IMG/VR virus record: IMGVR_UViG_3300017605_000575
Location: 1-47,941 of that record
DNA: 47,941 nt
Strand: one strand, 5' to 3'
Source: a virus
A program made the position numbers and the translations under genes. Shown here piece by piece: positions 1-47,941 of the stretch (positions are counted from its first letter, which is position 1; each line of letters begins with the position of its first letter). Below the pieces are notes generated by a model, which was given only the letters and a program-made list of their open reading frames with translations, was not told the origin of the DNA and made no database searches.

Positions 1-141
1 CTCCTGCAGGGGCAGATAGTGGAAGATGTTGTTCTTCCGGCCAATGATCACGATCCGCTTCCCGCCCGCGAGGGCGAGGCCCAGCTCCGTGTGATGCCCG
101 GCGCCGACCGCCCCACAGAAGCACACGAACACGTCGCAGCC
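1..141. repeat. terminal direct repeat, left copy
   Basis: Identical to 47801-47941. The exact 141-base overlap is what a k-mer assembler leaves when it closes a circular contig, so it marks an assembly join and not necessarily a physical phage end. It lies inside an uninterrupted gene, which supports circularity of the map. Confidence 0.97.
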
Positions 142-348
142 TGCTAGGTCCTGCAGGTCCTTCAGCGCACAGGCTTCCCGGTACTCGTCGGACGGCGCGG
201 CGGCATCGCTCTCCGCCTCCTCGTCCAGCCACCGGGATTCGACTGTGAACCCCGCCGTTTGCATGATGCTTCTGATCTGCCGCATCTCCTTCTGCCGGGA
301 GAAGGCCGAGGCGATGTAGTACACCGGCTTACGCGTCCCGTTTGTCAT
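1..348 (-). CDS. nucleoside 2-deoxyribosyltransferase-like protein, N-terminal part (gene crosses contig junction)
   Basis: This is the 5' part of a 132-aa gene that starts at 348 and continues past base 1 into 47800-47750. The start is the ATG preceded by GGAGGAAG. The frame overlaps the end of the UDG-exonuclease gene by 20 bases. The N-terminus reads YYIASAFS with a basic helix after it, as in the nucleoside deoxyribosyltransferase-like (Rossmann-type) fold. A CDVFVCF strand precedes GHHTELGLALA, in which the Glu (residue 88) matches the position of the family nucleophile. Known members cleave or exchange the base of 2'-deoxynucleosides or hydrolyse deoxynucleoside monophosphates. Adjacency to polymerase genes suggests a role in the nucleotide pool. 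The exact substrate is not predictable. Confidence 0.8.
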   Translation of the reverse strand, partial: MTNGTRKPVYYIASAFSRQKEMRQIRSIMQTAGFTVESRWLDEEAESDAAAPSDEYREACALKDLQDLAGCDVFVCFCGAVGAGHHTELGLALAGGKRIVIIGRKNNIFHYLPLQE

Positions 349-1402
349 CTTCACTTCCTCCATGTTTCTTCCCCTTTCCCCAGTGCTTCCACTGCCCCTG
401 GGAAGAGTAGGCAGATGCCATAAACTGCAGGCTCGCAGGCAGCTCGGGATAGAGGGACTTGTGCAACAGGCGCAAGTCATCGCCGAGCCCGTTCACTCTA
501 ATGCCCATCTTAGTCAGGAGCCAGATGACGTCGTAGTTCGCGAAGTTTTGCCCCAGCTTGGGGACAGGGTGTTCAAGGACTCCCTTGACTGCCAGCCACG
601 CGCGTTTCTCCTGAGCGGCTGTTGGCCAGTAGCTGCGCGAGACGTTGTCAAGGCTAATGAACGGGCAATACAGCGCCTCAGCCTTATTAGGGGCGAAGCT
701 AACACCACGGATTTGTCCCCAGCCCGTTTCGATGTCGCAGGAGAGCAGTGACGTTTCGCGGCAAGGACCTGCGAGGTACGCTTCGACCTGCTCAATAGTG
801 GGACTGATTTCGAGGCTGACCTTTGGCCAGACAATGTGCGGCCCCAGCTTAGCTTGCTCAACGGCACGGATGAGGTCTCCGATACATACGGTGTAAGCGG
901 ACCACTGTCGCAGGACCATGGCAGGATGGTATGTGGGGAGTAGCTTGTAGGAGGCAAAAACTCCTGTACCCATGCGTACCGCGCCTCGGAACTGTGCGAT
1001 TTGGGTCGTGCTAGCCAGCGCAGCCAAAGCAGTTCCGCCAAGAGGAACGACAACGCAAGGGTTAACTGCTGCCAGCTCGGCAGCCAGTCGGGCCACATTG
1101 TCATTGTAGAACTTCTCCCAGTTCGCGGCGCCTAGGAACGCGCGGTGCTTCCCGATGTCATTGCCTACTAACTGCGTGGAGAACACGTTCCCGACGTAGC
1201 ACTTCTCTCGGTCAATGCCCGCCGCGCGCAGCATGCTATTCAGGCAAGAGCCCGACGGCCCCACGAAGGGACGTAGTTTGTCCACTTCGTGGTCGCCGGG
1301 TGCCTCCCCCACAAAGGCTATGCGGCTATCCCCGCCTCTCGGGAAGTCGCTGGGAACCACGCGTTCGAGCGGGCTCGGTAGGGACGTGTCACTGCCGGGC
1401 AT
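329..1402 (-). CDS. uracil-DNA glycosylase fused to DnaQ-like 3'-5' exonuclease (polymerase proofreading half)
   Basis: Residues 25-185 form a UDG-superfamily domain of the family 4/SPO1 type: GEAPGDHEVD at 32-41, followed by PFVGPSG, and the second active-site motif YHPA at 158-161. The N-terminal cysteines that bind Fe-S in classic family 4 enzymes are not evident. Residues 215-345 form a DnaQ-like exonuclease: CDIET (Asp223, Glu225) is Exo I, NFANYD (Asn286, Asp291) is Exo II, and the GDDLRLLHKSLYPELP region is Exo III with its Asp. The protein stops where a family A polymerase domain would normally begin. That domain is in a separate gene at 45269-46963. The start has GGAAG six bases upstream and overlaps the previous gene by 85 bases. 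It likely removes uracil and proofreads for the phage polymerase. Confidence 0.88.
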   Translation of the reverse strand: MPGSDTSLPSPLERVVPSDFPRGGDSRIAFVGEAPGDHEVDKLRPFVGPSGSCLNSMLRAAGIDREKCYVGNVFSTQLVGNDIGKHRAFLGAANWEKFYNDNVARLAAELAAVNPCVVVPLGGTALAALASTTQIAQFRGAVRMGTGVFASYKLLPTYHPAMVLRQWSAYTVCIGDLIRAVEQAKLGPHIVWPKVSLEISPTIEQVEAYLAGPCRETSLLSCDIETGWGQIRGVSFAPNKAEALYCPFISLDNVSRSYWPTAAQEKRAWLAVKGVLEHPVPKLGQNFANYDVIWLLTKMGIRVNGLGDDLRLLHKSLYPELPASLQFMASAYSSQGQWKHWGKGKKHGGSEDDKRDA

Positions 1403-1557
1403 AGGGGCTTCCAGTAGTAGAGGCGTTGGGGATAGTTGTTACAGTTCAGGACGAAGCAGAGCCGCTCAGCATGTAGCCGGGAGGCTACCGTTCTGTGGTG
1501 CCTGTCCAGACCCCGCCTTGTCATGAAATGCACTTGGTAGAGGTTCCGTGTAGACAT
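1318..1557 (-). CDS. hypothetical protein, 79 aa
   Basis: Unrecognised small protein with an N-terminal part rich in aromatic and basic residues (for example CFVLNCNNYP), which reads as natural protein. A GGAG site lies eight bases before the ATG. It overlaps the preceding gene by 92 bases and the UDG-exonuclease gene by 85 bases, in different frames. Such compact overlaps are typical of this leftward block. The C-terminal half lies in the overlap and is less certain to be constrained. Confidence 0.55.
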   Translation of the reverse strand: MSTRNLYQVHFMTRRGLDRHHRTVASRLHAERLCFVLNCNNYPQRLYYWKPLCPAVTRPYRARSNAWFPATSREAGIAA

Positions 1558-1732
1558 TACCCGTCTCCAGGGTGCTCACTCGGCGCAATAGCATTTCCAC
1601 GACGTCTACCAATCCGAGACAGGACTTCGCCACGGTGTTGCCCGCCTCGACTGTGAGAGCCAGCCGCGTCTCCAGGATGGCTATCTTGGTCTCTAGTCGG
1701 CTAATCCGCGCGTCGTCGGTTGTGTCGCTCAT
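1466..1732 (-). CDS. hypothetical protein with short coiled coil, 88 aa
   Basis: Residues 8-60 have a heptad-like pattern (RISRLETKIAILETRL and a second leucine-rich stretch ending in RVSTLE), suggesting a coiled-coil oligomer. No family is recognised. AAGGAAGGG lies just upstream of the ATG, and the start overlaps the stop of the preceding 50-aa gene as ATGA, indicating translational coupling. Confidence 0.65.
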   Translation of the reverse strand: MSDTTDDARISRLETKIAILETRLALTVEAGNTVAKSCLGLVDVVEMLLRRVSTLETGNVYTEPLPSAFHDKAGSGQAPQNGSLPATC

Positions 1733-1881
1733 TTCTTACCCTTCCTTGGCTTCTGGCCCTTCGCCTTCCGCTGCTGACTATACGCGATGGCAATGGCTTG
1801 GTCAAGCGGCCGCCCTGAGCGCCGCTCCTGCGCTATGTTCTCGCTCCGCGTCTTGTTACTGGCGCCTTTCTTTAGGGGCAT
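1729..1881 (-). CDS. small basic phage protein, 50 aa
   Basis: Short lysine/arginine-rich protein beginning MPLKKGASNK and containing RRSGRPLDQAIAIAYSQQRK. This pattern (MPLKKG, then SGxPxxQAxAIAxS) recurs in many phage genomes as a small uncharacterised basic protein. A GGAGG site precedes the ATG. It overlaps the previous gene by 26 bases and the next by 4 bases. Function unknown; nucleic-acid binding is plausible from charge only. Confidence 0.75.
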   Translation of the reverse strand: MPLKKGASNKTRSENIAQERRSGRPLDQAIAIAYSQQRKAKGQKPRKGKK

Positions 1882-2035
1882 TGCAACCTCCCTGCACTGG
1901 CTGGATATCCATGCCGTTAACGTCCTGGGCCTTGAAGCCCGCCTTGTGGATCAGCTCGTCAATGGTCTCCGACCCGTCGCTGTCAACCGTACGGGTATCG
2001 CCATCGTGAGCCCAGATAGTCACCTGCCACGTCAT
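1856..2035 (-). CDS. hypothetical protein, 59 aa
   Basis: Small acidic-to-neutral protein starting MTWQVTIWAHDGDTRTV, predicted as a short beta-hairpin plus helix (ETIDELIHKAGF). No family recognised. Its ATG overlaps the stop of the upstream basic protein (ATGA), and its 3' end overlaps the 50-aa gene. No own ribosome binding site is obvious, so it is probably translated by coupling. Confidence 0.65.
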   Translation of the reverse strand: MTWQVTIWAHDGDTRTVDSDGSETIDELIHKAGFKAQDVNGMDIQPVQGGCNAPKERRQ

Positions 2036-2229
2036 GACTTGCGCCCTTTCTTCTCCGTCGCCTGCTTCACCACTTTCGTGAAGGGCGAAGTCCGGAGCTT
2101 GCCTGGGTTAGTCGCCTTCTCCTTCCCTCGCAGGATGCTGACCTGTGCCGCGCGGGCGTCACGGACCGCCTGAGGGAGCTGCGAGCGCCCGAAGGCACTC
2201 TTACCAGTTGCTGACTTAGGCCTTGCCAT
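2032..2229 (-). CDS. small basic protein, 65 aa
   Basis: Very basic protein (MARPKSATGKSAFGRSQLPQ start, KKGRKS end) with no recognised domain. One of four small lysine/arginine-rich proteins between 1729 and 2952. AGAGG precedes the ATG, and the start lies within the 3' end of the 85-aa gene. It could be a nucleic-acid-binding or host-directed peptide, but nothing in the sequence decides this. Confidence 0.65.
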   Translation of the reverse strand: MARPKSATGKSAFGRSQLPQAVRDARAAQVSILRGKEKATNPGKLRTSPFTKVVKQATEKKGRKS

Positions 2230-2473
2230 GGGGAACCTCTACCTTGTACCCGCCATACTTCAGCATGCCGATATGGGTTGCGACAATGAGTTTACCTAGC
2301 AACTCCTGGCCGGTCTCCTCATCATCCTGGCCATCGATCATCTCGGCGGCGATCATGCTCAGCGCGGCGATCACTTCCTCGCCCGTGGTGTCGTCATCCG
2401 CGAGGATGACCGCATTCCGGAAGGCTTTCGCCAGGGCTAGGGTGCGCGGGATGCTATGTGCTTCGTTACCCAT
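2216..2473 (-). CDS. hypothetical acidic protein, 85 aa
   Basis: Mostly helical acidic protein (ADDDTTGEEVIAALSMIAAEMIDG, in overlapping helices). The ATG at 2473 is chosen over an upstream start because AGGAG lies seven bases before it. Upstream of this start, between it and the 2536 stop, is an 8-bp GC-rich inverted repeat. No family recognised. Confidence 0.7.
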   Translation of the reverse strand: MGNEAHSIPRTLALAKAFRNAVILADDDTTGEEVIAALSMIAAEMIDGQDDEETGQELLGKLIVATHIGMLKYGGYKVEVPHGKA

Positions 2474-2493
2474 CGTGTTCTCCTGGAACAGTG

Positions 2494-2525
2494 GGGGCGG
2501 GTGGTCACAGCCATACGCCCGCCCC
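2494..2525 (-). promoter_or_regulatory. GC-rich hairpin in leader between genes
   Basis: GGGGCGGG (2494-2501) and CCCGCCCC (2518-2525) form a perfect 8-bp stem with a 16-base loop, between the 52-aa gene and the 85-aa gene. There is no U-run, so it is more likely an mRNA processing or stability element, or a weak attenuator, than a full terminator. Confidence 0.45.
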
Positions 2526-2535
2526 TCACACCCCG

Positions 2536-2694
2536 TCACTTACGCTTCTGCTTCATCGCAGCCGAGGCTGCGCCCGCAAAGGGGTTCTTGCCCTTCGCGC
2601 CCGGATAGGGGACCTTCATCCCCTTAGCCTCGCGGCCCTCCTCGGCCTTGCTCTCGGTGCCCTTGAAGGCCCGTTTCTTAGCTGCTTTCGCCAT
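2536..2694 (-). CDS. small basic protein, 52 aa
   Basis: Lysine-rich protein (start MAKAAKKRAFKGTESK, end MKQKRK) with a central PYPGAKGKNPF segment. AAGGA lies about nine bases before the ATG. It follows the next basic protein gene by three bases. No known fold; probably part of the same group of small basic phage proteins. Confidence 0.7.
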   Translation of the reverse strand: MAKAAKKRAFKGTESKAEEGREAKGMKVPYPGAKGKNPFAGAASAAMKQKRK

Positions 2695-2697
2695 GTG

Positions 2698-2952
2698 TTA
2701 GTATCCTTTCTGCTTCCGGGCCTTCGCGACGGCGCCGGACATTGGGTTACGTCCACCAAGGATGCGATTGGCCTTGGCGTCAATCTGAGCCTCGGCACTG
2801 GCGCTGAGGTTCCCCTTCTTCCGCTGCTGAGTGGCGCGCGCCTTGGCATTAGCCGCGTGGCTGGCGTCGGGCATCGGATACTTGCGGGAGCCTGGGAGGC
2901 CGAAGGTTGAAGCCTTCAGCCCCTTTCTGGCCTTGGTAGTCAGCTTAGCCAT
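2698..2952 (-). CDS. conserved small basic phage protein, 84 aa
   Basis: Starts MAKLTTKARKGL and contains a PGSRKYPMPDASHAANAKAR segment followed by SASAEAQIDAKANRI. This order (K-A-R-K, then FGLPGSRKYP, then SHAxNAKARA) is recurrent in many tailed phages and is annotated only as hypothetical. The start overlaps the stop of the SSB-like gene. Function unknown; strongly basic. Confidence 0.8.
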   Translation of the reverse strand: MAKLTTKARKGLKASTFGLPGSRKYPMPDASHAANAKARATQQRKKGNLSASAEAQIDAKANRILGGRNPMSGAVAKARKQKGY

Positions 2953-3419
2953 TAGCTCAGCTCCGCGAACGTCTGGATGACATTCTCCTGCTGCGGCTTG
3001 TTAGCCTTGTCTATGTAGTGACGCATGGTCACGTAGCCGATGACCTCGCACCCCTTAGCCGCCTTGAGGCTAGCCTCGATGGTGTCGTAGTCAGCGAGGT
3101 TCACGCCGAGCTTGGTGAGGATGGCCCGCACCTTCGCCCAATCGGTCCCCTTGCTCAGCCAGATCGTCGGGAAAATGACGTTCTCGCTGATGTCGTAACC
3201 CTCACCCAGAGCCGCGAGGGCATCCGAGTTCACGTCATCCATGGCCTCTTGGGGCTCCATGGCGAACACGCACCGGGCCGACTGGTCGGCATTCTTCGGC
3301 GGCATCACCTTAGCGCCCGTGCAACGGAAGCGATAGCTTCCATCCGGCAGGAACTGGGGCTCGGGGATTTCATCCCAGCCCTTCTGCAGGATTTCCTCGT
3401 AACTCTGCAACTGCGTCAT
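2952..3419 (-). CDS. putative single-stranded DNA-binding / recombination-associated protein, 155 aa
   Basis: The layout (FLPDGSYRFRCTGAKV start, a core with acidic loops, then VIGYVTMRHYIDKAN near the end) resembles the DUF669/SSB-like OB-fold proteins that accompany phage ATPase-exonuclease recombination modules. A matching promoter lies just upstream (3465-3493) and GTGAGG precedes the ATG. It sits downstream of the Sak4-like ATPase and the Cas4-like nuclease, where phage SSBs are commonly found. Assignment is from general pattern and context, not from a decisive motif. Confidence 0.55.
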   Translation of the reverse strand: MTQLQSYEEILQKGWDEIPEPQFLPDGSYRFRCTGAKVMPPKNADQSARCVFAMEPQEAMDDVNSDALAALGEGYDISENVIFPTIWLSKGTDWAKVRAILTKLGVNLADYDTIEASLKAAKGCEVIGYVTMRHYIDKANKPQQENVIQTFAELS

Positions 3420-3464
3420 GTCCTCACCCTTCTCTCGTCAAGGGGCACTCGCCCCATCACCGCG

Positions 3465-3493
3465 ATCTTACGCCTTCGCGGCCCCGGCGTCAA
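3465..3493 (-). promoter_or_regulatory. sigma-70-type promoter for SSB-like gene
   Basis: On the minus strand TTGACG (3493-3488) is followed after exactly 17 bases by TAAGAT (3470-3465), a good -35/-10 pair in a 79-bp intergenic gap. A GGGGC/GCCCC hairpin (3442-3455) lies in the leader before the ATG at 3419. Confidence 0.6.
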
Positions 3494-3498
3494 CGCGG

Positions 3499-3900
3499 CT
3501 AAACGCCGCAGTTCCAACCCTCGTCCTCCTGCGCGTCCATCCGCTTCCTGCGCAAGTCTTCACAGCGACGCTTCAGCTCCTCGTAGAAGACCCCGATCCA
3601 CTTCAGCTTGAAGTCTTCCTCTTCCGGTGTCACGTCGAAGTTGCCCAGGTCGCGGGCGAGCCTCTGCAGGCTGCGGACCACGTGTTCCGTGGTCATGGTA
3701 TGGACCGCGATCTTGCCCGTGGACGCGGGCCACCACTGCGCCACCGCTACCGGCTCCGTGTAGCCCTTCGGCGCCGGCTTGGCCTTATCCATCGCCTCGT
3801 AGATGTTACGCACGACCCTGGTCTTCAGGTCGCCGATCTTGGACTGATGCAGGACGTCAACGCCCGCCATCACCATCTTTCCCGTCACTACTGCTGACAT
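3499..3900 (-). CDS. hypothetical protein, 133 aa
   Basis: No recognised family. The N-terminal half has VVRNIYEAMDKAK and the C-terminal half is a long charged helix (EEEDFKLKWIGVFYEELKRR). The gene overlaps the Fis-type HTH gene by 13 bases and follows it closely. A promoter for the next gene lies after its stop, so it ends the upstream transcription unit. Confidence 0.7.
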   Translation of the reverse strand: MSAVVTGKMVMAGVDVLHQSKIGDLKTRVVRNIYEAMDKAKPAPKGYTEPVAVAQWWPASTGKIAVHTMTTEHVVRSLQRLARDLGNFDVTPEEEDFKLKWIGVFYEELKRRCEDLRRKRMDAQEDEGWNCGV

Positions 3901-4094
3901 GTCTCTCGCTCCTTAGCTAGGTCAATTCCACACTTACGCAACCGCCGGTAGAGGTAGGGGCGGTTCGTCTTCAACACCCGCGATAGCACTTCTATCTTCC
4001 CTTGGCACTGGCGTAGGTGATACTGCAGGTACATCCTCTCGAAGTTAAGCAGCCCCTTCCTTAGCGGGGTCGCGAATAACGCTTCATCCATCAT
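3888..4094 (-). CDS. Fis-type helix-turn-helix DNA-binding protein, 68 aa
   Basis: Residues 17-58 match the Fis/NtrC C-terminal HTH (HTH_8) layout: a long helix with LNFERMYLQYHLRQC, then GKIEVLSRVLKTNRPYLYRRL and KCGIDL. In the family this C-terminal helix pair binds DNA, usually as a dimer. No sigma-54 AAA+ domain is present, so it is a free-standing DNA-binding domain. It overlaps the ATPase gene by four bases (ATGA). It may act as a phage transcription factor or as a nucleoid or recombination accessory. Confidence 0.75.
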   Translation of the reverse strand: MMDEALFATPLRKGLLNFERMYLQYHLRQCQGKIEVLSRVLKTNRPYLYRRLRKCGIDLAKERETCQQ

Positions 4095-4960
4095 GGCCGT
4101 TTCACTCCTAGCGCGTCAAAGATGGTTAGCAGTCCAGTTTCAATCGGCAGGGCTCCCAGCTTCTCAAGGTCTTGGATAGGAAGCTTAGTGTCCTGGTTAG
4201 GCTGTGCATCCGCTAGCAGTACCCGCCGCACCTTGTTCCCATACGTTTTAGCCTCTGCCGCGATGACTACCGGAAAGTGCCCGGCTACCTGCTGAGGTAG
4301 CTGGCGTCCCACGGCCGAGGGAAAGAGCCGGGTTGGGATGATATCCGCCTTCGCCTCCTTGAGCGACTTAGCGAAGTCGTCATCCCCATCCGCTGCGCCC
4401 TCCGGCCCGATGATCTTCAAGTGGCTGATGACTATCACGTGATGCGTGTTCTGGGTGCTAGTCAGCCGGGAGAGGAAGGCGCCGACGTTAGCGCTCGCCA
4501 CACCATAGACGGCCCTGGTCGTGTTCAGGATCGTCTTGTTCAGCGCCGCGCGAGCATACGCCATGGCGCTGTCACTGAGCCCCGTGAGGCCGTCGAGCAC
4601 CACGATTGTATCCGCGCCCCAGTCCTTGCTCGACCCTAGGTTGTACTCCTGCTCCCCCTCCTTGTACTTCCAGTTATCCAGCGCCTTAAAGGCGTTGGCG
4701 AACGCGGTCGGCATCCCAGCCACGCCGATGATCGGCCCCTGCAGGGTTAGCTTATCCTCGAAGTTCAGGATGTCTATGTTATGCCTGAACTCCGGTTTCG
4801 TGTACTGGAGCATCGACTCGTAGTTCCCGTCGAAGTTCATGTACCTCAGCTTGAACCCCGCGTTCGCCAGACTTGCCAGACTGCTCGTCTTCCCCGCTCC
4901 AGGGTATCCTGTTATCAGCCCCTTGAATAGAGGTGTAGTCATCATCTTCTCTGCGTTCAT
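4091..4960 (-). CDS. Sak4-like RecA-fold ATPase (recombination)
   Basis: Walker A GYPGAGKTS at residues 18-26 in a 289-aa AAA_24/RecA-core protein. A hydrophobic Walker B strand ending in Asp (TIVVLDGLTG) and a sensor-like VIVISHLKI strand follow. Single-domain ATPases of this kind next to SSB and exonuclease genes are Sak4-type single-strand annealing or recombination proteins. It overlaps both neighbours by 4 bases (nuclease upstream, HTH downstream). It likely works with the SSB-like protein and the Cas4-like nuclease in replication-linked recombination. Confidence 0.78.
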   Translation of the reverse strand: MNAEKMMTTPLFKGLITGYPGAGKTSSLASLANAGFKLRYMNFDGNYESMLQYTKPEFRHNIDILNFEDKLTLQGPIIGVAGMPTAFANAFKALDNWKYKEGEQEYNLGSSKDWGADTIVVLDGLTGLSDSAMAYARAALNKTILNTTRAVYGVASANVGAFLSRLTSTQNTHHVIVISHLKIIGPEGAADGDDDFAKSLKEAKADIIPTRLFPSAVGRQLPQQVAGHFPVVIAAEAKTYGNKVRRVLLADAQPNQDTKLPIQDLEKLGALPIETGLLTIFDALGVKRP

Positions 4961-6186
4961 GGTGCCTCCCTTATGTCAACTACTGCATCACCGCGAGCGA
5001 TTTGCTCTCTTGTAAGCTTTCCCCCGTGGACGGGGGAAGTAGGAGCTTGATCATAGGATTGTTGCTCTCTCGTCTCCTGCCTCTGCCGTGTTAGGGGGTT
5101 CCACCAACTGCGCGTGAAGTTTTGCGCCAGGATCGCTGGCCTATGTTCAGGGGACGCAGCACACACCCCCTTGAATTGGCACAGATGGCAGCTGGCACGG
5201 TTCATGGGCCAGTAGCCGCTTTCTGCAAACTGCACCGCCATCGCTAGGTAGAGTTGCAACTCCTTCACAAGTTCTTCTCGCTGCTCGTCGGTCTTGTAGA
5301 AGGGCATGAAGCCAAAGCGCACTCCGCCCTGCAGGACCTGGATACCTTCGATAGCAACCCCTCGATACGGAAGCGGTCCTCTGAGCAGTTTTGCTCCAGC
5401 GAGATCGTAAACAGACACCTGCAAGTCTGGAGCGAACGGAGCAAAGTAGCCAGCTCCAAGCGTGTTCTTTGTCGTCTTGTAATCCGTGATGAACGCTTCA
5501 TTGTTCACACTCCCCAGACTCTTAACGGCATCGAACCACCCGCAGAGGTAGAACATACGGCCGCCGTTCCGGTAGATCGGCAGCACCCAGGGCACTTCCA
5601 CAAGCGCCTTATGCGGATGGTTCTCTGTTTCCTTCCAACTCAGCGGCTTGAGGTAGCCGTTTTTCACTTCCTCCGCGTACCAGATGATTAGCCGCACTAG
5701 CTGGTAGCGATCCTTCACAGGGTTGTCCGGTAGCCACTTCTCCGTCGTTTCCGTAAGAGACCCGCAGCTGCAAAACGCAGGACCGGGTGCCATGTAGAAC
5801 TTGCCCTTATGGGAAAACGGGCATTTAGCAGCATTACCCTTCGCGTTCTTGAACTTAGTCGTGCCAGTGCAGCGCCATACGCTCTCGTACGAGCCGAGAA
5901 GGGGGCGTCCCTGCGCGGCATCCCACGATAGGGTGAGAACTCGCTTGACCGCAGCCCGTAACGCCTCATCATGCCCTAACCCTTCCTCGATAATCCCCCG
6001 ATAGAATGTCTCCAGCCCATCGCCCGCTATCCGCCCGAACTCCAGGTCTACTCGCTGTGCCACTGTCTGCCAGCCCTCAACATGGGCAAGGTAATAACGA
6101 TATGGGCACGCCAGAAGCGACCGCAGCGACGTGCTATCCCAGTGAGTCTGCAGGCGAGGGTTTTCATCCGACCAAACTCCCGTCAT
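4957..6186 (-). CDS. Cas4/RecB-like PD-(D/E)XK nuclease
   Basis: The nuclease core is seen as GWFDAV (Asp219) and FITDYKTTK (Asp235 to Lys237), the D...(D/E)xK pattern. Cys27 near the N-terminus and the C-terminal CHLCQFKGVC (Cys333, 336, 342) match the four cysteines that hold a 4Fe-4S cluster in Cas4/AddB-type nucleases. An extra cysteine group (106-141, including CPFSH and CSCG) is an unusual insertion that may bind a metal. Length 409 aa. It overlaps the 46-aa gene and the Sak4-like gene by ATGA. It probably makes single-stranded ends for the ATPase/SSB pair. Confidence 0.85.
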   Translation of the reverse strand: MTGVWSDENPRLQTHWDSTSLRSLLACPYRYYLAHVEGWQTVAQRVDLEFGRIAGDGLETFYRGIIEEGLGHDEALRAAVKRVLTLSWDAAQGRPLLGSYESVWRCTGTTKFKNAKGNAAKCPFSHKGKFYMAPGPAFCSCGSLTETTEKWLPDNPVKDRYQLVRLIIWYAEEVKNGYLKPLSWKETENHPHKALVEVPWVLPIYRNGGRMFYLCGWFDAVKSLGSVNNEAFITDYKTTKNTLGAGYFAPFAPDLQVSVYDLAGAKLLRGPLPYRGVAIEGIQVLQGGVRFGFMPFYKTDEQREELVKELQLYLAMAVQFAESGYWPMNRASCHLCQFKGVCAASPEHRPAILAQNFTRSWWNPLTRQRQETREQQSYDQAPTSPVHGGKLTREQIARGDAVVDIREAP

Positions 6187-6323
6187 GTGTCTACGCCTTC
6201 CCTTAGCCGCAACCGCGCCTCTAACCGACCGCGCTCCCGTCGCTTTGCTGGTTTCACACGGGGCCTATATGCCCGCTGTCTTACCATCTTAGCGACGGGA
6301 TTTCTGTTGCGCGGCTTTCTCAC
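6183..6323 (-). CDS. tiny arginine-rich protein, 46 aa
   Basis: GTG start overlapping the previous stop (GTGA) and a stop overlapping the next ATG (ATGA), so it is coupled on both sides. About one third of residues are Arg or Lys (for example RQRAYRPRVKPAKRRERGR). No family. The tight fit between two genes is the main argument that it is real. Confidence 0.55.
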   Translation of the reverse strand: MRKPRNRNPVAKMVRQRAYRPRVKPAKRRERGRLEARLRLREGVDT

Positions 6324-6583
6324 CTCGCCAGTACCTTGACGCCTTTCCTCGGAGTGTAGCCCAGCGAGATACCTTTCCTGACCAGCTTCAGGTTCCGATA
6401 GTTCCCGCGCCGCTTTAGCTTCCAGCCTGACGGCCCCTGGTGTTCCTGATGGGCCATCCCTCCCCGCTTCAGCTTGAAGATACGCTCGCCCAGCTTCGTG
6501 ATAGTTCCAGAACGGCGGCCCCAGAACTCATTGCTCTTCAGTTCTATCCGCCGCATCCATCGTCTCTGAGCCATCGACGCCAT
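6320..6583 (-). CDS. hypothetical basic protein, 87 aa (start uncertain)
   Basis: Basic protein with the beta-rich pattern GTITKLGERIFKLKRGG and later GYTPRKGVKVLAR. The ATG at 6583 has a poorly placed AAGG; an in-frame ATG at 6574 has AAGGA at better spacing and may be the true start. It lies within the 3' end of the preceding 78-aa gene. No recognised domain. Confidence 0.6.
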   Translation of the reverse strand: MASMAQRRWMRRIELKSNEFWGRRSGTITKLGERIFKLKRGGMAHQEHQGPSGWKLKRRGNYRNLKLVRKGISLGYTPRKGVKVLAR

Positions 6584-6764
6584 CCTTTTTGTCCTCTTTC
6601 TGTTGTGCCTTCAGGTTGAAGCGTACCCGCTCCTCCCGGCTGTAAGCTATGATCGCATCCAAATCCGCGTCCGGTATGTTAGTAGGATCGCGGCGGAGGC
6701 ACTCGTCAAGCGTAGTTGCCCCCGGATGCGCCAGCGTTTCGTCTATCGGGTTTGTTTTTGTCAT
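6528..6764 (-). CDS. hypothetical acidic protein, 78 aa
   Basis: Contains LDECLRRDPTNIPDADLDAI and a helix REERVRFNLKAQQKE, then an acidic tail. GGGAG precedes the ATG. It overlaps both neighbours out of frame. No family recognised. Confidence 0.65.
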   Translation of the reverse strand: MTKTNPIDETLAHPGATTLDECLRRDPTNIPDADLDAIIAYSREERVRFNLKAQQKEDKKDGVDGSETMDAADRTEEQ

Positions 6765-6912
6765 CGTACTCCCTTATCTCGAAGGTTTTGGACCCCTGCA
6801 GATAGCGGCCCAGCCAGTCCTTACGCTGCCACTTCTGCACATCCTCTGCGTTAGTTAGCAGCGTAGCCCGATGCTCGCCGTTAATCCACAGTTCCAGCCG
6901 TTGTACTGCCAT
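6706..6912 (-). CDS. hypothetical protein, 68 aa
   Basis: The start at 6912 is chosen because GGAGTG lies six bases upstream; the longer frame has no site. The sequence MAVQRLELWINGEHRATLL with GRYLQGSKTFEIREY suggests a small alpha/beta fold. Unknown function. Confidence 0.7.
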   Translation of the reverse strand: MAVQRLELWINGEHRATLLTNAEDVQKWQRKDWLGRYLQGSKTFEIREYDDKNKPDRRNAGASGGNYA

Positions 6913-7099
6913 CAAAGCACTCCGTTTCGTAAAGGCGCCAGCTACCCTGCCGGACATAGTACGTGTCCCCTTCTCTGTACAGGCTGACCACCCGATAGTC
7001 CGGGGTCTCGATCCGCACCTCCCGCAGGAACCTCCGGTCTTTCCCATAGAGCTTGTACACGTTGGGGACGCATACGTTCTTGTTGACCTTGCTTATCAT
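6881..7099 (-). CDS. hypothetical protein, 72 aa
   Basis: First gene after a roughly 250-base leader. A CAGGAG site precedes the ATG. Beta-rich sequence (FLREVRIETPDYRVVSLYR, YYVRQGSWRLY). Overlaps the next gene by 32 bases. No family recognised. Confidence 0.7.
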   Translation of the reverse strand: MISKVNKNVCVPNVYKLYGKDRRFLREVRIETPDYRVVSLYREGDTYYVRQGSWRLYETECFDGSTTAGTVD

Positions 7100-7159
7100 C
7101 GTCTGCTCCTGAATTCGGCGGGGCCTGTTGTAGACCGGCTCGGCCCCTCTCCGGATTAA

Positions 7160-7195
7160 GACAGGGCATTACGGTAACACCCGATTAGCCCTGTC
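7160..7195. repeat. 8-bp inverted repeat in leader
   Basis: GACAGGGC (7160-7167) and GCCCTGTC (7188-7195) form a perfect 8-bp stem with a 20-base loop in the untranslated leader upstream of the gene starting at 7099. Could be an operator or a leader RNA hairpin. Confidence 0.5.
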
Positions 7196-7240
7196 CTGTT
7201 GGGGTAAGCCACGTGGCACCGTTCTTTCGCCAATTACGCT

Positions 7241-7272
7241 CAGGGGCATTGTATCCAACCCCTGGCTTTTTT
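7241..7272 (+). terminator. rightward intrinsic terminator opposite the leftward leader
   Basis: CAGGGG (7241-7246) pairs with CCCCTG (7259-7264), followed by GC and six T (7267-7272) on the plus strand. No plus-strand gene lies to the left, so it would stop antisense transcription into the operon above, or end a small plus-strand RNA. Confidence 0.45.
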
Positions 7273-7321
7273 AGGACCGCCGCTGCATGTCCGCATGGGG
7301 GCAACGACGTCGTGGCCTAGA

Positions 7322-7355
7322 ACGCGAGGCTAGCACGGGGGCCGCCTCGCGTCAA
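7322..7355 (-). promoter_or_regulatory. candidate promoter embedded in 9-bp inverted repeat
   Basis: On the minus strand TTGACG (7355-7350) is followed after 17 bases by TAGCCT (7332-7327). ACGCGAGGC (7322-7330) and GCCTCGCGT (7344-7352) form a perfect 9-bp inverted repeat that overlaps the -10 and touches the -35, as a repressor operator would. The repeat alone could instead be a terminator stem without a U-run. Confidence 0.45.
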
Positions 7356-7358
7356 GGG

Positions 7359-7781
7359 TCAAGTTGTCGCAGGTTGGCGGCGCCACCAGCTGGTCTTACC
7401 GTTCTGGTAACCCTTGGCTTTCTTGGCCTCTTCCTGCTTTTTCTTGTTGGCGGCCTCCTTCTTCCGGGCTTCCTCCGCCTTCTTCTCCCACTTACTGAAC
7501 CCGTTCTTTTCCGCAGTCTGACCGGCTTCCTTACTGGCCTTCTCCGCCTTGTACTTGGCCAGCTTCTCTGCTAGCGATCCTGGCGCCGGCTTGTCGGGCT
7601 CCTTCGGCTTCTCATAGACCTCGTAACCGAGGATAACCCTACGATGCAGAGCAGGCACAGGGCTAGAAAGATGGCGCTCAAGGCTAGCACATTCCACCTC
7701 ATAGACGTTGAAGGTCGGGGTCGGTTCCTGATCGTCCAGGTTATCGCTAACCGGGACGGTTTGGATGATTAGTCGCAGCAT
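7359..7781 (-). CDS. hypothetical protein with charged coiled-coil tail, 140 aa
   Basis: N-terminal globular part (MLRLIIQTVPVSD to VILGYEVYEKP) and a C-terminal lysine/glutamate-rich helix rich in KKEAANKKKQEEAKKAK, ending with tryptophans (SWWRR). GGAG lies six bases before the ATG. No family recognised. It is the last gene of the unit headed by the PEP-synthase-like gene. Confidence 0.7.
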   Translation of the reverse strand: MLRLIIQTVPVSDNLDDQEPTPTFNVYEVECASLERHLSSPVPALHRRVILGYEVYEKPKEPDKPAPGSLAEKLAKYKAEKASKEAGQTAEKNGFSKWEKKAEEARKKEAANKKKQEEAKKAKGYQNGKTSWWRRQPATT

Positions 7782-7790
7782 GTTAAACTC

Positions 7791-8096
7791 CTAACGCTTG
7801 ATTGCGAGATACTGATACCCCCAAAGGCGCGTGCGCCGCTGAACAAGGCACGCGAGTCCGGCGCGGTGCGCGTAATAGGCGGCCTGCCCCAGGCCGTCGG
7901 CTAGCTTCATGTACGCCCAAGCCGCGCGGTTGTCAAGCGACTCGGGCGGATTGTCCCTGGCGGCGGAAAGGTGCCCTAACCAGTAGCAGCACCACTCGCC
8001 CCGTCTCGCCCTTTGTAGCCAGTCCCGAAACTGCGGGACTGACCACACTTCCCTAGGACGTTCCTTCGTCCCTATTTGTGCAGGCTGCACTTCCAT
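7791..8096 (-). CDS. hypothetical protein, 101 aa
   Basis: The start at 8096 (MEVQPAQIGTKERP) has GGAAG five bases upstream; the longer frame reaches further into the phosphatase gene without a site. Contains WSVPQFRDWLQRARRGEWCC and a helix AWAYMKLADGLGQAAYYAHR. No recognised family. Overlaps the phosphatase gene by 25 bases, so it is probably co-translated. Confidence 0.7.
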   Translation of the reverse strand: MEVQPAQIGTKERPREVWSVPQFRDWLQRARRGEWCCYWLGHLSAARDNPPESLDNRAAWAYMKLADGLGQAAYYAHRAGLACLVQRRTRLWGYQYLAIKR

Positions 8097-9103
8097 ACGA
8101 ACTTCCGAGTCGCTGCGATCCACTGGTACCACTCCCCTTCTACACAGACCATTGCGTTATCGGTTATAGTCTTCATCGTCGGCTCGGACTTCCCCTTGTG
8201 AGCCTGCCTTCTGACCCATTTCCTATACTGCCGGATGGATAGTTTCTTGGGCTTCGGGGTCGTTACGGTGACGTACCCGCCACCGGGGCCACCCTTCCAC
8301 ACCGCTTTCGGATCGCCACCGAGATTGCTAGGAGCCAGGTAGCTATAGCCACCCCGATTATCCCCAAACTCTGCCCGCCAATCCAGGAACGGGTTGGAAG
8401 TCACGTGACACTCTGCCATATCCTCGATGTAGCGGATTTGCTCCTTACACTCCACTGCTTTCTCGCAGTATACAGCCCGTAGCCACTCTACCGGGCAGCG
8501 ATCCTTCCCCGGCCATCCATTCATCGCGGCCAGGATAGCGGCTGCAGTCCCAGTCCGGCCATGACCGCCCTGACAGTGCAGGATAACATCCCCCTCGACC
8601 TTCGCCAATGCGGCATTCAGTCGCACCCACCAGCGGCGGTCCATAGTAGGAATGCCGAAGTCAGGCCAGTCCACTATCATCTCAGGGGTCGGTTCGTAGG
8701 AGTCGAACAGTGACTTGGGCAGGAGCTTTCTCGCGCCTTTATTCCCTATTACTTCCCCGGTCTCCTCCTTTTTCCGCCACGGCTCATCCCCCATCATGTT
8801 GAGAATAAGCGCGACGGGTTTGGGCTGGCCCTTTATCCAGCGACAAACTGCCGCAGCACGGCCAACCCAGAGCTTAGCCTTCCCAACAGTCCCGAGGGCG
8901 TAGAGGCCATAATGGCAGGTTTTGCTGGTGTTATCGACACCACCTGTGGTTGTACTATCCGCACTCGGGGTCGAGGCCGACGTTGAGTTAACAATCCTAT
9001 CCACAGCGGCACTCGCCAGTTTGCAAGCGCCACTCTCGATGCACGCGGCAAGGTAGCATCGCGCCCCCTTGAGTGTGCAATTGATCCCGATATCCATCGG
9101 CAT
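8072..9103 (-). CDS. cysteine-based protein phosphatase (PTP/DSP-like), 343 aa
   Basis: The catalytic loop is HCQGGHGRTG with nucleophile Cys177 and phosphate-binding Arg183 (HCx5R), and the general-acid loop is DWPD with Asp148 in a WPD motif. Both define the cysteine phosphatase superfamily. The N-terminal 60 residues hold several cysteines and a Ser/Thr-rich stretch; the C-terminal 90 residues are basic and unrecognised. The start overlaps the stop of the PEP-synthase-like gene by one base (TAATG), so the two are translationally coupled. It may act on phosphoproteins of the host or on the product of its partner. Cellular phosphatases with this signature act on Tyr/Ser/Thr phosphate or on RNA 5' ends. 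Confidence 0.85.
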   Translation of the reverse strand: MPMDIGINCTLKGARCYLAACIESGACKLASAAVDRIVNSTSASTPSADSTTTGGVDNTSKTCHYGLYALGTVGKAKLWVGRAAAVCRWIKGQPKPVALILNMMGDEPWRKKEETGEVIGNKGARKLLPKSLFDSYEPTPEMIVDWPDFGIPTMDRRWWVRLNAALAKVEGDVILHCQGGHGRTGTAAAILAAMNGWPGKDRCPVEWLRAVYCEKAVECKEQIRYIEDMAECHVTSNPFLDWRAEFGDNRGGYSYLAPSNLGGDPKAVWKGGPGGGYVTVTTPKPKKLSIRQYRKWVRRQAHKGKSEPTMKTITDNAMVCVEGEWYQWIAATRKFVWKCSLHK

Positions 9104-11010
9104 TAGTGCAACTCCTTAACACGGACAAGCGGGCAGATGGCGCAGGAGGAATCGCCGCAGGATGGGACTTTCTTTTTCTTTTTCTTCTTCCCAGGCTTTC
9201 CAGACTCATCATCGCCTTTCACACCAGTACAGATAAACATAGCCTGCGGGGACATGAGGCCAAGCTGCGGGAACCGGGCGCATTGGTCAATCTCGGAAGC
9301 CCCGGCCCATTTGTTCAGCACACGGCCGCCGTTGTGTGCCAGACACACCGCCATGTTGTAGCACATGGAGACCTCGGCCCAGGTACGCTCGCACGGACGT
9401 TTCTTGAATTTGATAATCGCCGTGCAGAGCTTTCTCGCCGCCTTGCTGCTATCCCTCCACTTCGGGCCACCATAGCCACAGGAACCCTGCTGCCTACCAT
9501 GGCGATCAAGCCTGCGGCCGTTCCAATTGCCCCGGAAATCCTCCACACAGTTCTCCGCGATAAGGGCCAGCCGCTTGATGCTGTAGCGGTAGACACTCTG
9601 CAGCACAACGCTACGCTCGGGGTAGTTGCTCATCCCCAATTCGCGGCCGGTGATCATTTTCCACGGGATAGTCGGCGCGGCCCCTTCCGTATATCGGCCG
9701 GGACCACAGCGGTAGAAGTGGCGAGCCTCGCCCGCGCAAGCGGACACGACCAGCTTGGCCATGGTCATGACGCCGGCTGCACGCAGCCACAGCAACGCGG
9801 GGTCATTCCCCCAAACGCTCATAGCATGGAGCACACTGACGGCGAAAGCTGCACGCGACGCCCTATCCTGCGGGATAGTCTTCCGCATGTACTTGGCAAT
9901 CGCGGCGTAGTCTGCTTTCGTCAGCGGCGGCGGCTGATTGTCCGCAGGCTGAAGGATGGTTCCGATTGCCAACGTCTCGGGCGCGTCGGCGAAGGGACCT
10001 TCAGTCAGGACGGCAAACTTGTTCGCCAACCCATGCACCGCGCAATGGGACGTCAGCGAACTATTGCGGATAACGATAGCCGTCCCCTTGGGCGCGCCAG
10101 CAACTCGCTTCTCCCAGAGCAGCAAATTCTCCTGCTCCTCGAAGGTCGGGACAATTACGTTCTGGACTATGTAATCCTTCTCCGGAACGTAGTTGCCACC
10201 GATAGCTACCTCTGCCGGCCCATCGCGCATCTGGACAATCGTCGGATTGCCATCGTCTTCCACAACCTCGATGTAGACGGAACCGTGCATCTCCGCGCCG
10301 AAATTCCTATGCGCACGCTTCAGGTGGTCGGTGATACCCTGGTCCTGTTTCTTGGGCGGGACCGGGAGCATGACCTGCTTCCCCTTTCCTCCCGTGACAC
10401 CAGCGTTGCCCATGCCCCAAACCACGCCACTATCGGTCACAACCGCGCTTGCGCGTCCGGTAAGCGGCGCCATGAGCATAACTTCGCCAAGCCTATCGGC
10501 TGCCATCGTCTCGGCAACCACGCCCAGCAATTCCTCCCGGTTATTCACAATCCGGCTTTCCACGAAGCCATGACGGGGCCGACGGGGGCACGGACGGGCA
10601 AAGAGCGGGTAGTTGTAGGTGCTCATGTCCCCATAGCACTGCGGGAGAACGGATTGGATCGGCGCAATCGCCAACCAACGCGGGATAGCGCTATACTGGC
10701 TGAGGGACGTAGCGGCCACGACACCGCGAGCCTTCTGCGTCCTGAGGGGGACGGTGTTTTTCTTATTCGGATCGTACACTCGCAGCTTGGGGACTACTTC
10801 CCACTTTTCCTTTTTCCCAAGCCCCTTCGCCCGTTTCTTGTAACCCGGTTTTTTTACTTGTGCAACCGTGTAGAAGGCGGGGAAGTAAAACGCTTTCTTA
10901 GCGAAGGTATTCTGCGACGTTTCCAGAAGTCCCTCATAAAGGTGCAGCTGCGGGGATTGCTTCCGGGTAGGATTTGGGTTTTCCTCGCCGATTTTTCCAG
11001 TATCGCTCAT
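9103..11010 (-). CDS. PEP-synthase/PPDK-like protein with swivelling phosphohistidine domain, 635 aa
   Basis: Residues 140-265 resemble the end of the ATP-grasp (PEP/pyruvate-binding) domain: HGFVESRIV, then GEVMLMAPLTGRASAVVTD and the closing strand PTIVQMRDG. Residues 305-340 match the mobile phosphohistidine domain, with RNSSLTSHCAVHGLANKFAV in place of the usual GGxTSHAAxxAR and the catalytic His at 322. In PPDK, PEP synthase and rifampin phosphotransferase this His carries phosphate from ATP to the substrate. The usual TIM-barrel PEP domain is absent; residues 365-600 are unrecognised, and the end is a lysine run followed by CGDSSCAICPL. First gene of the leftward block, coupled to the phosphatase. 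Confidence 0.72.
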   Translation of the reverse strand: MSDTGKIGEENPNPTRKQSPQLHLYEGLLETSQNTFAKKAFYFPAFYTVAQVKKPGYKKRAKGLGKKEKWEVVPKLRVYDPNKKNTVPLRTQKARGVVAATSLSQYSAIPRWLAIAPIQSVLPQCYGDMSTYNYPLFARPCPRRPRHGFVESRIVNNREELLGVVAETMAADRLGEVMLMAPLTGRASAVVTDSGVVWGMGNAGVTGGKGKQVMLPVPPKKQDQGITDHLKRAHRNFGAEMHGSVYIEVVEDDGNPTIVQMRDGPAEVAIGGNYVPEKDYIVQNVIVPTFEEQENLLLWEKRVAGAPKGTAIVIRNSSLTSHCAVHGLANKFAVLTEGPFADAPETLAIGTILQPADNQPPPLTKADYAAIAKYMRKTIPQDRASRAAFAVSVLHAMSVWGNDPALLWLRAAGVMTMAKLVVSACAGEARHFYRCGPGRYTEGAAPTIPWKMITGRELGMSNYPERSVVLQSVYRYSIKRLALIAENCVEDFRGNWNGRRLDRHGRQQGSCGYGGPKWRDSSKAARKLCTAIIKFKKRPCERTWAEVSMCYNMAVCLAHNGGRVLNKWAGASEIDQCARFPQLGLMSPQAMFICTGVKGDDESGKPGKKKKKKKVPSCGDSSCAICPLVRVKELH

Positions 11011-11315
11011 GTTACTGTTACTCCACTAGGGTTGACACCGCAGGATTGCGGCAAGCGCACTGTCTAGCACGTCTGCGGCCGGTTGCATCGGCGCAAATTG
11101 TCGCAGCTGGCGCGGCCCCTGGCGCGGCCCCTGCGTCGTTTTGTCGCATTGCCACGCGCCGCGTTTGGGCGCCTAGTGCGGCCCGCTGCGGCGTGCCCCT
11201 CGCCGTGGCCGGGGCCACTGGCTTCTGCACTCCCCCGTTGCGTTCCAGTGGCCCCACCTTGACCCTGGGGGCAAATCATGCGATTGGTTGTCTGCCGGTA
11301 AAGGAGCGGCACACC
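11011..11315. promoter_or_regulatory. divergent control region between leftward and rightward blocks
   Basis: This gap of about 305 bases separates the divergent genes starting at 11010 and 11316. It holds two copies of a 12-base unit CTGGCGCGGCCC in tandem (11107-11130), a perfect CCGCA/TGCGG hairpin near 11036-11049, and the large inverted repeat at 11211-11255. Promoters for both directions should lie here, but no convincing -35/-10 pair is seen. Confidence 0.5.
11205..11255 (+). repeat. 11-bp inverted repeat with competing short hairpin
   Basis: GGGGCCACTGG (11211-11221) pairs perfectly with CCAGTGGCCCC (11245-11255). The left arm can alternatively pair with GTGGC at 11205-11209 to form a hairpin with a CGGG loop. 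The two folds are mutually exclusive, a layout seen in attenuators. It lies upstream of the 88-aa gene at 11316. Confidence 0.45.
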
Positions 11316-11582
11316 ATGATCTACATAGTAGTCTGGGCAGTCTGCGGATTGCTGGCCCTTAGTTTCTTCTGGGAAGTCCTGAAGCTAGCGGCCGTCCCCG
11401 CAATCGGGACACTGGTTGTCGGGGTTGCTGGGTTCCTGGCCCTGTACTACGGGCTGCAGCATATCCAGGCGCTCTTGTGCGCCGCGCCCTGGGTGGCTGA
11501 CGCGGCGCTCTGGGCCATCCTGCCCGTCAGCGGCGCGGTCTACTGGCTAACCATGCGAGGGGGGCAAGCGGCGAGGGGTTGA
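11316..11582 (+). CDS. small membrane protein, 88 aa
   Basis: Starts MIYIVVWAVCGLLAL and has three hydrophobic stretches (about residues 3-18, 25-45 and 60-78), so it is probably an inner-membrane protein with two or three spans. AAGGAG precedes the ATG. A longer upstream frame is ignored because it lacks a site. It opens the rightward accessory block. No family recognised. Confidence 0.7.
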   Translation: MIYIVVWAVCGLLALSFFWEVLKLAAVPAIGTLVVGVAGFLALYYGLQHIQALLCAAPWVADAALWAILPVSGAVYWLTMRGGQAARG

Positions 11583-11661
11583 CAGAACACAGCGAAGCAT
11601 GGCACAAGCGGCCGTGCTTTTCTGCGTTTTCACACCAGCTGCAACCAACGGAGAGACTGCT

Positions 11662-12132
11662 ATGAGCAAGAAAAACCGCACCCTGAGCCTGCACGACCGC
11701 GCCGCTGCCATGGTGGCAAGCGGCAACCCCGCCGACAACGTGGCCGCGATTGCGGCCGCCGCGACGGACCCGAAGCCGCTGCCGGTTCCTGCCGAACCGG
11801 CCCCGCCGCGCGCTATGCGGCTGGCCGACATGCTGCAAGCGCAGCTAGCGGAGACGCCGAAGGAAATCCCCGGCTTGGAGCAGGGCCTTATCATCGGCAA
11901 TAACGTGGCCGTGCAGCGTATCGGCGATGTGCTCATGTTCGCCGTGGGCATCGGCGATGGGTTCATGGCCCGCGCCAAGCCCAGCAAGGGCAAGGTGGAA
12001 GGCGAGCAAGGCGCACTGTGCCTGATCGCTGGCAGTGGCGGGTGGAAGCCGCTCGGGCTGAAGGGGTTGAAATTCAATTTCAACGTCGGCTACCCGAACC
12101 CGAACGCACCGAAGCGGACCGCTAGCCGCTAG
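11662..12132 (+). CDS. hypothetical protein, 156 aa
   Basis: The start at MSKKNRTLSLH is preceded by GGAGAG. The N-terminal half is alanine/proline-rich and disordered-looking; the C-terminal half (IPGLEQGLIIGNNVAVQRIG, MFAVGIGDGFM) looks folded and beta-rich. No domain recognised. It ends at a run of repeated CCGCTAG units (12119-12137). Confidence 0.65.
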   Translation: MSKKNRTLSLHDRAAAMVASGNPADNVAAIAAAATDPKPLPVPAEPAPPRAMRLADMLQAQLAETPKEIPGLEQGLIIGNNVAVQRIGDVLMFAVGIGDGFMARAKPSKGKVEGEQGALCLIAGSGGWKPLGLKGLKFNFNVGYPNPNAPKRTASR

Positions 12133-12202
12133 CCGCTAACCCCCAGCTGCAACCCCTTTGGGCCGCCTCGCGCGGCCCATTGGCGTTCTAGGACACCGCG
12201 CC

Positions 12203-12370
12203 ATGAGACAGACACATGAGGTTTGGCTAGACCTAGCTATGTCCGCGCTTATGGGCGGCATGTCGGCTAGGGACGCAATCCTCGCCGCTTCTGAAGTGGC
12301 GCGGGAGTACGGAACGCGGTTCAACCCCGTTCCCACAACCCCCAGAAAGGGGGGCAAGGTAAGGAGGTGA
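12203..12370 (+). CDS. hypothetical protein, 55 aa
   Basis: Starts MRQTHEVWLDLAMSALMGGM and continues SARDAILAASEVAREYG, a helical protein with a basic tail. AGGA lies about nine bases before the ATG. The pattern (helix, SARDAILAA, EVAREYG) resembles small phage proteins but none can be named. It ends just before the strong Shine-Dalgarno site of the next peptide. Confidence 0.55.
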   Translation: MRQTHEVWLDLAMSALMGGMSARDAILAASEVAREYGTRFNPVPTTPRKGGKVRR

Positions 12371-12371
12371 T

Positions 12372-12458
12372 TTGTTGCGTTATTGGTTGAGTAACCCTGT
12401 TGTCAGATGGGCGTTGTTTGCAGGCATGGTGTCAGCTAGCTTCGCCATTCTGTTCTGA
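12372..12458 (+). CDS. 28-aa transmembrane peptide with near-perfect Shine-Dalgarno
   Basis: AAGGAGGTGA (12361-12370), the full complement of the 16S rRNA tail, lies directly before tandem TTG codons at 12372 and 12375 (12375 has the better spacing). The peptide is one hydrophobic span (VVRWALFAGMVSASFAILF) with a short basic start. Non-ATG start plus strongest site in the window suggests real translation. Function unknown. Confidence 0.5.
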   Translation: MLRYWLSNPVVRWALFAGMVSASFAILF

Positions 12459-12472
12459 AGGAGTGACCTGTC

Positions 12473-12646
12473 ATGTTGAGCAAGTGTAAGTGTTCGTCCC
12501 AGCAACGCGCGATTGGCGTTGTGGTGTTGTGCGGGGCCGTCATGCTGGCCCTTGTCGCCTTGGCCTTCGCGCCGCTTGGTGCGTCCCCTGGCGAGTGTGG
12601 GGCCAGCCCCGACGCGATTGGCGAGTGGCTGGCCCGTAACCCGTGA
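12473..12646 (+). CDS. small membrane-anchored protein, 57 aa
   Basis: GAAGGAG lies about ten bases before the ATG. A short cysteine-containing N-terminus (MLSKCKCSSQQR) is followed by one hydrophobic span (about residues 13-34) and a short outer tail with a further cysteine. No family recognised. It follows the 28-aa peptide by 14 bases. Confidence 0.55.
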   Translation: MLSKCKCSSQQRAIGVVVLCGAVMLALVALAFAPLGASPGECGASPDAIGEWLARNP

Positions 12647-12721
12647 GATAGTGCGTGATGGTATCCGTAGGCGGACAGACAAGGAGCGCGCAGGGTCGTG
12701 CTTCTGGTGTGGATGGGGAAG

Positions 12722-12954
12722 GCCCGTTGTGGTGTGACAACGGGCTAGGGTCTGTCGCCTACGTTGCCAGCTGTCGCGTGCTTAGGGGGAGCGTCCAAAG
12801 CTCCCTCGCACTGGAAGGGGAGGGGAGTAGGGGCGCACTGCAGCTGCGGCCGACCGATCCTCTGCACTCTCCCCTTCCAGCTGAGCGGCTAGCGTCTGGA
12901 GCCTCGCGAGTGACGGGCAGACAATCCCGAGGCGCACCGGCTAGCCGCTCTTTT
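12722..12954 (+). ncRNA. candidate structured non-coding RNA with intrinsic terminator
   Basis: Four strong hairpins follow one another in a stretch with no convincing gene: GCCCGTTGT/ACAACGGGC (12722-12745, 9 bp), GGGGGAGC/GCTCCCTC (12785-12807, one G-U pair), CTGGAAGGGGAG/CTCCCCTTCCAG (12811-12880, 12 bp) and GAGCGGCTAGC/GCTAGCCGCTC (12883-12950, 11 bp, enclosing GCCTCG/CGAGGC). The last stem is followed by TTTT, as in a Rho-independent terminator on the plus strand. The 5' end is undefined. It does not match an RNA family I recognise. Confidence 0.5.
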
Positions 12955-13009
12955 ACCCTTCTCCGCTATCCCCTTCCCGTAGGAATGCCGAACGCACAAG
13001 GAGCGTGCC

Positions 13010-13132
13010 TTGCCAAACATACCGGCCCCCGGCCCCCTGATCTGGATACTGCTAGCAGCTGGTTATGGATGGTACGCGATATGGTGGGCGGCTCATGTGC
13101 TGGCTTCGGTCGCGGCCTTAGTGCTGCGCTAG
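13010..13132 (+). CDS. 40-aa transmembrane peptide
   Basis: AAGGAG six bases before a TTG start. After a short proline-rich start (PNIPAPGPL) it is almost entirely hydrophobic and aromatic (IWILLAAGYGWYAIWWAAHV), predicting one or two membrane spans. Small size and start codon make it uncertain, but site and composition fit the neighbouring membrane peptides. Confidence 0.45.
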   Translation: MPNIPAPGPLIWILLAAGYGWYAIWWAAHVLASVAALVLR

Positions 13133-13143
13133 CCTGCGACAGA

Positions 13144-13386
13144 ATGACGCTGCCAAGATTGCCAACCCCTAAGCATCTGGCCGCCTTGGCAGCCTTGGCC
13201 ACCTTGCCCCTAACCCCCCTTCAATCGGCTGGCGCTGGCGCTTGCGCGCCCAGCTGGCCGACCACAACCCCCCGTCCACTCTGGATAGGGGTTAAACGCG
13301 CCGGATTTGAGCCCTGGCAGGCAAACCGACGCGACTGGCTACCCCTGCCGCTGCGACTGCAACCGGCCCCTGACGGGCTAATTTAA
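13144..13386 (+). CDS. hypothetical protein, possibly exported, 80 aa
   Basis: The ATG at 13144 opens a frame whose start (MTLPRLPTPKHLAALAALAT) resembles a signal or membrane-targeting segment. It ends in a proline/tryptophan/arginine-rich domain. No ribosome binding site is visible, and the frame is also open upstream into the hairpin region, so the call is weak. Confidence 0.35.
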   Translation: MTLPRLPTPKHLAALAALATLPLTPLQSAGAGACAPSWPTTTPRPLWIGVKRAGFEPWQANRRDWLPLPLRLQPAPDGLI

Positions 13387-13399
13387 GGAGTACATACAC

Positions 13400-14644
13400 A
13401 TGCCACAGTTCAACCGAAAGACTACCGCTGCCGAGTATGAGGCTATTTTCGGCCCCAAGCCGGAGCCTACCCCCCTGGTTGCTGTCCGCGACGGGACGCT
13501 GGCGCCTAGCGCGCTCGCTTCCGGGCTCGTGAGCATGGCCAAGGCCGCGCCTCGCGTCGCCCTGCAGGGGTTGACCGCTGCGCATGCCGCGATCGAGGCG
13601 ATTGCCTTTGCGCCGGTCATGCTGGGCAGTCATGTGCTGCACGTGCGGCGCACGGCTCGGGATACGGCTACGCAGAAGGCGCTGCAGACGCTGGGCATCC
13701 CCGCTGATCAGTGGATGGCGATGCGGGAGAAATCGTTGTTCAACGCCTTCGAGGTAGAATGCCGGGCCACGTGGTCGCGCAACCGGCGGCTGCTCAAGCG
13801 GCTCACTGGCGAGGATGTGGGCAGCATGCCGGCCGACTATGCGGCCGGTAAGTGGCAGCTGATCACCGCCTCGCGCAAGCCGGTCGCTGTGACGGCTACG
13901 CTGGCCGATGCGCTCGCCGCTGTCGAGCCTGCTGGCCCTTTGGCTCCGGAGACGCAGATTGCCGAGACTGTGGCGGCAATCATCGCGAGCGGCGCCCATA
14001 CGCCTACCCCTGCCCAGGAGACGAGCGCGGCCGCCATCGAGGCCCCGGCCGTGCAACTGGCTACCCCAGGGGATACCACGCAGTCCGCTGCCGCTGACGT
14101 CCCCGTGGTCGCGGCGCTGGGTGACGGCGCGGTGCTAGTGACCGATGTCCCGGCCGATATCGTCGCCAAGGTGGCGGAGACGCTGCCGGAGCACGTTGCC
14201 GTGGTCGCGGTGCCGCTTGTGACCGGGGGCCAGCTGACGGAGCCGCTGCGGCTCACGTTCGTCGGCGATGGCACGCAGGTGGACGATGCCGCCATTGCGC
14301 ACGCTGCGGGCGAAGCGGCGGCGATTGTGGAAGCGGCCCAGCTGGCCGTTGGCAGCGTCGCGGAGACGGTCGCGCAAGCGACCGTGGCCGAAGTGGAGCC
14401 TATGCAGCAACAGGCTAGCAACCTGCCGGACATGGACCCGGCCAAGGTGGCGGCGCAGTCCCTGATCTGCGAGGCTGGCAAGGCGTTCCTCGACAAGCCT
14501 TCAACCCCTGCCGCTGCCGAGTGGCGGAAGGTCACCAAGGCCGCGTGGAAGGCTGGCCATGCGACGGCGGAGCAATTCGCCAAGGTCAAGGCGGAGACCG
14601 CGCCGTATGTGCAGCAGACGAGGGGGAAAAAGGGCGGGAAGTAA
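13400..14644 (+). CDS. alanine-rich hypothetical protein, 414 aa
   Basis: AAGGAG lies about 11 bases before the ATG. Residues 1-175 look folded (AEYEAIFGPKPEPTPL, then basic helices around HVLHVRRTARDTATQK and ATWSRNRRLLKRLTGED). Residues 175-345 are an Ala/Val/Thr-rich low-complexity region, and the last 70 residues are helical and basic, ending RGKKGGK. It is the largest product of the accessory block and is followed by a terminator. No family is recognised. Confidence 0.75.
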   Translation: MPQFNRKTTAAEYEAIFGPKPEPTPLVAVRDGTLAPSALASGLVSMAKAAPRVALQGLTAAHAAIEAIAFAPVMLGSHVLHVRRTARDTATQKALQTLGIPADQWMAMREKSLFNAFEVECRATWSRNRRLLKRLTGEDVGSMPADYAAGKWQLITASRKPVAVTATLADALAAVEPAGPLAPETQIAETVAAIIASGAHTPTPAQETSAAAIEAPAVQLATPGDTTQSAAADVPVVAALGDGAVLVTDVPADIVAKVAETLPEHVAVVAVPLVTGGQLTEPLRLTFVGDGTQVDDAAIAHAAGEAAAIVEAAQLAVGSVAETVAQATVAEVEPMQQQASNLPDMDPAKVAAQSLICEAGKAFLDKPSTPAAAEWRKVTKAAWKAGHATAEQFAKVKAETAPYVQQTRGKKGGK

Positions 14645-14670
14645 GCCGCTAGTAGCGCGCCAGTAATGCG

Positions 14671-14704
14671 AAGGGGCCAGCTTGGCGGCTGGCCCCTTCT
14701 TCTT
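14671..14704 (+). terminator. intrinsic terminator of the rightward accessory block
   Basis: AAGGGGCCAGC (14671-14681) and GCTGGCCCCTT (14688-14698) form a perfect 11-bp stem with a 6-base loop, followed by the T-rich CTTCTT. It lies between converging genes and could also slow leftward transcription, though the minus side lacks a T-run. Confidence 0.75.
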
Positions 14705-14726
14705 GCCCTGTACTGCTAGCGGCTAG

Positions 14727-14897
14727 CTAGGCGTCATCGTGTAGGTAGGCCATGGCCCAGGACGCGACGGCGAGCGCTGCCATGGCCGCTGCGGCTGCAG
14801 AGTGGCCGTCTAGGGCTAGCAGCGTGGCCAGGGCGCCAGCCGCGCCAAACCCGATGTAACCTAGCCGTGAGGCGTACCAGCGAACTATGCGGCTCAT
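14727..14897 (-). CDS. small membrane protein, 56 aa
   Basis: Starts MSRIVRWYASRLGYIGFGAA; most of the rest (about residues 12-50) is hydrophobic and alanine-rich, giving one or two spans. The start at 14897 has GAGG upstream and overlaps the previous stop (ATGA). Last gene of a leftward four-gene cassette. Unknown function. Confidence 0.65.
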   Translation of the reverse strand: MSRIVRWYASRLGYIGFGAAGALATLLALDGHSAAAAAMAALAVASWAMAYLHDDA

Positions 14898-15076
14898 AGC
14901 GGCGCCTCGCAGGTGAGCAGGGGACGCGCGACTACTTCCCGCACTTCTAGCTTGCTGTACCACGTAGGGAACGCTTGCCGCGCCTCATAGTAGGCCGTGT
15001 AAGCGTCGGCCAGCGTTGCGTGCGTTTCGTAGCGGTGTGACCGGCCGTACCATAGGTGCAATTCATACGTGGTCAT
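14894..15076 (-). CDS. hypothetical protein, 60 aa
   Basis: Start at 15076 (MTTYELHLWYGRSHRYE) with AGGGGG upstream; longer frames are ignored. Pattern of an N-terminal strand, a helix LADAYTAYYEARQ and a second strand resembles a small alpha/beta domain. Overlaps both neighbours by 4 bases. No family recognised. Confidence 0.7.
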   Translation of the reverse strand: MTTYELHLWYGRSHRYETHATLADAYTAYYEARQAFPTWYSKLEVREVVARPLLTCEAPL

Positions 15077-15360
15077 AGCGCACCCCCTGCGATTGCCGAC
15101 CGACGCGCCAGCCGCTCGCGTTCGTAGGCGTTCAGCGCTGCGACCATCGCGGCCGGTTCGTCCGTCCACAGACAGGGGATAATCCTCGGCACTCGGTCGT
15201 GGTCGCGGATATCCTCGCACTCTGCCTTCGCGTCGCTGTGGTTATCAAACCCGATTTCATGCACCCAGCTGTCACGCACGGCGCGATCGCGGGAGAACAC
15301 GTGCCAGTAGTGGCGACGGCGACCGTGGGCCGCGTTGGCCAGCTTGCCGATCTTGCTCAT
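15073..15360 (-). CDS. hypothetical protein, 95 aa
   Basis: Start at 15360 (MSKIGKLANAAHGRRRHYWH) with GGGAG upstream. A strand-helix pattern (VHEIGFDNHSDAKAECEDI) with a basic N-terminus and a C-terminal helix (AMVAALNAYERERLARR) is seen. The start overlaps the stop of the 79-aa gene (ATGA). Unrecognised. Confidence 0.7.
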   Translation of the reverse strand: MSKIGKLANAAHGRRRHYWHVFSRDRAVRDSWVHEIGFDNHSDAKAECEDIRDHDRVPRIIPCLWTDEPAAMVAALNAYERERLARRSAIAGGAL

Positions 15361-15596
15361 AGCCCGGTCTCCCTGTACCAGCATTGCAGGTCTAGCAGGT
15401 AGAACAGCGAGGCCCGCGCTTCGCTGGCCAGCTGGGCCGCGCCGCGCTGGTAGGCTCGGGTTAGATGCTCGGCGCCGCAGCTGCCACCGAACCATGGCCG
15501 CAGGAAGCGAGCGCGAGCCGCCTCCTCTGCAGCCTCTTGCTGTAGGCGTAGGGCTCGGAGGTAGAGCAGGCACATTTCGTTTGTCCAGTGTCTCAT
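15357..15596 (-). CDS. hypothetical protein, 79 aa
   Basis: Helical protein (MRHWTNEMCLLYLRALRLQQ, EAAEEAARARF, QLASEARASLFYLLDL). GGAGAC lies eight bases before the ATG. First gene of the leftward cassette and closest to the palindromic operator at 15723-15742. Unknown function. Confidence 0.7.
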   Translation of the reverse strand: MRHWTNEMCLLYLRALRLQQEAAEEAARARFLRPWFGGSCGAEHLTRAYQRGAAQLASEARASLFYLLDLQCWYRETGL

Positions 15597-15703
15597 TGGT
15601 GTAGTCTCCAGTGGGGGAAGCGGCCAACCCGCAACCCGCGCCGAAGGCGTAGCCGCGTCGCTGGGACGCTGTCAAGCCCCCACTGCTAGCCGCGTGAGAG
15701 GGG

Positions 15704-15719
15704 GCCGCGATCGCGCGGC
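15704..15719. repeat. 6-bp GC hairpin
   Basis: GCCGCG and CGCGGC with an ATCG loop, immediately left of the 20-bp palindrome. May be part of the same control element. Confidence 0.4.
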
Positions 15720-15722
15720 GGG

Positions 15723-15742
15723 TGTTATGTTATAACATAACA
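15723..15742. promoter_or_regulatory. perfect 20-bp palindrome, likely operator
   Basis: TGTTATGTTATAACATAACA is a perfect palindrome and is AT-rich inside a GC-rich region. On the minus strand it contains TATAAC, which sits 17 bases after GCGACA, so it may overlap the -10 of a promoter for the leftward cassette at 15596-14727. Such sites bind dimeric repressors. Which protein binds it is not clear; the Fis-like protein is one candidate. Confidence 0.65.
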
Positions 15743-15840
15743 GTGGCGCTATGTCGCAGCGGATATAGCGCTTTGATCCTTGACAGTGGCGAATTGGCAA
15801 CACTCCCCGCTTGCCGCTTGACTGTGGCCCGGCGGCCACA

Positions 15841-15895
15841 GCGTTCCTGATTTGTTCATGCTTTGTTCCTGGTCTGTTCACGGTTTGTTCTGCGT
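15841..15895 (+). repeat. five direct repeats of 11 bp (iteron-like)
   Basis: Units begin at 15841, 15852, 15863, 15874 and 15885, each with GTTC at the same place, e.g. TTGTTCCTGGT and CTGTTCACGGT; the first unit is the most diverged. The period is one helical turn and not a multiple of three, so it is not coding. Placed upstream of the RepA-like helicase gene, it fits initiator iterons or a cooperative regulator site. Confidence 0.6.
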
Positions 15896-15926
15896 GTAGC
15901 TGCAAGGCGGCGGGGCCAGTTCCCCC

Positions 15927-15978
15927 TACCAGGAGTCCCTTAACGCCCCCCTGAGCGCGGGGGCCCCGTCTTCTGGTA
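15927..15978. repeat. nested inverted repeats
   Basis: TACCAG (15927-15932) with CTGGTA (15973-15978) encloses GCCCCC (15945-15950) with GGGGGC (15959-15964). Part of the hairpin-rich control region; function not known. Confidence 0.4.
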
Positions 15979-16015
15979 CGCGAGGGGTCAGGGTTAGCCG
16001 CCGACATACAACTGC

Positions 16016-16039
16016 AAAAAGGGGCGCCTTCGGCGCCCC
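16016..16039 (-). terminator. leftward intrinsic terminator with 8-bp stem
   Basis: GGGGCGCC (16021-16028) and GGCGCCCC (16032-16039) with a 3-base loop form a very stable stem. Read on the minus strand it is followed by five T (16020-16016). No minus-strand gene lies between here and 43 kb, so it may end a small leftward RNA starting in the 16.04-16.4 kb region. Confidence 0.6.
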
Positions 16040-16110
16040 GCTGTGCGGCTAGGGGTCGCGGCGGATTATCACACCCCCTGGGAGTTAAGAGATGTATATA
16101 CTGCCGTCTA

Positions 16111-16243
16111 GCTGCGCAGCCGGCGAAGCCGGCGAGCAGCCGGGGGTTGGGTCGGCGGCGGCAGGGGGCCGGAGCGCAGCCGCAGGCGGAGCGGAGGAAG
16201 CGTGGCGAGGGCGCGGAGCGCCCGCCCGCCCGAAGGGGGGCGG
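16111..16243. other. GC-rich multi-hairpin segment, possible origin element
   Basis: GCCGGC-GAA-GCCGGC (16119-16133) contains the sequence GCGAAGC, which as single-stranded DNA is known for an exceptionally stable mini-hairpin. It is enclosed by GCTGC/GCAGC (16111-16140). A second hairpin GGGCGC-GGA-GCGCCC lies at 16209-16223, and a CCGCCC/GGGCGG pair at 16226-16243. No gene is visible. Position next to iterons and before the helicase gene suggests a replication or control function. Confidence 0.4.
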
Positions 16244-16354
16244 AGCCGTAAGGCTGCCAAGGTAGCCAGGGGTGCAATATCCTAGGGAGTTGGCCGCCTT
16301 GGCTGTCTACTTTCGCTAACACTGCGGCACGCGGCCGCACCCGGCGGCAGGGGG

Positions 16355-16383
16355 TTGACAACCCCGCCGCGATGGGCTAGGAT
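16355..16383 (+). promoter_or_regulatory. strong sigma-70-type promoter for helicase/terminase genes, with overlapping operator
   Basis: A consensus TTGACA (16355-16360) is followed after 17 bases by TAGGAT (16378-16383). The -35 lies in a perfect inverted repeat GGGGTT-GAC-AACCCC (16351-16365), a likely repressor or activator site. The ATG of the first gene is at 16414 with GAGGGAAG upstream. Confidence 0.7.
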
Positions 16384-16413
16384 GCCAGCAAGGTTGACGG
16401 GTGAGGGAAGCGA

Positions 16414-17463
16414 ATGACGGTGGCAGTGAAGCCTATCCCCTCTACAACTCCGCGAGGGGTTGGAGGCGAGCGGCGAGCGATTGGCGGCGAGCGGGCCGTG
16501 CAGGCGAGTGCAATCACTAGGCGTAGCATAGAGTGGCTCTGGAAGCCCTTCCTCCAGCGGAGGGCACTCAACGTGCTCACCGGCGATCCGGGAGTCGGGA
16601 AGAGCACAGTGGTCTGCGACATAGCGGCGCGGCTCAGTCGGGGGGATGGGTTGCCGGGCGAAGCGCCAGGAGCTAACCGCAAGCCGCTCAACACCTGGAT
16701 CATGAATGGCGAAGACGCGGCGGACGACACCATCGTGTGGCGGCTGGGGAACCAGGGCGCGGACCTCTCGCGCATCTGGATCACCGACCAGCGTGAGGTG
16801 ATCACCGCCAAGGTCGCGAAGGAGATAGGGGATGAGTGTAAGCGGCGCGGGATTGGGCTCCTGGTGATAGACCCCCTCCAGGCCTGGATGGGTAAAGACG
16901 TGGATATGAATAAGGCGAATGAGACTCGCGACTGGGGGTCGCACCTCCGCGAAGCCGCGATGATGAACGATATCTGCGTCCTCCTCTGTCGGCATAGGCG
17001 TAAGGGTGCCCCGGGGGAGAACAAGCTCTACTCCGGCATCGGGAGCATCGACATCACGGGCTATGCACGCAGTGAGATAAGCGCGGTCCGTGCCAAGGAC
17101 GGGACGACATACATCGAGCGTACGAAGGGCAACGTCGGTCTCACAGGGGGCGCGCTCGGCTACACCATCACCCCGCATGGGGACGCGGCTAACGATCATG
17201 GTGTGCTCACTTGGCAGGGTGCAGTCGAATGGGGCAGGGAGGGGGCGCATCTCCCACAGGAACCCTCCCGCACCCCGAAGGCGCTAGGGAAGGCCGTCAG
17301 CTGGATGAAAGAGCAGCTCACGCCCGGTCCGCAATCAGCCATCCGTATGCTAGAGGAAGCTACGAAGCAGGGCTTCAGTGAGCGGACATTGGGCAGGGCC
17401 AAGGTGGAGTTAGGGGTTGTGTCCAAGCGCGTAGCAGGGGAGTGGCAATGGGAACTGCCCTGA
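16414..17463 (+). CDS. RepA-like replicative helicase / AAA_25 ATPase
   Basis: Walker A GDPGVGKST at 57-65 and a Walker B strand LLVIDPLQAW (Asp153). The order is that of hexameric RepA/RadA-like ATPases used by plasmids and prophages to open replication forks. After the ATPase core, the last 60 residues carry a small helical domain (SERTLGRAKVELGVVSKR) and end in WQWELP, as in phage members. No primase domain is present. GAGGGAAG precedes the ATG and a strong promoter lies at 16355. It overlaps the small terminase gene by 16 bases. Confidence 0.82.
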   Translation: MTVAVKPIPSTTPRGVGGERRAIGGERAVQASAITRRSIEWLWKPFLQRRALNVLTGDPGVGKSTVVCDIAARLSRGDGLPGEAPGANRKPLNTWIMNGEDAADDTIVWRLGNQGADLSRIWITDQREVITAKVAKEIGDECKRRGIGLLVIDPLQAWMGKDVDMNKANETRDWGSHLREAAMMNDICVLLCRHRRKGAPGENKLYSGIGSIDITGYARSEISAVRAKDGTTYIERTKGNVGLTGGALGYTITPHGDAANDHGVLTWQGAVEWGREGAHLPQEPSRTPKALGKAVSWMKEQLTPGPQSAIRMLEEATKQGFSERTLGRAKVELGVVSKRVAGEWQWELP

Positions 17464-18104
17464 TAGTCATCCCCGAGAACCCGCTCCAGGTGGAGGCCGT
17501 CCTTGAGGCGGTCACCACTGGCAAGTCGCTCCAGGAGATAGAGGCGCTCCCCGAGATGCCGGCGAAGGAAGTGGTCATCCATTGGCTGCTCCGTAACCCC
17601 GGCCTCATGCAGCGCTTCACTCAAGCCCGTGAGCTTAGCGGCTATACGCTGGAGGATGAGGCGCTCTCGCTACTGCGCGCGAAAGCCGCCGCCCCTCCCG
17701 CGAAGCCAGCGGACCTCAAGGCGGTGGAGATGCTCGTGCAACAGCTCCGCTGGTCCGCCGAGAAGCGGAACCCGCAAGTCTACGCCCGCCAGGGCGTGAT
17801 GCAGGTCACCGTCCCGATCCAGATTAACACCTCGCTCGATCTCGCGCAAGGGCCGGGGGCTGGGACAAAAGAGCACCCCGACATCTACGAGTTGCAGGCC
17901 GTCGCCGAGGTGCCCGACCCTGAAGGGGAAGCGGGTGAGCCCGCGAAGAAGCGGGGCCGTACGTTTACCGCAGCGGATGCGCTGACGAAGGAAGCGCGGA
18001 AGAAAGAGCAGAGGAATGCGGAGCGCCGACGCTGGCGCGCGAGGCGGAAGGCTAAGGCGCTAGCCGCCCAGGGGGTGACGAGTGACGGCGACGCATCAGA
18101 CTAA
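17448..18104 (+). CDS. terminase small subunit-like protein, 218 aa
   Basis: The ATG at 17448 (GGGGAG upstream) is preferred to the in-frame GTG six bases earlier. An N-terminal HTH-like part (SLQEIEALPEMPAKEVVIHW, then NPGLMQRFTQARELSGYTLE) and a middle KAVEMLVQQLRWSAEKRNPQVY match the small-terminase layout, in which the HTH binds the packaging site. The C-terminal 60 residues are very basic. It overlaps the large terminase gene by 23 bases. Role: selects phage DNA for packaging. Confidence 0.75.
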   Translation: MGTALIVIPENPLQVEAVLEAVTTGKSLQEIEALPEMPAKEVVIHWLLRNPGLMQRFTQARELSGYTLEDEALSLLRAKAAAPPAKPADLKAVEMLVQQLRWSAEKRNPQVYARQGVMQVTVPIQINTSLDLAQGPGAGTKEHPDIYELQAVAEVPDPEGEAGEPAKKRGRTFTAADALTKEARKKEQRNAERRRWRARRKAKALAAQGVTSDGDASD

Positions 18105-19527
18105 CTTCATCCCCAACCCCGTCCAGCGGAACTTCATCGAGTCCCGGGCGAAGGCCGACCTGTTCTCCTCGCGCATGGGTGAGGGGAAGAGTACGGCGCT
18201 TGCCTGGGCCGCGCTCTACCACACGCGCCACAACCCGGGCGCCTGCTGGGCGCTGATCCGCGACACCTTCGAGAACATCCAGGGCACGACGATGAAGACG
18301 TTCTTCACGTGGTTCCCTCCTGGCGTGTTCGGCACCTACAACGCCGGGCGTAAGACCTTCACCTGGGCTGAGGGGGTGGCCAAGGGTGAGGTCATCTTCA
18401 TGGGGATGGATGACCCCAGCGATAGCACCAAGCTCATGAGCCGCGAGCTAGCCGGCTTCGGGATCGACGAGCCAGCGCCCGCAGTGGGCGCGACCGGCGT
18501 CGATGAGATGATCTTCGATATGGCCCTCTCCCGCTTGCGGCAGCCGGGGATGAAGTGGTACGGGGCGAAGCTGGCGGAGAACAATCCCGACGAGGCGCAT
18601 TGGACGTACAGGAAGTTCGTCCAGCCGGGGACGGAGGACTTCCGCATCTGGCAGCCTGCGCTGCCCGAGAACCTGCACCACCTCCCGCTCCGCTACTACG
18701 AGGAGATGCGGAAGACGTTCGCGCACCGCGCCGATCTAGTCCGGCGCTTCGTGGACGGCGAGTTCGGCTTCCAGCAGATTGGCAAGAGCGTGACGCCGCA
18801 GTGGAACGATAGGTTGCACCTGTCACTCGGCCTCACCCCCATCCCGCGCATTGACCTCTACCTGCTCTGGGACTTCGGCCTGAACGCCACCTGCCTGATC
18901 ACGCAGCGGACCCCGCTCGGGCACTGGAACTTCCTGGACGGCTTCTCGATGGATAACGAGGGGACGGAGGAGCTGATCCTCAACTGGGTGAAGCCTGTCC
19001 TCCAGGAGCGCTACAAGCCCCTGCACTGTACGCTGAAGCATATCGGCGACCCGGCCGGGCAGATACGCGAGCAGAGCAGCGTGATGCGGAGCGCCGTACG
19101 CACGCTGCGCAATGAACTGGGCGGGACGTGGCGGGCTGGCCCCGTGCGCCCCGACGAACGCATCGAACCCCTGCGCGCGGTGCTCACCCGGACGGTGGGC
19201 GGCCGGGGGTTGGTGCAAGTGGATAGAGAGCGCTGCGCCTGTGTATGGCACGCCTTGCGTGGAGGATGGCACTACCACGTGGCGCGGACCGGGCTCGTCT
19301 CCGGCCTACCCTACAAGGACAAGCATAGCCATCCGGGGGATGCGGCCGGCTACGGGGCCGCCATCCTGTTCCCGATGGGAAAGTTGCAGAAATCCGCCGC
19401 CCTCCCCTTGACAGGGCAGGGCGAGGCGGGGTACTTTGGGGGATCACGGTCCAATTCCACCCCCCTCATGGGGAAAGGGCTCGCGAAAGGGACCAAGCTC
19501 CCAGAGCATGGCGAGCCACTGAAGTAG
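18082..19527 (+). CDS. terL: terminase large subunit
   Basis: Walker A-like RMGEGKST (31-38) and Walker B GFGIDE (Asp129, Glu130) define the packaging ATPase. The C-terminal RNase-H-like nuclease has Asp264 (LLWDFG), Asp323 (HIGDPAG) and Asp420 (HPGDAAGYG). Length 481 aa is usual for podovirus-type large terminases. GTG start with GGGGGTG a few bases upstream, overlapping the small terminase gene. It pumps DNA into the prohead through the portal and cuts it. Confidence 0.95.
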   Translation: MTATHQTNFIPNPVQRNFIESRAKADLFSSRMGEGKSTALAWAALYHTRHNPGACWALIRDTFENIQGTTMKTFFTWFPPGVFGTYNAGRKTFTWAEGVAKGEVIFMGMDDPSDSTKLMSRELAGFGIDEPAPAVGATGVDEMIFDMALSRLRQPGMKWYGAKLAENNPDEAHWTYRKFVQPGTEDFRIWQPALPENLHHLPLRYYEEMRKTFAHRADLVRRFVDGEFGFQQIGKSVTPQWNDRLHLSLGLTPIPRIDLYLLWDFGLNATCLITQRTPLGHWNFLDGFSMDNEGTEELILNWVKPVLQERYKPLHCTLKHIGDPAGQIREQSSVMRSAVRTLRNELGGTWRAGPVRPDERIEPLRAVLTRTVGGRGLVQVDRERCACVWHALRGGWHYHVARTGLVSGLPYKDKHSHPGDAAGYGAAILFPMGKLQKSAALPLTGQGEAGYFGGSRSNSTPLMGKGLAKGTKLPEHGEPLK

Positions 19528-19537
19528 GAGATACAAC

Positions 19538-19885
19538 ATGGCCAACAAGGGAGCCACCTTCGTAGTCGGTAAGGATGGCGTCGCCGTCGCTAGCTGGACG
19601 GGGATCACTGAAGCCGACACGGGGCTGCCGGTCAATATGGCCCGTTTTCCTGACAGGACGGTCCAGGTTCTCGGCGACTTCACCACCTCCGGCGCGGTTA
19701 CCATCGAAGGTAGCAACGACGGCGGGGTTACGTACTTCACTCTCACCGATCCCACCGGTGCCCCGCTCGTCTTCACTGCCGCTGGCGGGAAGCTGATCGT
19801 GGAGAACCCGGAGAAGATGCGTCCGCGTGCTACGGCTGGCACCAGCGTTAGCATGGACGTGTATATCTGCGGAGCACCCCGTTGA
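19538..19885 (+). CDS. small structural protein, 115 aa
   Basis: Begins MANKGATFVVGKDGVAVASW and is beta-rich with a GSNDGGVTYFTLTDPTG segment and a FTAAGG turn. This pattern recurs as a conserved hypothetical in phage virion gene clusters and looks like a small decoration or fibre-attachment protein. GTAGGAG precedes the ATG. It directly precedes the spike gene, with a 4-base overlap. Confidence 0.75.
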   Translation: MANKGATFVVGKDGVAVASWTGITEADTGLPVNMARFPDRTVQVLGDFTTSGAVTIEGSNDGGVTYFTLTDPTGAPLVFTAAGGKLIVENPEKMRPRATAGTSVSMDVYICGAPR

Positions 19886-22416
19886 GCCTACACAGGACTA
19901 ACACTCGGCAGGCTACTGCCTATCGGCGCTGGCTTCAGCGCGCGATCTTCGGCCGTGGCGCAGCAGAGTCCGTCCTACGCGCCAATGGCGTCCCTGCCGT
20001 CCTGGACCTCAATCCGCAAGGCACGACCTACATCCGTGGCGTCGCAACCCCGATCAGCTCGGTGTTGGCTTGCAACCGCTCTGGCGCGAGTAGCTTCTAC
20101 ACCAACGCGGACGGCACCCTCACACTCTTCGCGGCGAATACGCTCCGCACTGGCACCTCGGGCATCCTCTGGGAACGCGGCCGTACCAATAGTATCGTGC
20201 ACTCCCAGGAGTTCGACAACGGCACATTCTGGCAGACCGATGCCGAGACGGTGACCGCGAACAACACTACGGCGCCAGACGGTACCGCGACCGCCGACCT
20301 AATCCTGGAAAGCAATCTCAATAACAACCACTTCCTACGGCAGGAAGTGAGTGGCCTAACGCTTAATAGCAAATACACGCTATCGGTCTACGCGAAGAAG
20401 CGCGACCGCGATTACCTCCGCTTCAGCGTCAATAACACAGGCGAGAACACTTGGTTTAACATCGCTGACGGCACCATCGGCACGGTACACGCCAACCACA
20501 CGGCGCGCATCGAGGCGCTGAACAATGGCTGGTACCGCTGCAGCATCACCTTCACCGAGACCTTCGGCGCCATCGATGCGATGTACATCACGCTTAACAC
20601 GGCGAACAACCAGCAGACCTACGCTGGCGACGTAACCAAGGGCAACTACTGGTGGGGTGCACAGCTGGAGTTGGGCCTCACGGACGAGGCCACGAACGTC
20701 AGCTCCTACATCCCGACCACCACGACCGCGCTCTCACGCGGGACTGATCAAATCACATTCACAGACCTGTCCTGGTACAACGGCGCGAGCGGCCCGGGCA
20801 CCTTCTACGCAGCCTTCTACTGCATTGCGACAGTCGCCTCCGAGCTTCAAGACACGCGGATCATCGGGTCTGAGGGAGGTCTCACGCCAATTGGCGTTCA
20901 AGCCGTGGACCAAGTTGTCAACTTCAGCGGCCTCCCTGTCGCTGGCGGCCCCTACTCAACGATGCCTAGTGGCAGTGCGAACTCGCCCACAAGGGCGGCT
21001 TCGACCGACGGCCCCTCTGGTTCGTTCGTAAGCTGCAACGGCGCGGGCACTACCAACGCTGGCCCCGCAATGGCCAATTACGGCTTCACCACGCCAAACA
21101 TCGGATCGAGCAACGGCTCCGTGGTCAAGGGCTCGAACTACCTCCAGCGCATGGCGTACTGGAACGTGGAGACGCCTTCAACCGCGCTCGCCGCAATCGG
21201 CGCCCCGGACTGGATCATGCAGGGTGACGGGCACTTCGCGGACCTACAATACGACTTCTTGCAATCGCGCGTCTACAGCCTGGGGACTATCACGACCCCG
21301 GCGGCCGTCCTCATCTGCGACCGCAACACGCCCGACCTTGCGACCTACACGAACACGGCTGGGGTGATCAGCTACTTCGCGCCGGACACGCCGCGCATCG
21401 GCAATCGCGGCCTGCTCATCGAGCCGACCCGCACCAACCTACAGCGCAAGAGCCAAGATTTTACGGACACATCTTATTGGGGTACCAGCTCCGGTATGTC
21501 GGCGGTCGGCGATGTCGCCTCTGCGCCGGACCAGACTGTTACAGCTGATTTAGTATCTGCGGAGAACGGGCTTGGCCAAACTAGATACGAGAGTTTAATT
21601 CCAGGCGCTAACATCTACGCGATATCACTCTATTTCAAGAAGTCTATCGACTCTGGCTTCATTGGCTTTGGTTGGTATGACACCGTTGATGACCATTTCA
21701 TAAGCTTTAACCTAGACACTGGCGCGCATGCTCGAACGATAGGAACTAAATTAAGTACCCCCGTAACACAAACTTTGGCCAACGGCTGGTACCGTATATC
21801 AGCAATCCTCGATGCTAGCGGTGGTGGCGGTGGAACAGGCATTAAATTTCTTCAGAACACCGCGAATGATTTGGCAGCGGTGAATACTAATACTGTAAGT
21901 GCCTATTGGTGGGGCGCGCAGATTGAGGTGGGCGGCTGGGTGACCAGCTACATCCCAACCGCAACCGCGTCTGTCGAGCGCCTGCGCGATGACACGACCG
22001 CGCTCATCGACGGCGTCGTGAACGCCACGTGGTATGCGGAAGGCAACTTCGACGATATGGCGACCATCGGGATAAACCCGCGCATGATTTCGCAGGGCGA
22101 GACCTTGCTATATATCGACCCCGGTTCAACTAACATTGGCATCTACCCGCCGAACCTTCAAGCAGCTTTCAGCGGTGGGCACACCCACATCAAAGCGATT
22201 GTGGCCTTCCGCCCGGGCGCGCGAACAATTTGCGCTAACGGCGGCACCCCAGCGTCAGATGCACTCACGAACTCCAACGGCAGCACCCCAGGCTCCCTAA
22301 CTTTCGGAGGCAGCGGCGGCGGTGCAGACATAATCAGCGGGTACATCACGAAGGTCGCGCGGTTCGCAAACCTCAAGCTCGCGGACGCCACGCTCACCTC
22401 CCTCACGACCCTGTAA
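19882..22416 (+). CDS. spike/fibre protein with two carbohydrate-binding-like repeats, 844 aa
   Basis: TTG start (overlapping the previous stop) with GGAG seven bases upstream. Two tandem copies of one module lie at about residues 93-280 and 510-695; each runs from an RTN motif through DGTATADL or DQTVTADL, then YTLSVYAKK or YAISLYFKK, NGWYR, YWWGAQ and ends SYIPT. Such modules occur in phage head or tail spikes and are thought to bind sugars. By hand count the second copy (21541-21900) is about 46% GC against 60% or more on either side, a sign of recombination. Location between terminase and portal is unusual for a receptor-binding protein. Confidence 0.8.
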   Translation: MSLHRTNTRQATAYRRWLQRAIFGRGAAESVLRANGVPAVLDLNPQGTTYIRGVATPISSVLACNRSGASSFYTNADGTLTLFAANTLRTGTSGILWERGRTNSIVHSQEFDNGTFWQTDAETVTANNTTAPDGTATADLILESNLNNNHFLRQEVSGLTLNSKYTLSVYAKKRDRDYLRFSVNNTGENTWFNIADGTIGTVHANHTARIEALNNGWYRCSITFTETFGAIDAMYITLNTANNQQTYAGDVTKGNYWWGAQLELGLTDEATNVSSYIPTTTTALSRGTDQITFTDLSWYNGASGPGTFYAAFYCIATVASELQDTRIIGSEGGLTPIGVQAVDQVVNFSGLPVAGGPYSTMPSGSANSPTRAASTDGPSGSFVSCNGAGTTNAGPAMANYGFTTPNIGSSNGSVVKGSNYLQRMAYWNVETPSTALAAIGAPDWIMQGDGHFADLQYDFLQSRVYSLGTITTPAAVLICDRNTPDLATYTNTAGVISYFAPDTPRIGNRGLLIEPTRTNLQRKSQDFTDTSYWGTSSGMSAVGDVASAPDQTVTADLVSAENGLGQTRYESLIPGANIYAISLYFKKSIDSGFIGFGWYDTVDDHFISFNLDTGAHARTIGTKLSTPVTQTLANGWYRISAILDASGGGGGTGIKFLQNTANDLAAVNTNTVSAYWWGAQIEVGGWVTSYIPTATASVERLRDDTTALIDGVVNATWYAEGNFDDMATIGINPRMISQGETLLYIDPGSTNIGIYPPNLQAAFSGGHTHIKAIVAFRPGARTICANGGTPASDALTNSNGSTPGSLTFGGSGGGADIISGYITKVARFANLKLADATLTSLTTL

Positions 22417-22425
22417 GGCGGACCT

Positions 22426-24240
22426 ATGGCCGACGAACGGATACTACAAGGCGGGCCGACCGAGGAGAACCGGCGGCAGATCGTCCCCGTCCTGCAGGGC
22501 TACCTGCAGGAGGCGCAGCAGGCGCGCAGGGGCGGGCTGAACCCGCGCGACGACAAGTGGGAGGAGAACTGCGACCTCTACTGGAACCGGTTCGACCACA
22601 GCCGCAAGGCCGCGTGGCAGGCGCGCGAGAGCATGCCGGAAGTCAGTGGCTTCGTGGACCGCTTCGCCGCCGCGCTGAAGGAGGCCCTCATCACCGGGCC
22701 GACGGGGTTCTACTCCGTGGAGGACCCGGCTGACGTCGAAGGCGACGTGACCGATTGCATCAAGCGGATGACCGACTGCTGGCTCTCCACCAGCGGGCGC
22801 AACCAGACGGGCACCTGCCTGGACTTCGCGGCCGTCTTCGAGGAGCAGGTGAAGCTCGGCGCGCTCATGGCGTGCAGCTCGATGGTGACCTGGAAGAATG
22901 ACACCCCCGGTGGCCGCGTGGCGATTGAGACCATCGACCCCCGGAAGGTCTGGCTCGACCACACTTACGACAACCTCTACAGGGTCCGGCGCCAGGAGCT
23001 GGACAAGCACAAGCTCAAGGAGATGGCGCTTCTCAAGGACGGGAAGGGGAAGCCGATCTACAACCTCGACGCCATCGACGAGATGTGCAGCCACATCGCG
23101 CTGGAGGCCCAGAACGAGGCCGAGAGGCTCACTGGCACCGGCGCCTTCAGCGGGGTATCCAATCGTACGCGGGTGACCATCGACGAGTACCTCGCGACCG
23201 TCATCTCGCCCACCGGTGAGGTGCTGGCGAAGGACGCGCTGATGGTGGTGGGGAATGAGAACTTCCTGATCCGTGGCCCCGAGCCGAACCCCTTCTGGCA
23301 CGGGAAGGATTGGATGGTGTTCTGCCCGCTGGTCACCACGCCCCTGAGCGTGTATGGCCGCAGCTACATGGAGGACTTCGGCCAGCTGGCGAAGACCTTC
23401 AACAACCTGACCAACCTAATCCTCGACGCCGTGCAGGTGTCGGCGCTGAACCTCTACGCCGTCGTCCCCTCCATGCTCACCAACCCCGAGCAGCTGACGG
23501 ACGGCATCTACCCGAACAAGACCTTCTGGCTGGAGGATGGCAGCGACGCCAAGGCGTTCATGCAGTCCATCGAGATGGGCAACCTCCCAGCCGAGGCGGT
23601 GACGGTCTGGACCCAGATCAAGAACGAGCTGACAGAGGCGGCCGACCAGAATGAGATCGGGCTCGGGCAGCTGGCCCCCAAGGGGCGTACCTCCGCGACC
23701 GAGATCACGCAAACGCAGGAGAGCGCCAGCGCTCTGGTAAGGAGCATCGCGCAGACCGTCGAGAGCCGCTACCTGCAGCCGACGCTGGACCTCGTCTGGC
23801 AGACCGGCCTGCAGCACGCGAAGCCGAACGACTCCGTCCTGATGGCGGCTGCTGGCCCGGAGATGTACAAGGCCCTGCTCTCCCGCCGTAAGGAGTTGAT
23901 CAAGCGGCCCATTACGTTCCAGGCACGCGGCATCTCCACGCTGATACAGAAGCAGCGCATGGTCCGCTCGCTCATGCAGCTGACCCAGTACCTCGCGCAG
24001 TCGCCCGAACTGCTCGCGGCCTTCATGCAGAAAGTGGACATGGAGAAGTTCATCAAGATGCTCTTCCACCTGTCCGACATCGACCTCAGCAAGCTCGCCA
24101 AGAGTGAGCGTGAGCAGTTGATGGCGCAAGTTGCCCAGCCGATGCAACAGGCGGCTGGTCAAGCAGGGCCGCCGCCACAAGCGGGCGCGGCTCCTGAGAT
24201 GGCCGATCAGGCTGTGCAAGCACTAGGAGTTGGAAAGTGA
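22426..24240 (+). CDS. portal protein, 604 aa
   Basis: The sequence follows podovirus-type portal proteins: an N-terminal WNRFDHSRKAAWQARE region, a stem region with TTPLSVYGRSYMEDF and FNNLTNLILDAVQ, and a helical C-terminal crown (SALVRSIAQTVESRYLQP). The order terminase, portal, scaffold, capsid is the standard head module. AGGCGGA precedes the ATG. It forms the dodecameric ring at one vertex through which DNA enters and leaves. Confidence 0.88.
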   Translation: MADERILQGGPTEENRRQIVPVLQGYLQEAQQARRGGLNPRDDKWEENCDLYWNRFDHSRKAAWQARESMPEVSGFVDRFAAALKEALITGPTGFYSVEDPADVEGDVTDCIKRMTDCWLSTSGRNQTGTCLDFAAVFEEQVKLGALMACSSMVTWKNDTPGGRVAIETIDPRKVWLDHTYDNLYRVRRQELDKHKLKEMALLKDGKGKPIYNLDAIDEMCSHIALEAQNEAERLTGTGAFSGVSNRTRVTIDEYLATVISPTGEVLAKDALMVVGNENFLIRGPEPNPFWHGKDWMVFCPLVTTPLSVYGRSYMEDFGQLAKTFNNLTNLILDAVQVSALNLYAVVPSMLTNPEQLTDGIYPNKTFWLEDGSDAKAFMQSIEMGNLPAEAVTVWTQIKNELTEAADQNEIGLGQLAPKGRTSATEITQTQESASALVRSIAQTVESRYLQPTLDLVWQTGLQHAKPNDSVLMAAAGPEMYKALLSRRKELIKRPITFQARGISTLIQKQRMVRSLMQLTQYLAQSPELLAAFMQKVDMEKFIKMLFHLSDIDLSKLAKSEREQLMAQVAQPMQQAAGQAGPPPQAGAAPEMADQAVQALGVGK

Positions 24241-24467
24241 CGGAGTATGCATTCCTCATCCCAGCGCTCCCCTACTTCACCGCGATGAAGAACGAACTCA
24301 TCGAGGCGACGATCAAGCGGGCGCTTGGGCACATGAAGGCAAGGGAGATGACCCCGGAGTTGGCCTACAATCTGTGGTTGGAGGTCTGGGGTGCAGATGC
24401 CGTGATCTCGCGGCTGGAGAAGAAGGTACGGTTTCCTAACATGACGGAGGAGAAGAGCAATGGCTAA
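24237..24467 (+). CDS. hypothetical protein, 76 aa
   Basis: GTG start overlapping the portal stop (GTGA), with GGAG upstream. Helical (AMKNELIEATIKRALGHMK, ELAYNLWLEVWGADAVI). A short gene in this place between portal and scaffold is common in related phages, but its function is not known. Overlaps the scaffold start by 8 bases. Confidence 0.7.
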   Translation: MTEYAFLIPALPYFTAMKNELIEATIKRALGHMKAREMTPELAYNLWLEVWGADAVISRLEKKVRFPNMTEEKSNG

Positions 24468-25254
24468 GAGGAAGAAGCAGGAAGCAGTTGAGGACGTGGG
24501 GAACATCTTCGATCACTTTGCCAAGGTTGGGCGGCCGACACCCGCGCCTGGGCAGGGCCTGAGCGAGAAGCAGCCTGTGACCTCCGAAGCCCTCCTGGCG
24601 CGGATCGACGCGCTGGAGAAGCAGAACAACGCGCTCCAGGAGCGGCGCGAGTACCCGATGCTGGCGCCTGCCGCGCCTCAGGAGCGTAGGGTTGGCCCCG
24701 GGGATATGAAGCTCGATCTGGTCACCAACATGCCTGACCGGGATGTGGACCCCGAGGGTTGGGCGCGCGAGCAGCAGACCCGCATCGCGGCCTTCGCTCA
24801 GTCGCAGGCGCAGGCAGCGCGGCAAGAGGTCGAGGGGCGCTTCGAGCAGCGGGCGGCTGCGGACCGGCTCTGGGCCGGGTTCGCCAGCAAGTACCCAGGC
24901 TGGGCGAAGTACGAGCCGCTGGTGGAGACAGTCGCTTCCCGCGTGGCGAATGACGCCCAGGGAAGAGGCGTGGACCTTCAGAAGTATATGTTCGGTTCCC
25001 CCGAGTTGTTCTACCAGGACCTTGACACGGCGCTGAAGGCTAGCTACGGTAAGCTGCTGGAGGATGCCGACGAGGAGTTGGGGGATGACGGTGACGACGG
25101 GGAGGATGAGGGCGCCACCCCGATGGATGGCCGGACGGCAGGCATCCACGCCAACGTAGAGACCCCTACTCGCGGGAAGGGCGAGGAGAAGACAAAGGGA
25201 GGGGATATGTTTGACGACCTGAAGGCTGTTCAGAGGGCGATGGGGATTTACTAA
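24460..25254 (+). CDS. scaffolding protein, 264 aa
   Basis: Highly charged and helical, with a coiled-coil-like LLARIDALEKQNNALQERR, a second helix AQSQAQAARQEVEGRFEQ, an acidic ADEELGDDGDDGEDEG tract and a short C-terminal helix (FDDLKAVQRAMGIY). This composition and place between portal and capsid are typical of scaffolds, whose C-terminus docks on the capsid protein. GGAGGAG precedes the ATG. Not identified by a unique motif. Confidence 0.75.
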   Translation: MAKRKKQEAVEDVGNIFDHFAKVGRPTPAPGQGLSEKQPVTSEALLARIDALEKQNNALQERREYPMLAPAAPQERRVGPGDMKLDLVTNMPDRDVDPEGWAREQQTRIAAFAQSQAQAARQEVEGRFEQRAAADRLWAGFASKYPGWAKYEPLVETVASRVANDAQGRGVDLQKYMFGSPELFYQDLDTALKASYGKLLEDADEELGDDGDDGEDEGATPMDGRTAGIHANVETPTRGKGEEKTKGGDMFDDLKAVQRAMGIY

Positions 25255-25304
25255 GAAGCAGCTACAACCAGTTCCGCCGCCGTCCCTTCCTTCGGCGGCT
25301 GATT

Positions 25305-25346
25305 GAAGGCCCAGGGGTCCCCGTCCTCCTGGGCCTTCGCTTTTTT
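25305..25346 (+). terminator. intrinsic terminator between scaffold and capsid genes
   Basis: GAAGGCCCAGG (25305-25315) and CCTGGGCCTTC (25328-25338) form a perfect 11-bp stem with a 12-base loop, followed by GC and six T (25341-25346). It would reduce read-through from portal/scaffold. A second short GCCGCCG/CGGCGGC hairpin lies just upstream. Confidence 0.9.
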
Positions 25347-25357
25347 ACGATTATGGC

Positions 25358-25386
25358 TTGACGGCTGGCTGGTGACCTGCGACAAT
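25358..25386 (+). promoter_or_regulatory. sigma-70-type promoter for major capsid gene
   Basis: TTGACG (25358-25363), 17-base spacer, GACAAT (25381-25386), immediately after a strong terminator and about 50 bases before the capsid start. This gives the capsid gene its own transcript, as expected for the most abundant virion protein. Confidence 0.6.
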
Positions 25387-25435
25387 CTGCCCAATTGACG
25401 GGTGAGAGAACACAGAAACCACCAGGAGACATAGT

Positions 25436-26359
25436 ATGTCTTGGACCTTTGATGCTCCAACTGGTACATACCGCAACCATACCCTCTCGACCGACATCCG
25501 GCGCGAGGCCATCGCGGATGTCCAGTTCATGAAGTTCATGCGGGCTGAGCCCGGTTACGGCAAGCGTAAGGGCGAGTCCGTCACCATCACCCGCATTATG
25601 AAGCTCCCCGAGGCCGTTCGCGTCGGTGAGTTGGATGGTCTGCCCACCGGCCGCCCCGCGATTGAGACCAAGCAGGTCTCCGTCAGCCAGTGGGGCTACA
25701 AGGTGCCGATGACCGAGTTTGAGCAGCACCTCACGCACTTCGACCTCTCGGACAAGGTGCAGCAGGCGCTCCGCGACCAGATCAGCCTGACGATGGACAC
25801 GATGTGCGCCACCGCCCTGAAGCTGACCCCGGTCAAGTACACCCCCCTCAGCACCGGTGGTGAGTTCGTGACTGACGGCTCCGCCGACAGCCTCTCGGAC
25901 CGCAACTGGGAAGTCCAGGACCTCCGTCGCATCTACGACCGCCTCCACGGCGATCTGAAGTGCCCGAAGTTCCGCAATGGCAAGTACGTCGGCGTCCTCT
26001 CCACCCGCGCAGCTCGCGGCCTGAAGAATGACCCCGAGTACAAGGACTGGCTGGCCCCGACGACCAGCGAGCCGCTCAAGACTGGCAAGCTGATCGACAT
26101 CGAGGGCTTCGAGCTGTACGAGACCAACCATACGGAAGCCATGGCCGACCTGATCGGCAGCTCCACCACCACTGGCGACGCCATCTTCTTCGGCGCTGAC
26201 GCAGGCGGTCTGGTGAAGATCATGGACCCGGAAATCCGGCGCGGTCTGCCCCAGGAATTGGGCACCATGTTGGAAGTGGGTTGGGTTGGGACGCTGGATG
26301 CCTTCCTCGTTTGGGAGCGTCCGTCCATGGCCCGCGTCATCCACGGCGCCAGCACCTAA
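25436..26359 (+). CDS. major capsid protein, 307 aa
   Basis: Starts MSWTFDAPTGTYRNHTLSTD; contains GESVTITRIMKLPE, an extended-loop-like region and WGYKVPMTEFEQHLTHFDLSD, consistent with an HK97-fold capsid protein of the P22-like N-terminal style. AGGAG precedes the ATG, and a terminator-promoter pair isolates it from the upstream genes. Forms the icosahedral shell after scaffold release. Confidence 0.85.
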   Translation: MSWTFDAPTGTYRNHTLSTDIRREAIADVQFMKFMRAEPGYGKRKGESVTITRIMKLPEAVRVGELDGLPTGRPAIETKQVSVSQWGYKVPMTEFEQHLTHFDLSDKVQQALRDQISLTMDTMCATALKLTPVKYTPLSTGGEFVTDGSADSLSDRNWEVQDLRRIYDRLHGDLKCPKFRNGKYVGVLSTRAARGLKNDPEYKDWLAPTTSEPLKTGKLIDIEGFELYETNHTEAMADLIGSSTTTGDAIFFGADAGGLVKIMDPEIRRGLPQELGTMLEVGWVGTLDAFLVWERPSMARVIHGAST

Positions 26360-26374
26360 TAGGAGGCCTGTAAC

Positions 26375-26911
26375 ATGCACGAACTACTCCAGAAGCGCTG
26401 GGTCCAGAACGCTTCCGACGACCTGAACATCGATAGTGACAACGACACTTCGGAGTTCATCTTCGGCGGTCCCGTTAAGGTAACCCGCGTGTTTGCGACG
26501 GTGACCACTGGTGTCACCAACGCAGCCGGTACTGTTGACGTCGAACTCTACCGCTACCCGGTGGCGGGTTCTAGCTCCAACGCGGTGCTGCTTGGCACGT
26601 GGCGACTGACCACGACCACGACCCGCGCGGCTGGCGCCTTCTGCTACAAGGACCTGCACATCGACGACACCGATGGTGAAACCGCAGAGGACGGCACGCT
26701 TCGCTTTGAGGCCCCGAACTCGAACATCACTGCAGCCGCAACTGACCTCGACCCGTTCATCATCCCCCCGGGCCAGTCGTTTGCGATGAAGGTGGTTGAG
26801 CCGGGTGATGCCGGTGTGGTGATCCCGGGCGTCGAGTTCGTTCAGCTGCCCTTCAGCGGCACGTTCATCGACGGCACCAACGTCTTCCGCGATACCACGA
26901 ACGAGGCATAA
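26375..26911 (+). CDS. putative capsid decoration / head protein, 178 aa
   Basis: Beta-rich protein (VKVTRVFATVTTGVTNAAGT, VELYRYPVAG, PFIIPPGQSFAMKV) consistent with a jelly-roll or Ig-like surface domain. AGGAGG precedes the ATG. It follows the capsid gene directly, a common place for decoration proteins. No defined family. Confidence 0.6.
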   Translation: MHELLQKRWVQNASDDLNIDSDNDTSEFIFGGPVKVTRVFATVTTGVTNAAGTVDVELYRYPVAGSSSNAVLLGTWRLTTTTTRAAGAFCYKDLHIDDTDGETAEDGTLRFEAPNSNITAAATDLDPFIIPPGQSFAMKVVEPGDAGVVIPGVEFVQLPFSGTFIDGTNVFRDTTNEA

Positions 26912-26912
26912 G

Positions 26913-27557
26913 ATGTCTGTAGTCAACACGCTCGCTAGGTCGGCTCATTTCAGCGAGTTCAACTCGCCGCTAGTGACGAACTCAGGGGTGAAAACGCCCC
27001 AACAGCGCAAGGCGCTTGCGCTAGCGAACTTGGTCAGCGGCGGCACGTCCGGCGCTGGCACGGTCACCACTTCGACCACTACCACTGCTACAGAGCGGGT
27101 CGGCTTCAACGGTCAGCGCCAGACGGTGCTGACCTTGACGGCCTTCGCACTGGGCGATGGTGACGACAATACCGCTCTCGGCATCGGCGCGAAGGTCTAC
27201 ACCTTCCCTGCGGGGGATGTGCAAATCCTCAGCGCCCGTGCTACCGGCCTCTTCATCCCCTCCGTCCTGTACGTCAACACTGTAGTTGGCGGTATCGGTA
27301 CGGTGATCGCCTCTGGCGCGGTCTCGGTGCTTAGCGGCACGGCGACCTTCCAGAACGTGATTACGGGTGTGGCCAGCGCGGCACTGTCTCCAACTGGCGG
27401 CGCATGGACTGGGGCTAACTCCCCGGGCCTTCTGCTCGCCTCAGCCGGATCGCATGACATCTTCCTGAACGCCGCAGGCACCTGGACGAACGTCGCAGCT
27501 GCTGGCGCGGTGGTCTTCACCGGGACGATTGTCGTGGATTGGGTGCAGATTGCGTAA
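26913..27557 (+). CDS. putative head/decoration protein, 214 aa
   Basis: Starts MSVVNTLARSAHFSEFNSPL; a low-complexity Thr-rich turn (TVTTSTTTTATERVG) is followed by a beta-rich domain with many small residues (VTGVASAALSPTGG-like turns). It occurs next to capsid genes in related phages. GAGG before the ATG; one base separates it from the previous gene. Confidence 0.6.
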   Translation: MSVVNTLARSAHFSEFNSPLVTNSGVKTPQQRKALALANLVSGGTSGAGTVTTSTTTTATERVGFNGQRQTVLTLTAFALGDGDDNTALGIGAKVYTFPAGDVQILSARATGLFIPSVLYVNTVVGGIGTVIASGAVSVLSGTATFQNVITGVASAALSPTGGAWTGANSPGLLLASAGSHDIFLNAAGTWTNVAAAGAVVFTGTIVVDWVQIA

Positions 27558-27578
27558 CTACTGTGACGGGAGAGACTG

Positions 27579-28100
27579 ATGGCAGAAAGAGTGATTGACT
27601 ATGATCGCGGCCACGGGGAACCGGGGCCGAAGGGTGTGGTGATCAGGCTCATCGACAACCTGAACATGGAAGTGTTCATGTACAAGAATGAGCCCGGAGT
27701 GTACTACTCGGCCCACGGGAAGCAACTCCCGAAGGCCATCGCCGCCCGGGCAGGATACGATGTGGAGCGTCTTGAGCTCAAGAGACTGCATAAGCAGCGG
27801 GTAGCTCAAGCCTCCGAGACCATCGCCTCGGAGCTGCAACTCCGTGGTGACGCCCGCAAGACTGTAGTCGAAGAGGCTGGCGGCTTCCGCATCGTCACTA
27901 TTGGTGCGGGGCGCCATGAGGTGGAGGACGCGGATGGTGTTTCGCTCACCCCAGGCGCTGCCCTATCGCTCGATCTCGCGAAAACTGTCTTCAATGACCT
28001 CGTCAAGACGGCGAGGGGCGAGAGCGAGGCCGTTCCTGTTGCTGCCAAGCGACCAGGAATGGGAGGAGCTGTTGCTGGGAGCGCCAAAGTCGCTTCCTAA
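27579..28100 (+). CDS. hypothetical structural protein, 173 aa
   Basis: Begins MAERVIDYDRGHGEPGPKG, with a strand-rich part (VIRLIDNLNMEVFMYKNEPG) and a helical DVERLELKRLHKQRVAQA region. Usually found between head and tail adaptor genes in such phages. GGGAGAG precedes the ATG. Likely a head-completion or internal protein; not certain. Confidence 0.6.
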   Translation: MAERVIDYDRGHGEPGPKGVVIRLIDNLNMEVFMYKNEPGVYYSAHGKQLPKAIAARAGYDVERLELKRLHKQRVAQASETIASELQLRGDARKTVVEEAGGFRIVTIGAGRHEVEDADGVSLTPGAALSLDLAKTVFNDLVKTARGESEAVPVAAKRPGMGGAVAGSAKVAS

Positions 28101-28112
28101 CGGAGGTGTTTG

Positions 28113-28883
28113 ATGGCTACTTTCGGCGAGATACAGACTCGCGTCCAACAGATTATCATCGACTTACCGACTGCTGTGACGGCGCAGGTGCCTACCCTCA
28201 TCCGGGGCTCCCTGCGCCGTCTTCAGCGCGCGCACGACTTCAAGGTCTGCGAGGCCCTCTCTAGCGTCTACACCACGACGCTAGAGACCCGCGTCCTCGC
28301 AGCCGTCCCGAGCAACTTCCACAAATTCCGCGGCCTGCCCCAACTGATCGACGCTAACGGCGTGGTCAGGGAGATGGGCATTTTCCCCGACCGTGGCGCG
28401 GCCGAGAGGGAGTTCAGCTCCCTCGCCGGTGGGGAGGCTACAGCTAGCGACATCAGCGGCACCCCGCGCTTCCTGCTTCGCTCCGAGCCGACCGACGAGC
28501 TGGGCGCGACGAACTTCGAGGTCTACCCGCTCCCGACCGATAACTCGCTCTACACGGACGGGAACTGGCGCATTCGCATCCCCTACTGGAAGTTCCTCAC
28601 GGAGCTTTCCGGGAACAGCGACACCAACTGGTTCACCATCAACGCGGACGACTTCCTGGCCTGGGACGCGGCGGCGGATGGGTTCTTCCTCGACTGGGAC
28701 GAGCAGAGGGCGCTGATCTGGAAGCAGAACGCGTCCGCGAAGTTTAAGGAAGCCGTAGACCTGGATAAGAAGATGCGCGTTAGCGGCCTAAACGTCCTGG
28801 TGCCATCCAGCGACGCCCTCGCACCGCGCGGTATCCAAGGCGATAACACCACAATGCGGTTCTTCCGCCCATGGAGCATGTAA
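28113..28883 (+). CDS. tail tube / head-tail adaptor protein, 256 aa
   Basis: The ATG at 28113 has GGAGG seven bases upstream; the in-frame TTG before it is not used here. Helical start (FGEIQTRVQQIIIDL) then a beta-rich domain and a helical C-terminal part (INADDFLAWDAAADGFFL, DEQRALIWKQNASAKFKEA) match tail tubular A-type adaptors of T7/P22-like phages, which connect portal and tail. It precedes a nozzle-like protein as expected. Confidence 0.75.
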   Translation: MATFGEIQTRVQQIIIDLPTAVTAQVPTLIRGSLRRLQRAHDFKVCEALSSVYTTTLETRVLAAVPSNFHKFRGLPQLIDANGVVREMGIFPDRGAAEREFSSLAGGEATASDISGTPRFLLRSEPTDELGATNFEVYPLPTDNSLYTDGNWRIRIPYWKFLTELSGNSDTNWFTINADDFLAWDAAADGFFLDWDEQRALIWKQNASAKFKEAVDLDKKMRVSGLNVLVPSSDALAPRGIQGDNTTMRFFRPWSM

Positions 28884-28884
28884 G

Positions 28885-29586
28885 ATGGCAGCCCCGCCTT
28901 TCAACCCAGCTGAGACCGTCCCGCAGGATACCGACCTCGCGAGCAACTTCCCGGCCGCCGAGCGGACGTTCCGGGACGTTATCGAGTCCTGGATTATCAC
29001 CGAGCACGGCCGCTCTGGCCACCACACCCTTCCGAAGCTGACCACCACCGCGCGCGATGCGATCACGGATTGGGAAGTCGGTAGCCTGATCTACAACAGC
29101 ACGCTCTCCAAGATGCAGTTCGTGACGAGCATCGGGCCCGTGACTTGGGTGGATGTGATCGACTTCGTGGCAGCCCCAGCGGGCACCACGAGCGTGGCTG
29201 GCATCTTCGAGAAGGCCACTGCGGCTGAGGTCTACGCGGCGACCGCTGACAAGGCGCTGACCGCCGACCTGATCGAGACCGCGAACGCCGCCGTTACGCT
29301 TACGGACGCAGGGCCGACCGCGCTCGACTGGGACGCGGGACTCTATCGGGAGTGGACAGTGAGCGCCGACCGCTTGCTCTCCAACCCTACGAACGGCCAG
29401 CCGGGCACGATGCGGAAAATCTACGTGGTGGGGAACAACGCTACCCCGCGCACACTCACCTTCGACACCCAGTTCCTGGGCGGCACGCCTACGCTAACAG
29501 ACGTCACCTCTACAAAAGGGTACTTCCTCTACATTGAGTGCCGCAGTACGTCTCACTTCGTGGTGTCCGCGCGCAGAGCCCTCTGA
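28885..29586 (+). CDS. putative tail appendage protein, 233 aa
   Basis: N-terminus has a helical RDVIESWIITEHG motif; the middle has a short KATAAEVYAATADKALTADL segment, the repeat found in phage fibres; the C-terminal 90 residues are a beta domain. GGAG precedes the ATG. Likely attaches to the tail or carries a fibre domain. Confidence 0.6.
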   Translation: MAAPPFNPAETVPQDTDLASNFPAAERTFRDVIESWIITEHGRSGHHTLPKLTTTARDAITDWEVGSLIYNSTLSKMQFVTSIGPVTWVDVIDFVAAPAGTTSVAGIFEKATAAEVYAATADKALTADLIETANAAVTLTDAGPTALDWDAGLYREWTVSADRLLSNPTNGQPGTMRKIYVVGNNATPRTLTFDTQFLGGTPTLTDVTSTKGYFLYIECRSTSHFVVSARRAL

Positions 29587-30278
29587 TGCTGATCACTCAG
29601 TCCATAGCCCCGGTCGGGTCCAGCTCGATCTTCTGTGAGAACCTGCTCCCAGGCGGGATGACCGGCAACCTGTCGTCGCACACCGGCATTGGCATCAACA
29701 ACTTCTCCATCGGCGCCAACGCGACCGGGCGGATGATCGTATTCGTCATCGCCACGATCACGGGAGGGAATAACGTAACCATCACTAATATGGACTGGGA
29801 TGGCCATGTGCTCACCCAGATCGGGACGGATATCGACTTCACGGGCGCCACCGGACTGCGCCTAACATTCGCCAGAATGTCCCTCGACTCCGACTCCGAC
29901 AACACCGGCACCATGACGATCAACTACAGCGGCGCGGTCGGCGGGACGGCGGTCACCGCATGGCGTGTCACCGGGCTTGCCTCTCACACCCCGGCCGCAT
30001 CGAGCGTGGACACCGTGCTGAACAGCAACACGATGAACACCAACGTCACCGTCCCCTACCTGGGGCTGCTGATTGCCTGCGGGATTGACGTGAACACCGC
30101 TTCAGCCAGCGACCCGATCACGCAGGTTGACGTTCAGGAGAACCTCAACACCGGCCTCCTCGGGGCCAGCTACGGCTTCAGGAATAACTTCGACAGCGGC
30201 GCCGTCACCGTCTCCTTCACCGGGAATGGCTCGGCGACCAACACGCAGCGCGGCATTGCTCTGGGGGCTTGGCAGTAA
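29586..30278 (+). CDS. beta-sandwich virion protein, 230 aa
   Basis: Start at 29586 (MLITQSIAPVGSSS) overlaps the previous stop (TGATG). The sequence is a run of short beta strands with Asn/Thr/Gly turns (VTITNMDWDGHVLTQIGT, GTMTINYSGAVGG), as in small surface proteins. Stop overlaps the next ATG (TAATG). Probably a tail or head surface protein. Confidence 0.6.
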   Translation: MLITQSIAPVGSSSIFCENLLPGGMTGNLSSHTGIGINNFSIGANATGRMIVFVIATITGGNNVTITNMDWDGHVLTQIGTDIDFTGATGLRLTFARMSLDSDSDNTGTMTINYSGAVGGTAVTAWRVTGLASHTPAASSVDTVLNSNTMNTNVTVPYLGLLIACGIDVNTASASDPITQVDVQENLNTGLLGASYGFRNNFDSGAVTVSFTGNGSATNTQRGIALGAWQ

Positions 30279-32746
30279 TGAAAAGTAGCGCGGTCCTATC
30301 ACCCAACCTGGGACTCTACCTAGGCCGCTCCGCGCTAGGCGTACCCTCGCGCGGGCTGCAGGACGGCTTCAACTTCCGCGTGAACAACGGCCAGCTGGAG
30401 AACATCTCCCTGGGGTGGCAGAAGTACAGCGCGATCAACTTCGGCGGCCCCGTTACCCTGATTGACACGTTCTTCATCCGTGGCGTGGCGGAGAAGCAGA
30501 TCATCGGCACGGACCGCGACCTGTTCGACTATGACGCGAGCACGGACACGGCGACGTATATCAACGCGCGCTACGCGACGGGGACCGTGATGGTCGGCGG
30601 TATTGACTCCTTCGTCAAGGCGATGCTCCACGGGAATGGCACCGACGCCAGCACTACTATCACCGACTCTAGCTCAGGTGCTCACACCTGGACGGCTAGC
30701 GGGAACGCGCAGATCGACACGGCGCAGAGCAAGTTCGGCGGCGCTAGCATCCTCTTTGACGGGACCGGCGACTTCGTCTCCACCGCCGACCACGCCGACT
30801 ACACCCTGGGCACGGGGGACTTCACTGTGGACTTCCAAGTCCGCCCAGGCGCGGTAGACGGCACGCTGATCTACCCCTGCGGGCAGGCGCATACGACGCT
30901 GGCGGACGCGAATACGGCGTGGTACTTCGGCCGTAGCGCGGCGAATAAGATCACCTTTAACGTAGTGAGCGGGACGACGGTTACCACTGTAACCAGCACC
31001 ACCAGCGTGGTGGCTGGCTCCTTCTTCCACGTCGCAGGCGTTCGGACCGGGAACACTCTCAAACTCTTCATCAACGGTACGCAGGAGGGCGGGGATATCG
31101 CCTTCTCTAGCACGGTGAATGACAGCACGGCCGTTCTCGCGGTCGGTGCGGCTGGCGCCTTCGCCTCCAATCTCTTCAACGGCTGGGTGGATGAGTTCCG
31201 CTTCTCTGTCGGCGTCGCCCGCTGGACGGCTAACTTCACAGCGCCCGCGACCGCATACGCCAGCAGCTTGATTGTCCAGGCGCAGACCGGCTCGCCGAAT
31301 TGGCTCACCAACACCATCAAGGCCGGAGACTTCATCTACTTCGGCAGCGCCACACAGACCAGCATTAGCGTTACGTGGTACGAGATCGCTAGTGTGGATA
31401 GCGAGAGTCAGCTCACGCTGGTGAGTGGCCCTGGGTTCCTCTCCCCTGGCGTATACACCATCCGGCGCACCTTCACGGGCGACCTGACGGATAACTGGTC
31501 CACGGCCGTATTCGTCAACCCCGACGACGGGACGGGGGATGACCTCTGGTTCGCGACCAACGGCGTGGACTACGTGGTCACTTGGGATGGGTCCGCGACA
31601 CAGGTGGTCATCCGCAGCAGCCTCGCGCTCACGTGCAAGGCGCTCGCGGTGTATAAGAATATGATGTTCTACCTGGGGATCGACCTGGATGCGGGCGACT
31701 TCCTGCCCCAGGACTTCATCAATAGCGACATCGGCAAGCCGCTGGATATCGTCAACGGGCTCGCGGGCCAGTTCCGCGCGCACTACGGCGTGGATCACAT
31801 CCAGACCGCCCGACGGCTGGGGGATAACCTCGCGATCTACTCCGAGAACACCCTCACCCTCATACAGTTCATCGGCGACCCCGTGGTGTTCGCCTTCCGC
31901 GATGTCTCGCAGGTCGGCGTCCTGGCTCCGCGTCTGGTCGCGGACTACGGCGACTATCACGAGTTCCTCTTCAAGGATAGCCAGTATCTCTTTGACGGAG
32001 TGAGCACCTCCGAGGTGGGGAAGCAGGTGTGGCGCGAGGTGCTCTCCAACCGCGACCCCGTCCGCGCGGACCTGGGCTTCCATCACTTCGACCAGGAGTC
32101 TGGCGAGGTCCACTGGATCGTCCCGCTGGGCAGCGACGCTGGCGCGGGCGATGTCACTATGGGCGCGGAGAAGGGGTATATTGAGCACTACCTGGAGGAG
32201 GTAGGGGACCGCGTATCGACCCCGTACTCGGCCCGGTCCTCGCCGTGGCTCTGCGGCGGCTTCGGGGCCACCACCGGCGCGCTCACCTGGGACGACCTCA
32301 CGTCGGCCTGGGAGGACCTAACCTTCCGGTGGAACGATAACTTCCTCCTCTCCGCCTTCCCCATCTCCCTGATGGGGAGCAGCAACGGCTACGTGTATAA
32401 GATCAACACCTTCCAGACGGCGGACGGGACGCCGCTGGTTAGCTTCGTGCGCTTCGGGCGCCAAGCGCTGGGTGACGGCCGGATGAGGGGTCTCCTCACC
32501 CGCGTCTACCCCTTCTCGGAGGAAATTGTGGGCACACTCAACGTTACGTGTAGGTTCGCGGACCACGCAGAGGGCGCGGTCACGATCACTAACACGGAGA
32601 CTTTCGACAGCTCCCTGCCAGAGGGCGGCCACTTCGTGAGCCCCTTCCGGCGCGGACGCTACTACGAGCTGGAGTTCGGCACTGACGGGACGGCGTGGTC
32701 GATCAGCGGCTACGATGTGGACGTGAAGCAGGGAGGTCTGCGATGA
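30278..32746 (+). CDS. tail nozzle-like protein with inserted LamG/ConA-type lectin domain, 822 aa
   Basis: The N-terminal 110 residues (NLGLYLGRSALGVPSRGLQD and a strand-rich region) and the C-terminal 490 match the beta-propeller-like tail nozzle/stabiliser proteins (T7 gp12/P22 gp10 type). Between them, about residues 112-330, lies a laminin-G/concanavalin A-like domain (GSASILFDGTGDF-like start, VDFQVRPG, TLKLFINGTQEGG, NGWVDEFRFS). This domain class often binds sugars. The ATG at 30278 has GGGGG upstream. Forms the tail tip and may also bind host glycans. Confidence 0.72.
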   Translation: MKSSAVLSPNLGLYLGRSALGVPSRGLQDGFNFRVNNGQLENISLGWQKYSAINFGGPVTLIDTFFIRGVAEKQIIGTDRDLFDYDASTDTATYINARYATGTVMVGGIDSFVKAMLHGNGTDASTTITDSSSGAHTWTASGNAQIDTAQSKFGGASILFDGTGDFVSTADHADYTLGTGDFTVDFQVRPGAVDGTLIYPCGQAHTTLADANTAWYFGRSAANKITFNVVSGTTVTTVTSTTSVVAGSFFHVAGVRTGNTLKLFINGTQEGGDIAFSSTVNDSTAVLAVGAAGAFASNLFNGWVDEFRFSVGVARWTANFTAPATAYASSLIVQAQTGSPNWLTNTIKAGDFIYFGSATQTSISVTWYEIASVDSESQLTLVSGPGFLSPGVYTIRRTFTGDLTDNWSTAVFVNPDDGTGDDLWFATNGVDYVVTWDGSATQVVIRSSLALTCKALAVYKNMMFYLGIDLDAGDFLPQDFINSDIGKPLDIVNGLAGQFRAHYGVDHIQTARRLGDNLAIYSENTLTLIQFIGDPVVFAFRDVSQVGVLAPRLVADYGDYHEFLFKDSQYLFDGVSTSEVGKQVWREVLSNRDPVRADLGFHHFDQESGEVHWIVPLGSDAGAGDVTMGAEKGYIEHYLEEVGDRVSTPYSARSSPWLCGGFGATTGALTWDDLTSAWEDLTFRWNDNFLLSAFPISLMGSSNGYVYKINTFQTADGTPLVSFVRFGRQALGDGRMRGLLTRVYPFSEEIVGTLNVTCRFADHAEGAVTITNTETFDSSLPEGGHFVSPFRRGRYYELEFGTDGTAWSISGYDVDVKQGGLR

Positions 32747-32946
32747 GTAAGATGCAAGACGTGGCTATCGGCCGGGTACTAGGCCCGAGCCCCGAGGCCC
32801 GCGAGAGGATGAAGGAAGCTAACGAGGCCGCGATCTGGCACGGTAGCTGCCCCCAGTGCCACGCGCGCCTGAGGGGTACCCTGAAGCAGTTAAGAGAGCA
32901 CGTGTGCGATGGCGAGCAAGGTAGTCCCCGTACCGTCGTTGCCTAA
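32743..32946 (+). CDS. small zinc-finger-like protein, 67 aa
   Basis: Start overlaps the previous stop (ATGA). Contains CPQC and, after 13 residues, HVC, a possible Cys3-His zinc site (CPQCHARLRGTLKQLREHVC). No family recognised. Its 3' end overlaps the next gene by 38 bases. Unknown role in the late block. Confidence 0.6.
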   Translation: MSKMQDVAIGRVLGPSPEARERMKEANEAAIWHGSCPQCHARLRGTLKQLREHVCDGEQGSPRTVVA

Positions 32947-33199
32947 CGTAAGTAAGGCCGACGTTGCAGTACTACAGCAGCTGGTGAAGGCCGCGACCCG
33001 CATCCTCATTGAGCATGCGACACGGCTGAACCTCGCCCTGCCATCAGACGGGACTGAAGCCCCGACCGCGCCCCTACCGCTCTGGCAGGTGGCGACGGCG
33101 GATTTGCCTAGCGCGGCGCTCTGGGAGGGTGCGATCCTCTACGACAGCACCGCAAATAGGGTGAAGTACTCGGATGGTGCGACTTGGACCGCTATGTAG
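32909..33199 (+). CDS. putative tail protein, 96 aa
   Basis: Ends in a WEGAILYDSTANRVKYSDGA segment, a short beta motif frequent in phage tail or fibre proteins. N-terminal helix (ADVAVLQQLVKAATRILIEH). GAGAG precedes the ATG. It precedes the lysozyme gene and is probably a virion or tail-tip component. Confidence 0.6.
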   Translation: MASKVVPVPSLPNVSKADVAVLQQLVKAATRILIEHATRLNLALPSDGTEAPTAPLPLWQVATADLPSAALWEGAILYDSTANRVKYSDGATWTAM

Positions 33200-33227
33200 A
33201 CGGGTCCTTCTGATAGGGTTAATAGCA

Positions 33228-34055
33228 ATGGCAATCACCTTCGCAACTACCAAAGACAGCTACAGCGAGCTGCTGAAGCGCGCGCAGATCAAGAGCGGCT
33301 GGCAGGGCGCCTACGACCGCGCGGCGGCGTATATCATGCGCAACCGCGACAGGTACGAGAGCGTCTCCCGGGGGCTGGATATCCCCTGGCAGCTGGTCGG
33401 CTGCTTGCACTGGCGCGAGGCCAATGGCTCCTTCGCAGGAGTGCTACACAATGGCGAGAAAATCCTCGGGACGGGGCGCAAGACGCGGCTGGAACCACGC
33501 GGGCGCGGTCCGTTCGACACCTGGGAGGAAGCCGCGATCGACGCCATCCGGATTAAGGTCGCAACCCGGCCCCCGGAGTGGTCCCTCGAAGGGGTGGCTT
33601 GGTTCGCTGAGAACTTTAACGGACTGGGTTACCGGCGTTACCATCCCTCGGTGAACAGCCCCTACCTCTGGGCCGGGACGAACGTCTACGGTGGCGGGAA
33701 GTACGTCAGTGATGGGCACTTCGATAGCCGCCACGTGGATCAGCAACTCGGCGTCATGCCCCTCTACCAGATGCTGGTTGACAAGTCAGCCCCGAAGGCT
33801 ATAGTACAGAAAACCCCCGCCCTCAAGCGCGTCTCGCAGGGGATACAGTGGCTGGGTGGCGCGGTCGGCTCGCTCTTCACGCTAGACAGCCTGGGGACGC
33901 TTCAGAGCGTCCACCAGGGCCTGGGCGGGATCATCACCCCTACGATGGTGACGGCCGTTCTGGGGGTCGGCGTAGCGGCCTGGGTGGCCATCAAGGTGCT
34001 AGAAGCATACACGGGAGACCAAGATGTGGGAACTACTAAGCAACCTGCTGCCTAG
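33228..34055 (+). CDS. peptidoglycan hydrolase (lysozyme-like) with C-terminal membrane anchor, 275 aa
   Basis: Residues 50-200 read like a phage lysozyme: DIPWQLVGCLHWREANGSF with a probable catalytic Glu64, later RGPFDTWEEAA, WFAENFNGLGYRRY and SPYLWAGTNVYGGGKY. The last 40 residues include a hydrophobic segment (TPTMVTAVLGVGVAAWVAIK), suggesting membrane attachment. The ATG at 33228 has AGGG upstream; a longer frame from 33174 is not preferred. It degrades cell wall at lysis or entry. It overlaps the next membrane protein by 32 bases. Confidence 0.8.
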   Translation: MAITFATTKDSYSELLKRAQIKSGWQGAYDRAAAYIMRNRDRYESVSRGLDIPWQLVGCLHWREANGSFAGVLHNGEKILGTGRKTRLEPRGRGPFDTWEEAAIDAIRIKVATRPPEWSLEGVAWFAENFNGLGYRRYHPSVNSPYLWAGTNVYGGGKYVSDGHFDSRHVDQQLGVMPLYQMLVDKSAPKAIVQKTPALKRVSQGIQWLGGAVGSLFTLDSLGTLQSVHQGLGGIITPTMVTAVLGVGVAAWVAIKVLEAYTGDQDVGTTKQPAA

Positions 34056-34482
34056 CTGGGGCTGGATCGCCGGGATCGGGGTGCTACCCCTCCTGGCGCT
34101 CGCGGCGCTGGCCTTCATGGGCGTCCTGGGGCCGGTGGCTGGCGTAGCAGGGAAGGCCGGGGAGTTGGCCGTCACTGTGGTGAGCGGGGCGTGGAGCGGG
34201 GTGGTCTGGCTGTTCCAGAACATCTTCGGCCCGGGGTTGAAGAACATCGCCAGCAATGGCAGCTCGATCCTTACTGTGCTAGCGCTCGGCGCCTTCCTCT
34301 ACGCGGTCGCGGACCACAATAATACGCGACAAGAGGTCGCACTGACCAAGAGCCGGGACTACTTCGCGCAGGAATTGAAGGGTTTCAAGGCGACCCTGGC
34401 CAAGACGCGGCAAGAACTTGCCCAGTGTAAGGCTATGGTCGGCAAAAAGCTGCCACAGAGCGGGTCTGGTTGGCCTTTCTAA
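34024..34482 (+). CDS. membrane protein, candidate holin or inner spanin-like, 152 aa
   Basis: Three hydrophobic segments (about 14-36, 44-66 and 80-97) are followed by a charged helical tail with coiled-coil character (FKATLAKTRQELAQCK). GGGAG precedes the ATG. Immediate overlap with the lysozyme gene suggests a lysis partner. Not assigned to a specific holin class. Confidence 0.6.
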   Translation: MWELLSNLLPSWGWIAGIGVLPLLALAALAFMGVLGPVAGVAGKAGELAVTVVSGAWSGVVWLFQNIFGPGLKNIASNGSSILTVLALGAFLYAVADHNNTRQEVALTKSRDYFAQELKGFKATLAKTRQELAQCKAMVGKKLPQSGSGWPF

Positions 34483-34499
34483 GCGACTAGGAGACGGGG

Positions 34500-35279
34500 A
34501 TGGACTTCCAGGTTGCAAGAATTGAGCAGTTGCAGGCATTTCTCCTCCCGGAAGTGCAGGAACAGCTCCAAAAGTGGACGTACAACCAGAACGTCTGGGT
34601 TGATCTGGTCAAAAAGGTGCAAATTGGCACCGCCGCCGTCTTTGTGGGCGGGACAAGGGCGCAAATTCTTGCATTTGCGGTCGTTATACTGCCAGAAGAC
34701 GCCCTTTACGACGTCCCCCAGGTGGCACATTTCCAATGTCAGGGGGGTCCGAAGCTCAAAAACATGCTGATTTCCCTCCTTGTGGGCTGGATTAAGGCCC
34801 ACGGGTATGCTAGGTTTACAGCAATCAACGCCACTGGGCGCCCGGATAGCCTCTGGATGAGGAACTTCCGAGGGGGCGGGACACCCCGCAAGATCGCCAG
34901 TGTGATCGAGTTTGAGATAGAAGGTAAAGATGAGCGGAGTTCTAAAGGCCCTAACAGGCGGAAGCGACAGCTCAAGCAAGCCCGTAGACTTGACCCCGCA
35001 GGCGTTCAAGGACCTGCAGGGGCCGTTCTCGTCGAGCGTCCAGAGCCTGATAGCGGGGCAGGGGCGGCCAGCCTACACGGGCCAGCTGAACGCGGACATA
35101 ACGGGGGCGGAGCAACAGGGGCTGCAGGACGTCAACACGGCGGCGACGAACCCCAACCGGACGGATTATCTGAACAAGGTCCTGAGCGGGTTCTTCCTCC
35201 CCGGGCAGCCAGGAAGCAACCCCTTCCTGCAAAGCGCAATCGAGGCCGCGCAGCGGCCAACCGAAGCCGCGCTGAATAA
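34500..35279 (+). CDS. hypothetical protein with long out-of-frame overlap, 259 aa
   Basis: Residues 1-145 (MDFQVARIEQLQAFLLPEVQ, ILAFAVVILPEDAL, SLLVGWIKAHGYARF) look like a real alpha/beta protein in the place of small T7 gp13-like genes. GGAGACGGGG precedes the ATG. The frame then stays open for 350 bases inside the next gene in another phase and codes an Arg/Gly/Pro-rich tail that may not be constrained. The ending may be a true extension or a missing stop. Function unknown. Confidence 0.6.
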   Translation: MDFQVARIEQLQAFLLPEVQEQLQKWTYNQNVWVDLVKKVQIGTAAVFVGGTRAQILAFAVVILPEDALYDVPQVAHFQCQGGPKLKNMLISLLVGWIKAHGYARFTAINATGRPDSLWMRNFRGGGTPRKIASVIEFEIEGKDERSSKGPNRRKRQLKQARRLDPAGVQGPAGAVLVERPEPDSGAGAASLHGPAERGHNGGGATGAAGRQHGGDEPQPDGLSEQGPERVLPPRAARKQPLPAKRNRGRAAANRSRAE

Positions 35280-35757
35280 TACCCTTTCCCGCACCCTCCC
35301 CGGCACGTTCACAGCAGCGGGGCATACCATCGGCGGTGGCTTGCGTTCGCCGAACCCGAACCTGCGCCCGAACAGCACCGCGTTCGATCTCGCGGCGAGC
35401 AACGCCTTCACCGGCGGCGCCAACGCGCTGAAGGACATCGCGACGAATATGAGCTTCCAGGGATACAACGCGGAGCGGCAGAACCAGCAGCAAGCGGTGC
35501 AGTTGCAGCAGGGGGATGTAGATGCGATGGTCAAGAACCTGACCGCGCAGGCTCTCCCGCGTATGATCCAGAATGAGGGCTTCGCTAAGGCCTACCAGGA
35601 GTTCAACGACCGGCTGAACAGCTTCCTCCAGGCGCTACAGCTGGCGCAGCAGGCAGGTAGCCCGGTTATCGCCAACCAGCAGAAGAGCAGCTCGGTGGGC
35701 GGCCTCCTCCCGGCCCTGAAGGGAACCCCGTTCCTCCCAGCGGCAGCACCGAAGTGA
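34930..35757 (+). CDS. internal virion / ejection protein, 275 aa
   Basis: Starts MSGVLKALTGGSDSSSKPVD. Rich in Gln, Asn and Ala with helical C-terminal part (DRLNSFLQALQLAQQAG), like podovirus internal proteins that are ejected with the DNA. GAAGG lies upstream of the ATG. It is the first of three adjacent ejection-type genes. Confidence 0.7.
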   Translation: MSGVLKALTGGSDSSSKPVDLTPQAFKDLQGPFSSSVQSLIAGQGRPAYTGQLNADITGAEQQGLQDVNTAATNPNRTDYLNKVLSGFFLPGQPGSNPFLQSAIEAAQRPTEAALNNTLSRTLPGTFTAAGHTIGGGLRSPNPNLRPNSTAFDLAASNAFTGGANALKDIATNMSFQGYNAERQNQQQAVQLQQGDVDAMVKNLTAQALPRMIQNEGFAKAYQEFNDRLNSFLQALQLAQQAGSPVIANQQKSSSVGGLLPALKGTPFLPAAAPK

Positions 35758-35764
35758 GGGTATG

Positions 35765-37456
35765 ATGGCTAACCCATTCGACTTCCTACTCGGTGGAGGG
35801 GCGGACCAGCAGGCGACCCCCTTCGGCCCCAACGCGGGCATCGACCCGGCCACCGGTGGCGCCTATGACACGGGGCCGGAGCAGCTCCCCTGGGGCGTGC
35901 AGGCATACACCCAGGACCGCCCGCTGGAGAGCCTCCCCACCGATCCCACTCAGGGGCAGGCTAGCAGCCAGACGACTAACCCGAACGACCTCCGGGGCCA
36001 GCAGAACACGCCTTGGAGCCCGCCCAAGGAGGACTTGGGGATCATCGGCAACCTCTCCCGGTCCATCTACGGCCCGAGTGAGAAGGAGCGACTGCAGACG
36101 CAGGGCTTCCAGCAGGATCAGTATAAGGCCAAGCAGGAGAATAGCGCGACCACCGCCGTCCTGCGCCGGATGATGCAGATCAGGGAGAATAACCCCTCCA
36201 TCACCCCGCAGCAGCTCGCGCAGAGCATCTACAAGGACCCTGTCTTCCTGGAGAATGCCCTACAGCACTCCCCGCAGGAGATGTCGGAGTTCATCGGAAA
36301 GGTGCAGGAGCAAATCTACGGCAGCGCCACGGATCAGCAGAAGATACAGGGCTTCGCCCCGGGCACGCATGTCCTCCAGGGCGTGAACCCCGATGGCTCT
36401 CCGAATGTGATCTACAAGGTGCCGGAGAAGCTCGCGAAGGAGCCCAAGGCCGCGACTATCGTCACCGGCGGAAGCCCCGAGGCCGCGAAGTATGGCCTGG
36501 AGGGCATCGCCAAGCCCGGCGAGCGCGTACAGGTGAAGTTCCGCACCACGCCGGATGGCGTGGATATCCCGGATAGTTTCTCCTTCGTTGATCACGCTGG
36601 AGTGAACATCGACCTCGGGCAGCTTTCTAATAAGGAGACCCTCCAGGCCGTTAACAAGGCGGCTGGCGATATCCGCGTGCAGCAGGGGAATGTCATCAAC
36701 GCCGCGAAGTCAGTTGACCGCCTGATCAAGGATATCGACGCTCAGGGCGGCGCGCAGAACATCGGTCCGGTAGGGTTCATCCTTCGGCTTGGCCAGGGCT
36801 TCCAGGAGCAGGCGAACGCCCTCGCGGTCGCGGCCGGCGTCACGATTGACCCGAAGGAATATCCGATGCTGGCGGAGATACTGAAGTCCACCAAGTTCAG
36901 CAAGGCTGGCGGCGACGCCTCCGTGGCGCAGTCGCGAATACTAGCGCTGGCCTTCGAGCTGGCCGCCGCTCAGAACCGCTCCAGCCAGATCACGCAGAAG
37001 GACGTCAACAGCGCCCTGACGCAGATCGGTGACGGCATGGGTTCGACAGAACAGCTGAAGGCCAACCTCGTGGATGTGGTCCGCCGCTCCACGCAGCGCC
37101 TCGATACGTTCATCGACGTGCAGAAGGATGGGATGCTGGACGCCGAGGGTAAGCCCCTCATCCCTGGCCGTCTGCCGCGCCGGACTGAGGACCTGCTGCA
37201 TGAAGCAGGCCTGGGCCGGTACACCTACAAGGAGTCCGATAAGGCTCAGCGGGCGCAGGAGGAGGCGGACAAGGCCGCGACCACGAACCCTGATACCGGC
37301 CAGCCGCAGAACGCCTTCCAGGACAGCAACGGCGACATCTGGGACTACAAGGGCACCGGCAGCCGCACGGATAAGAAGAACTACAAGAAGCGCGCGATCC
37401 GCAGGGCTTCTGGTATCGCTACTGAGCCGACTCCTGGACCCAAAGTCCCGAGGTAA
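35765..37456 (+). CDS. internal virion / ejection protein, 563 aa
   Basis: Starts with two Met codons (35762, 35765); GAGGG is near both. A Pro/Gln/Asn-rich N-terminal half (to about residue 150) is followed by a helical region with a SRILALAFELAAAQNRSSQI core and a C-terminal disordered tail. It precedes the giant protein, as in podoviruses where medium and large ejection proteins form a trans-envelope tunnel. Confidence 0.7.
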   Translation: MANPFDFLLGGGADQQATPFGPNAGIDPATGGAYDTGPEQLPWGVQAYTQDRPLESLPTDPTQGQASSQTTNPNDLRGQQNTPWSPPKEDLGIIGNLSRSIYGPSEKERLQTQGFQQDQYKAKQENSATTAVLRRMMQIRENNPSITPQQLAQSIYKDPVFLENALQHSPQEMSEFIGKVQEQIYGSATDQQKIQGFAPGTHVLQGVNPDGSPNVIYKVPEKLAKEPKAATIVTGGSPEAAKYGLEGIAKPGERVQVKFRTTPDGVDIPDSFSFVDHAGVNIDLGQLSNKETLQAVNKAAGDIRVQQGNVINAAKSVDRLIKDIDAQGGAQNIGPVGFILRLGQGFQEQANALAVAAGVTIDPKEYPMLAEILKSTKFSKAGGDASVAQSRILALAFELAAAQNRSSQITQKDVNSALTQIGDGMGSTEQLKANLVDVVRRSTQRLDTFIDVQKDGMLDAEGKPLIPGRLPRRTEDLLHEAGLGRYTYKESDKAQRAQEEADKAATTNPDTGQPQNAFQDSNGDIWDYKGTGSRTDKKNYKKRAIRRASGIATEPTPGPKVPR

Positions 37457-37458
37457 AC

Positions 37459-40400
37459 ATGCCGTTTCGTACACTAGGGATGGAGATACCCGAGAACGTC
37501 ACGGCGGATGAGCAGCTGCCCGATTGGTATAATGAGCAGATGCGTCCGCTGGGTCGGATGTGGAGGGATATCCCCGAGGAGAACCAGGGCGCCGATCCGC
37601 GCCTGCAGTACCCCGGCGTGCCTTGGAGCGAGCAGGATCAGCTGCGCGGGCCGCTCTTCCAGGATCCCAATCGGTTCATGGGCCGGGAGATGATCCGTGA
37701 GAATGAGAACCGCCCACAGAAGATAGACTTCAAGCCCGGCGACGGCGCGCAGCCCCAGGAGGGGCAGTTGCCCCTCCCCCCGTGGGAGCAGCCTAAGGAA
37801 CTGCCCGGGGGCCAGGGTCGCGGGATGGAGCTGGAGTCCACCGCTCCCGATCAGGGCGGAGGAGGAGAGGCTAAGCCGCTCCCCAAGCCGCCATGGGAGA
37901 AGGAAGGCGAGGTCACCCCGCCAGAGCATGACTTCGGCGAGGGCGGCTACCTGCGGGATGTTATCCCTGGGGCGAAGAAATCCCTCTCCTCCCGTGCGGA
38001 GGAGGAAGGGGTTGGCACTGAGGGCGTCGATGCCGCTACCCGGTTCAACGCCGCGCTAGCGTATGGCGCCACGGGCCGCGACCTGGAGAAGCAGAAGGAG
38101 CTGTTTCGCCGGGCGATTGAGCGCGACTACAAGAAGCGCGCGGAGGTTGAGTACAACGAGAAGCTGGGCCAGCTCGTCTACCGCCTAGAGGGCGGGGATG
38201 GCAAGTGGAACCTCGTGAAGGGTGCTGGCGCCGGTAGCTTTTTCAAGGACCTCGCGGCTGCAGTGCCCGAGCTTCAGACGGCCGCCGCTGAAGTGGCCTT
38301 TGGCATTCCTGGGACGGTCGCTGGCACGGCTGTCGCCGGTGCCCCGGGGGGTGTGGTTGGCGGCGCGATAACGGCCTCAGCGGCTGGCGGAGCGGGCAAG
38401 CTGCTGCAGCTTCTCGCAGCGCGGAACAAGGGCCTGATCGACCTCTCCGATGACGAGATATTCTCCCTCGCGCTGAACCACGCCAAGTGGACGGCTGGCG
38501 GCACGGTGGCGGCTGCAACCCTCTTGAAGATCATGGGCACCGCATGGCGCCTGATGACCGGGAAGCCCGCCGAGCTGCTGGCTACCTTCAAGGACCAGGG
38601 CCATCTGATGGAGGGCAAGTCCCTCGCGGATAAGCTGAAGGATGACGCCGAGGCCCTCGCGGCCAAGGGCGGGATGCGCGTTCCGCCCCACATGCGGCCG
38701 GATGGTACTATCGCTACCGGGGAGCTGCATGAGTTCCCCGTCACCGCTGGCCAGCAGGCAGGTATCGGAGGCGGTAAGGTTATCGGCCCCGACGTTCGGC
38801 CGGGCGAGCGGTACGTCCCACCGGTGGAGAGCGACACGGCGCTGGCGGCCGAGAAGGCCCTTACGCGGCGCGATGTCGGCCTCCCGGTTAAGACTGTGCT
38901 GGATAAGCAGAGTGAGGCGATCAACGCGGCGGACTTCGCCGTATTCGGCTCCCGCTCCAGTGAGCCGGTCGCGGACGCTGGCCGCGTCCTGAAGCGGGCG
39001 ATTAACGATGCCCGCGCGCAGAAGGCCGAGAAGTTCCAGGACGAGCGCACCCTGCTTGAGGCGGGGAAGAAGATTAACGAGAACGAGATCGCGAACACCG
39101 GCAACCGCACGCCCATGGCGGCGATGGCCGACGCGCGCACGAAGATCGACGACGCCCGCGAGGCACTCTGGACGCCCATCAACACCGCGTACCAGGGCTT
39201 GGAGAAGATGCAGACTCAGTCTGTGTATCTGGAGCCCTTCCGCGCGGCTGCTCGCGGTATCGAGCGGAAGTACGGGCAGACCCTAGTCCCCGAGATCAGC
39301 GTCACCACCAAGGGGCCGGCTGGCGGGTTGCTCAACAGCGCCCAGCACGCGGGCATCAGTGAGAACATCGTCAACGGGGTGACTAAGCTCTCCTCACGCG
39401 CCGCGAGCATCGCGGAGATCGAGACCCTCCGGAAGGATATCAACTACGCGCTCAGGCAGGCGCAGAAGTCCACCACGGAGGATGCCGACATCCGCGCGCG
39501 CATCCTGGGCGAGTTGCGGGATGGCATCGACGCGTCGCTGGCACAGTCCCTCCCCCAGGAGAGCATGGGCCGCATCCTCGCCCTACGCGAGGCCTACGCC
39601 TCCATGGAGGAGCAGTTCAATAAGGGTATCCTCTCCACCCTCACGGCGAAGACAGAGGACGGCCGCTTCGTGCTGGCCGGCAGTGATGCGGCGAATTTCC
39701 TCGTTCAATCGCTGGACAACGCCAAGGCGTTCACCGACGCTATCCGCTCCTCGAATAAGTTCGTGGAGGCGTCTGGCGGCTTGGCCGCGCGAGTGGTCCC
39801 CGTCACCCAGCCCGAGATGGTGCAGTCCCTCAGGGCCGTGCAGGATGGCATCCTGGCGCGGATGCGGCGCGAGTTCTTCGACCACGACACGGGGAAGTGG
39901 GACTCCAAGGGGATGGCGCAGTGGATCGGCGAGCGGCGCGAGGCGCTGAATGAGCTGTTCCGCTACAAGGGCGGAGTGAACGCTAAGACCGGCGAGATGA
40001 CCATCCGCGACGTCGGGCGGGATAACATTATCGATAAGACCTACAGGAACAACAAGCTCCTCCAGCAGACCCTGGAGTCTCAGGAGGCCCGGGCGCAGAA
40101 GTCGCAGCAGCTGTATGAGAAGCGCTTCGGGGTGTTCACCGATGACCCCGCCGTGCTAGCGCGCCGGTTGATCGACGATGGCCGCGTGAGCGACCTCCGG
40201 GCCGCGCACCGGCTTGTCAGGACGATGGCTGGCGCCGAGGGACAGCGGACCTTCGAGCGCGGGCTGGCGCAGAGCGCCCGTGACGCGATCACCGATGGTA
40301 AGGGGATGATCCGGCCGGAGAAGATCGACGAGTTCATGCTCTCCGCGAGGGGTAAGGCGCTGCAGAATGTCCTGGGCGACGAGTGGGCAGCGAATGTCCG

Positions 40401-42843
40401 TACGGTTGGGGATATGGTCAAGGTCCGCGAGCTGGAGGCGTCAGGGATGGCGTCCCAGGAGATCGCGGAGGTGATTGGCCGTAGCGTCCCGGGCCTGCGT
40501 AGCATCGCGCGGTTCGCGCGTGTGCTCTTCCCGCCGTGGTCGCCCCGTGGTCGCGGCTTGACGGCCGCGCTGGGCATGATGAATGAGCGGTCACAGAAGC
40601 AGATGGGCGAGTTGCTAGCGGACCCAGAGGCGCTCTCTCAGCTCATCTCCCTGTCGAAGAAAGGGACGTCTCCCTACACCAAGTCCAACCGCGTACAGCT
40701 CACCCGGCTAGGGTTCGCTCACCTGGGTGATATCGCCAGCGTGCTATCCAGCTTCGACGACAGCATCATGGAGAACTTCTCCGTGCGGCCGGAGTTTGAC
40801 GAGCGGGCAGGGAAGACGATATACGACACCATGGGGCAGGGCGCGCCGCTCCCCGACGAGCCCCTGAAGTTCAACGACCGGCCCCCGAGGCCGGAGGACG
40901 CCGGTCGCCTGCAAGGCGGCGGGATGATGGAACCCACCCCGGGCGATATGCTCGGCCCTCAGGGAGGGCGGCCGACCGACCGTAGCAGCGGCAGCATGAT
41001 CGAGGGCGGTCCGAGGCGGCCCCCAGGCCTGCGCCTGGGCGAGGGCGGTACCCAGGGCCTGACCAACATGCCCGAGGAGACGGCGATCCCGAAGACCAGC
41101 GGCGGGGTCCGCGTCCCGCCCAGCTTCCAGGGCGCGATGGATACGCTGGCGCCTCACTTCCAGATGAAAGGCCCCGGGGACCCAGGCTACAACCCGCGCG
41201 AGAGCGGCAACGCCGAGATGCGCGCGAATGAGCGCGGCTGGCTGACCCCCGAGCAGCAGCAGACCACTGAGTTCCCCAAGGGCGTCCACGGTCGCGGCTT
41301 CATGATGCCGTTGGACGAGCCGTCAGGCGAGCAGATGGCCGGAGCGGCCAAGGTTGGCTTGTCGCGCCAGCAGGCGCGGCAGGACACCGAGGAAGCCTAC
41401 GGCCGGGATATCTTCAGGCGCTTAGCCCCTGACGCCGTCCGCAACGCCAATGAGACGATTGACGACCTTAAGACAGCCATCGCCCGCTACCCCGACCGGT
41501 GGCGCGAGAGGCTCGGTATGTTCGAGGGCGCGGAGGGAAAGATGGGCGACCATTCCCCGGAGGCCAAGATCGCCGACTCCCAGGAGCGCGTGCTGGTGGC
41601 GCTGGAGAACGACCCCGCGACCACTATGGAGCGCGGGATCAAGCCCATCGTGACTAAGATGATCACCGCAGTGGGCGGGGTGGCGAGCCGGGTTGGCAGT
41701 CACCTGATGGATACGATGGATGCGGCCCTGCACGGGAGCGGGGACGAGCAACACAAGGCGGCGACGGAGCTGGCCCTGATCGTCACTGGGCTGGGCTACA
41801 GCCGCTTCCCGCTGACCGGCGCGAGGGGTAGCGCGGAGCTGGGCATGGGTGGCGGCCGACTGCCGCCTGTCGAGCCCCCTCGCCGCGTCGCGGCCAATGA
41901 GAACATGCGGGATCGGCTGAGCACCGTGGAGGGCGGCGAGAGCATTGTCCCCCGTGAGATTGACCTCCTAAGCAAGAAACTCTCCCGCTCGCTGGAAGAC
42001 GCCCGCGACACGATGAAGTCCGGGAAGGGCAGCATCCCCACGAAGGTGGATCGCGTTCGCGGCCATATACAGGAGCTGGAGAAGGCGAGCGATAGCCTCA
42101 TGAGAGAGGCGGAGTCCCTGGCGCCCCCGCTAGGCAAGCAGCAGTACAAGGACCTCAAGTCCATGGGGATGACGGAGCACGAGTACCGTCTCCAGCAGCT
42201 CTACGAGACCAACGCGGAGATCGACGCCGGGAAGCGGGAAGCGTTCCAGCTGATGGCGACCGGCCGCGATGTGAAGATGGAGATCACCCCGCAGAATATC
42301 AAGGATTGGCTCGAAGCCGCCGGGGTAAAGGATGTCACAATCGTCAAGAGCAACCTCTCCGGGTCCAACTCGCAGTATGTGAAGTTCCCGGACCCCGTCA
42401 GCTCGGGCAAGGGTAAGACCCAGGTTCGCGTGAGCGATCACAGGGCGGTTCAACGCCCGGGCGGCGCCGACACCCTCGACGCCTCTGGGATCAACCCGAG
42501 GGCCGGACAGATGGGCCGGAGCACCACGGAGAACGTCACTGGAGGTAACTTCAGCGAGTGGGAGAACTTGGTGGATGCGCTTAAGTGGCGGCTGGCTAAG
42601 TCGCCCGATGGTCAGTGGCTGATAAGTCCAGGCCAGGAGCCGCTAGCGCGCAGCTTCGGTCGCGCGAGGCGCGCGATGCCAGCTGAGTCCGCTCGGGAGC
42701 CGACCATAAGCCGCGACCCCAACCAGCTGGAGCTTCCGCTTGAGAACACCGGCTCCTATCGCCCGGTCGCCCCAGAACCGCGTAGCCGTCTGCTCGATGA
42801 GGGCCGGACCCCGTTCGACCGCCTCCCGAGGAATGAGTCATGA
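37459..42843 (+). CDS. giant internal virion / ejection protein, 1794 aa
   Basis: The largest gene. Residues 1-180 are Pro/Gly/Glu-rich; 270-320 and about 345-370 contain hydrophobic Ala/Gly-rich helices that could cross a membrane; 400-1100 are mainly helical. Residues 1600-1665 hold a small domain (AAGVKDVTIVKSNLSGS, then VRVSDHRAV) that matches a motif seen in phage and plasmid polyvalent proteins. Length and position match the podovirus proteins (T7 gp16-like) that enter the periplasm with DNA. No lytic transglycosylase motif is recognised. GAGG precedes the ATG. Confidence 0.75.
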   Translation: MPFRTLGMEIPENVTADEQLPDWYNEQMRPLGRMWRDIPEENQGADPRLQYPGVPWSEQDQLRGPLFQDPNRFMGREMIRENENRPQKIDFKPGDGAQPQEGQLPLPPWEQPKELPGGQGRGMELESTAPDQGGGGEAKPLPKPPWEKEGEVTPPEHDFGEGGYLRDVIPGAKKSLSSRAEEEGVGTEGVDAATRFNAALAYGATGRDLEKQKELFRRAIERDYKKRAEVEYNEKLGQLVYRLEGGDGKWNLVKGAGAGSFFKDLAAAVPELQTAAAEVAFGIPGTVAGTAVAGAPGGVVGGAITASAAGGAGKLLQLLAARNKGLIDLSDDEIFSLALNHAKWTAGGTVAAATLLKIMGTAWRLMTGKPAELLATFKDQGHLMEGKSLADKLKDDAEALAAKGGMRVPPHMRPDGTIATGELHEFPVTAGQQAGIGGGKVIGPDVRPGERYVPPVESDTALAAEKALTRRDVGLPVKTVLDKQSEAINAADFAVFGSRSSEPVADAGRVLKRAINDARAQKAEKFQDERTLLEAGKKINENEIANTGNRTPMAAMADARTKIDDAREALWTPINTAYQGLEKMQTQSVYLEPFRAAARGIERKYGQTLVPEISVTTKGPAGGLLNSAQHAGISENIVNGVTKLSSRAASIAEIETLRKDINYALRQAQKSTTEDADIRARILGELRDGIDASLAQSLPQESMGRILALREAYASMEEQFNKGILSTLTAKTEDGRFVLAGSDAANFLVQSLDNAKAFTDAIRSSNKFVEASGGLAARVVPVTQPEMVQSLRAVQDGILARMRREFFDHDTGKWDSKGMAQWIGERREALNELFRYKGGVNAKTGEMTIRDVGRDNIIDKTYRNNKLLQQTLESQEARAQKSQQLYEKRFGVFTDDPAVLARRLIDDGRVSDLRAAHRLVRTMAGAEGQRTFERGLAQSARDAITDGKGMIRPEKIDEFMLSARGKALQNVLGDEWAANVRTVGDMVKVRELEASGMASQEIAEVIGRSVPGLRSIARFARVLFPPWSPRGRGLTAALGMMNERSQKQMGELLADPEALSQLISLSKKGTSPYTKSNRVQLTRLGFAHLGDIASVLSSFDDSIMENFSVRPEFDERAGKTIYDTMGQGAPLPDEPLKFNDRPPRPEDAGRLQGGGMMEPTPGDMLGPQGGRPTDRSSGSMIEGGPRRPPGLRLGEGGTQGLTNMPEETAIPKTSGGVRVPPSFQGAMDTLAPHFQMKGPGDPGYNPRESGNAEMRANERGWLTPEQQQTTEFPKGVHGRGFMMPLDEPSGEQMAGAAKVGLSRQQARQDTEEAYGRDIFRRLAPDAVRNANETIDDLKTAIARYPDRWRERLGMFEGAEGKMGDHSPEAKIADSQERVLVALENDPATTMERGIKPIVTKMITAVGGVASRVGSHLMDTMDAALHGSGDEQHKAATELALIVTGLGYSRFPLTGARGSAELGMGGGRLPPVEPPRRVAANENMRDRLSTVEGGESIVPREIDLLSKKLSRSLEDARDTMKSGKGSIPTKVDRVRGHIQELEKASDSLMREAESLAPPLGKQQYKDLKSMGMTEHEYRLQQLYETNAEIDAGKREAFQLMATGRDVKMEITPQNIKDWLEAAGVKDVTIVKSNLSGSNSQYVKFPDPVSSGKGKTQVRVSDHRAVQRPGGADTLDASGINPRAGQMGRSTTENVTGGNFSEWENLVDALKWRLAKSPDGQWLISPGQEPLARSFGRARRAMPAESAREPTISRDPNQLELPLENTGSYRPVAPEPRSRLLDEGRTPFDRLPRNES

Positions 42844-43073
42844 CGCGGGATGCGGAGATACAGCTGGTGAAGGGTAGTATGGATATGCTCTCCCTGACTG
42901 CGGTCGGGGGATGGTTGATAGGCGTCCTGCCTGCAATTGCGACCGGACTCTCCGTGGTCTGGATGATTATCAGGATAATGGAAACGAAGACCGTCCAGCG
43001 CTTCCTCCGCTGGGACGACGCATTGGAGGATGACGAGCCGTCACCCCCCAATCCGTTCGATCCTACTGACTAA
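42840..43073 (+). CDS. small membrane protein, candidate holin, 77 aa
   Basis: Start overlaps the stop of the giant gene (ATGA). One long hydrophobic segment, or two short ones (VGGWLIGVLPAIATGLSVVW), is followed by a positively charged part (KTVQRFLRW) and an acidic proline-rich tail. Size, topology and end-of-operon position suggest a holin-like role, but this is inference. Confidence 0.5.
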   Translation: MTRDAEIQLVKGSMDMLSLTAVGGWLIGVLPAIATGLSVVWMIIRIMETKTVQRFLRWDDALEDDEPSPPNPFDPTD

Positions 43074-43084
43074 ACGCCCCGCGC

Positions 43085-43537
43085 TCACGCGATCCGCCAA
43101 GCTCCGCGTATCGTGTCTCCGATGCTCGTTCCCGGATAATGCGGCGTCGGCCTCGTCCAAACAAACTTCTTCCAAGCTTCAAACTCTTGCTTGCTGCAAG
43201 GAGACGGTGGTTTAGGGCTTTCTTTCGCCGGGGCGATAGTCCCAGCACCGTCCCCCGGGGGAACAACTCCATTTGCTTGCTTTCCATTGAGGATGTTCTC
43301 CACGAGGGTGGCGTACCCGGCGATGTCGTGCCAGTGGTCCGCTGTGTTGTGATCCCCCGTCAGGATACGGCCAAGCTTTACGGCGATTAGCAGCAGCGCC
43401 TCCTTCTGCGGGCCGGTAAGCTTGAACCAGTTCCGGCCGTTCTCCATATCATCCACCAGGGACATGCTAAGCTGCGCTTGGTCAGCGTAGTCCCCGTGGA
43501 TGCCGTGGCGGTTCTTCAGTGTCCCGTCAACTGACAT
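43085..43537 (-). CDS. DUF6378-like phage protein, 150 aa
   Basis: Residues 10-85 match a phage family with the core KEALLLIAVKLGRILTGD, then a His and DHWHDIAGYATLVEN. It is frequent in phages next to nucleotide genes but has no known activity. GAAGAAATAATG and AAGGAG lie at the start, which overlaps the previous stop. It converges with the late block, with only 11 bases between the stops. Confidence 0.75.
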   Translation of the reverse strand: MSVDGTLKNRHGIHGDYADQAQLSMSLVDDMENGRNWFKLTGPQKEALLLIAVKLGRILTGDHNTADHWHDIAGYATLVENILNGKQANGVVPPGDGAGTIAPAKESPKPPSPCSKQEFEAWKKFVWTRPTPHYPGTSIGDTIRGAWRIA

Positions 43538-44139
43538 TATTTCTTCTCCTTAGTTGCCTTCGCCTTCCCCTGCACGGGCGGCTCTTGCTTCAGCGGGCAC
43601 TCGCACAGCTGCTTCGGCGCGACGATTGCGGCCTGCTGCTTGCTCTGCTGGTGGGCAACACCCCCGACTACCGCTGCAGCACAGACACCCCCAACGAGCG
43701 CGTAGGGGAGCCAACGGCGCGTCCGGAACTGGATCGCTACGCTCTGCCCGAGCCATGAGAGCTTCTCCTTCAGAGTCTTGCGGCCTGTAGTGGCGCCGCT
43801 AGCCATTCCCACGTCTGTCACTTGCTTCACCTCCGTCGATTGCGCCTCAGCCGGCGCTGCCAGTAAGCCGAGCACCGGGGTCGGTGGCGGCGTCTCCTTT
43901 TTGCTGCGAATAAGGTCCCACTTGCGCCATGTCACTAGCAGTAGCGCTAGCGAGACGCCATATGTGGGGACGGCGGCTAGCACACCGACGACCGCGCAGA
44001 GCACGGCCGTGGTGTACCAGAAGTCCTGTTTCTTCGCGAGGGTGTCGAGCCCCAGCGTCGCCTTAGCCTTATCCTCTTGCCCGATTGTGTCCTGCCAGAG
44101 GGCGGGCCAATACTTGGGGTTCGCGAAGATCAGTTTCAT
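43537..44139 (-). CDS. membrane protein, 200 aa
   Basis: Three hydrophobic segments (about 44-60, 63-77 and 148-165) and a basic, proline-rich C-terminus with CECPLK and KATKEKK. No family recognised. TAGAG precedes the ATG. It overlaps the 150-aa gene by one base. A link with lysis is possible but unsupported. Confidence 0.6.
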   Translation of the reverse strand: MKLIFANPKYWPALWQDTIGQEDKAKATLGLDTLAKKQDFWYTTAVLCAVVGVLAAVPTYGVSLALLLVTWRKWDLIRSKKETPPPTPVLGLLAAPAEAQSTEVKQVTDVGMASGATTGRKTLKEKLSWLGQSVAIQFRTRRWLPYALVGGVCAAAVVGGVAHQQSKQQAAIVAPKQLCECPLKQEPPVQGKAKATKEKK

Positions 44140-44140
44140 G

Positions 44141-44278
44141 TCACTCTACCTTCTGTAGCGTCTGGAAGCACGTTATGCGTATGCGGTCGAGCACGTGCTT
44201 GGCCGGCATACTGTTGTCGTAAGCGAGGGCCTGGATGCCCTTCAGGGTGGTGAGCAGGATGCGTTCTTTCTCGGTCAT
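44141..44278 (-). CDS. hypothetical protein, 45 aa
   Basis: Helical small protein (MTEKERILLTTLKGIQALAY, RIRITCFQTLQKVE) too short for most gene finders. Its ATG overlaps the previous stop (ATGA) and its stop lies two bases before the next ATG. Coupled translation with its neighbours supports it. Confidence 0.5.
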   Translation of the reverse strand: MTEKERILLTTLKGIQALAYDNSMPAKHVLDRIRITCFQTLQKVE

Positions 44279-44523
44279 TCGGCCGCTTCCTTATAGGCTG
44301 CGAGCTGCTCCTGCGCCTGGGAAATCACCTGCCCCCGCAGGCTCGGCTTAAGCCAGAGTAGCATACTCACCACGCGGTTGGCAACGCGACCAATTGTCGC
44401 ATCCGGGTTGTAGCGGTCGAAGTGCTGTTCCGCCGCCACGACACCCTGCATCTCTACGTTAGCGGTCCGCTCAATATCCTCCACGCTCATATATGTCAGA
44501 CCTGGATCATCTCTCCGCGCCAT
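44275..44523 (-). CDS. hypothetical protein, 82 aa
   Basis: The start at 44523 (MARRDDPGLTYMSVEDIERT) has AAGGA upstream; a longer frame has none. Helical with a C-terminal LRGQVISQAQEQLAAYKEAAE segment. No family recognised. Overlaps the metallophosphoesterase gene by 28 bases. Confidence 0.65.
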   Translation of the reverse strand: MARRDDPGLTYMSVEDIERTANVEMQGVVAAEQHFDRYNPDATIGRVANRVVSMLLWLKPSLRGQVISQAQEQLAAYKEAAE

Positions 44524-45272
44524 TGTACGAGTCCTTTTCTTTCGTTGAGGGTTGATACTAGCTCTGGCATAAGCAGCACGCCGTTCCGCCAAGTGAGCAC
44601 GGCGAACCCCGCGCGCCAGTCGCGAGGGTTGTCTTCACTGTAGTTGTACTGCGGGCCGTAGGCACGGTCTAGGCACCCCGTGTCCACTCCGTACCGGGTC
44701 CCGTTGTAGTCTGTGAAAGGCGTGACTTTCTGCGAATGGTGATGCCCCGTGACGATAGTGCGTCCCGCCGTGACTGTATTGTTGAATGGCGCGTGATTGC
44801 CGCCCTTGTAGCGGTGCTTAATGATTGCGCCGCCACGACCGCCAACCGCGACAGCCCAGCAAGGCTCCCAGAGAGGGAAGTGATGCACCAGCCGCGTACC
44901 CTTGACGCCACGGAACTCCGGGGCGACTGCGGCGAGACGCATATTAAAACGGGCGTCGTGGTTGCCGAGGGGCCAGATGTGCCGTGCGCGCGGGGAAGCT
45001 CGTCTAATTTCCTCCAGCCTTCGCTGGACGACTTCAAGCTCCGCTTCGAGTGAGGGAAGCTCTTCCCACCCAATCGGTGGATGTCGGCTAATTGTAGAGG
45101 CATCGAGTGCGTCTCCGTTGAACACTACGATCTGCGGTTTCAGCTGCTTAGCGAAGTGAACGAAGGCCCGGTGAGCGACTGACGGCTTCCCGGGCCAGTA
45201 GTGCGCGTCCCCGCCGACTAGCACGCGGCCCTCGCGGATGGGAACGTGGATTGTAGACTTCTCACCCTTCAC
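44496..45272 (-). CDS. metallophosphoesterase, 258 aa
   Basis: All classic calcineurin-like motifs are present: GDAH (Asp22, His24), GD (53-54), GNHD (103-106) and TGHHH (175-179). Such enzymes use two metal ions to cut phosphomonoesters or phosphodiesters, including nucleic acid ends and cyclic nucleotides. GTG start overlapping the polymerase stop (GTGA). Coupling to the polymerase suggests a DNA end-processing or nucleotide role, but substrate is not predictable. Confidence 0.85.
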   Translation of the reverse strand: MKGEKSTIHVPIREGRVLVGGDAHYWPGKPSVAHRAFVHFAKQLKPQIVVFNGDALDASTISRHPPIGWEELPSLEAELEVVQRRLEEIRRASPRARHIWPLGNHDARFNMRLAAVAPEFRGVKGTRLVHHFPLWEPCWAVAVGGRGGAIIKHRYKGGNHAPFNNTVTAGRTIVTGHHHSQKVTPFTDYNGTRYGVDTGCLDRAYGPQYNYSEDNPRDWRAGFAVLTWRNGVLLMPELVSTLNERKGLVQWRGEMIQV

Positions 45273-46963
45273 TTAATTTCCACCAACCCCTTCGGGTTGA
45301 GCCTCCCTTTCTTAGGGTCGGTGTTAGCCTTCCCCCAGTTGTCGCCGATTGCAATCTCCACGGGAATTGTACACACACGCTCAACTCCCTGGAAGTCGGT
45401 AATCGGAACGTCCACGGCCATCAGGCGCCGGAGCGCTTCGACCGCCGCTTGCTCCTTGCTGACCGAGTACTGGAAGAGTATAGCGTCGTGGACCTGGGCG
45501 AGCAACTCGATTAGCCACGGATCACACTCTTTCCACACCCTCCAGAGGCCCGTGTCGAGCACGTCGGCCACCCCGCTCTGTGGGGAGAAGGCCAGCCCCT
45601 GCTTCCGCGTGTGATCGTCCCACGGGCGGCCGAAGAGGCGCACTTGACGGCGGAGTGCGTTATACAACGGGAACGCCCCCTTGACCCTCTCCGCGATGTA
45701 GCGCTGATACTCCTGGATCATCGGGAATGCGGTGAAGTAGCGCCGCTGCGCCTGCTTGGCCTGCTCGAAGGGTATCTTAGCGATCATCGCTATCCCCTGC
45801 GGGCTAAGGCCGAAGTTAGTACCGTGCTGCACACGCTTGCTCTGAAAACGGAAGTCGTGACCGGGTACGTTGTCCCACTCCGGATACGAGTTCGAGGCAA
45901 GGTGCTTGTCTTGCTTGAGATCACCCGTCCACGCAAGATCGGGCCAGAGTTCCCTAGCAACCCAAGTGTGCACGTCCCCTTTATGGGCTTCGATGTAGTT
46001 CTCGTCACCCGCCAAGTACGCGACCTGCAGAGACTCGGCAGTCTTAAGATCAGCGTAGCCAATTTTCCGGCCAGGATCAGGGATAAAGATGTGTCGGTGC
46101 TGCTCGCCGATGTTCTGGAAGTTACCCCCTCGCTGGAACGGGTCTTTGCTAGACGACCAGCGCCCCGTCCAGGCAGCGGCGACGTTGAAACTGGCATGGA
46201 AGCGGCCCCGGTCAGAGAGCTTGCAGTTCAGGAACCCCAGCTGCTTGCTGATGTCCCGCATTGTGAGGATGGCCTCGCAGAGGTCCGAAAGTCCCGGTAA
46301 AGGTCTGCGTACACGCCGCCAGCCGGGCCCGGTCCCGCTCTTCTTCGGTGCCGTGTCCACCCACGCCACCCCCGCATGACTGATCCGCTGCAGGGCGTCG
46401 TCGTCCGTCGTTACCGTCCCGTCCTTCCCATGATGCACCGGCACGCGCAGCAAGTCGTACAAGAGATGCCGACATTGTGTCGATGAACTCGCCTCGAAGG
46501 GCTTCGGGGCAACGCGTGAAGCCCCACAGTGTGTACAGAATTTCTCGGACTCTTTGAGAGGTGACTCCCCTGGCTTCCGCCTCGGCCATAAATGTTTCCC
46601 GGGGGTTCCGTTTTTCCTCGGCTTGTTCTTGGGGCAGTCGGCTCGGTTCAACTGTACCCCGTCCCACTTCTCGCGGACGAGAGGTAGCAGTTGGATAGCC
46701 TTCTCCGCTACCACTAGGTCCTTCTCTAGCTGTTTCTTCGCATCCTGCAGCGCGAAGGGGTCGATCCTGCAGCCCCGCCGGGTCATGGTAATGGAGGGTG
46801 ACAGCTGGGCCAGCGACCACTTGTATGTCCGCTCCTGGTCCGTGTCCAGCCTCGGCCGCAGGATGTCGTATATCTCCCGCGTCCCCGTCGTGTCCAGGCA
46901 CGCGTAGGCGCTGAACCCCTTCTCCCCCTGCAGAAGCTGCGCCTCTGCCAGCGTGACCTTCAT
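45269..46963 (-). CDS. family A DNA polymerase without exonuclease domain, 564 aa
   Basis: Begins at the link before the polymerase domain (YACLDTTGTREIYDIL) and lacks the exonuclease, which is in 329-1402. Motif A is ADLKTAES (Asp305, Glu310); motif B is RFQSKRVQHGTNFG with Lys376, His380 and Phe384; motif C is VHDA (His492, Asp493). His380 is at the position equal to E. coli Pol I Phe762, and Phe384 at Tyr766. A Cys/Lys-rich insertion (residues 108-165, with CTHCG) may bind zinc. AAGGGGAAG precedes the ATG. Confidence 0.9.
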   Translation of the reverse strand: MKVTLAEAQLLQGEKGFSAYACLDTTGTREIYDILRPRLDTDQERTYKWSLAQLSPSITMTRRGCRIDPFALQDAKKQLEKDLVVAEKAIQLLPLVREKWDGVQLNRADCPKNKPRKNGTPGKHLWPRRKPGESPLKESEKFCTHCGASRVAPKPFEASSSTQCRHLLYDLLRVPVHHGKDGTVTTDDDALQRISHAGVAWVDTAPKKSGTGPGWRRVRRPLPGLSDLCEAILTMRDISKQLGFLNCKLSDRGRFHASFNVAAAWTGRWSSSKDPFQRGGNFQNIGEQHRHIFIPDPGRKIGYADLKTAESLQVAYLAGDENYIEAHKGDVHTWVARELWPDLAWTGDLKQDKHLASNSYPEWDNVPGHDFRFQSKRVQHGTNFGLSPQGIAMIAKIPFEQAKQAQRRYFTAFPMIQEYQRYIAERVKGAFPLYNALRRQVRLFGRPWDDHTRKQGLAFSPQSGVADVLDTGLWRVWKECDPWLIELLAQVHDAILFQYSVSKEQAAVEALRRLMAVDVPITDFQGVERVCTIPVEIAIGDNWGKANTDPKKGRLNPKGLVEIK

Positions 46964-47279
46964 CCTGCTTCCCCTTGATTAGTGTGACGTGCGGGTTATC
47001 GGCGTACTCCCCGTAACCGTTCGCGCGGAGGGCGAAGGCTACGAGGTGCCAGACGTGGTTCTTCTCCCGGTCGTAGTTGGTCACCCAGCCGGTGCTGGGC
47101 TTGCACTTCCACTCGTCCCTGATCTTGTATTCATTCCCCACGTCCTTCACGCGGGCGATGTAGTTGCAGAGGCGATGGCTCTGACCATAGCTCCGCCCCA
47201 CGTTGCCTATCACGAGCTTCTCTAGCTCGGTGACCTGCCCCGTGATCGCGCTGTGCAACTCCACCTTCACGACTAACAT
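46212..47279 (-). CDS. conserved phage protein with unclosed reading frame over the polymerase gene
   Basis: Residues 1-105 (MLVVKVELHSAITGQVTELE, YIARVKDVGNE, VWHLVAFALRANGYGEY) match a small conserved phage protein usually next to the DNA polymerase, normally about 100-120 aa. Here no stop follows, and the frame stays open for 752 bases inside the polymerase gene. The polymerase frame has a TAA just before its own ATG, so one base inserted or lost upstream would restore a normal ending. The extension may be an assembly error, a true indel or an overlap. Start at 47279 overlaps the previous stop (TGATG). Confidence 0.65.
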   Translation of the reverse strand: MLVVKVELHSAITGQVTELEKLVIGNVGRSYGQSHRLCNYIARVKDVGNEYKIRDEWKCKPSTGWVTNYDREKNHVWHLVAFALRANGYGEYADNPHVTLIKGKQDEGHAGRGAASAGGEGVQRLRVPGHDGDAGDIRHPAAEAGHGPGADIQVVAGPAVTLHYHDPAGLQDRPLRAAGCEETAREGPSGSGEGYPTATSRPREVGRGTVEPSRLPQEQAEEKRNPRETFMAEAEARGVTSQRVREILYTLWGFTRCPEALRGEFIDTMSASLVRLAARAGASWEGRDGNDGRRRPAADQSCGGGVGGHGTEEERDRARLAACTQTFTGTFGPLRGHPHNAGHQQAAGVPELQAL

Positions 47280-47383
47280 CAGATGCCTCCGCCTTGAGTG
47301 ATACACCAGAGCAGGAAGCCGAAGCTCCCGATCAGGATAGTCCAGTAGGCGACTACGGCCCACCAACTAGGTTGTCTCCGCAT
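47279..47383 (-). CDS. 34-aa transmembrane peptide
   Basis: AAGGAGG precedes the ATG at 47383. Short peptide with one hydrophobic span rich in Trp and Tyr (WWAVVAYWTILIGSFGFLLW). Stop overlaps the next ATG. Probably a membrane-active or membrane-anchoring phage peptide; no known family. Confidence 0.6.
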   Translation of the reverse strand: MRRQPSWWAVVAYWTILIGSFGFLLWCITQGGGI

Positions 47384-47639
47384 CGCGTGTCCTCCTTTGC
47401 CACCAACGCTCGCGAGTCTCCCACGCAAAGCGCATCTCCGCAATGTGGCGGATTGCCGCAAGCTCGTCGGCAATTGCGCGCAGGCTGATCGCGGAACTGG
47501 TCGCGGCTAGGTCAACTGGCAGGGCAGTGAGGGCGGGTTCGAGCCGCTGCCCCACGCCCTGCGCCGTCTGGAACGCACTCATGTCCGCAGGACGGCTGCG
47601 CCCTTCGAGGTCAATCTTCCTGTACGCCATAGCGGTCAC
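47367..47639 (-). CDS. hypothetical protein, 90 aa
   Basis: GTG start with GGAGG about nine bases upstream; an ATG three codons later is too far. Helical with AFQTAQGVGQRLEPALTALP and ISLRAIADELAAIRHIAEMR, ending in a basic WQRRTRDAE region. Overlaps both small membrane genes. Unrecognised. Confidence 0.6.
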   Translation of the reverse strand: MTAMAYRKIDLEGRSRPADMSAFQTAQGVGQRLEPALTALPVDLAATSSAISLRAIADELAAIRHIAEMRFAWETRERWWQRRTRDAETT

Positions 47640-47757
47640 GGTTTGCTACCTCCTCGAACTTATCGGCTATCCTCTCCAGGTACTCGGCGATATGCCAGAG
47701 ACAGTAGGCGCTGAAGAGGACGGACATCACCAAGCAGAACTGTGCGATATCACTCAC
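47611..47757 (-). CDS. 48-aa membrane protein
   Basis: GTG start overlapping the end of the deoxyribosyltransferase-like gene, with GGGAG seven bases upstream. One hydrophobic span (AQFCLVMSVLFSAYCLW) followed by an amphipathic helix (YLERIADKFEEVANR). Ends inside the 90-aa gene. Function unknown. Confidence 0.55.
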   Translation of the reverse strand: MSDIAQFCLVMSVLFSAYCLWHIAEYLERIADKFEEVANRDRYGVQED

Positions 47758-47941
47758 TGCCCATCTCCCTGTTTAGGAAGTCTATGAACTCCGAGTAGTG
47801 CTCCTGCAGGGGCAGATAGTGGAAGATGTTGTTCTTCCGGCCAATGATCACGATCCGCTTCCCGCCCGCGAGGGCGAGGCCCAGCTCCGTGTGATGCCCG
47901 GCGCCGACCGCCCCACAGAAGCACACGAACACGTCGCAGCC
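47750..47941 (-). CDS. nucleoside 2-deoxyribosyltransferase-like protein, C-terminal part
   Basis: Continuation of the gene starting at 348 across the circular join; bases 47801-47941 duplicate 1-141. This segment encodes the catalytic GHHTELGLALA motif, the strand KRIVIIG and an aromatic tail (NIFHYLP) typical of the family, and ends in a TGA at 47750. The stop is overlapped by the GTG start of the next small gene (start 47757). Seen alone at the right edge it would be mistaken for a 60-aa ORF. Confidence 0.8.
   Translation of the reverse strand, partial: GCDVFVCFCGAVGAGHHTELGLALAGGKRIVIIGRKNNIFHYLPLQEHYSEFIDFLNREMGSE
47801..47941. repeat. terminal direct repeat, right copy
   Basis: Exact second copy of bases 1-141. 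Joining the two copies restores one continuous minus-strand reading frame from 348 through the junction to 47750. The unique genome length is therefore 47,800 bp. Confidence 0.97.

Follow-up and report, generated by a model that had tools for sequence, protein, structure and literature searches.

The viral DNA analysed here (IMG/VR record IMGVR_UViG_3300017605_000575; hereafter the window, 47,941 nucleotides in length) carries two overlapping genes, A and B. Gene A encodes an ATP-grasp, a phosphohistidine swivel and a helical domain, termed X, in one chain, and gene B encodes a Cys-based phosphatase. The pair recurs with invariant catalytic residues and near-universal linkage, and it is found both in this fused form and in a split form, where kinase, X and phosphatase are separate genes. 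Judged by homology, the three-part module appears to be present in considerably more than 100 phage loci. We infer a shared pathway, with a probability of roughly 0.6, in which A would be a dikinase-type phosphotransferase passing phosphate from ATP to a histidine and then to an acceptor bound by X, and B would be a phosphatase of the same pathway. Phage genes named ‘hypothetical’, ‘tyrosine phosphatase’ and ‘pyruvate phosphate dikinase’ are hereby united as one testable three-part system.

The gene pair in the window

Both genes lie on the minus strand. Gene A, a 635-aa ORF with a 37-member family, occupies positions 9103..11010, and gene B, a 343-aa ORF with profile matches in Pfam and the PDB, occupies positions 8072..9103. 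The stop of A and the start of B overlap by one base, as TAATG (AAGGAGTTGCACTAATG). A Shine-Dalgarno sequence of gene B, AAGGAG (9112..9117, minus strand), is located within the 3' end of gene A, and a Shine-Dalgarno GGAG precedes the ATG of gene A. A preliminary description of this DNA had given the two genes, their span (8072-11010) and the overlap correctly. As more than 30 homologous A-B pairs are found, chance is ruled out for the observation. A 653-aa ORF on the plus strand (9106-11067) was dismissed, because the minus strand is the one with the homology, the invariant residues and the ribosome-binding sites. The two genes are sited among replication genes.

The ATP-grasp and phosphohistidine domains of A

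The AF2 model of A, for which one alignment row from an annotated phage record was left out, is ordered from residue ~75 to 600 (mean pLDDT 79.7, pTM 0.78). A compact ATP-grasp is predicted at residues ~85-270 (10201..10758, minus strand) from Foldseek, BFVD and the invariant residues, and a phosphohistidine (swivelling) domain at residues ~285-357 (9940..10158, minus strand), with the His322 codon at 10045-10047. In the alignment, all 37 A proteins keep K93, R139, E248, Q260, R262 and H322, and the PRHGF of the ATP-grasp is equally invariant. The modelled fold with its catalytic Lys, Arg and E...QxR would place A in the PEP-utilising dikinase superfamily (PPDK/PEPS/RPH type), and A has the swivelling His of the same superfamily in its [ST]-H-x-A motif. 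The TSHCAVHG motif with His322, like the HCx5R and WPD loop of B, had been noticed earlier and is indeed present, with catalytic residues invariant in the aligned relatives. The earlier suggestion of an ‘ATP-grasp end’ holds as to the fold, though the whole compact domain is predicted, from about residue 85, and not only its end.

When compared with the PDB by Foldseek, A gave 42 matches at E<=1e-3, almost all of them ATP-grasp proteins of the D-Ala-D-Ala ligase type or RimK; the Listeria rifampin phosphotransferase was among the PDB matches at 1.1e-3, and TM-scores were low (0.3 of target). The top structural match in BFVD was the PPDK-like protein gp139 of phage G. With hhalign, A and the phage PPDK-type dikinases align in exact register at GGSTSHAAVVAR, the His motif, with a score of 28.3, whereas 60 shuffles of the columns never exceeded 21.0. 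A is a remote homologue of the PPDK-type kinases, collinear with them at two functional motifs. It counts against the dikinase model that the kinase half of A resembles PPDK only weakly on profile alone (hhalign E about 0.01), and that the window protein has no family match by sequence in Pfam, PHROG, NCBIfam or PDB. Single-sequence and profile searches of PDB sequences with A gave no relatives, the PF01326 and PF00391 HMMs had no match in the window, and Pfam PEP-utilizers matched weakly in 4 of 38 A-family members (best 0.013).

No PEP/pyruvate TIM barrel was found in A with Pfam, residues 360-602 being the all-helical X instead; the original view of a PEP-synthase-like swivelling protein lacking the PEP barrel agrees with the predicted ATP-grasp fold and the missing barrel. 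The C-terminal tail (9106..9204, minus strand), with its Lys run and CGDSSCAICP from the motif scan, is poorly conserved and predicted to be disordered (pLDDT < 50), and a similar Cys cluster occurs in only two relatives.

The phosphatase B

The catalytic domain of B spans residues ~60-240 (8384..8926, minus strand). Its HCx5R loop reads HCQGGHGR, with Cys177 as the nucleophile (codon 8573-8575), and its WPD loop holds the general acid Asp148 (codon 8660-8662). C177, D148, R183, E218, Q222 and Y225 are kept in 35/35 B proteins, and C63 and C213 are additional conserved cysteines. Pfam assigns B to PTP-SAK (4.3e-07; 30.5 bits, cut-off 27) and to Y_phosphatase (5.3e-05), and the B profile matches PDB phosphatases at 1e-13. 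With its C(x)5R loop and acid Asp, B is a Cys-based PTP/DSP-type phosphatase, adjacent to A and with its catalytic residues intact, as the coupling first described had it. The PHROG 17568 label ‘thymidylate synthase’ is wrong, as the profile is that of this phosphatase.

In Pfam, PTP-SAK (PF22784) denotes the phosphatase found in ‘Swiss Army Knife’ proteins, a name linked there to RNA repair. In B, Pfam finds only the PTP domain, and not the ligase or kinase repair domains of such proteins. An RNA ligase lies within several kb of the module in only a few relatives; this was not taken as a link to RNA repair, since most contigs have no RNA ligase near the module and phages commonly carry one.

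Domain X

The C-terminal third of A, overlooked in the preliminary description, is a separate domain, X (residues 360-602; 9205..9933, minus strand), delimited by AF2, Foldseek and hhalign. Residues 365-600 had been called unassigned together with the tail; the former stretch is one conserved, well-folded domain. AF2 predicts X with a pLDDT of 91.1 and a pTM of 0.90, and Foldseek of X against the PDB gave no fold match (best E 0.49). E428, R430, R466, G514, G515 and W518 (GGxxW) are strictly invariant, and H395, H431, H559, N560 and K567 are nearly so. X is also related to a standalone phage protein, PHROG 20946 (hhalign Prob 98, E 1e-13 to 2e-14). It is a distinct conserved helical domain without a recognised fold, and elsewhere it is encoded by a gene of its own.

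Linkage of A and B

Relatives of A were found by alignment-based scans of IMG/VR, a single-sequence scan with A having given none. B sits next to A in each of the 35 distinct loci whose flanks are intact, so the co-occurrence proposed earlier as a check is borne out. It could be argued that these are merely two useful genes travelling together, A being possibly a non-catalytic binding protein. Many of the split loci do have flanking genes in common and resemble a single phage lineage, which fits inherited gene order. The fused loci, however, have widely varying neighbours, and A and B are their sole universal genes, no third common gene having been found. In one lineage (L037), the gene order is inverted and A and B are still paired. 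A blind search from B alone recovered A in 66 of 80 loci; in nearly all of the others, X or a kinase is present or the flank is cut. Along with the invariant catalytic residues, these observations disfavour mere linkage, which we hold to be very unlikely. The plasmid collection searched with A or X gave no matches, and the PADLOC anti-phage defence models did not match A, B, X, the kinase or the phosphatases.

Kinase, X and phosphatase as separate genes

X is present as a standalone gene in ~87 further loci from Vibrio, Stenotrophomonas, Rhizobium, Rhodobacter and environmental phages. It adjoins a B-type phosphatase in 87/87 of them, and a PPDK-type kinase lies ahead of it in 80, the other seven being cut by the contig end. 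As standalone X is found beside a dikinase and a phosphatase, A is a fused form of a three-part module. A bridging single ORF (L216) resembles the PPDK-type kinase at residues 13-101 and 232-417 and the X of A at residues 441-639; it is above the Pfam cut-off for PPDK_N, and for PPDK_N only. Seven contigs with X and phosphatase and no visible PPDK-type kinase, together with one relative that has kinase and phosphatase and no X (L210), indicate that X and the kinase are separable, which counts against the dikinase model. Around the fused genes, none of the small genes of the split cluster is found, nor is its 281-aa gene.

The split kinase is a truncated PPDK, consisting of the ATP-grasp and the His. 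It matches PPDK_N (PF01326) and PEP-utilizers (PF00391) strongly, over cut-off, and scores above the cut-off of the 534-position PPDK model NCBIfam NF004531. These matches would suit an auxiliary pyruvate/PEP enzyme that alters host glycolysis, and papers on Vibrio phages label the gene ‘pyruvate phosphate dikinase’ and treat it as a glycolysis gene (PMC9229204, PMC10671443, PMC10141217, PMC10272388). Nevertheless, Pfam finds a PEP/pyruvate-binding domain in none of the seven split kinases scanned, and none is recognised in A, where X is present instead. As the pyruvate site is missing, the glycolysis reading appears untenable as stated; on sequence grounds, it is largely refuted and extremely improbable.

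The NCBIfam matches of the split kinase also include the PEP-synthase-like ligases PigC (prodigiosin ligase) and RedH, and the Foldseek matches of the ATP-grasp of A are mainly peptide ligases. Both are compatible with a phosphate that only activates a carboxyl or hydroxyl group, to which X joins a second molecule, B being a pathway housekeeper. On the other hand, the swivelling His domain is a hallmark of phosphotransfer, His322 is invariant, and no second-substrate domain is recognised in A; such an activation seems decidedly unlikely.

A proposed phosphotransfer pathway

In the phosphotransfer reading that we prefer, the ATP-grasp of A would, like that of PPDK, PEP synthase and rifampin phosphotransferase, phosphorylate His from ATP with release of AMP and Pi, the His of A being His322. 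Rifampin phosphotransferase (PMC4844700), HpeHI (PMC12167813) and VadK (PMC13400623) serve as precedents. The swivelling domain would carry the phosphate to the acceptor bound by X, which would replace the pyruvate site of PPDK-type enzymes. B would strip phosphate from the product of A or a related compound, and the module may thereby set the phosphorylation state of one phage-relevant target. A kinase and a phosphatase acting on one target make a futile cycle unless regulated or position-specific, which counts against the model. A nucleotide, a nucleic-acid end or another non-pyruvate metabolite is weakly favoured as the acceptor over a protein, because of the replication genes around the module and because PTP-SAK is the best Pfam match of B. 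More tentatively, and with rather less than even odds, X may be a new enzymatic fold moving the His-borne phosphate onto nucleic acid, a modified nucleotide or a host regulatory molecule, with the phosphatase editing or reversing this, in an unprecedented phosphate-editing pathway of phages and an integrated Acidobacteria element.

X could also be the phosphoacceptor itself, on a His, Tyr or Ser, activated by the kinase and inactivated by B. This is the rival nearest to the idea of the preliminary description, whose phospho-switch, host-takeover module and RNA polymerase target remain conjectural. X adjoins the phosphatase even in contigs without a visible kinase, and it has conserved His residues, of which H431 is replaced by Tyr in two relatives. 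However, H395 and H431 fall short of strict invariance, and E428, R430, GGxxW, the near-invariant HN and K567 look more like a pocket for binding or catalysis than like a phosphosite. Moreover, PTP-type enzymes act mainly on phosphomonoesters and not on phosphohistidine. A precedent is VadK, a truncated PPDK that lacks the PEP domain and is a regulatory histidine kinase interacting with protein partners (PMC13400623). On balance, we regard a switch of this kind as rather unlikely.

The module is carried, among others, by phages in culture that infect Vibrio, Stenotrophomonas, Rhizobium and Rhodobacter and are open to genetics; Rhodobacter phage RcZahn and Stenotrophomonas phage DLP5 have the split set. 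X is now defined by strictly conserved residues and the lack of a known fold. The acceptor, once found, would extend the small set of targets of histidine-swivel dikinases.

Comparison with known systems

Within the literature searched, no paper joins dikinase, X and phosphatase, in agreement with the earlier statement that no such pair had been described. The conditions under which that description would have failed, namely a missing ATP-grasp or swivelling fold, or a pair absent from related phages with loss of the catalytic His or Cys, do not hold, since an ATP-grasp fold is predicted, the pair is recurrent and the His and Cys are invariant.

PEP synthase and PPDK share with A the order of ATP-grasp, His and acceptor domain, as well as the GGxxSHxA His motif, but they have a TIM barrel for PEP/pyruvate where A has X. 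Glucan water dikinase and the laforin/SEX4-type phosphatases are a His-swivel dikinase and dual-specificity Cys phosphatases that share one substrate. The likeness to A and B is an analogy, with no sequence kinship claimed, and no carbohydrate-binding domain was found in the A/B module. B is like PTP-SAK/DSP-type enzymes (PF22784) in its C(x)5R and acid Asp, with a match over the Pfam cut-off; that family is named for repair domains, to which B is not fused, and B has the extra conserved C63 and C213.

For rifampin phosphotransferase (RPH), we know of no phosphatase partner. Like A, it holds ATP-grasp, His swivel and acceptor-binding domain in one chain, and K93 and R139 of A would correspond in role to its catalytic pair, Lys22 and Arg117 (PMC4844700). 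Its RIF-binding domain precedes a C-terminal His (PMC4844700), whereas the order in A is ATP-His-X; the RPH layout is thus not that of A, and X alone gave no Foldseek match to RPH. VadK (Rv1127c, PMC13400623), the phage dikinase of PHROG 18609 and A are alike in having ATP-grasp and phosphohistidine domains without the PEP/pyruvate barrel. The ATP-grasp of A is compact and very diverged in comparison, and A is fused to X; X and the dedicated adjacent PTP-type phosphatase go with A, and neither is in the published description of VadK (PMC13400623). Finally, HpeHI, CreHI and PpsAB are two-protein small-molecule dikinases (PMC12167813), which the split kinase and X would resemble. HpeHI keeps the His and acceptor domains in one chain and the ATP-grasp apart (PMC12167813), whereas the split phage set keeps the ATP-grasp and His together and X apart.

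The gene pair and its kinase half

Both genes are read from the minus strand: gene A spans 9103-11010 (635 aa) and gene B 8072-9103 (343 aa). The stop of A and the start of B have one base in common (TAATG), and the Shine-Dalgarno AAGGAG of gene B is located within the end of gene A. The overlapping pair given in the preliminary description is thus confirmed, both being real open reading frames. Gene B encodes a PTP/DSP-type phosphatase, with Pfam matches to PTP-SAK (4.3e-07, above the cut-off) and Y_phosphatase (5.3e-05), and the profile of its family matches experimentally determined PTP/DSP structures at 1e-13. For gene A, no sequence match was found in Pfam, PHROGs, NCBIfam or the PDB. An open frame of 653 aa antisense to it (9106-11067, plus strand) has no homology support; with no evidence backing it as a gene, it was rejected and is probably a by-product of base composition.

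The AlphaFold2 model of A is ordered over residues ~75-600, the N-terminus and the Lys/Cys tail being disordered. In Foldseek, this model gave 42 PDB matches at E<=1e-3 to ATP-grasp enzymes (VanA, D-Ala-D-Ala ligase and RimK), along with Listeria rifampin phosphotransferase at 1.1e-3, and its top match in the viral library was Bacillus phage G gp139, annotated as pyruvate phosphate dikinase. On the basis of these matches, residues ~85-270 are predicted to form a compact ATP-grasp domain; the ATP-grasp assignment made earlier therefore stands, though not its restriction to the end of such a domain. The earlier phosphohistidine motif also holds. H322 is strictly invariant in a 37-member alignment, as are K93, R139, H147, E176, G204, T206, E248, Q260 and R262 of the kinase half. 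In a profile alignment with PPDK-type enzymes, its segment falls on their GGSTSHAAVVAR motif and the VQxRxG segment, in the correct order relative to it, on their LQxR motif. The score is weak yet beyond the controls (28.3 vs <=21.0 in 60 shuffles).

Domain X

The remaining part of A, domain X, is an undescribed domain. Residues 360-602, when modelled alone, give a confident, all-helical fold (pLDDT 91, pTM 0.90), and Foldseek found no PDB structure match for the fold (best E 0.49). E428, R430, R466, G514, G515 and W518 are strictly invariant in the same alignment. Weak relatives of B were seen in Rhizobium phage RHph_Y1_11, Rhodobacter phage RcZahn and Stenotrophomonas phage Summit, where the phosphatase genes are grouped with one annotated as pyruvate phosphate dikinase and one for a ‘hypothetical’ protein in which the X motifs [GR]ExRH, GGxxW and HNxG...NK recur. 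A comparison of profiles established that this standalone protein is homologous to the X of A (Prob 98, E 1e-13 to 2e-14; score 106 vs <=18.8 for shuffles). In three loci (L154, L190 and L218), X is fused to cysteine-rich zinc-ribbon-like stretches in place of the kinase.

Fused and split forms

A search of the phage collection by tblastn gave a single distant A-B pair, in Manatee Spring podophages, with adjacent genes at 24% and 33% identity. Alignment-based scans of IMG/VR yielded first 15 and later 35 loci, and GTDB contigs yielded 4. After removal of duplicates, B adjoins A on the same strand in 35/35 loci with intact flanks, showing that the pair recurs in other phages. In most pairs the two genes overlap or directly adjoin; gaps of 430 and 707 bp separate them in two pairs, and in one the order is inverted, with B upstream of A. 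No third gene was common to all the fused loci compared. Two copies of gene A occur on L046 and on IMGVR_UViG_3300035676_000002 (L034 and L043). Another pair (L055, 10001-15000), in an Acidobacteriaceae chromosome, adjoins ThiF and prokaryotic E2-D-like genes resembling a PRTRC cassette, so that integrated elements may be a further vehicle of the module.

Standalone X is present in 40 phage records (Vibrio 33, Stenotrophomonas 4, Rhizobium 2, Rhodobacter 1). All of them except AF465603, a short partial record of 5.8 kb, have a dikinase on the same strand at a distance of ~2-4 kb; a few such pairs span the start of a circular record. Another 80 loci were taken from IMG/VR. In the 87 loci compared, the order is dikinase, small genes, phosphatase 1, X and usually phosphatase 2. 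The phosphatase was found in 87/87 and the dikinase in 80/87, the contig stopping just upstream in the other 7. Phosphatases 1 form a single clade (support 0.96), apart from phosphatases 2 and B. Since many split loci share flanking genes, their conservation partly reflects common descent of one phage lineage; the neighbourhoods of the fused set are far more varied. PHROG 17568, named ‘thymidylate synthase’, is the phosphatase family of this module, and the name is an apparent misannotation that recurs in phage records (Stenotrophomonas phages DLP3/DLP5).

With B alone as the query, 80 loci were recovered, of which 66 carry A. Among the others, 8 bear a detectable X domain, L203 has a degenerate X-like protein as judged by eye, and the rest are mostly contig-end cuts or truncated A. 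The bridging locus L216 encodes, in one ORF, a match to the PPDK-type kinase (first 417 residues, PPDK_N exceeding the Pfam cut-off) and a match to the X domain of A (441-639). At L210 (1-7482), a PEP-synthase-type kinase is directly followed by the phosphatase, and X was not found; genes resembling the PD-(D/E)XK, AAA and UDG genes of the window adjoin this pair. No PPDK-type kinase was found in seven contigs with X and phosphatase, which may be incomplete. Taken together, the blind search and these intermediates indicate that dikinase, X and phosphatase are linked but separable. The earlier reading of the pair as a dedicated phospho-switch is supported in part, and A-B is better described as a three-part phosphotransfer module, widespread in phages and including X, in its fused form.

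Proposed mechanism and relation to known systems

In the dikinases RPH (PMC4844700), VadK (PMC13400623) and HpeHI (PMC12167813), the precedents used here, the ATP-grasp domain phosphorylates a swivelling His with release of AMP and Pi, and the swivel brings the phosphate to a second site. A would follow the same course, its ATP-grasp domain phosphorylating the swivelling His (products AMP and Pi) and the swivel ferrying the phosphate to a second site, which in A and L216 would most simply be X. In split phages, X would supply this site as a separate protein, and B may then use the product of the transfer, or a phosphate related to it, as its substrate. The module sits among replication-type genes (PolA, terminase, PD-(D/E)XK and Sak4-like AAA), and this, with the PTP-SAK match of B, leans weakly towards a nucleotide or nucleic acid as the acceptor. 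In the window, the Sak4-like AAA protein, PD-(D/E)XK nuclease and short family A DNA polymerase are encoded at 4091-6186 and 45269-46963 (minus strand), and their relatives are found near several other A-B pairs. The window also encodes a uracil-DNA-glycosylase superfamily protein (329-1402, minus strand; PF03167, 1e-21), the C-terminus of which weakly matches a 3'-5' exonuclease. An RNA ligase-like gene is present ~1-10 kb from the module in L026, L034, L042, L044, L052 and L154.

The open-access literature searched does not link dikinase, X and phosphatase together. In published descriptions of Vibrio phages Virtus, R21Y, LV6 and R18L, the dikinase is called an auxiliary metabolic or host-glycolysis gene, the position of X is listed as ‘hypothetical’ in Virtus and LV6, and both phosphatases of Stenotrophomonas phage DLP3 are described as signalling enzymes. 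The published Vibrio phage ‘pyruvate phosphate dikinase’ lacks the pyruvate-binding domain in L059, L060, L061, L063 and other split loci. The seven split dikinases scanned with Pfam have PPDK_N and PEP-utilizers, with the PEP/pyruvate-binding domain absent. The glycolysis role is therefore not tenable as stated. The module is best viewed as a new variation on the histidine-swivel dikinases; A and L216 carry X at the position that the pyruvate barrel occupies in PPDK and PEP synthase.
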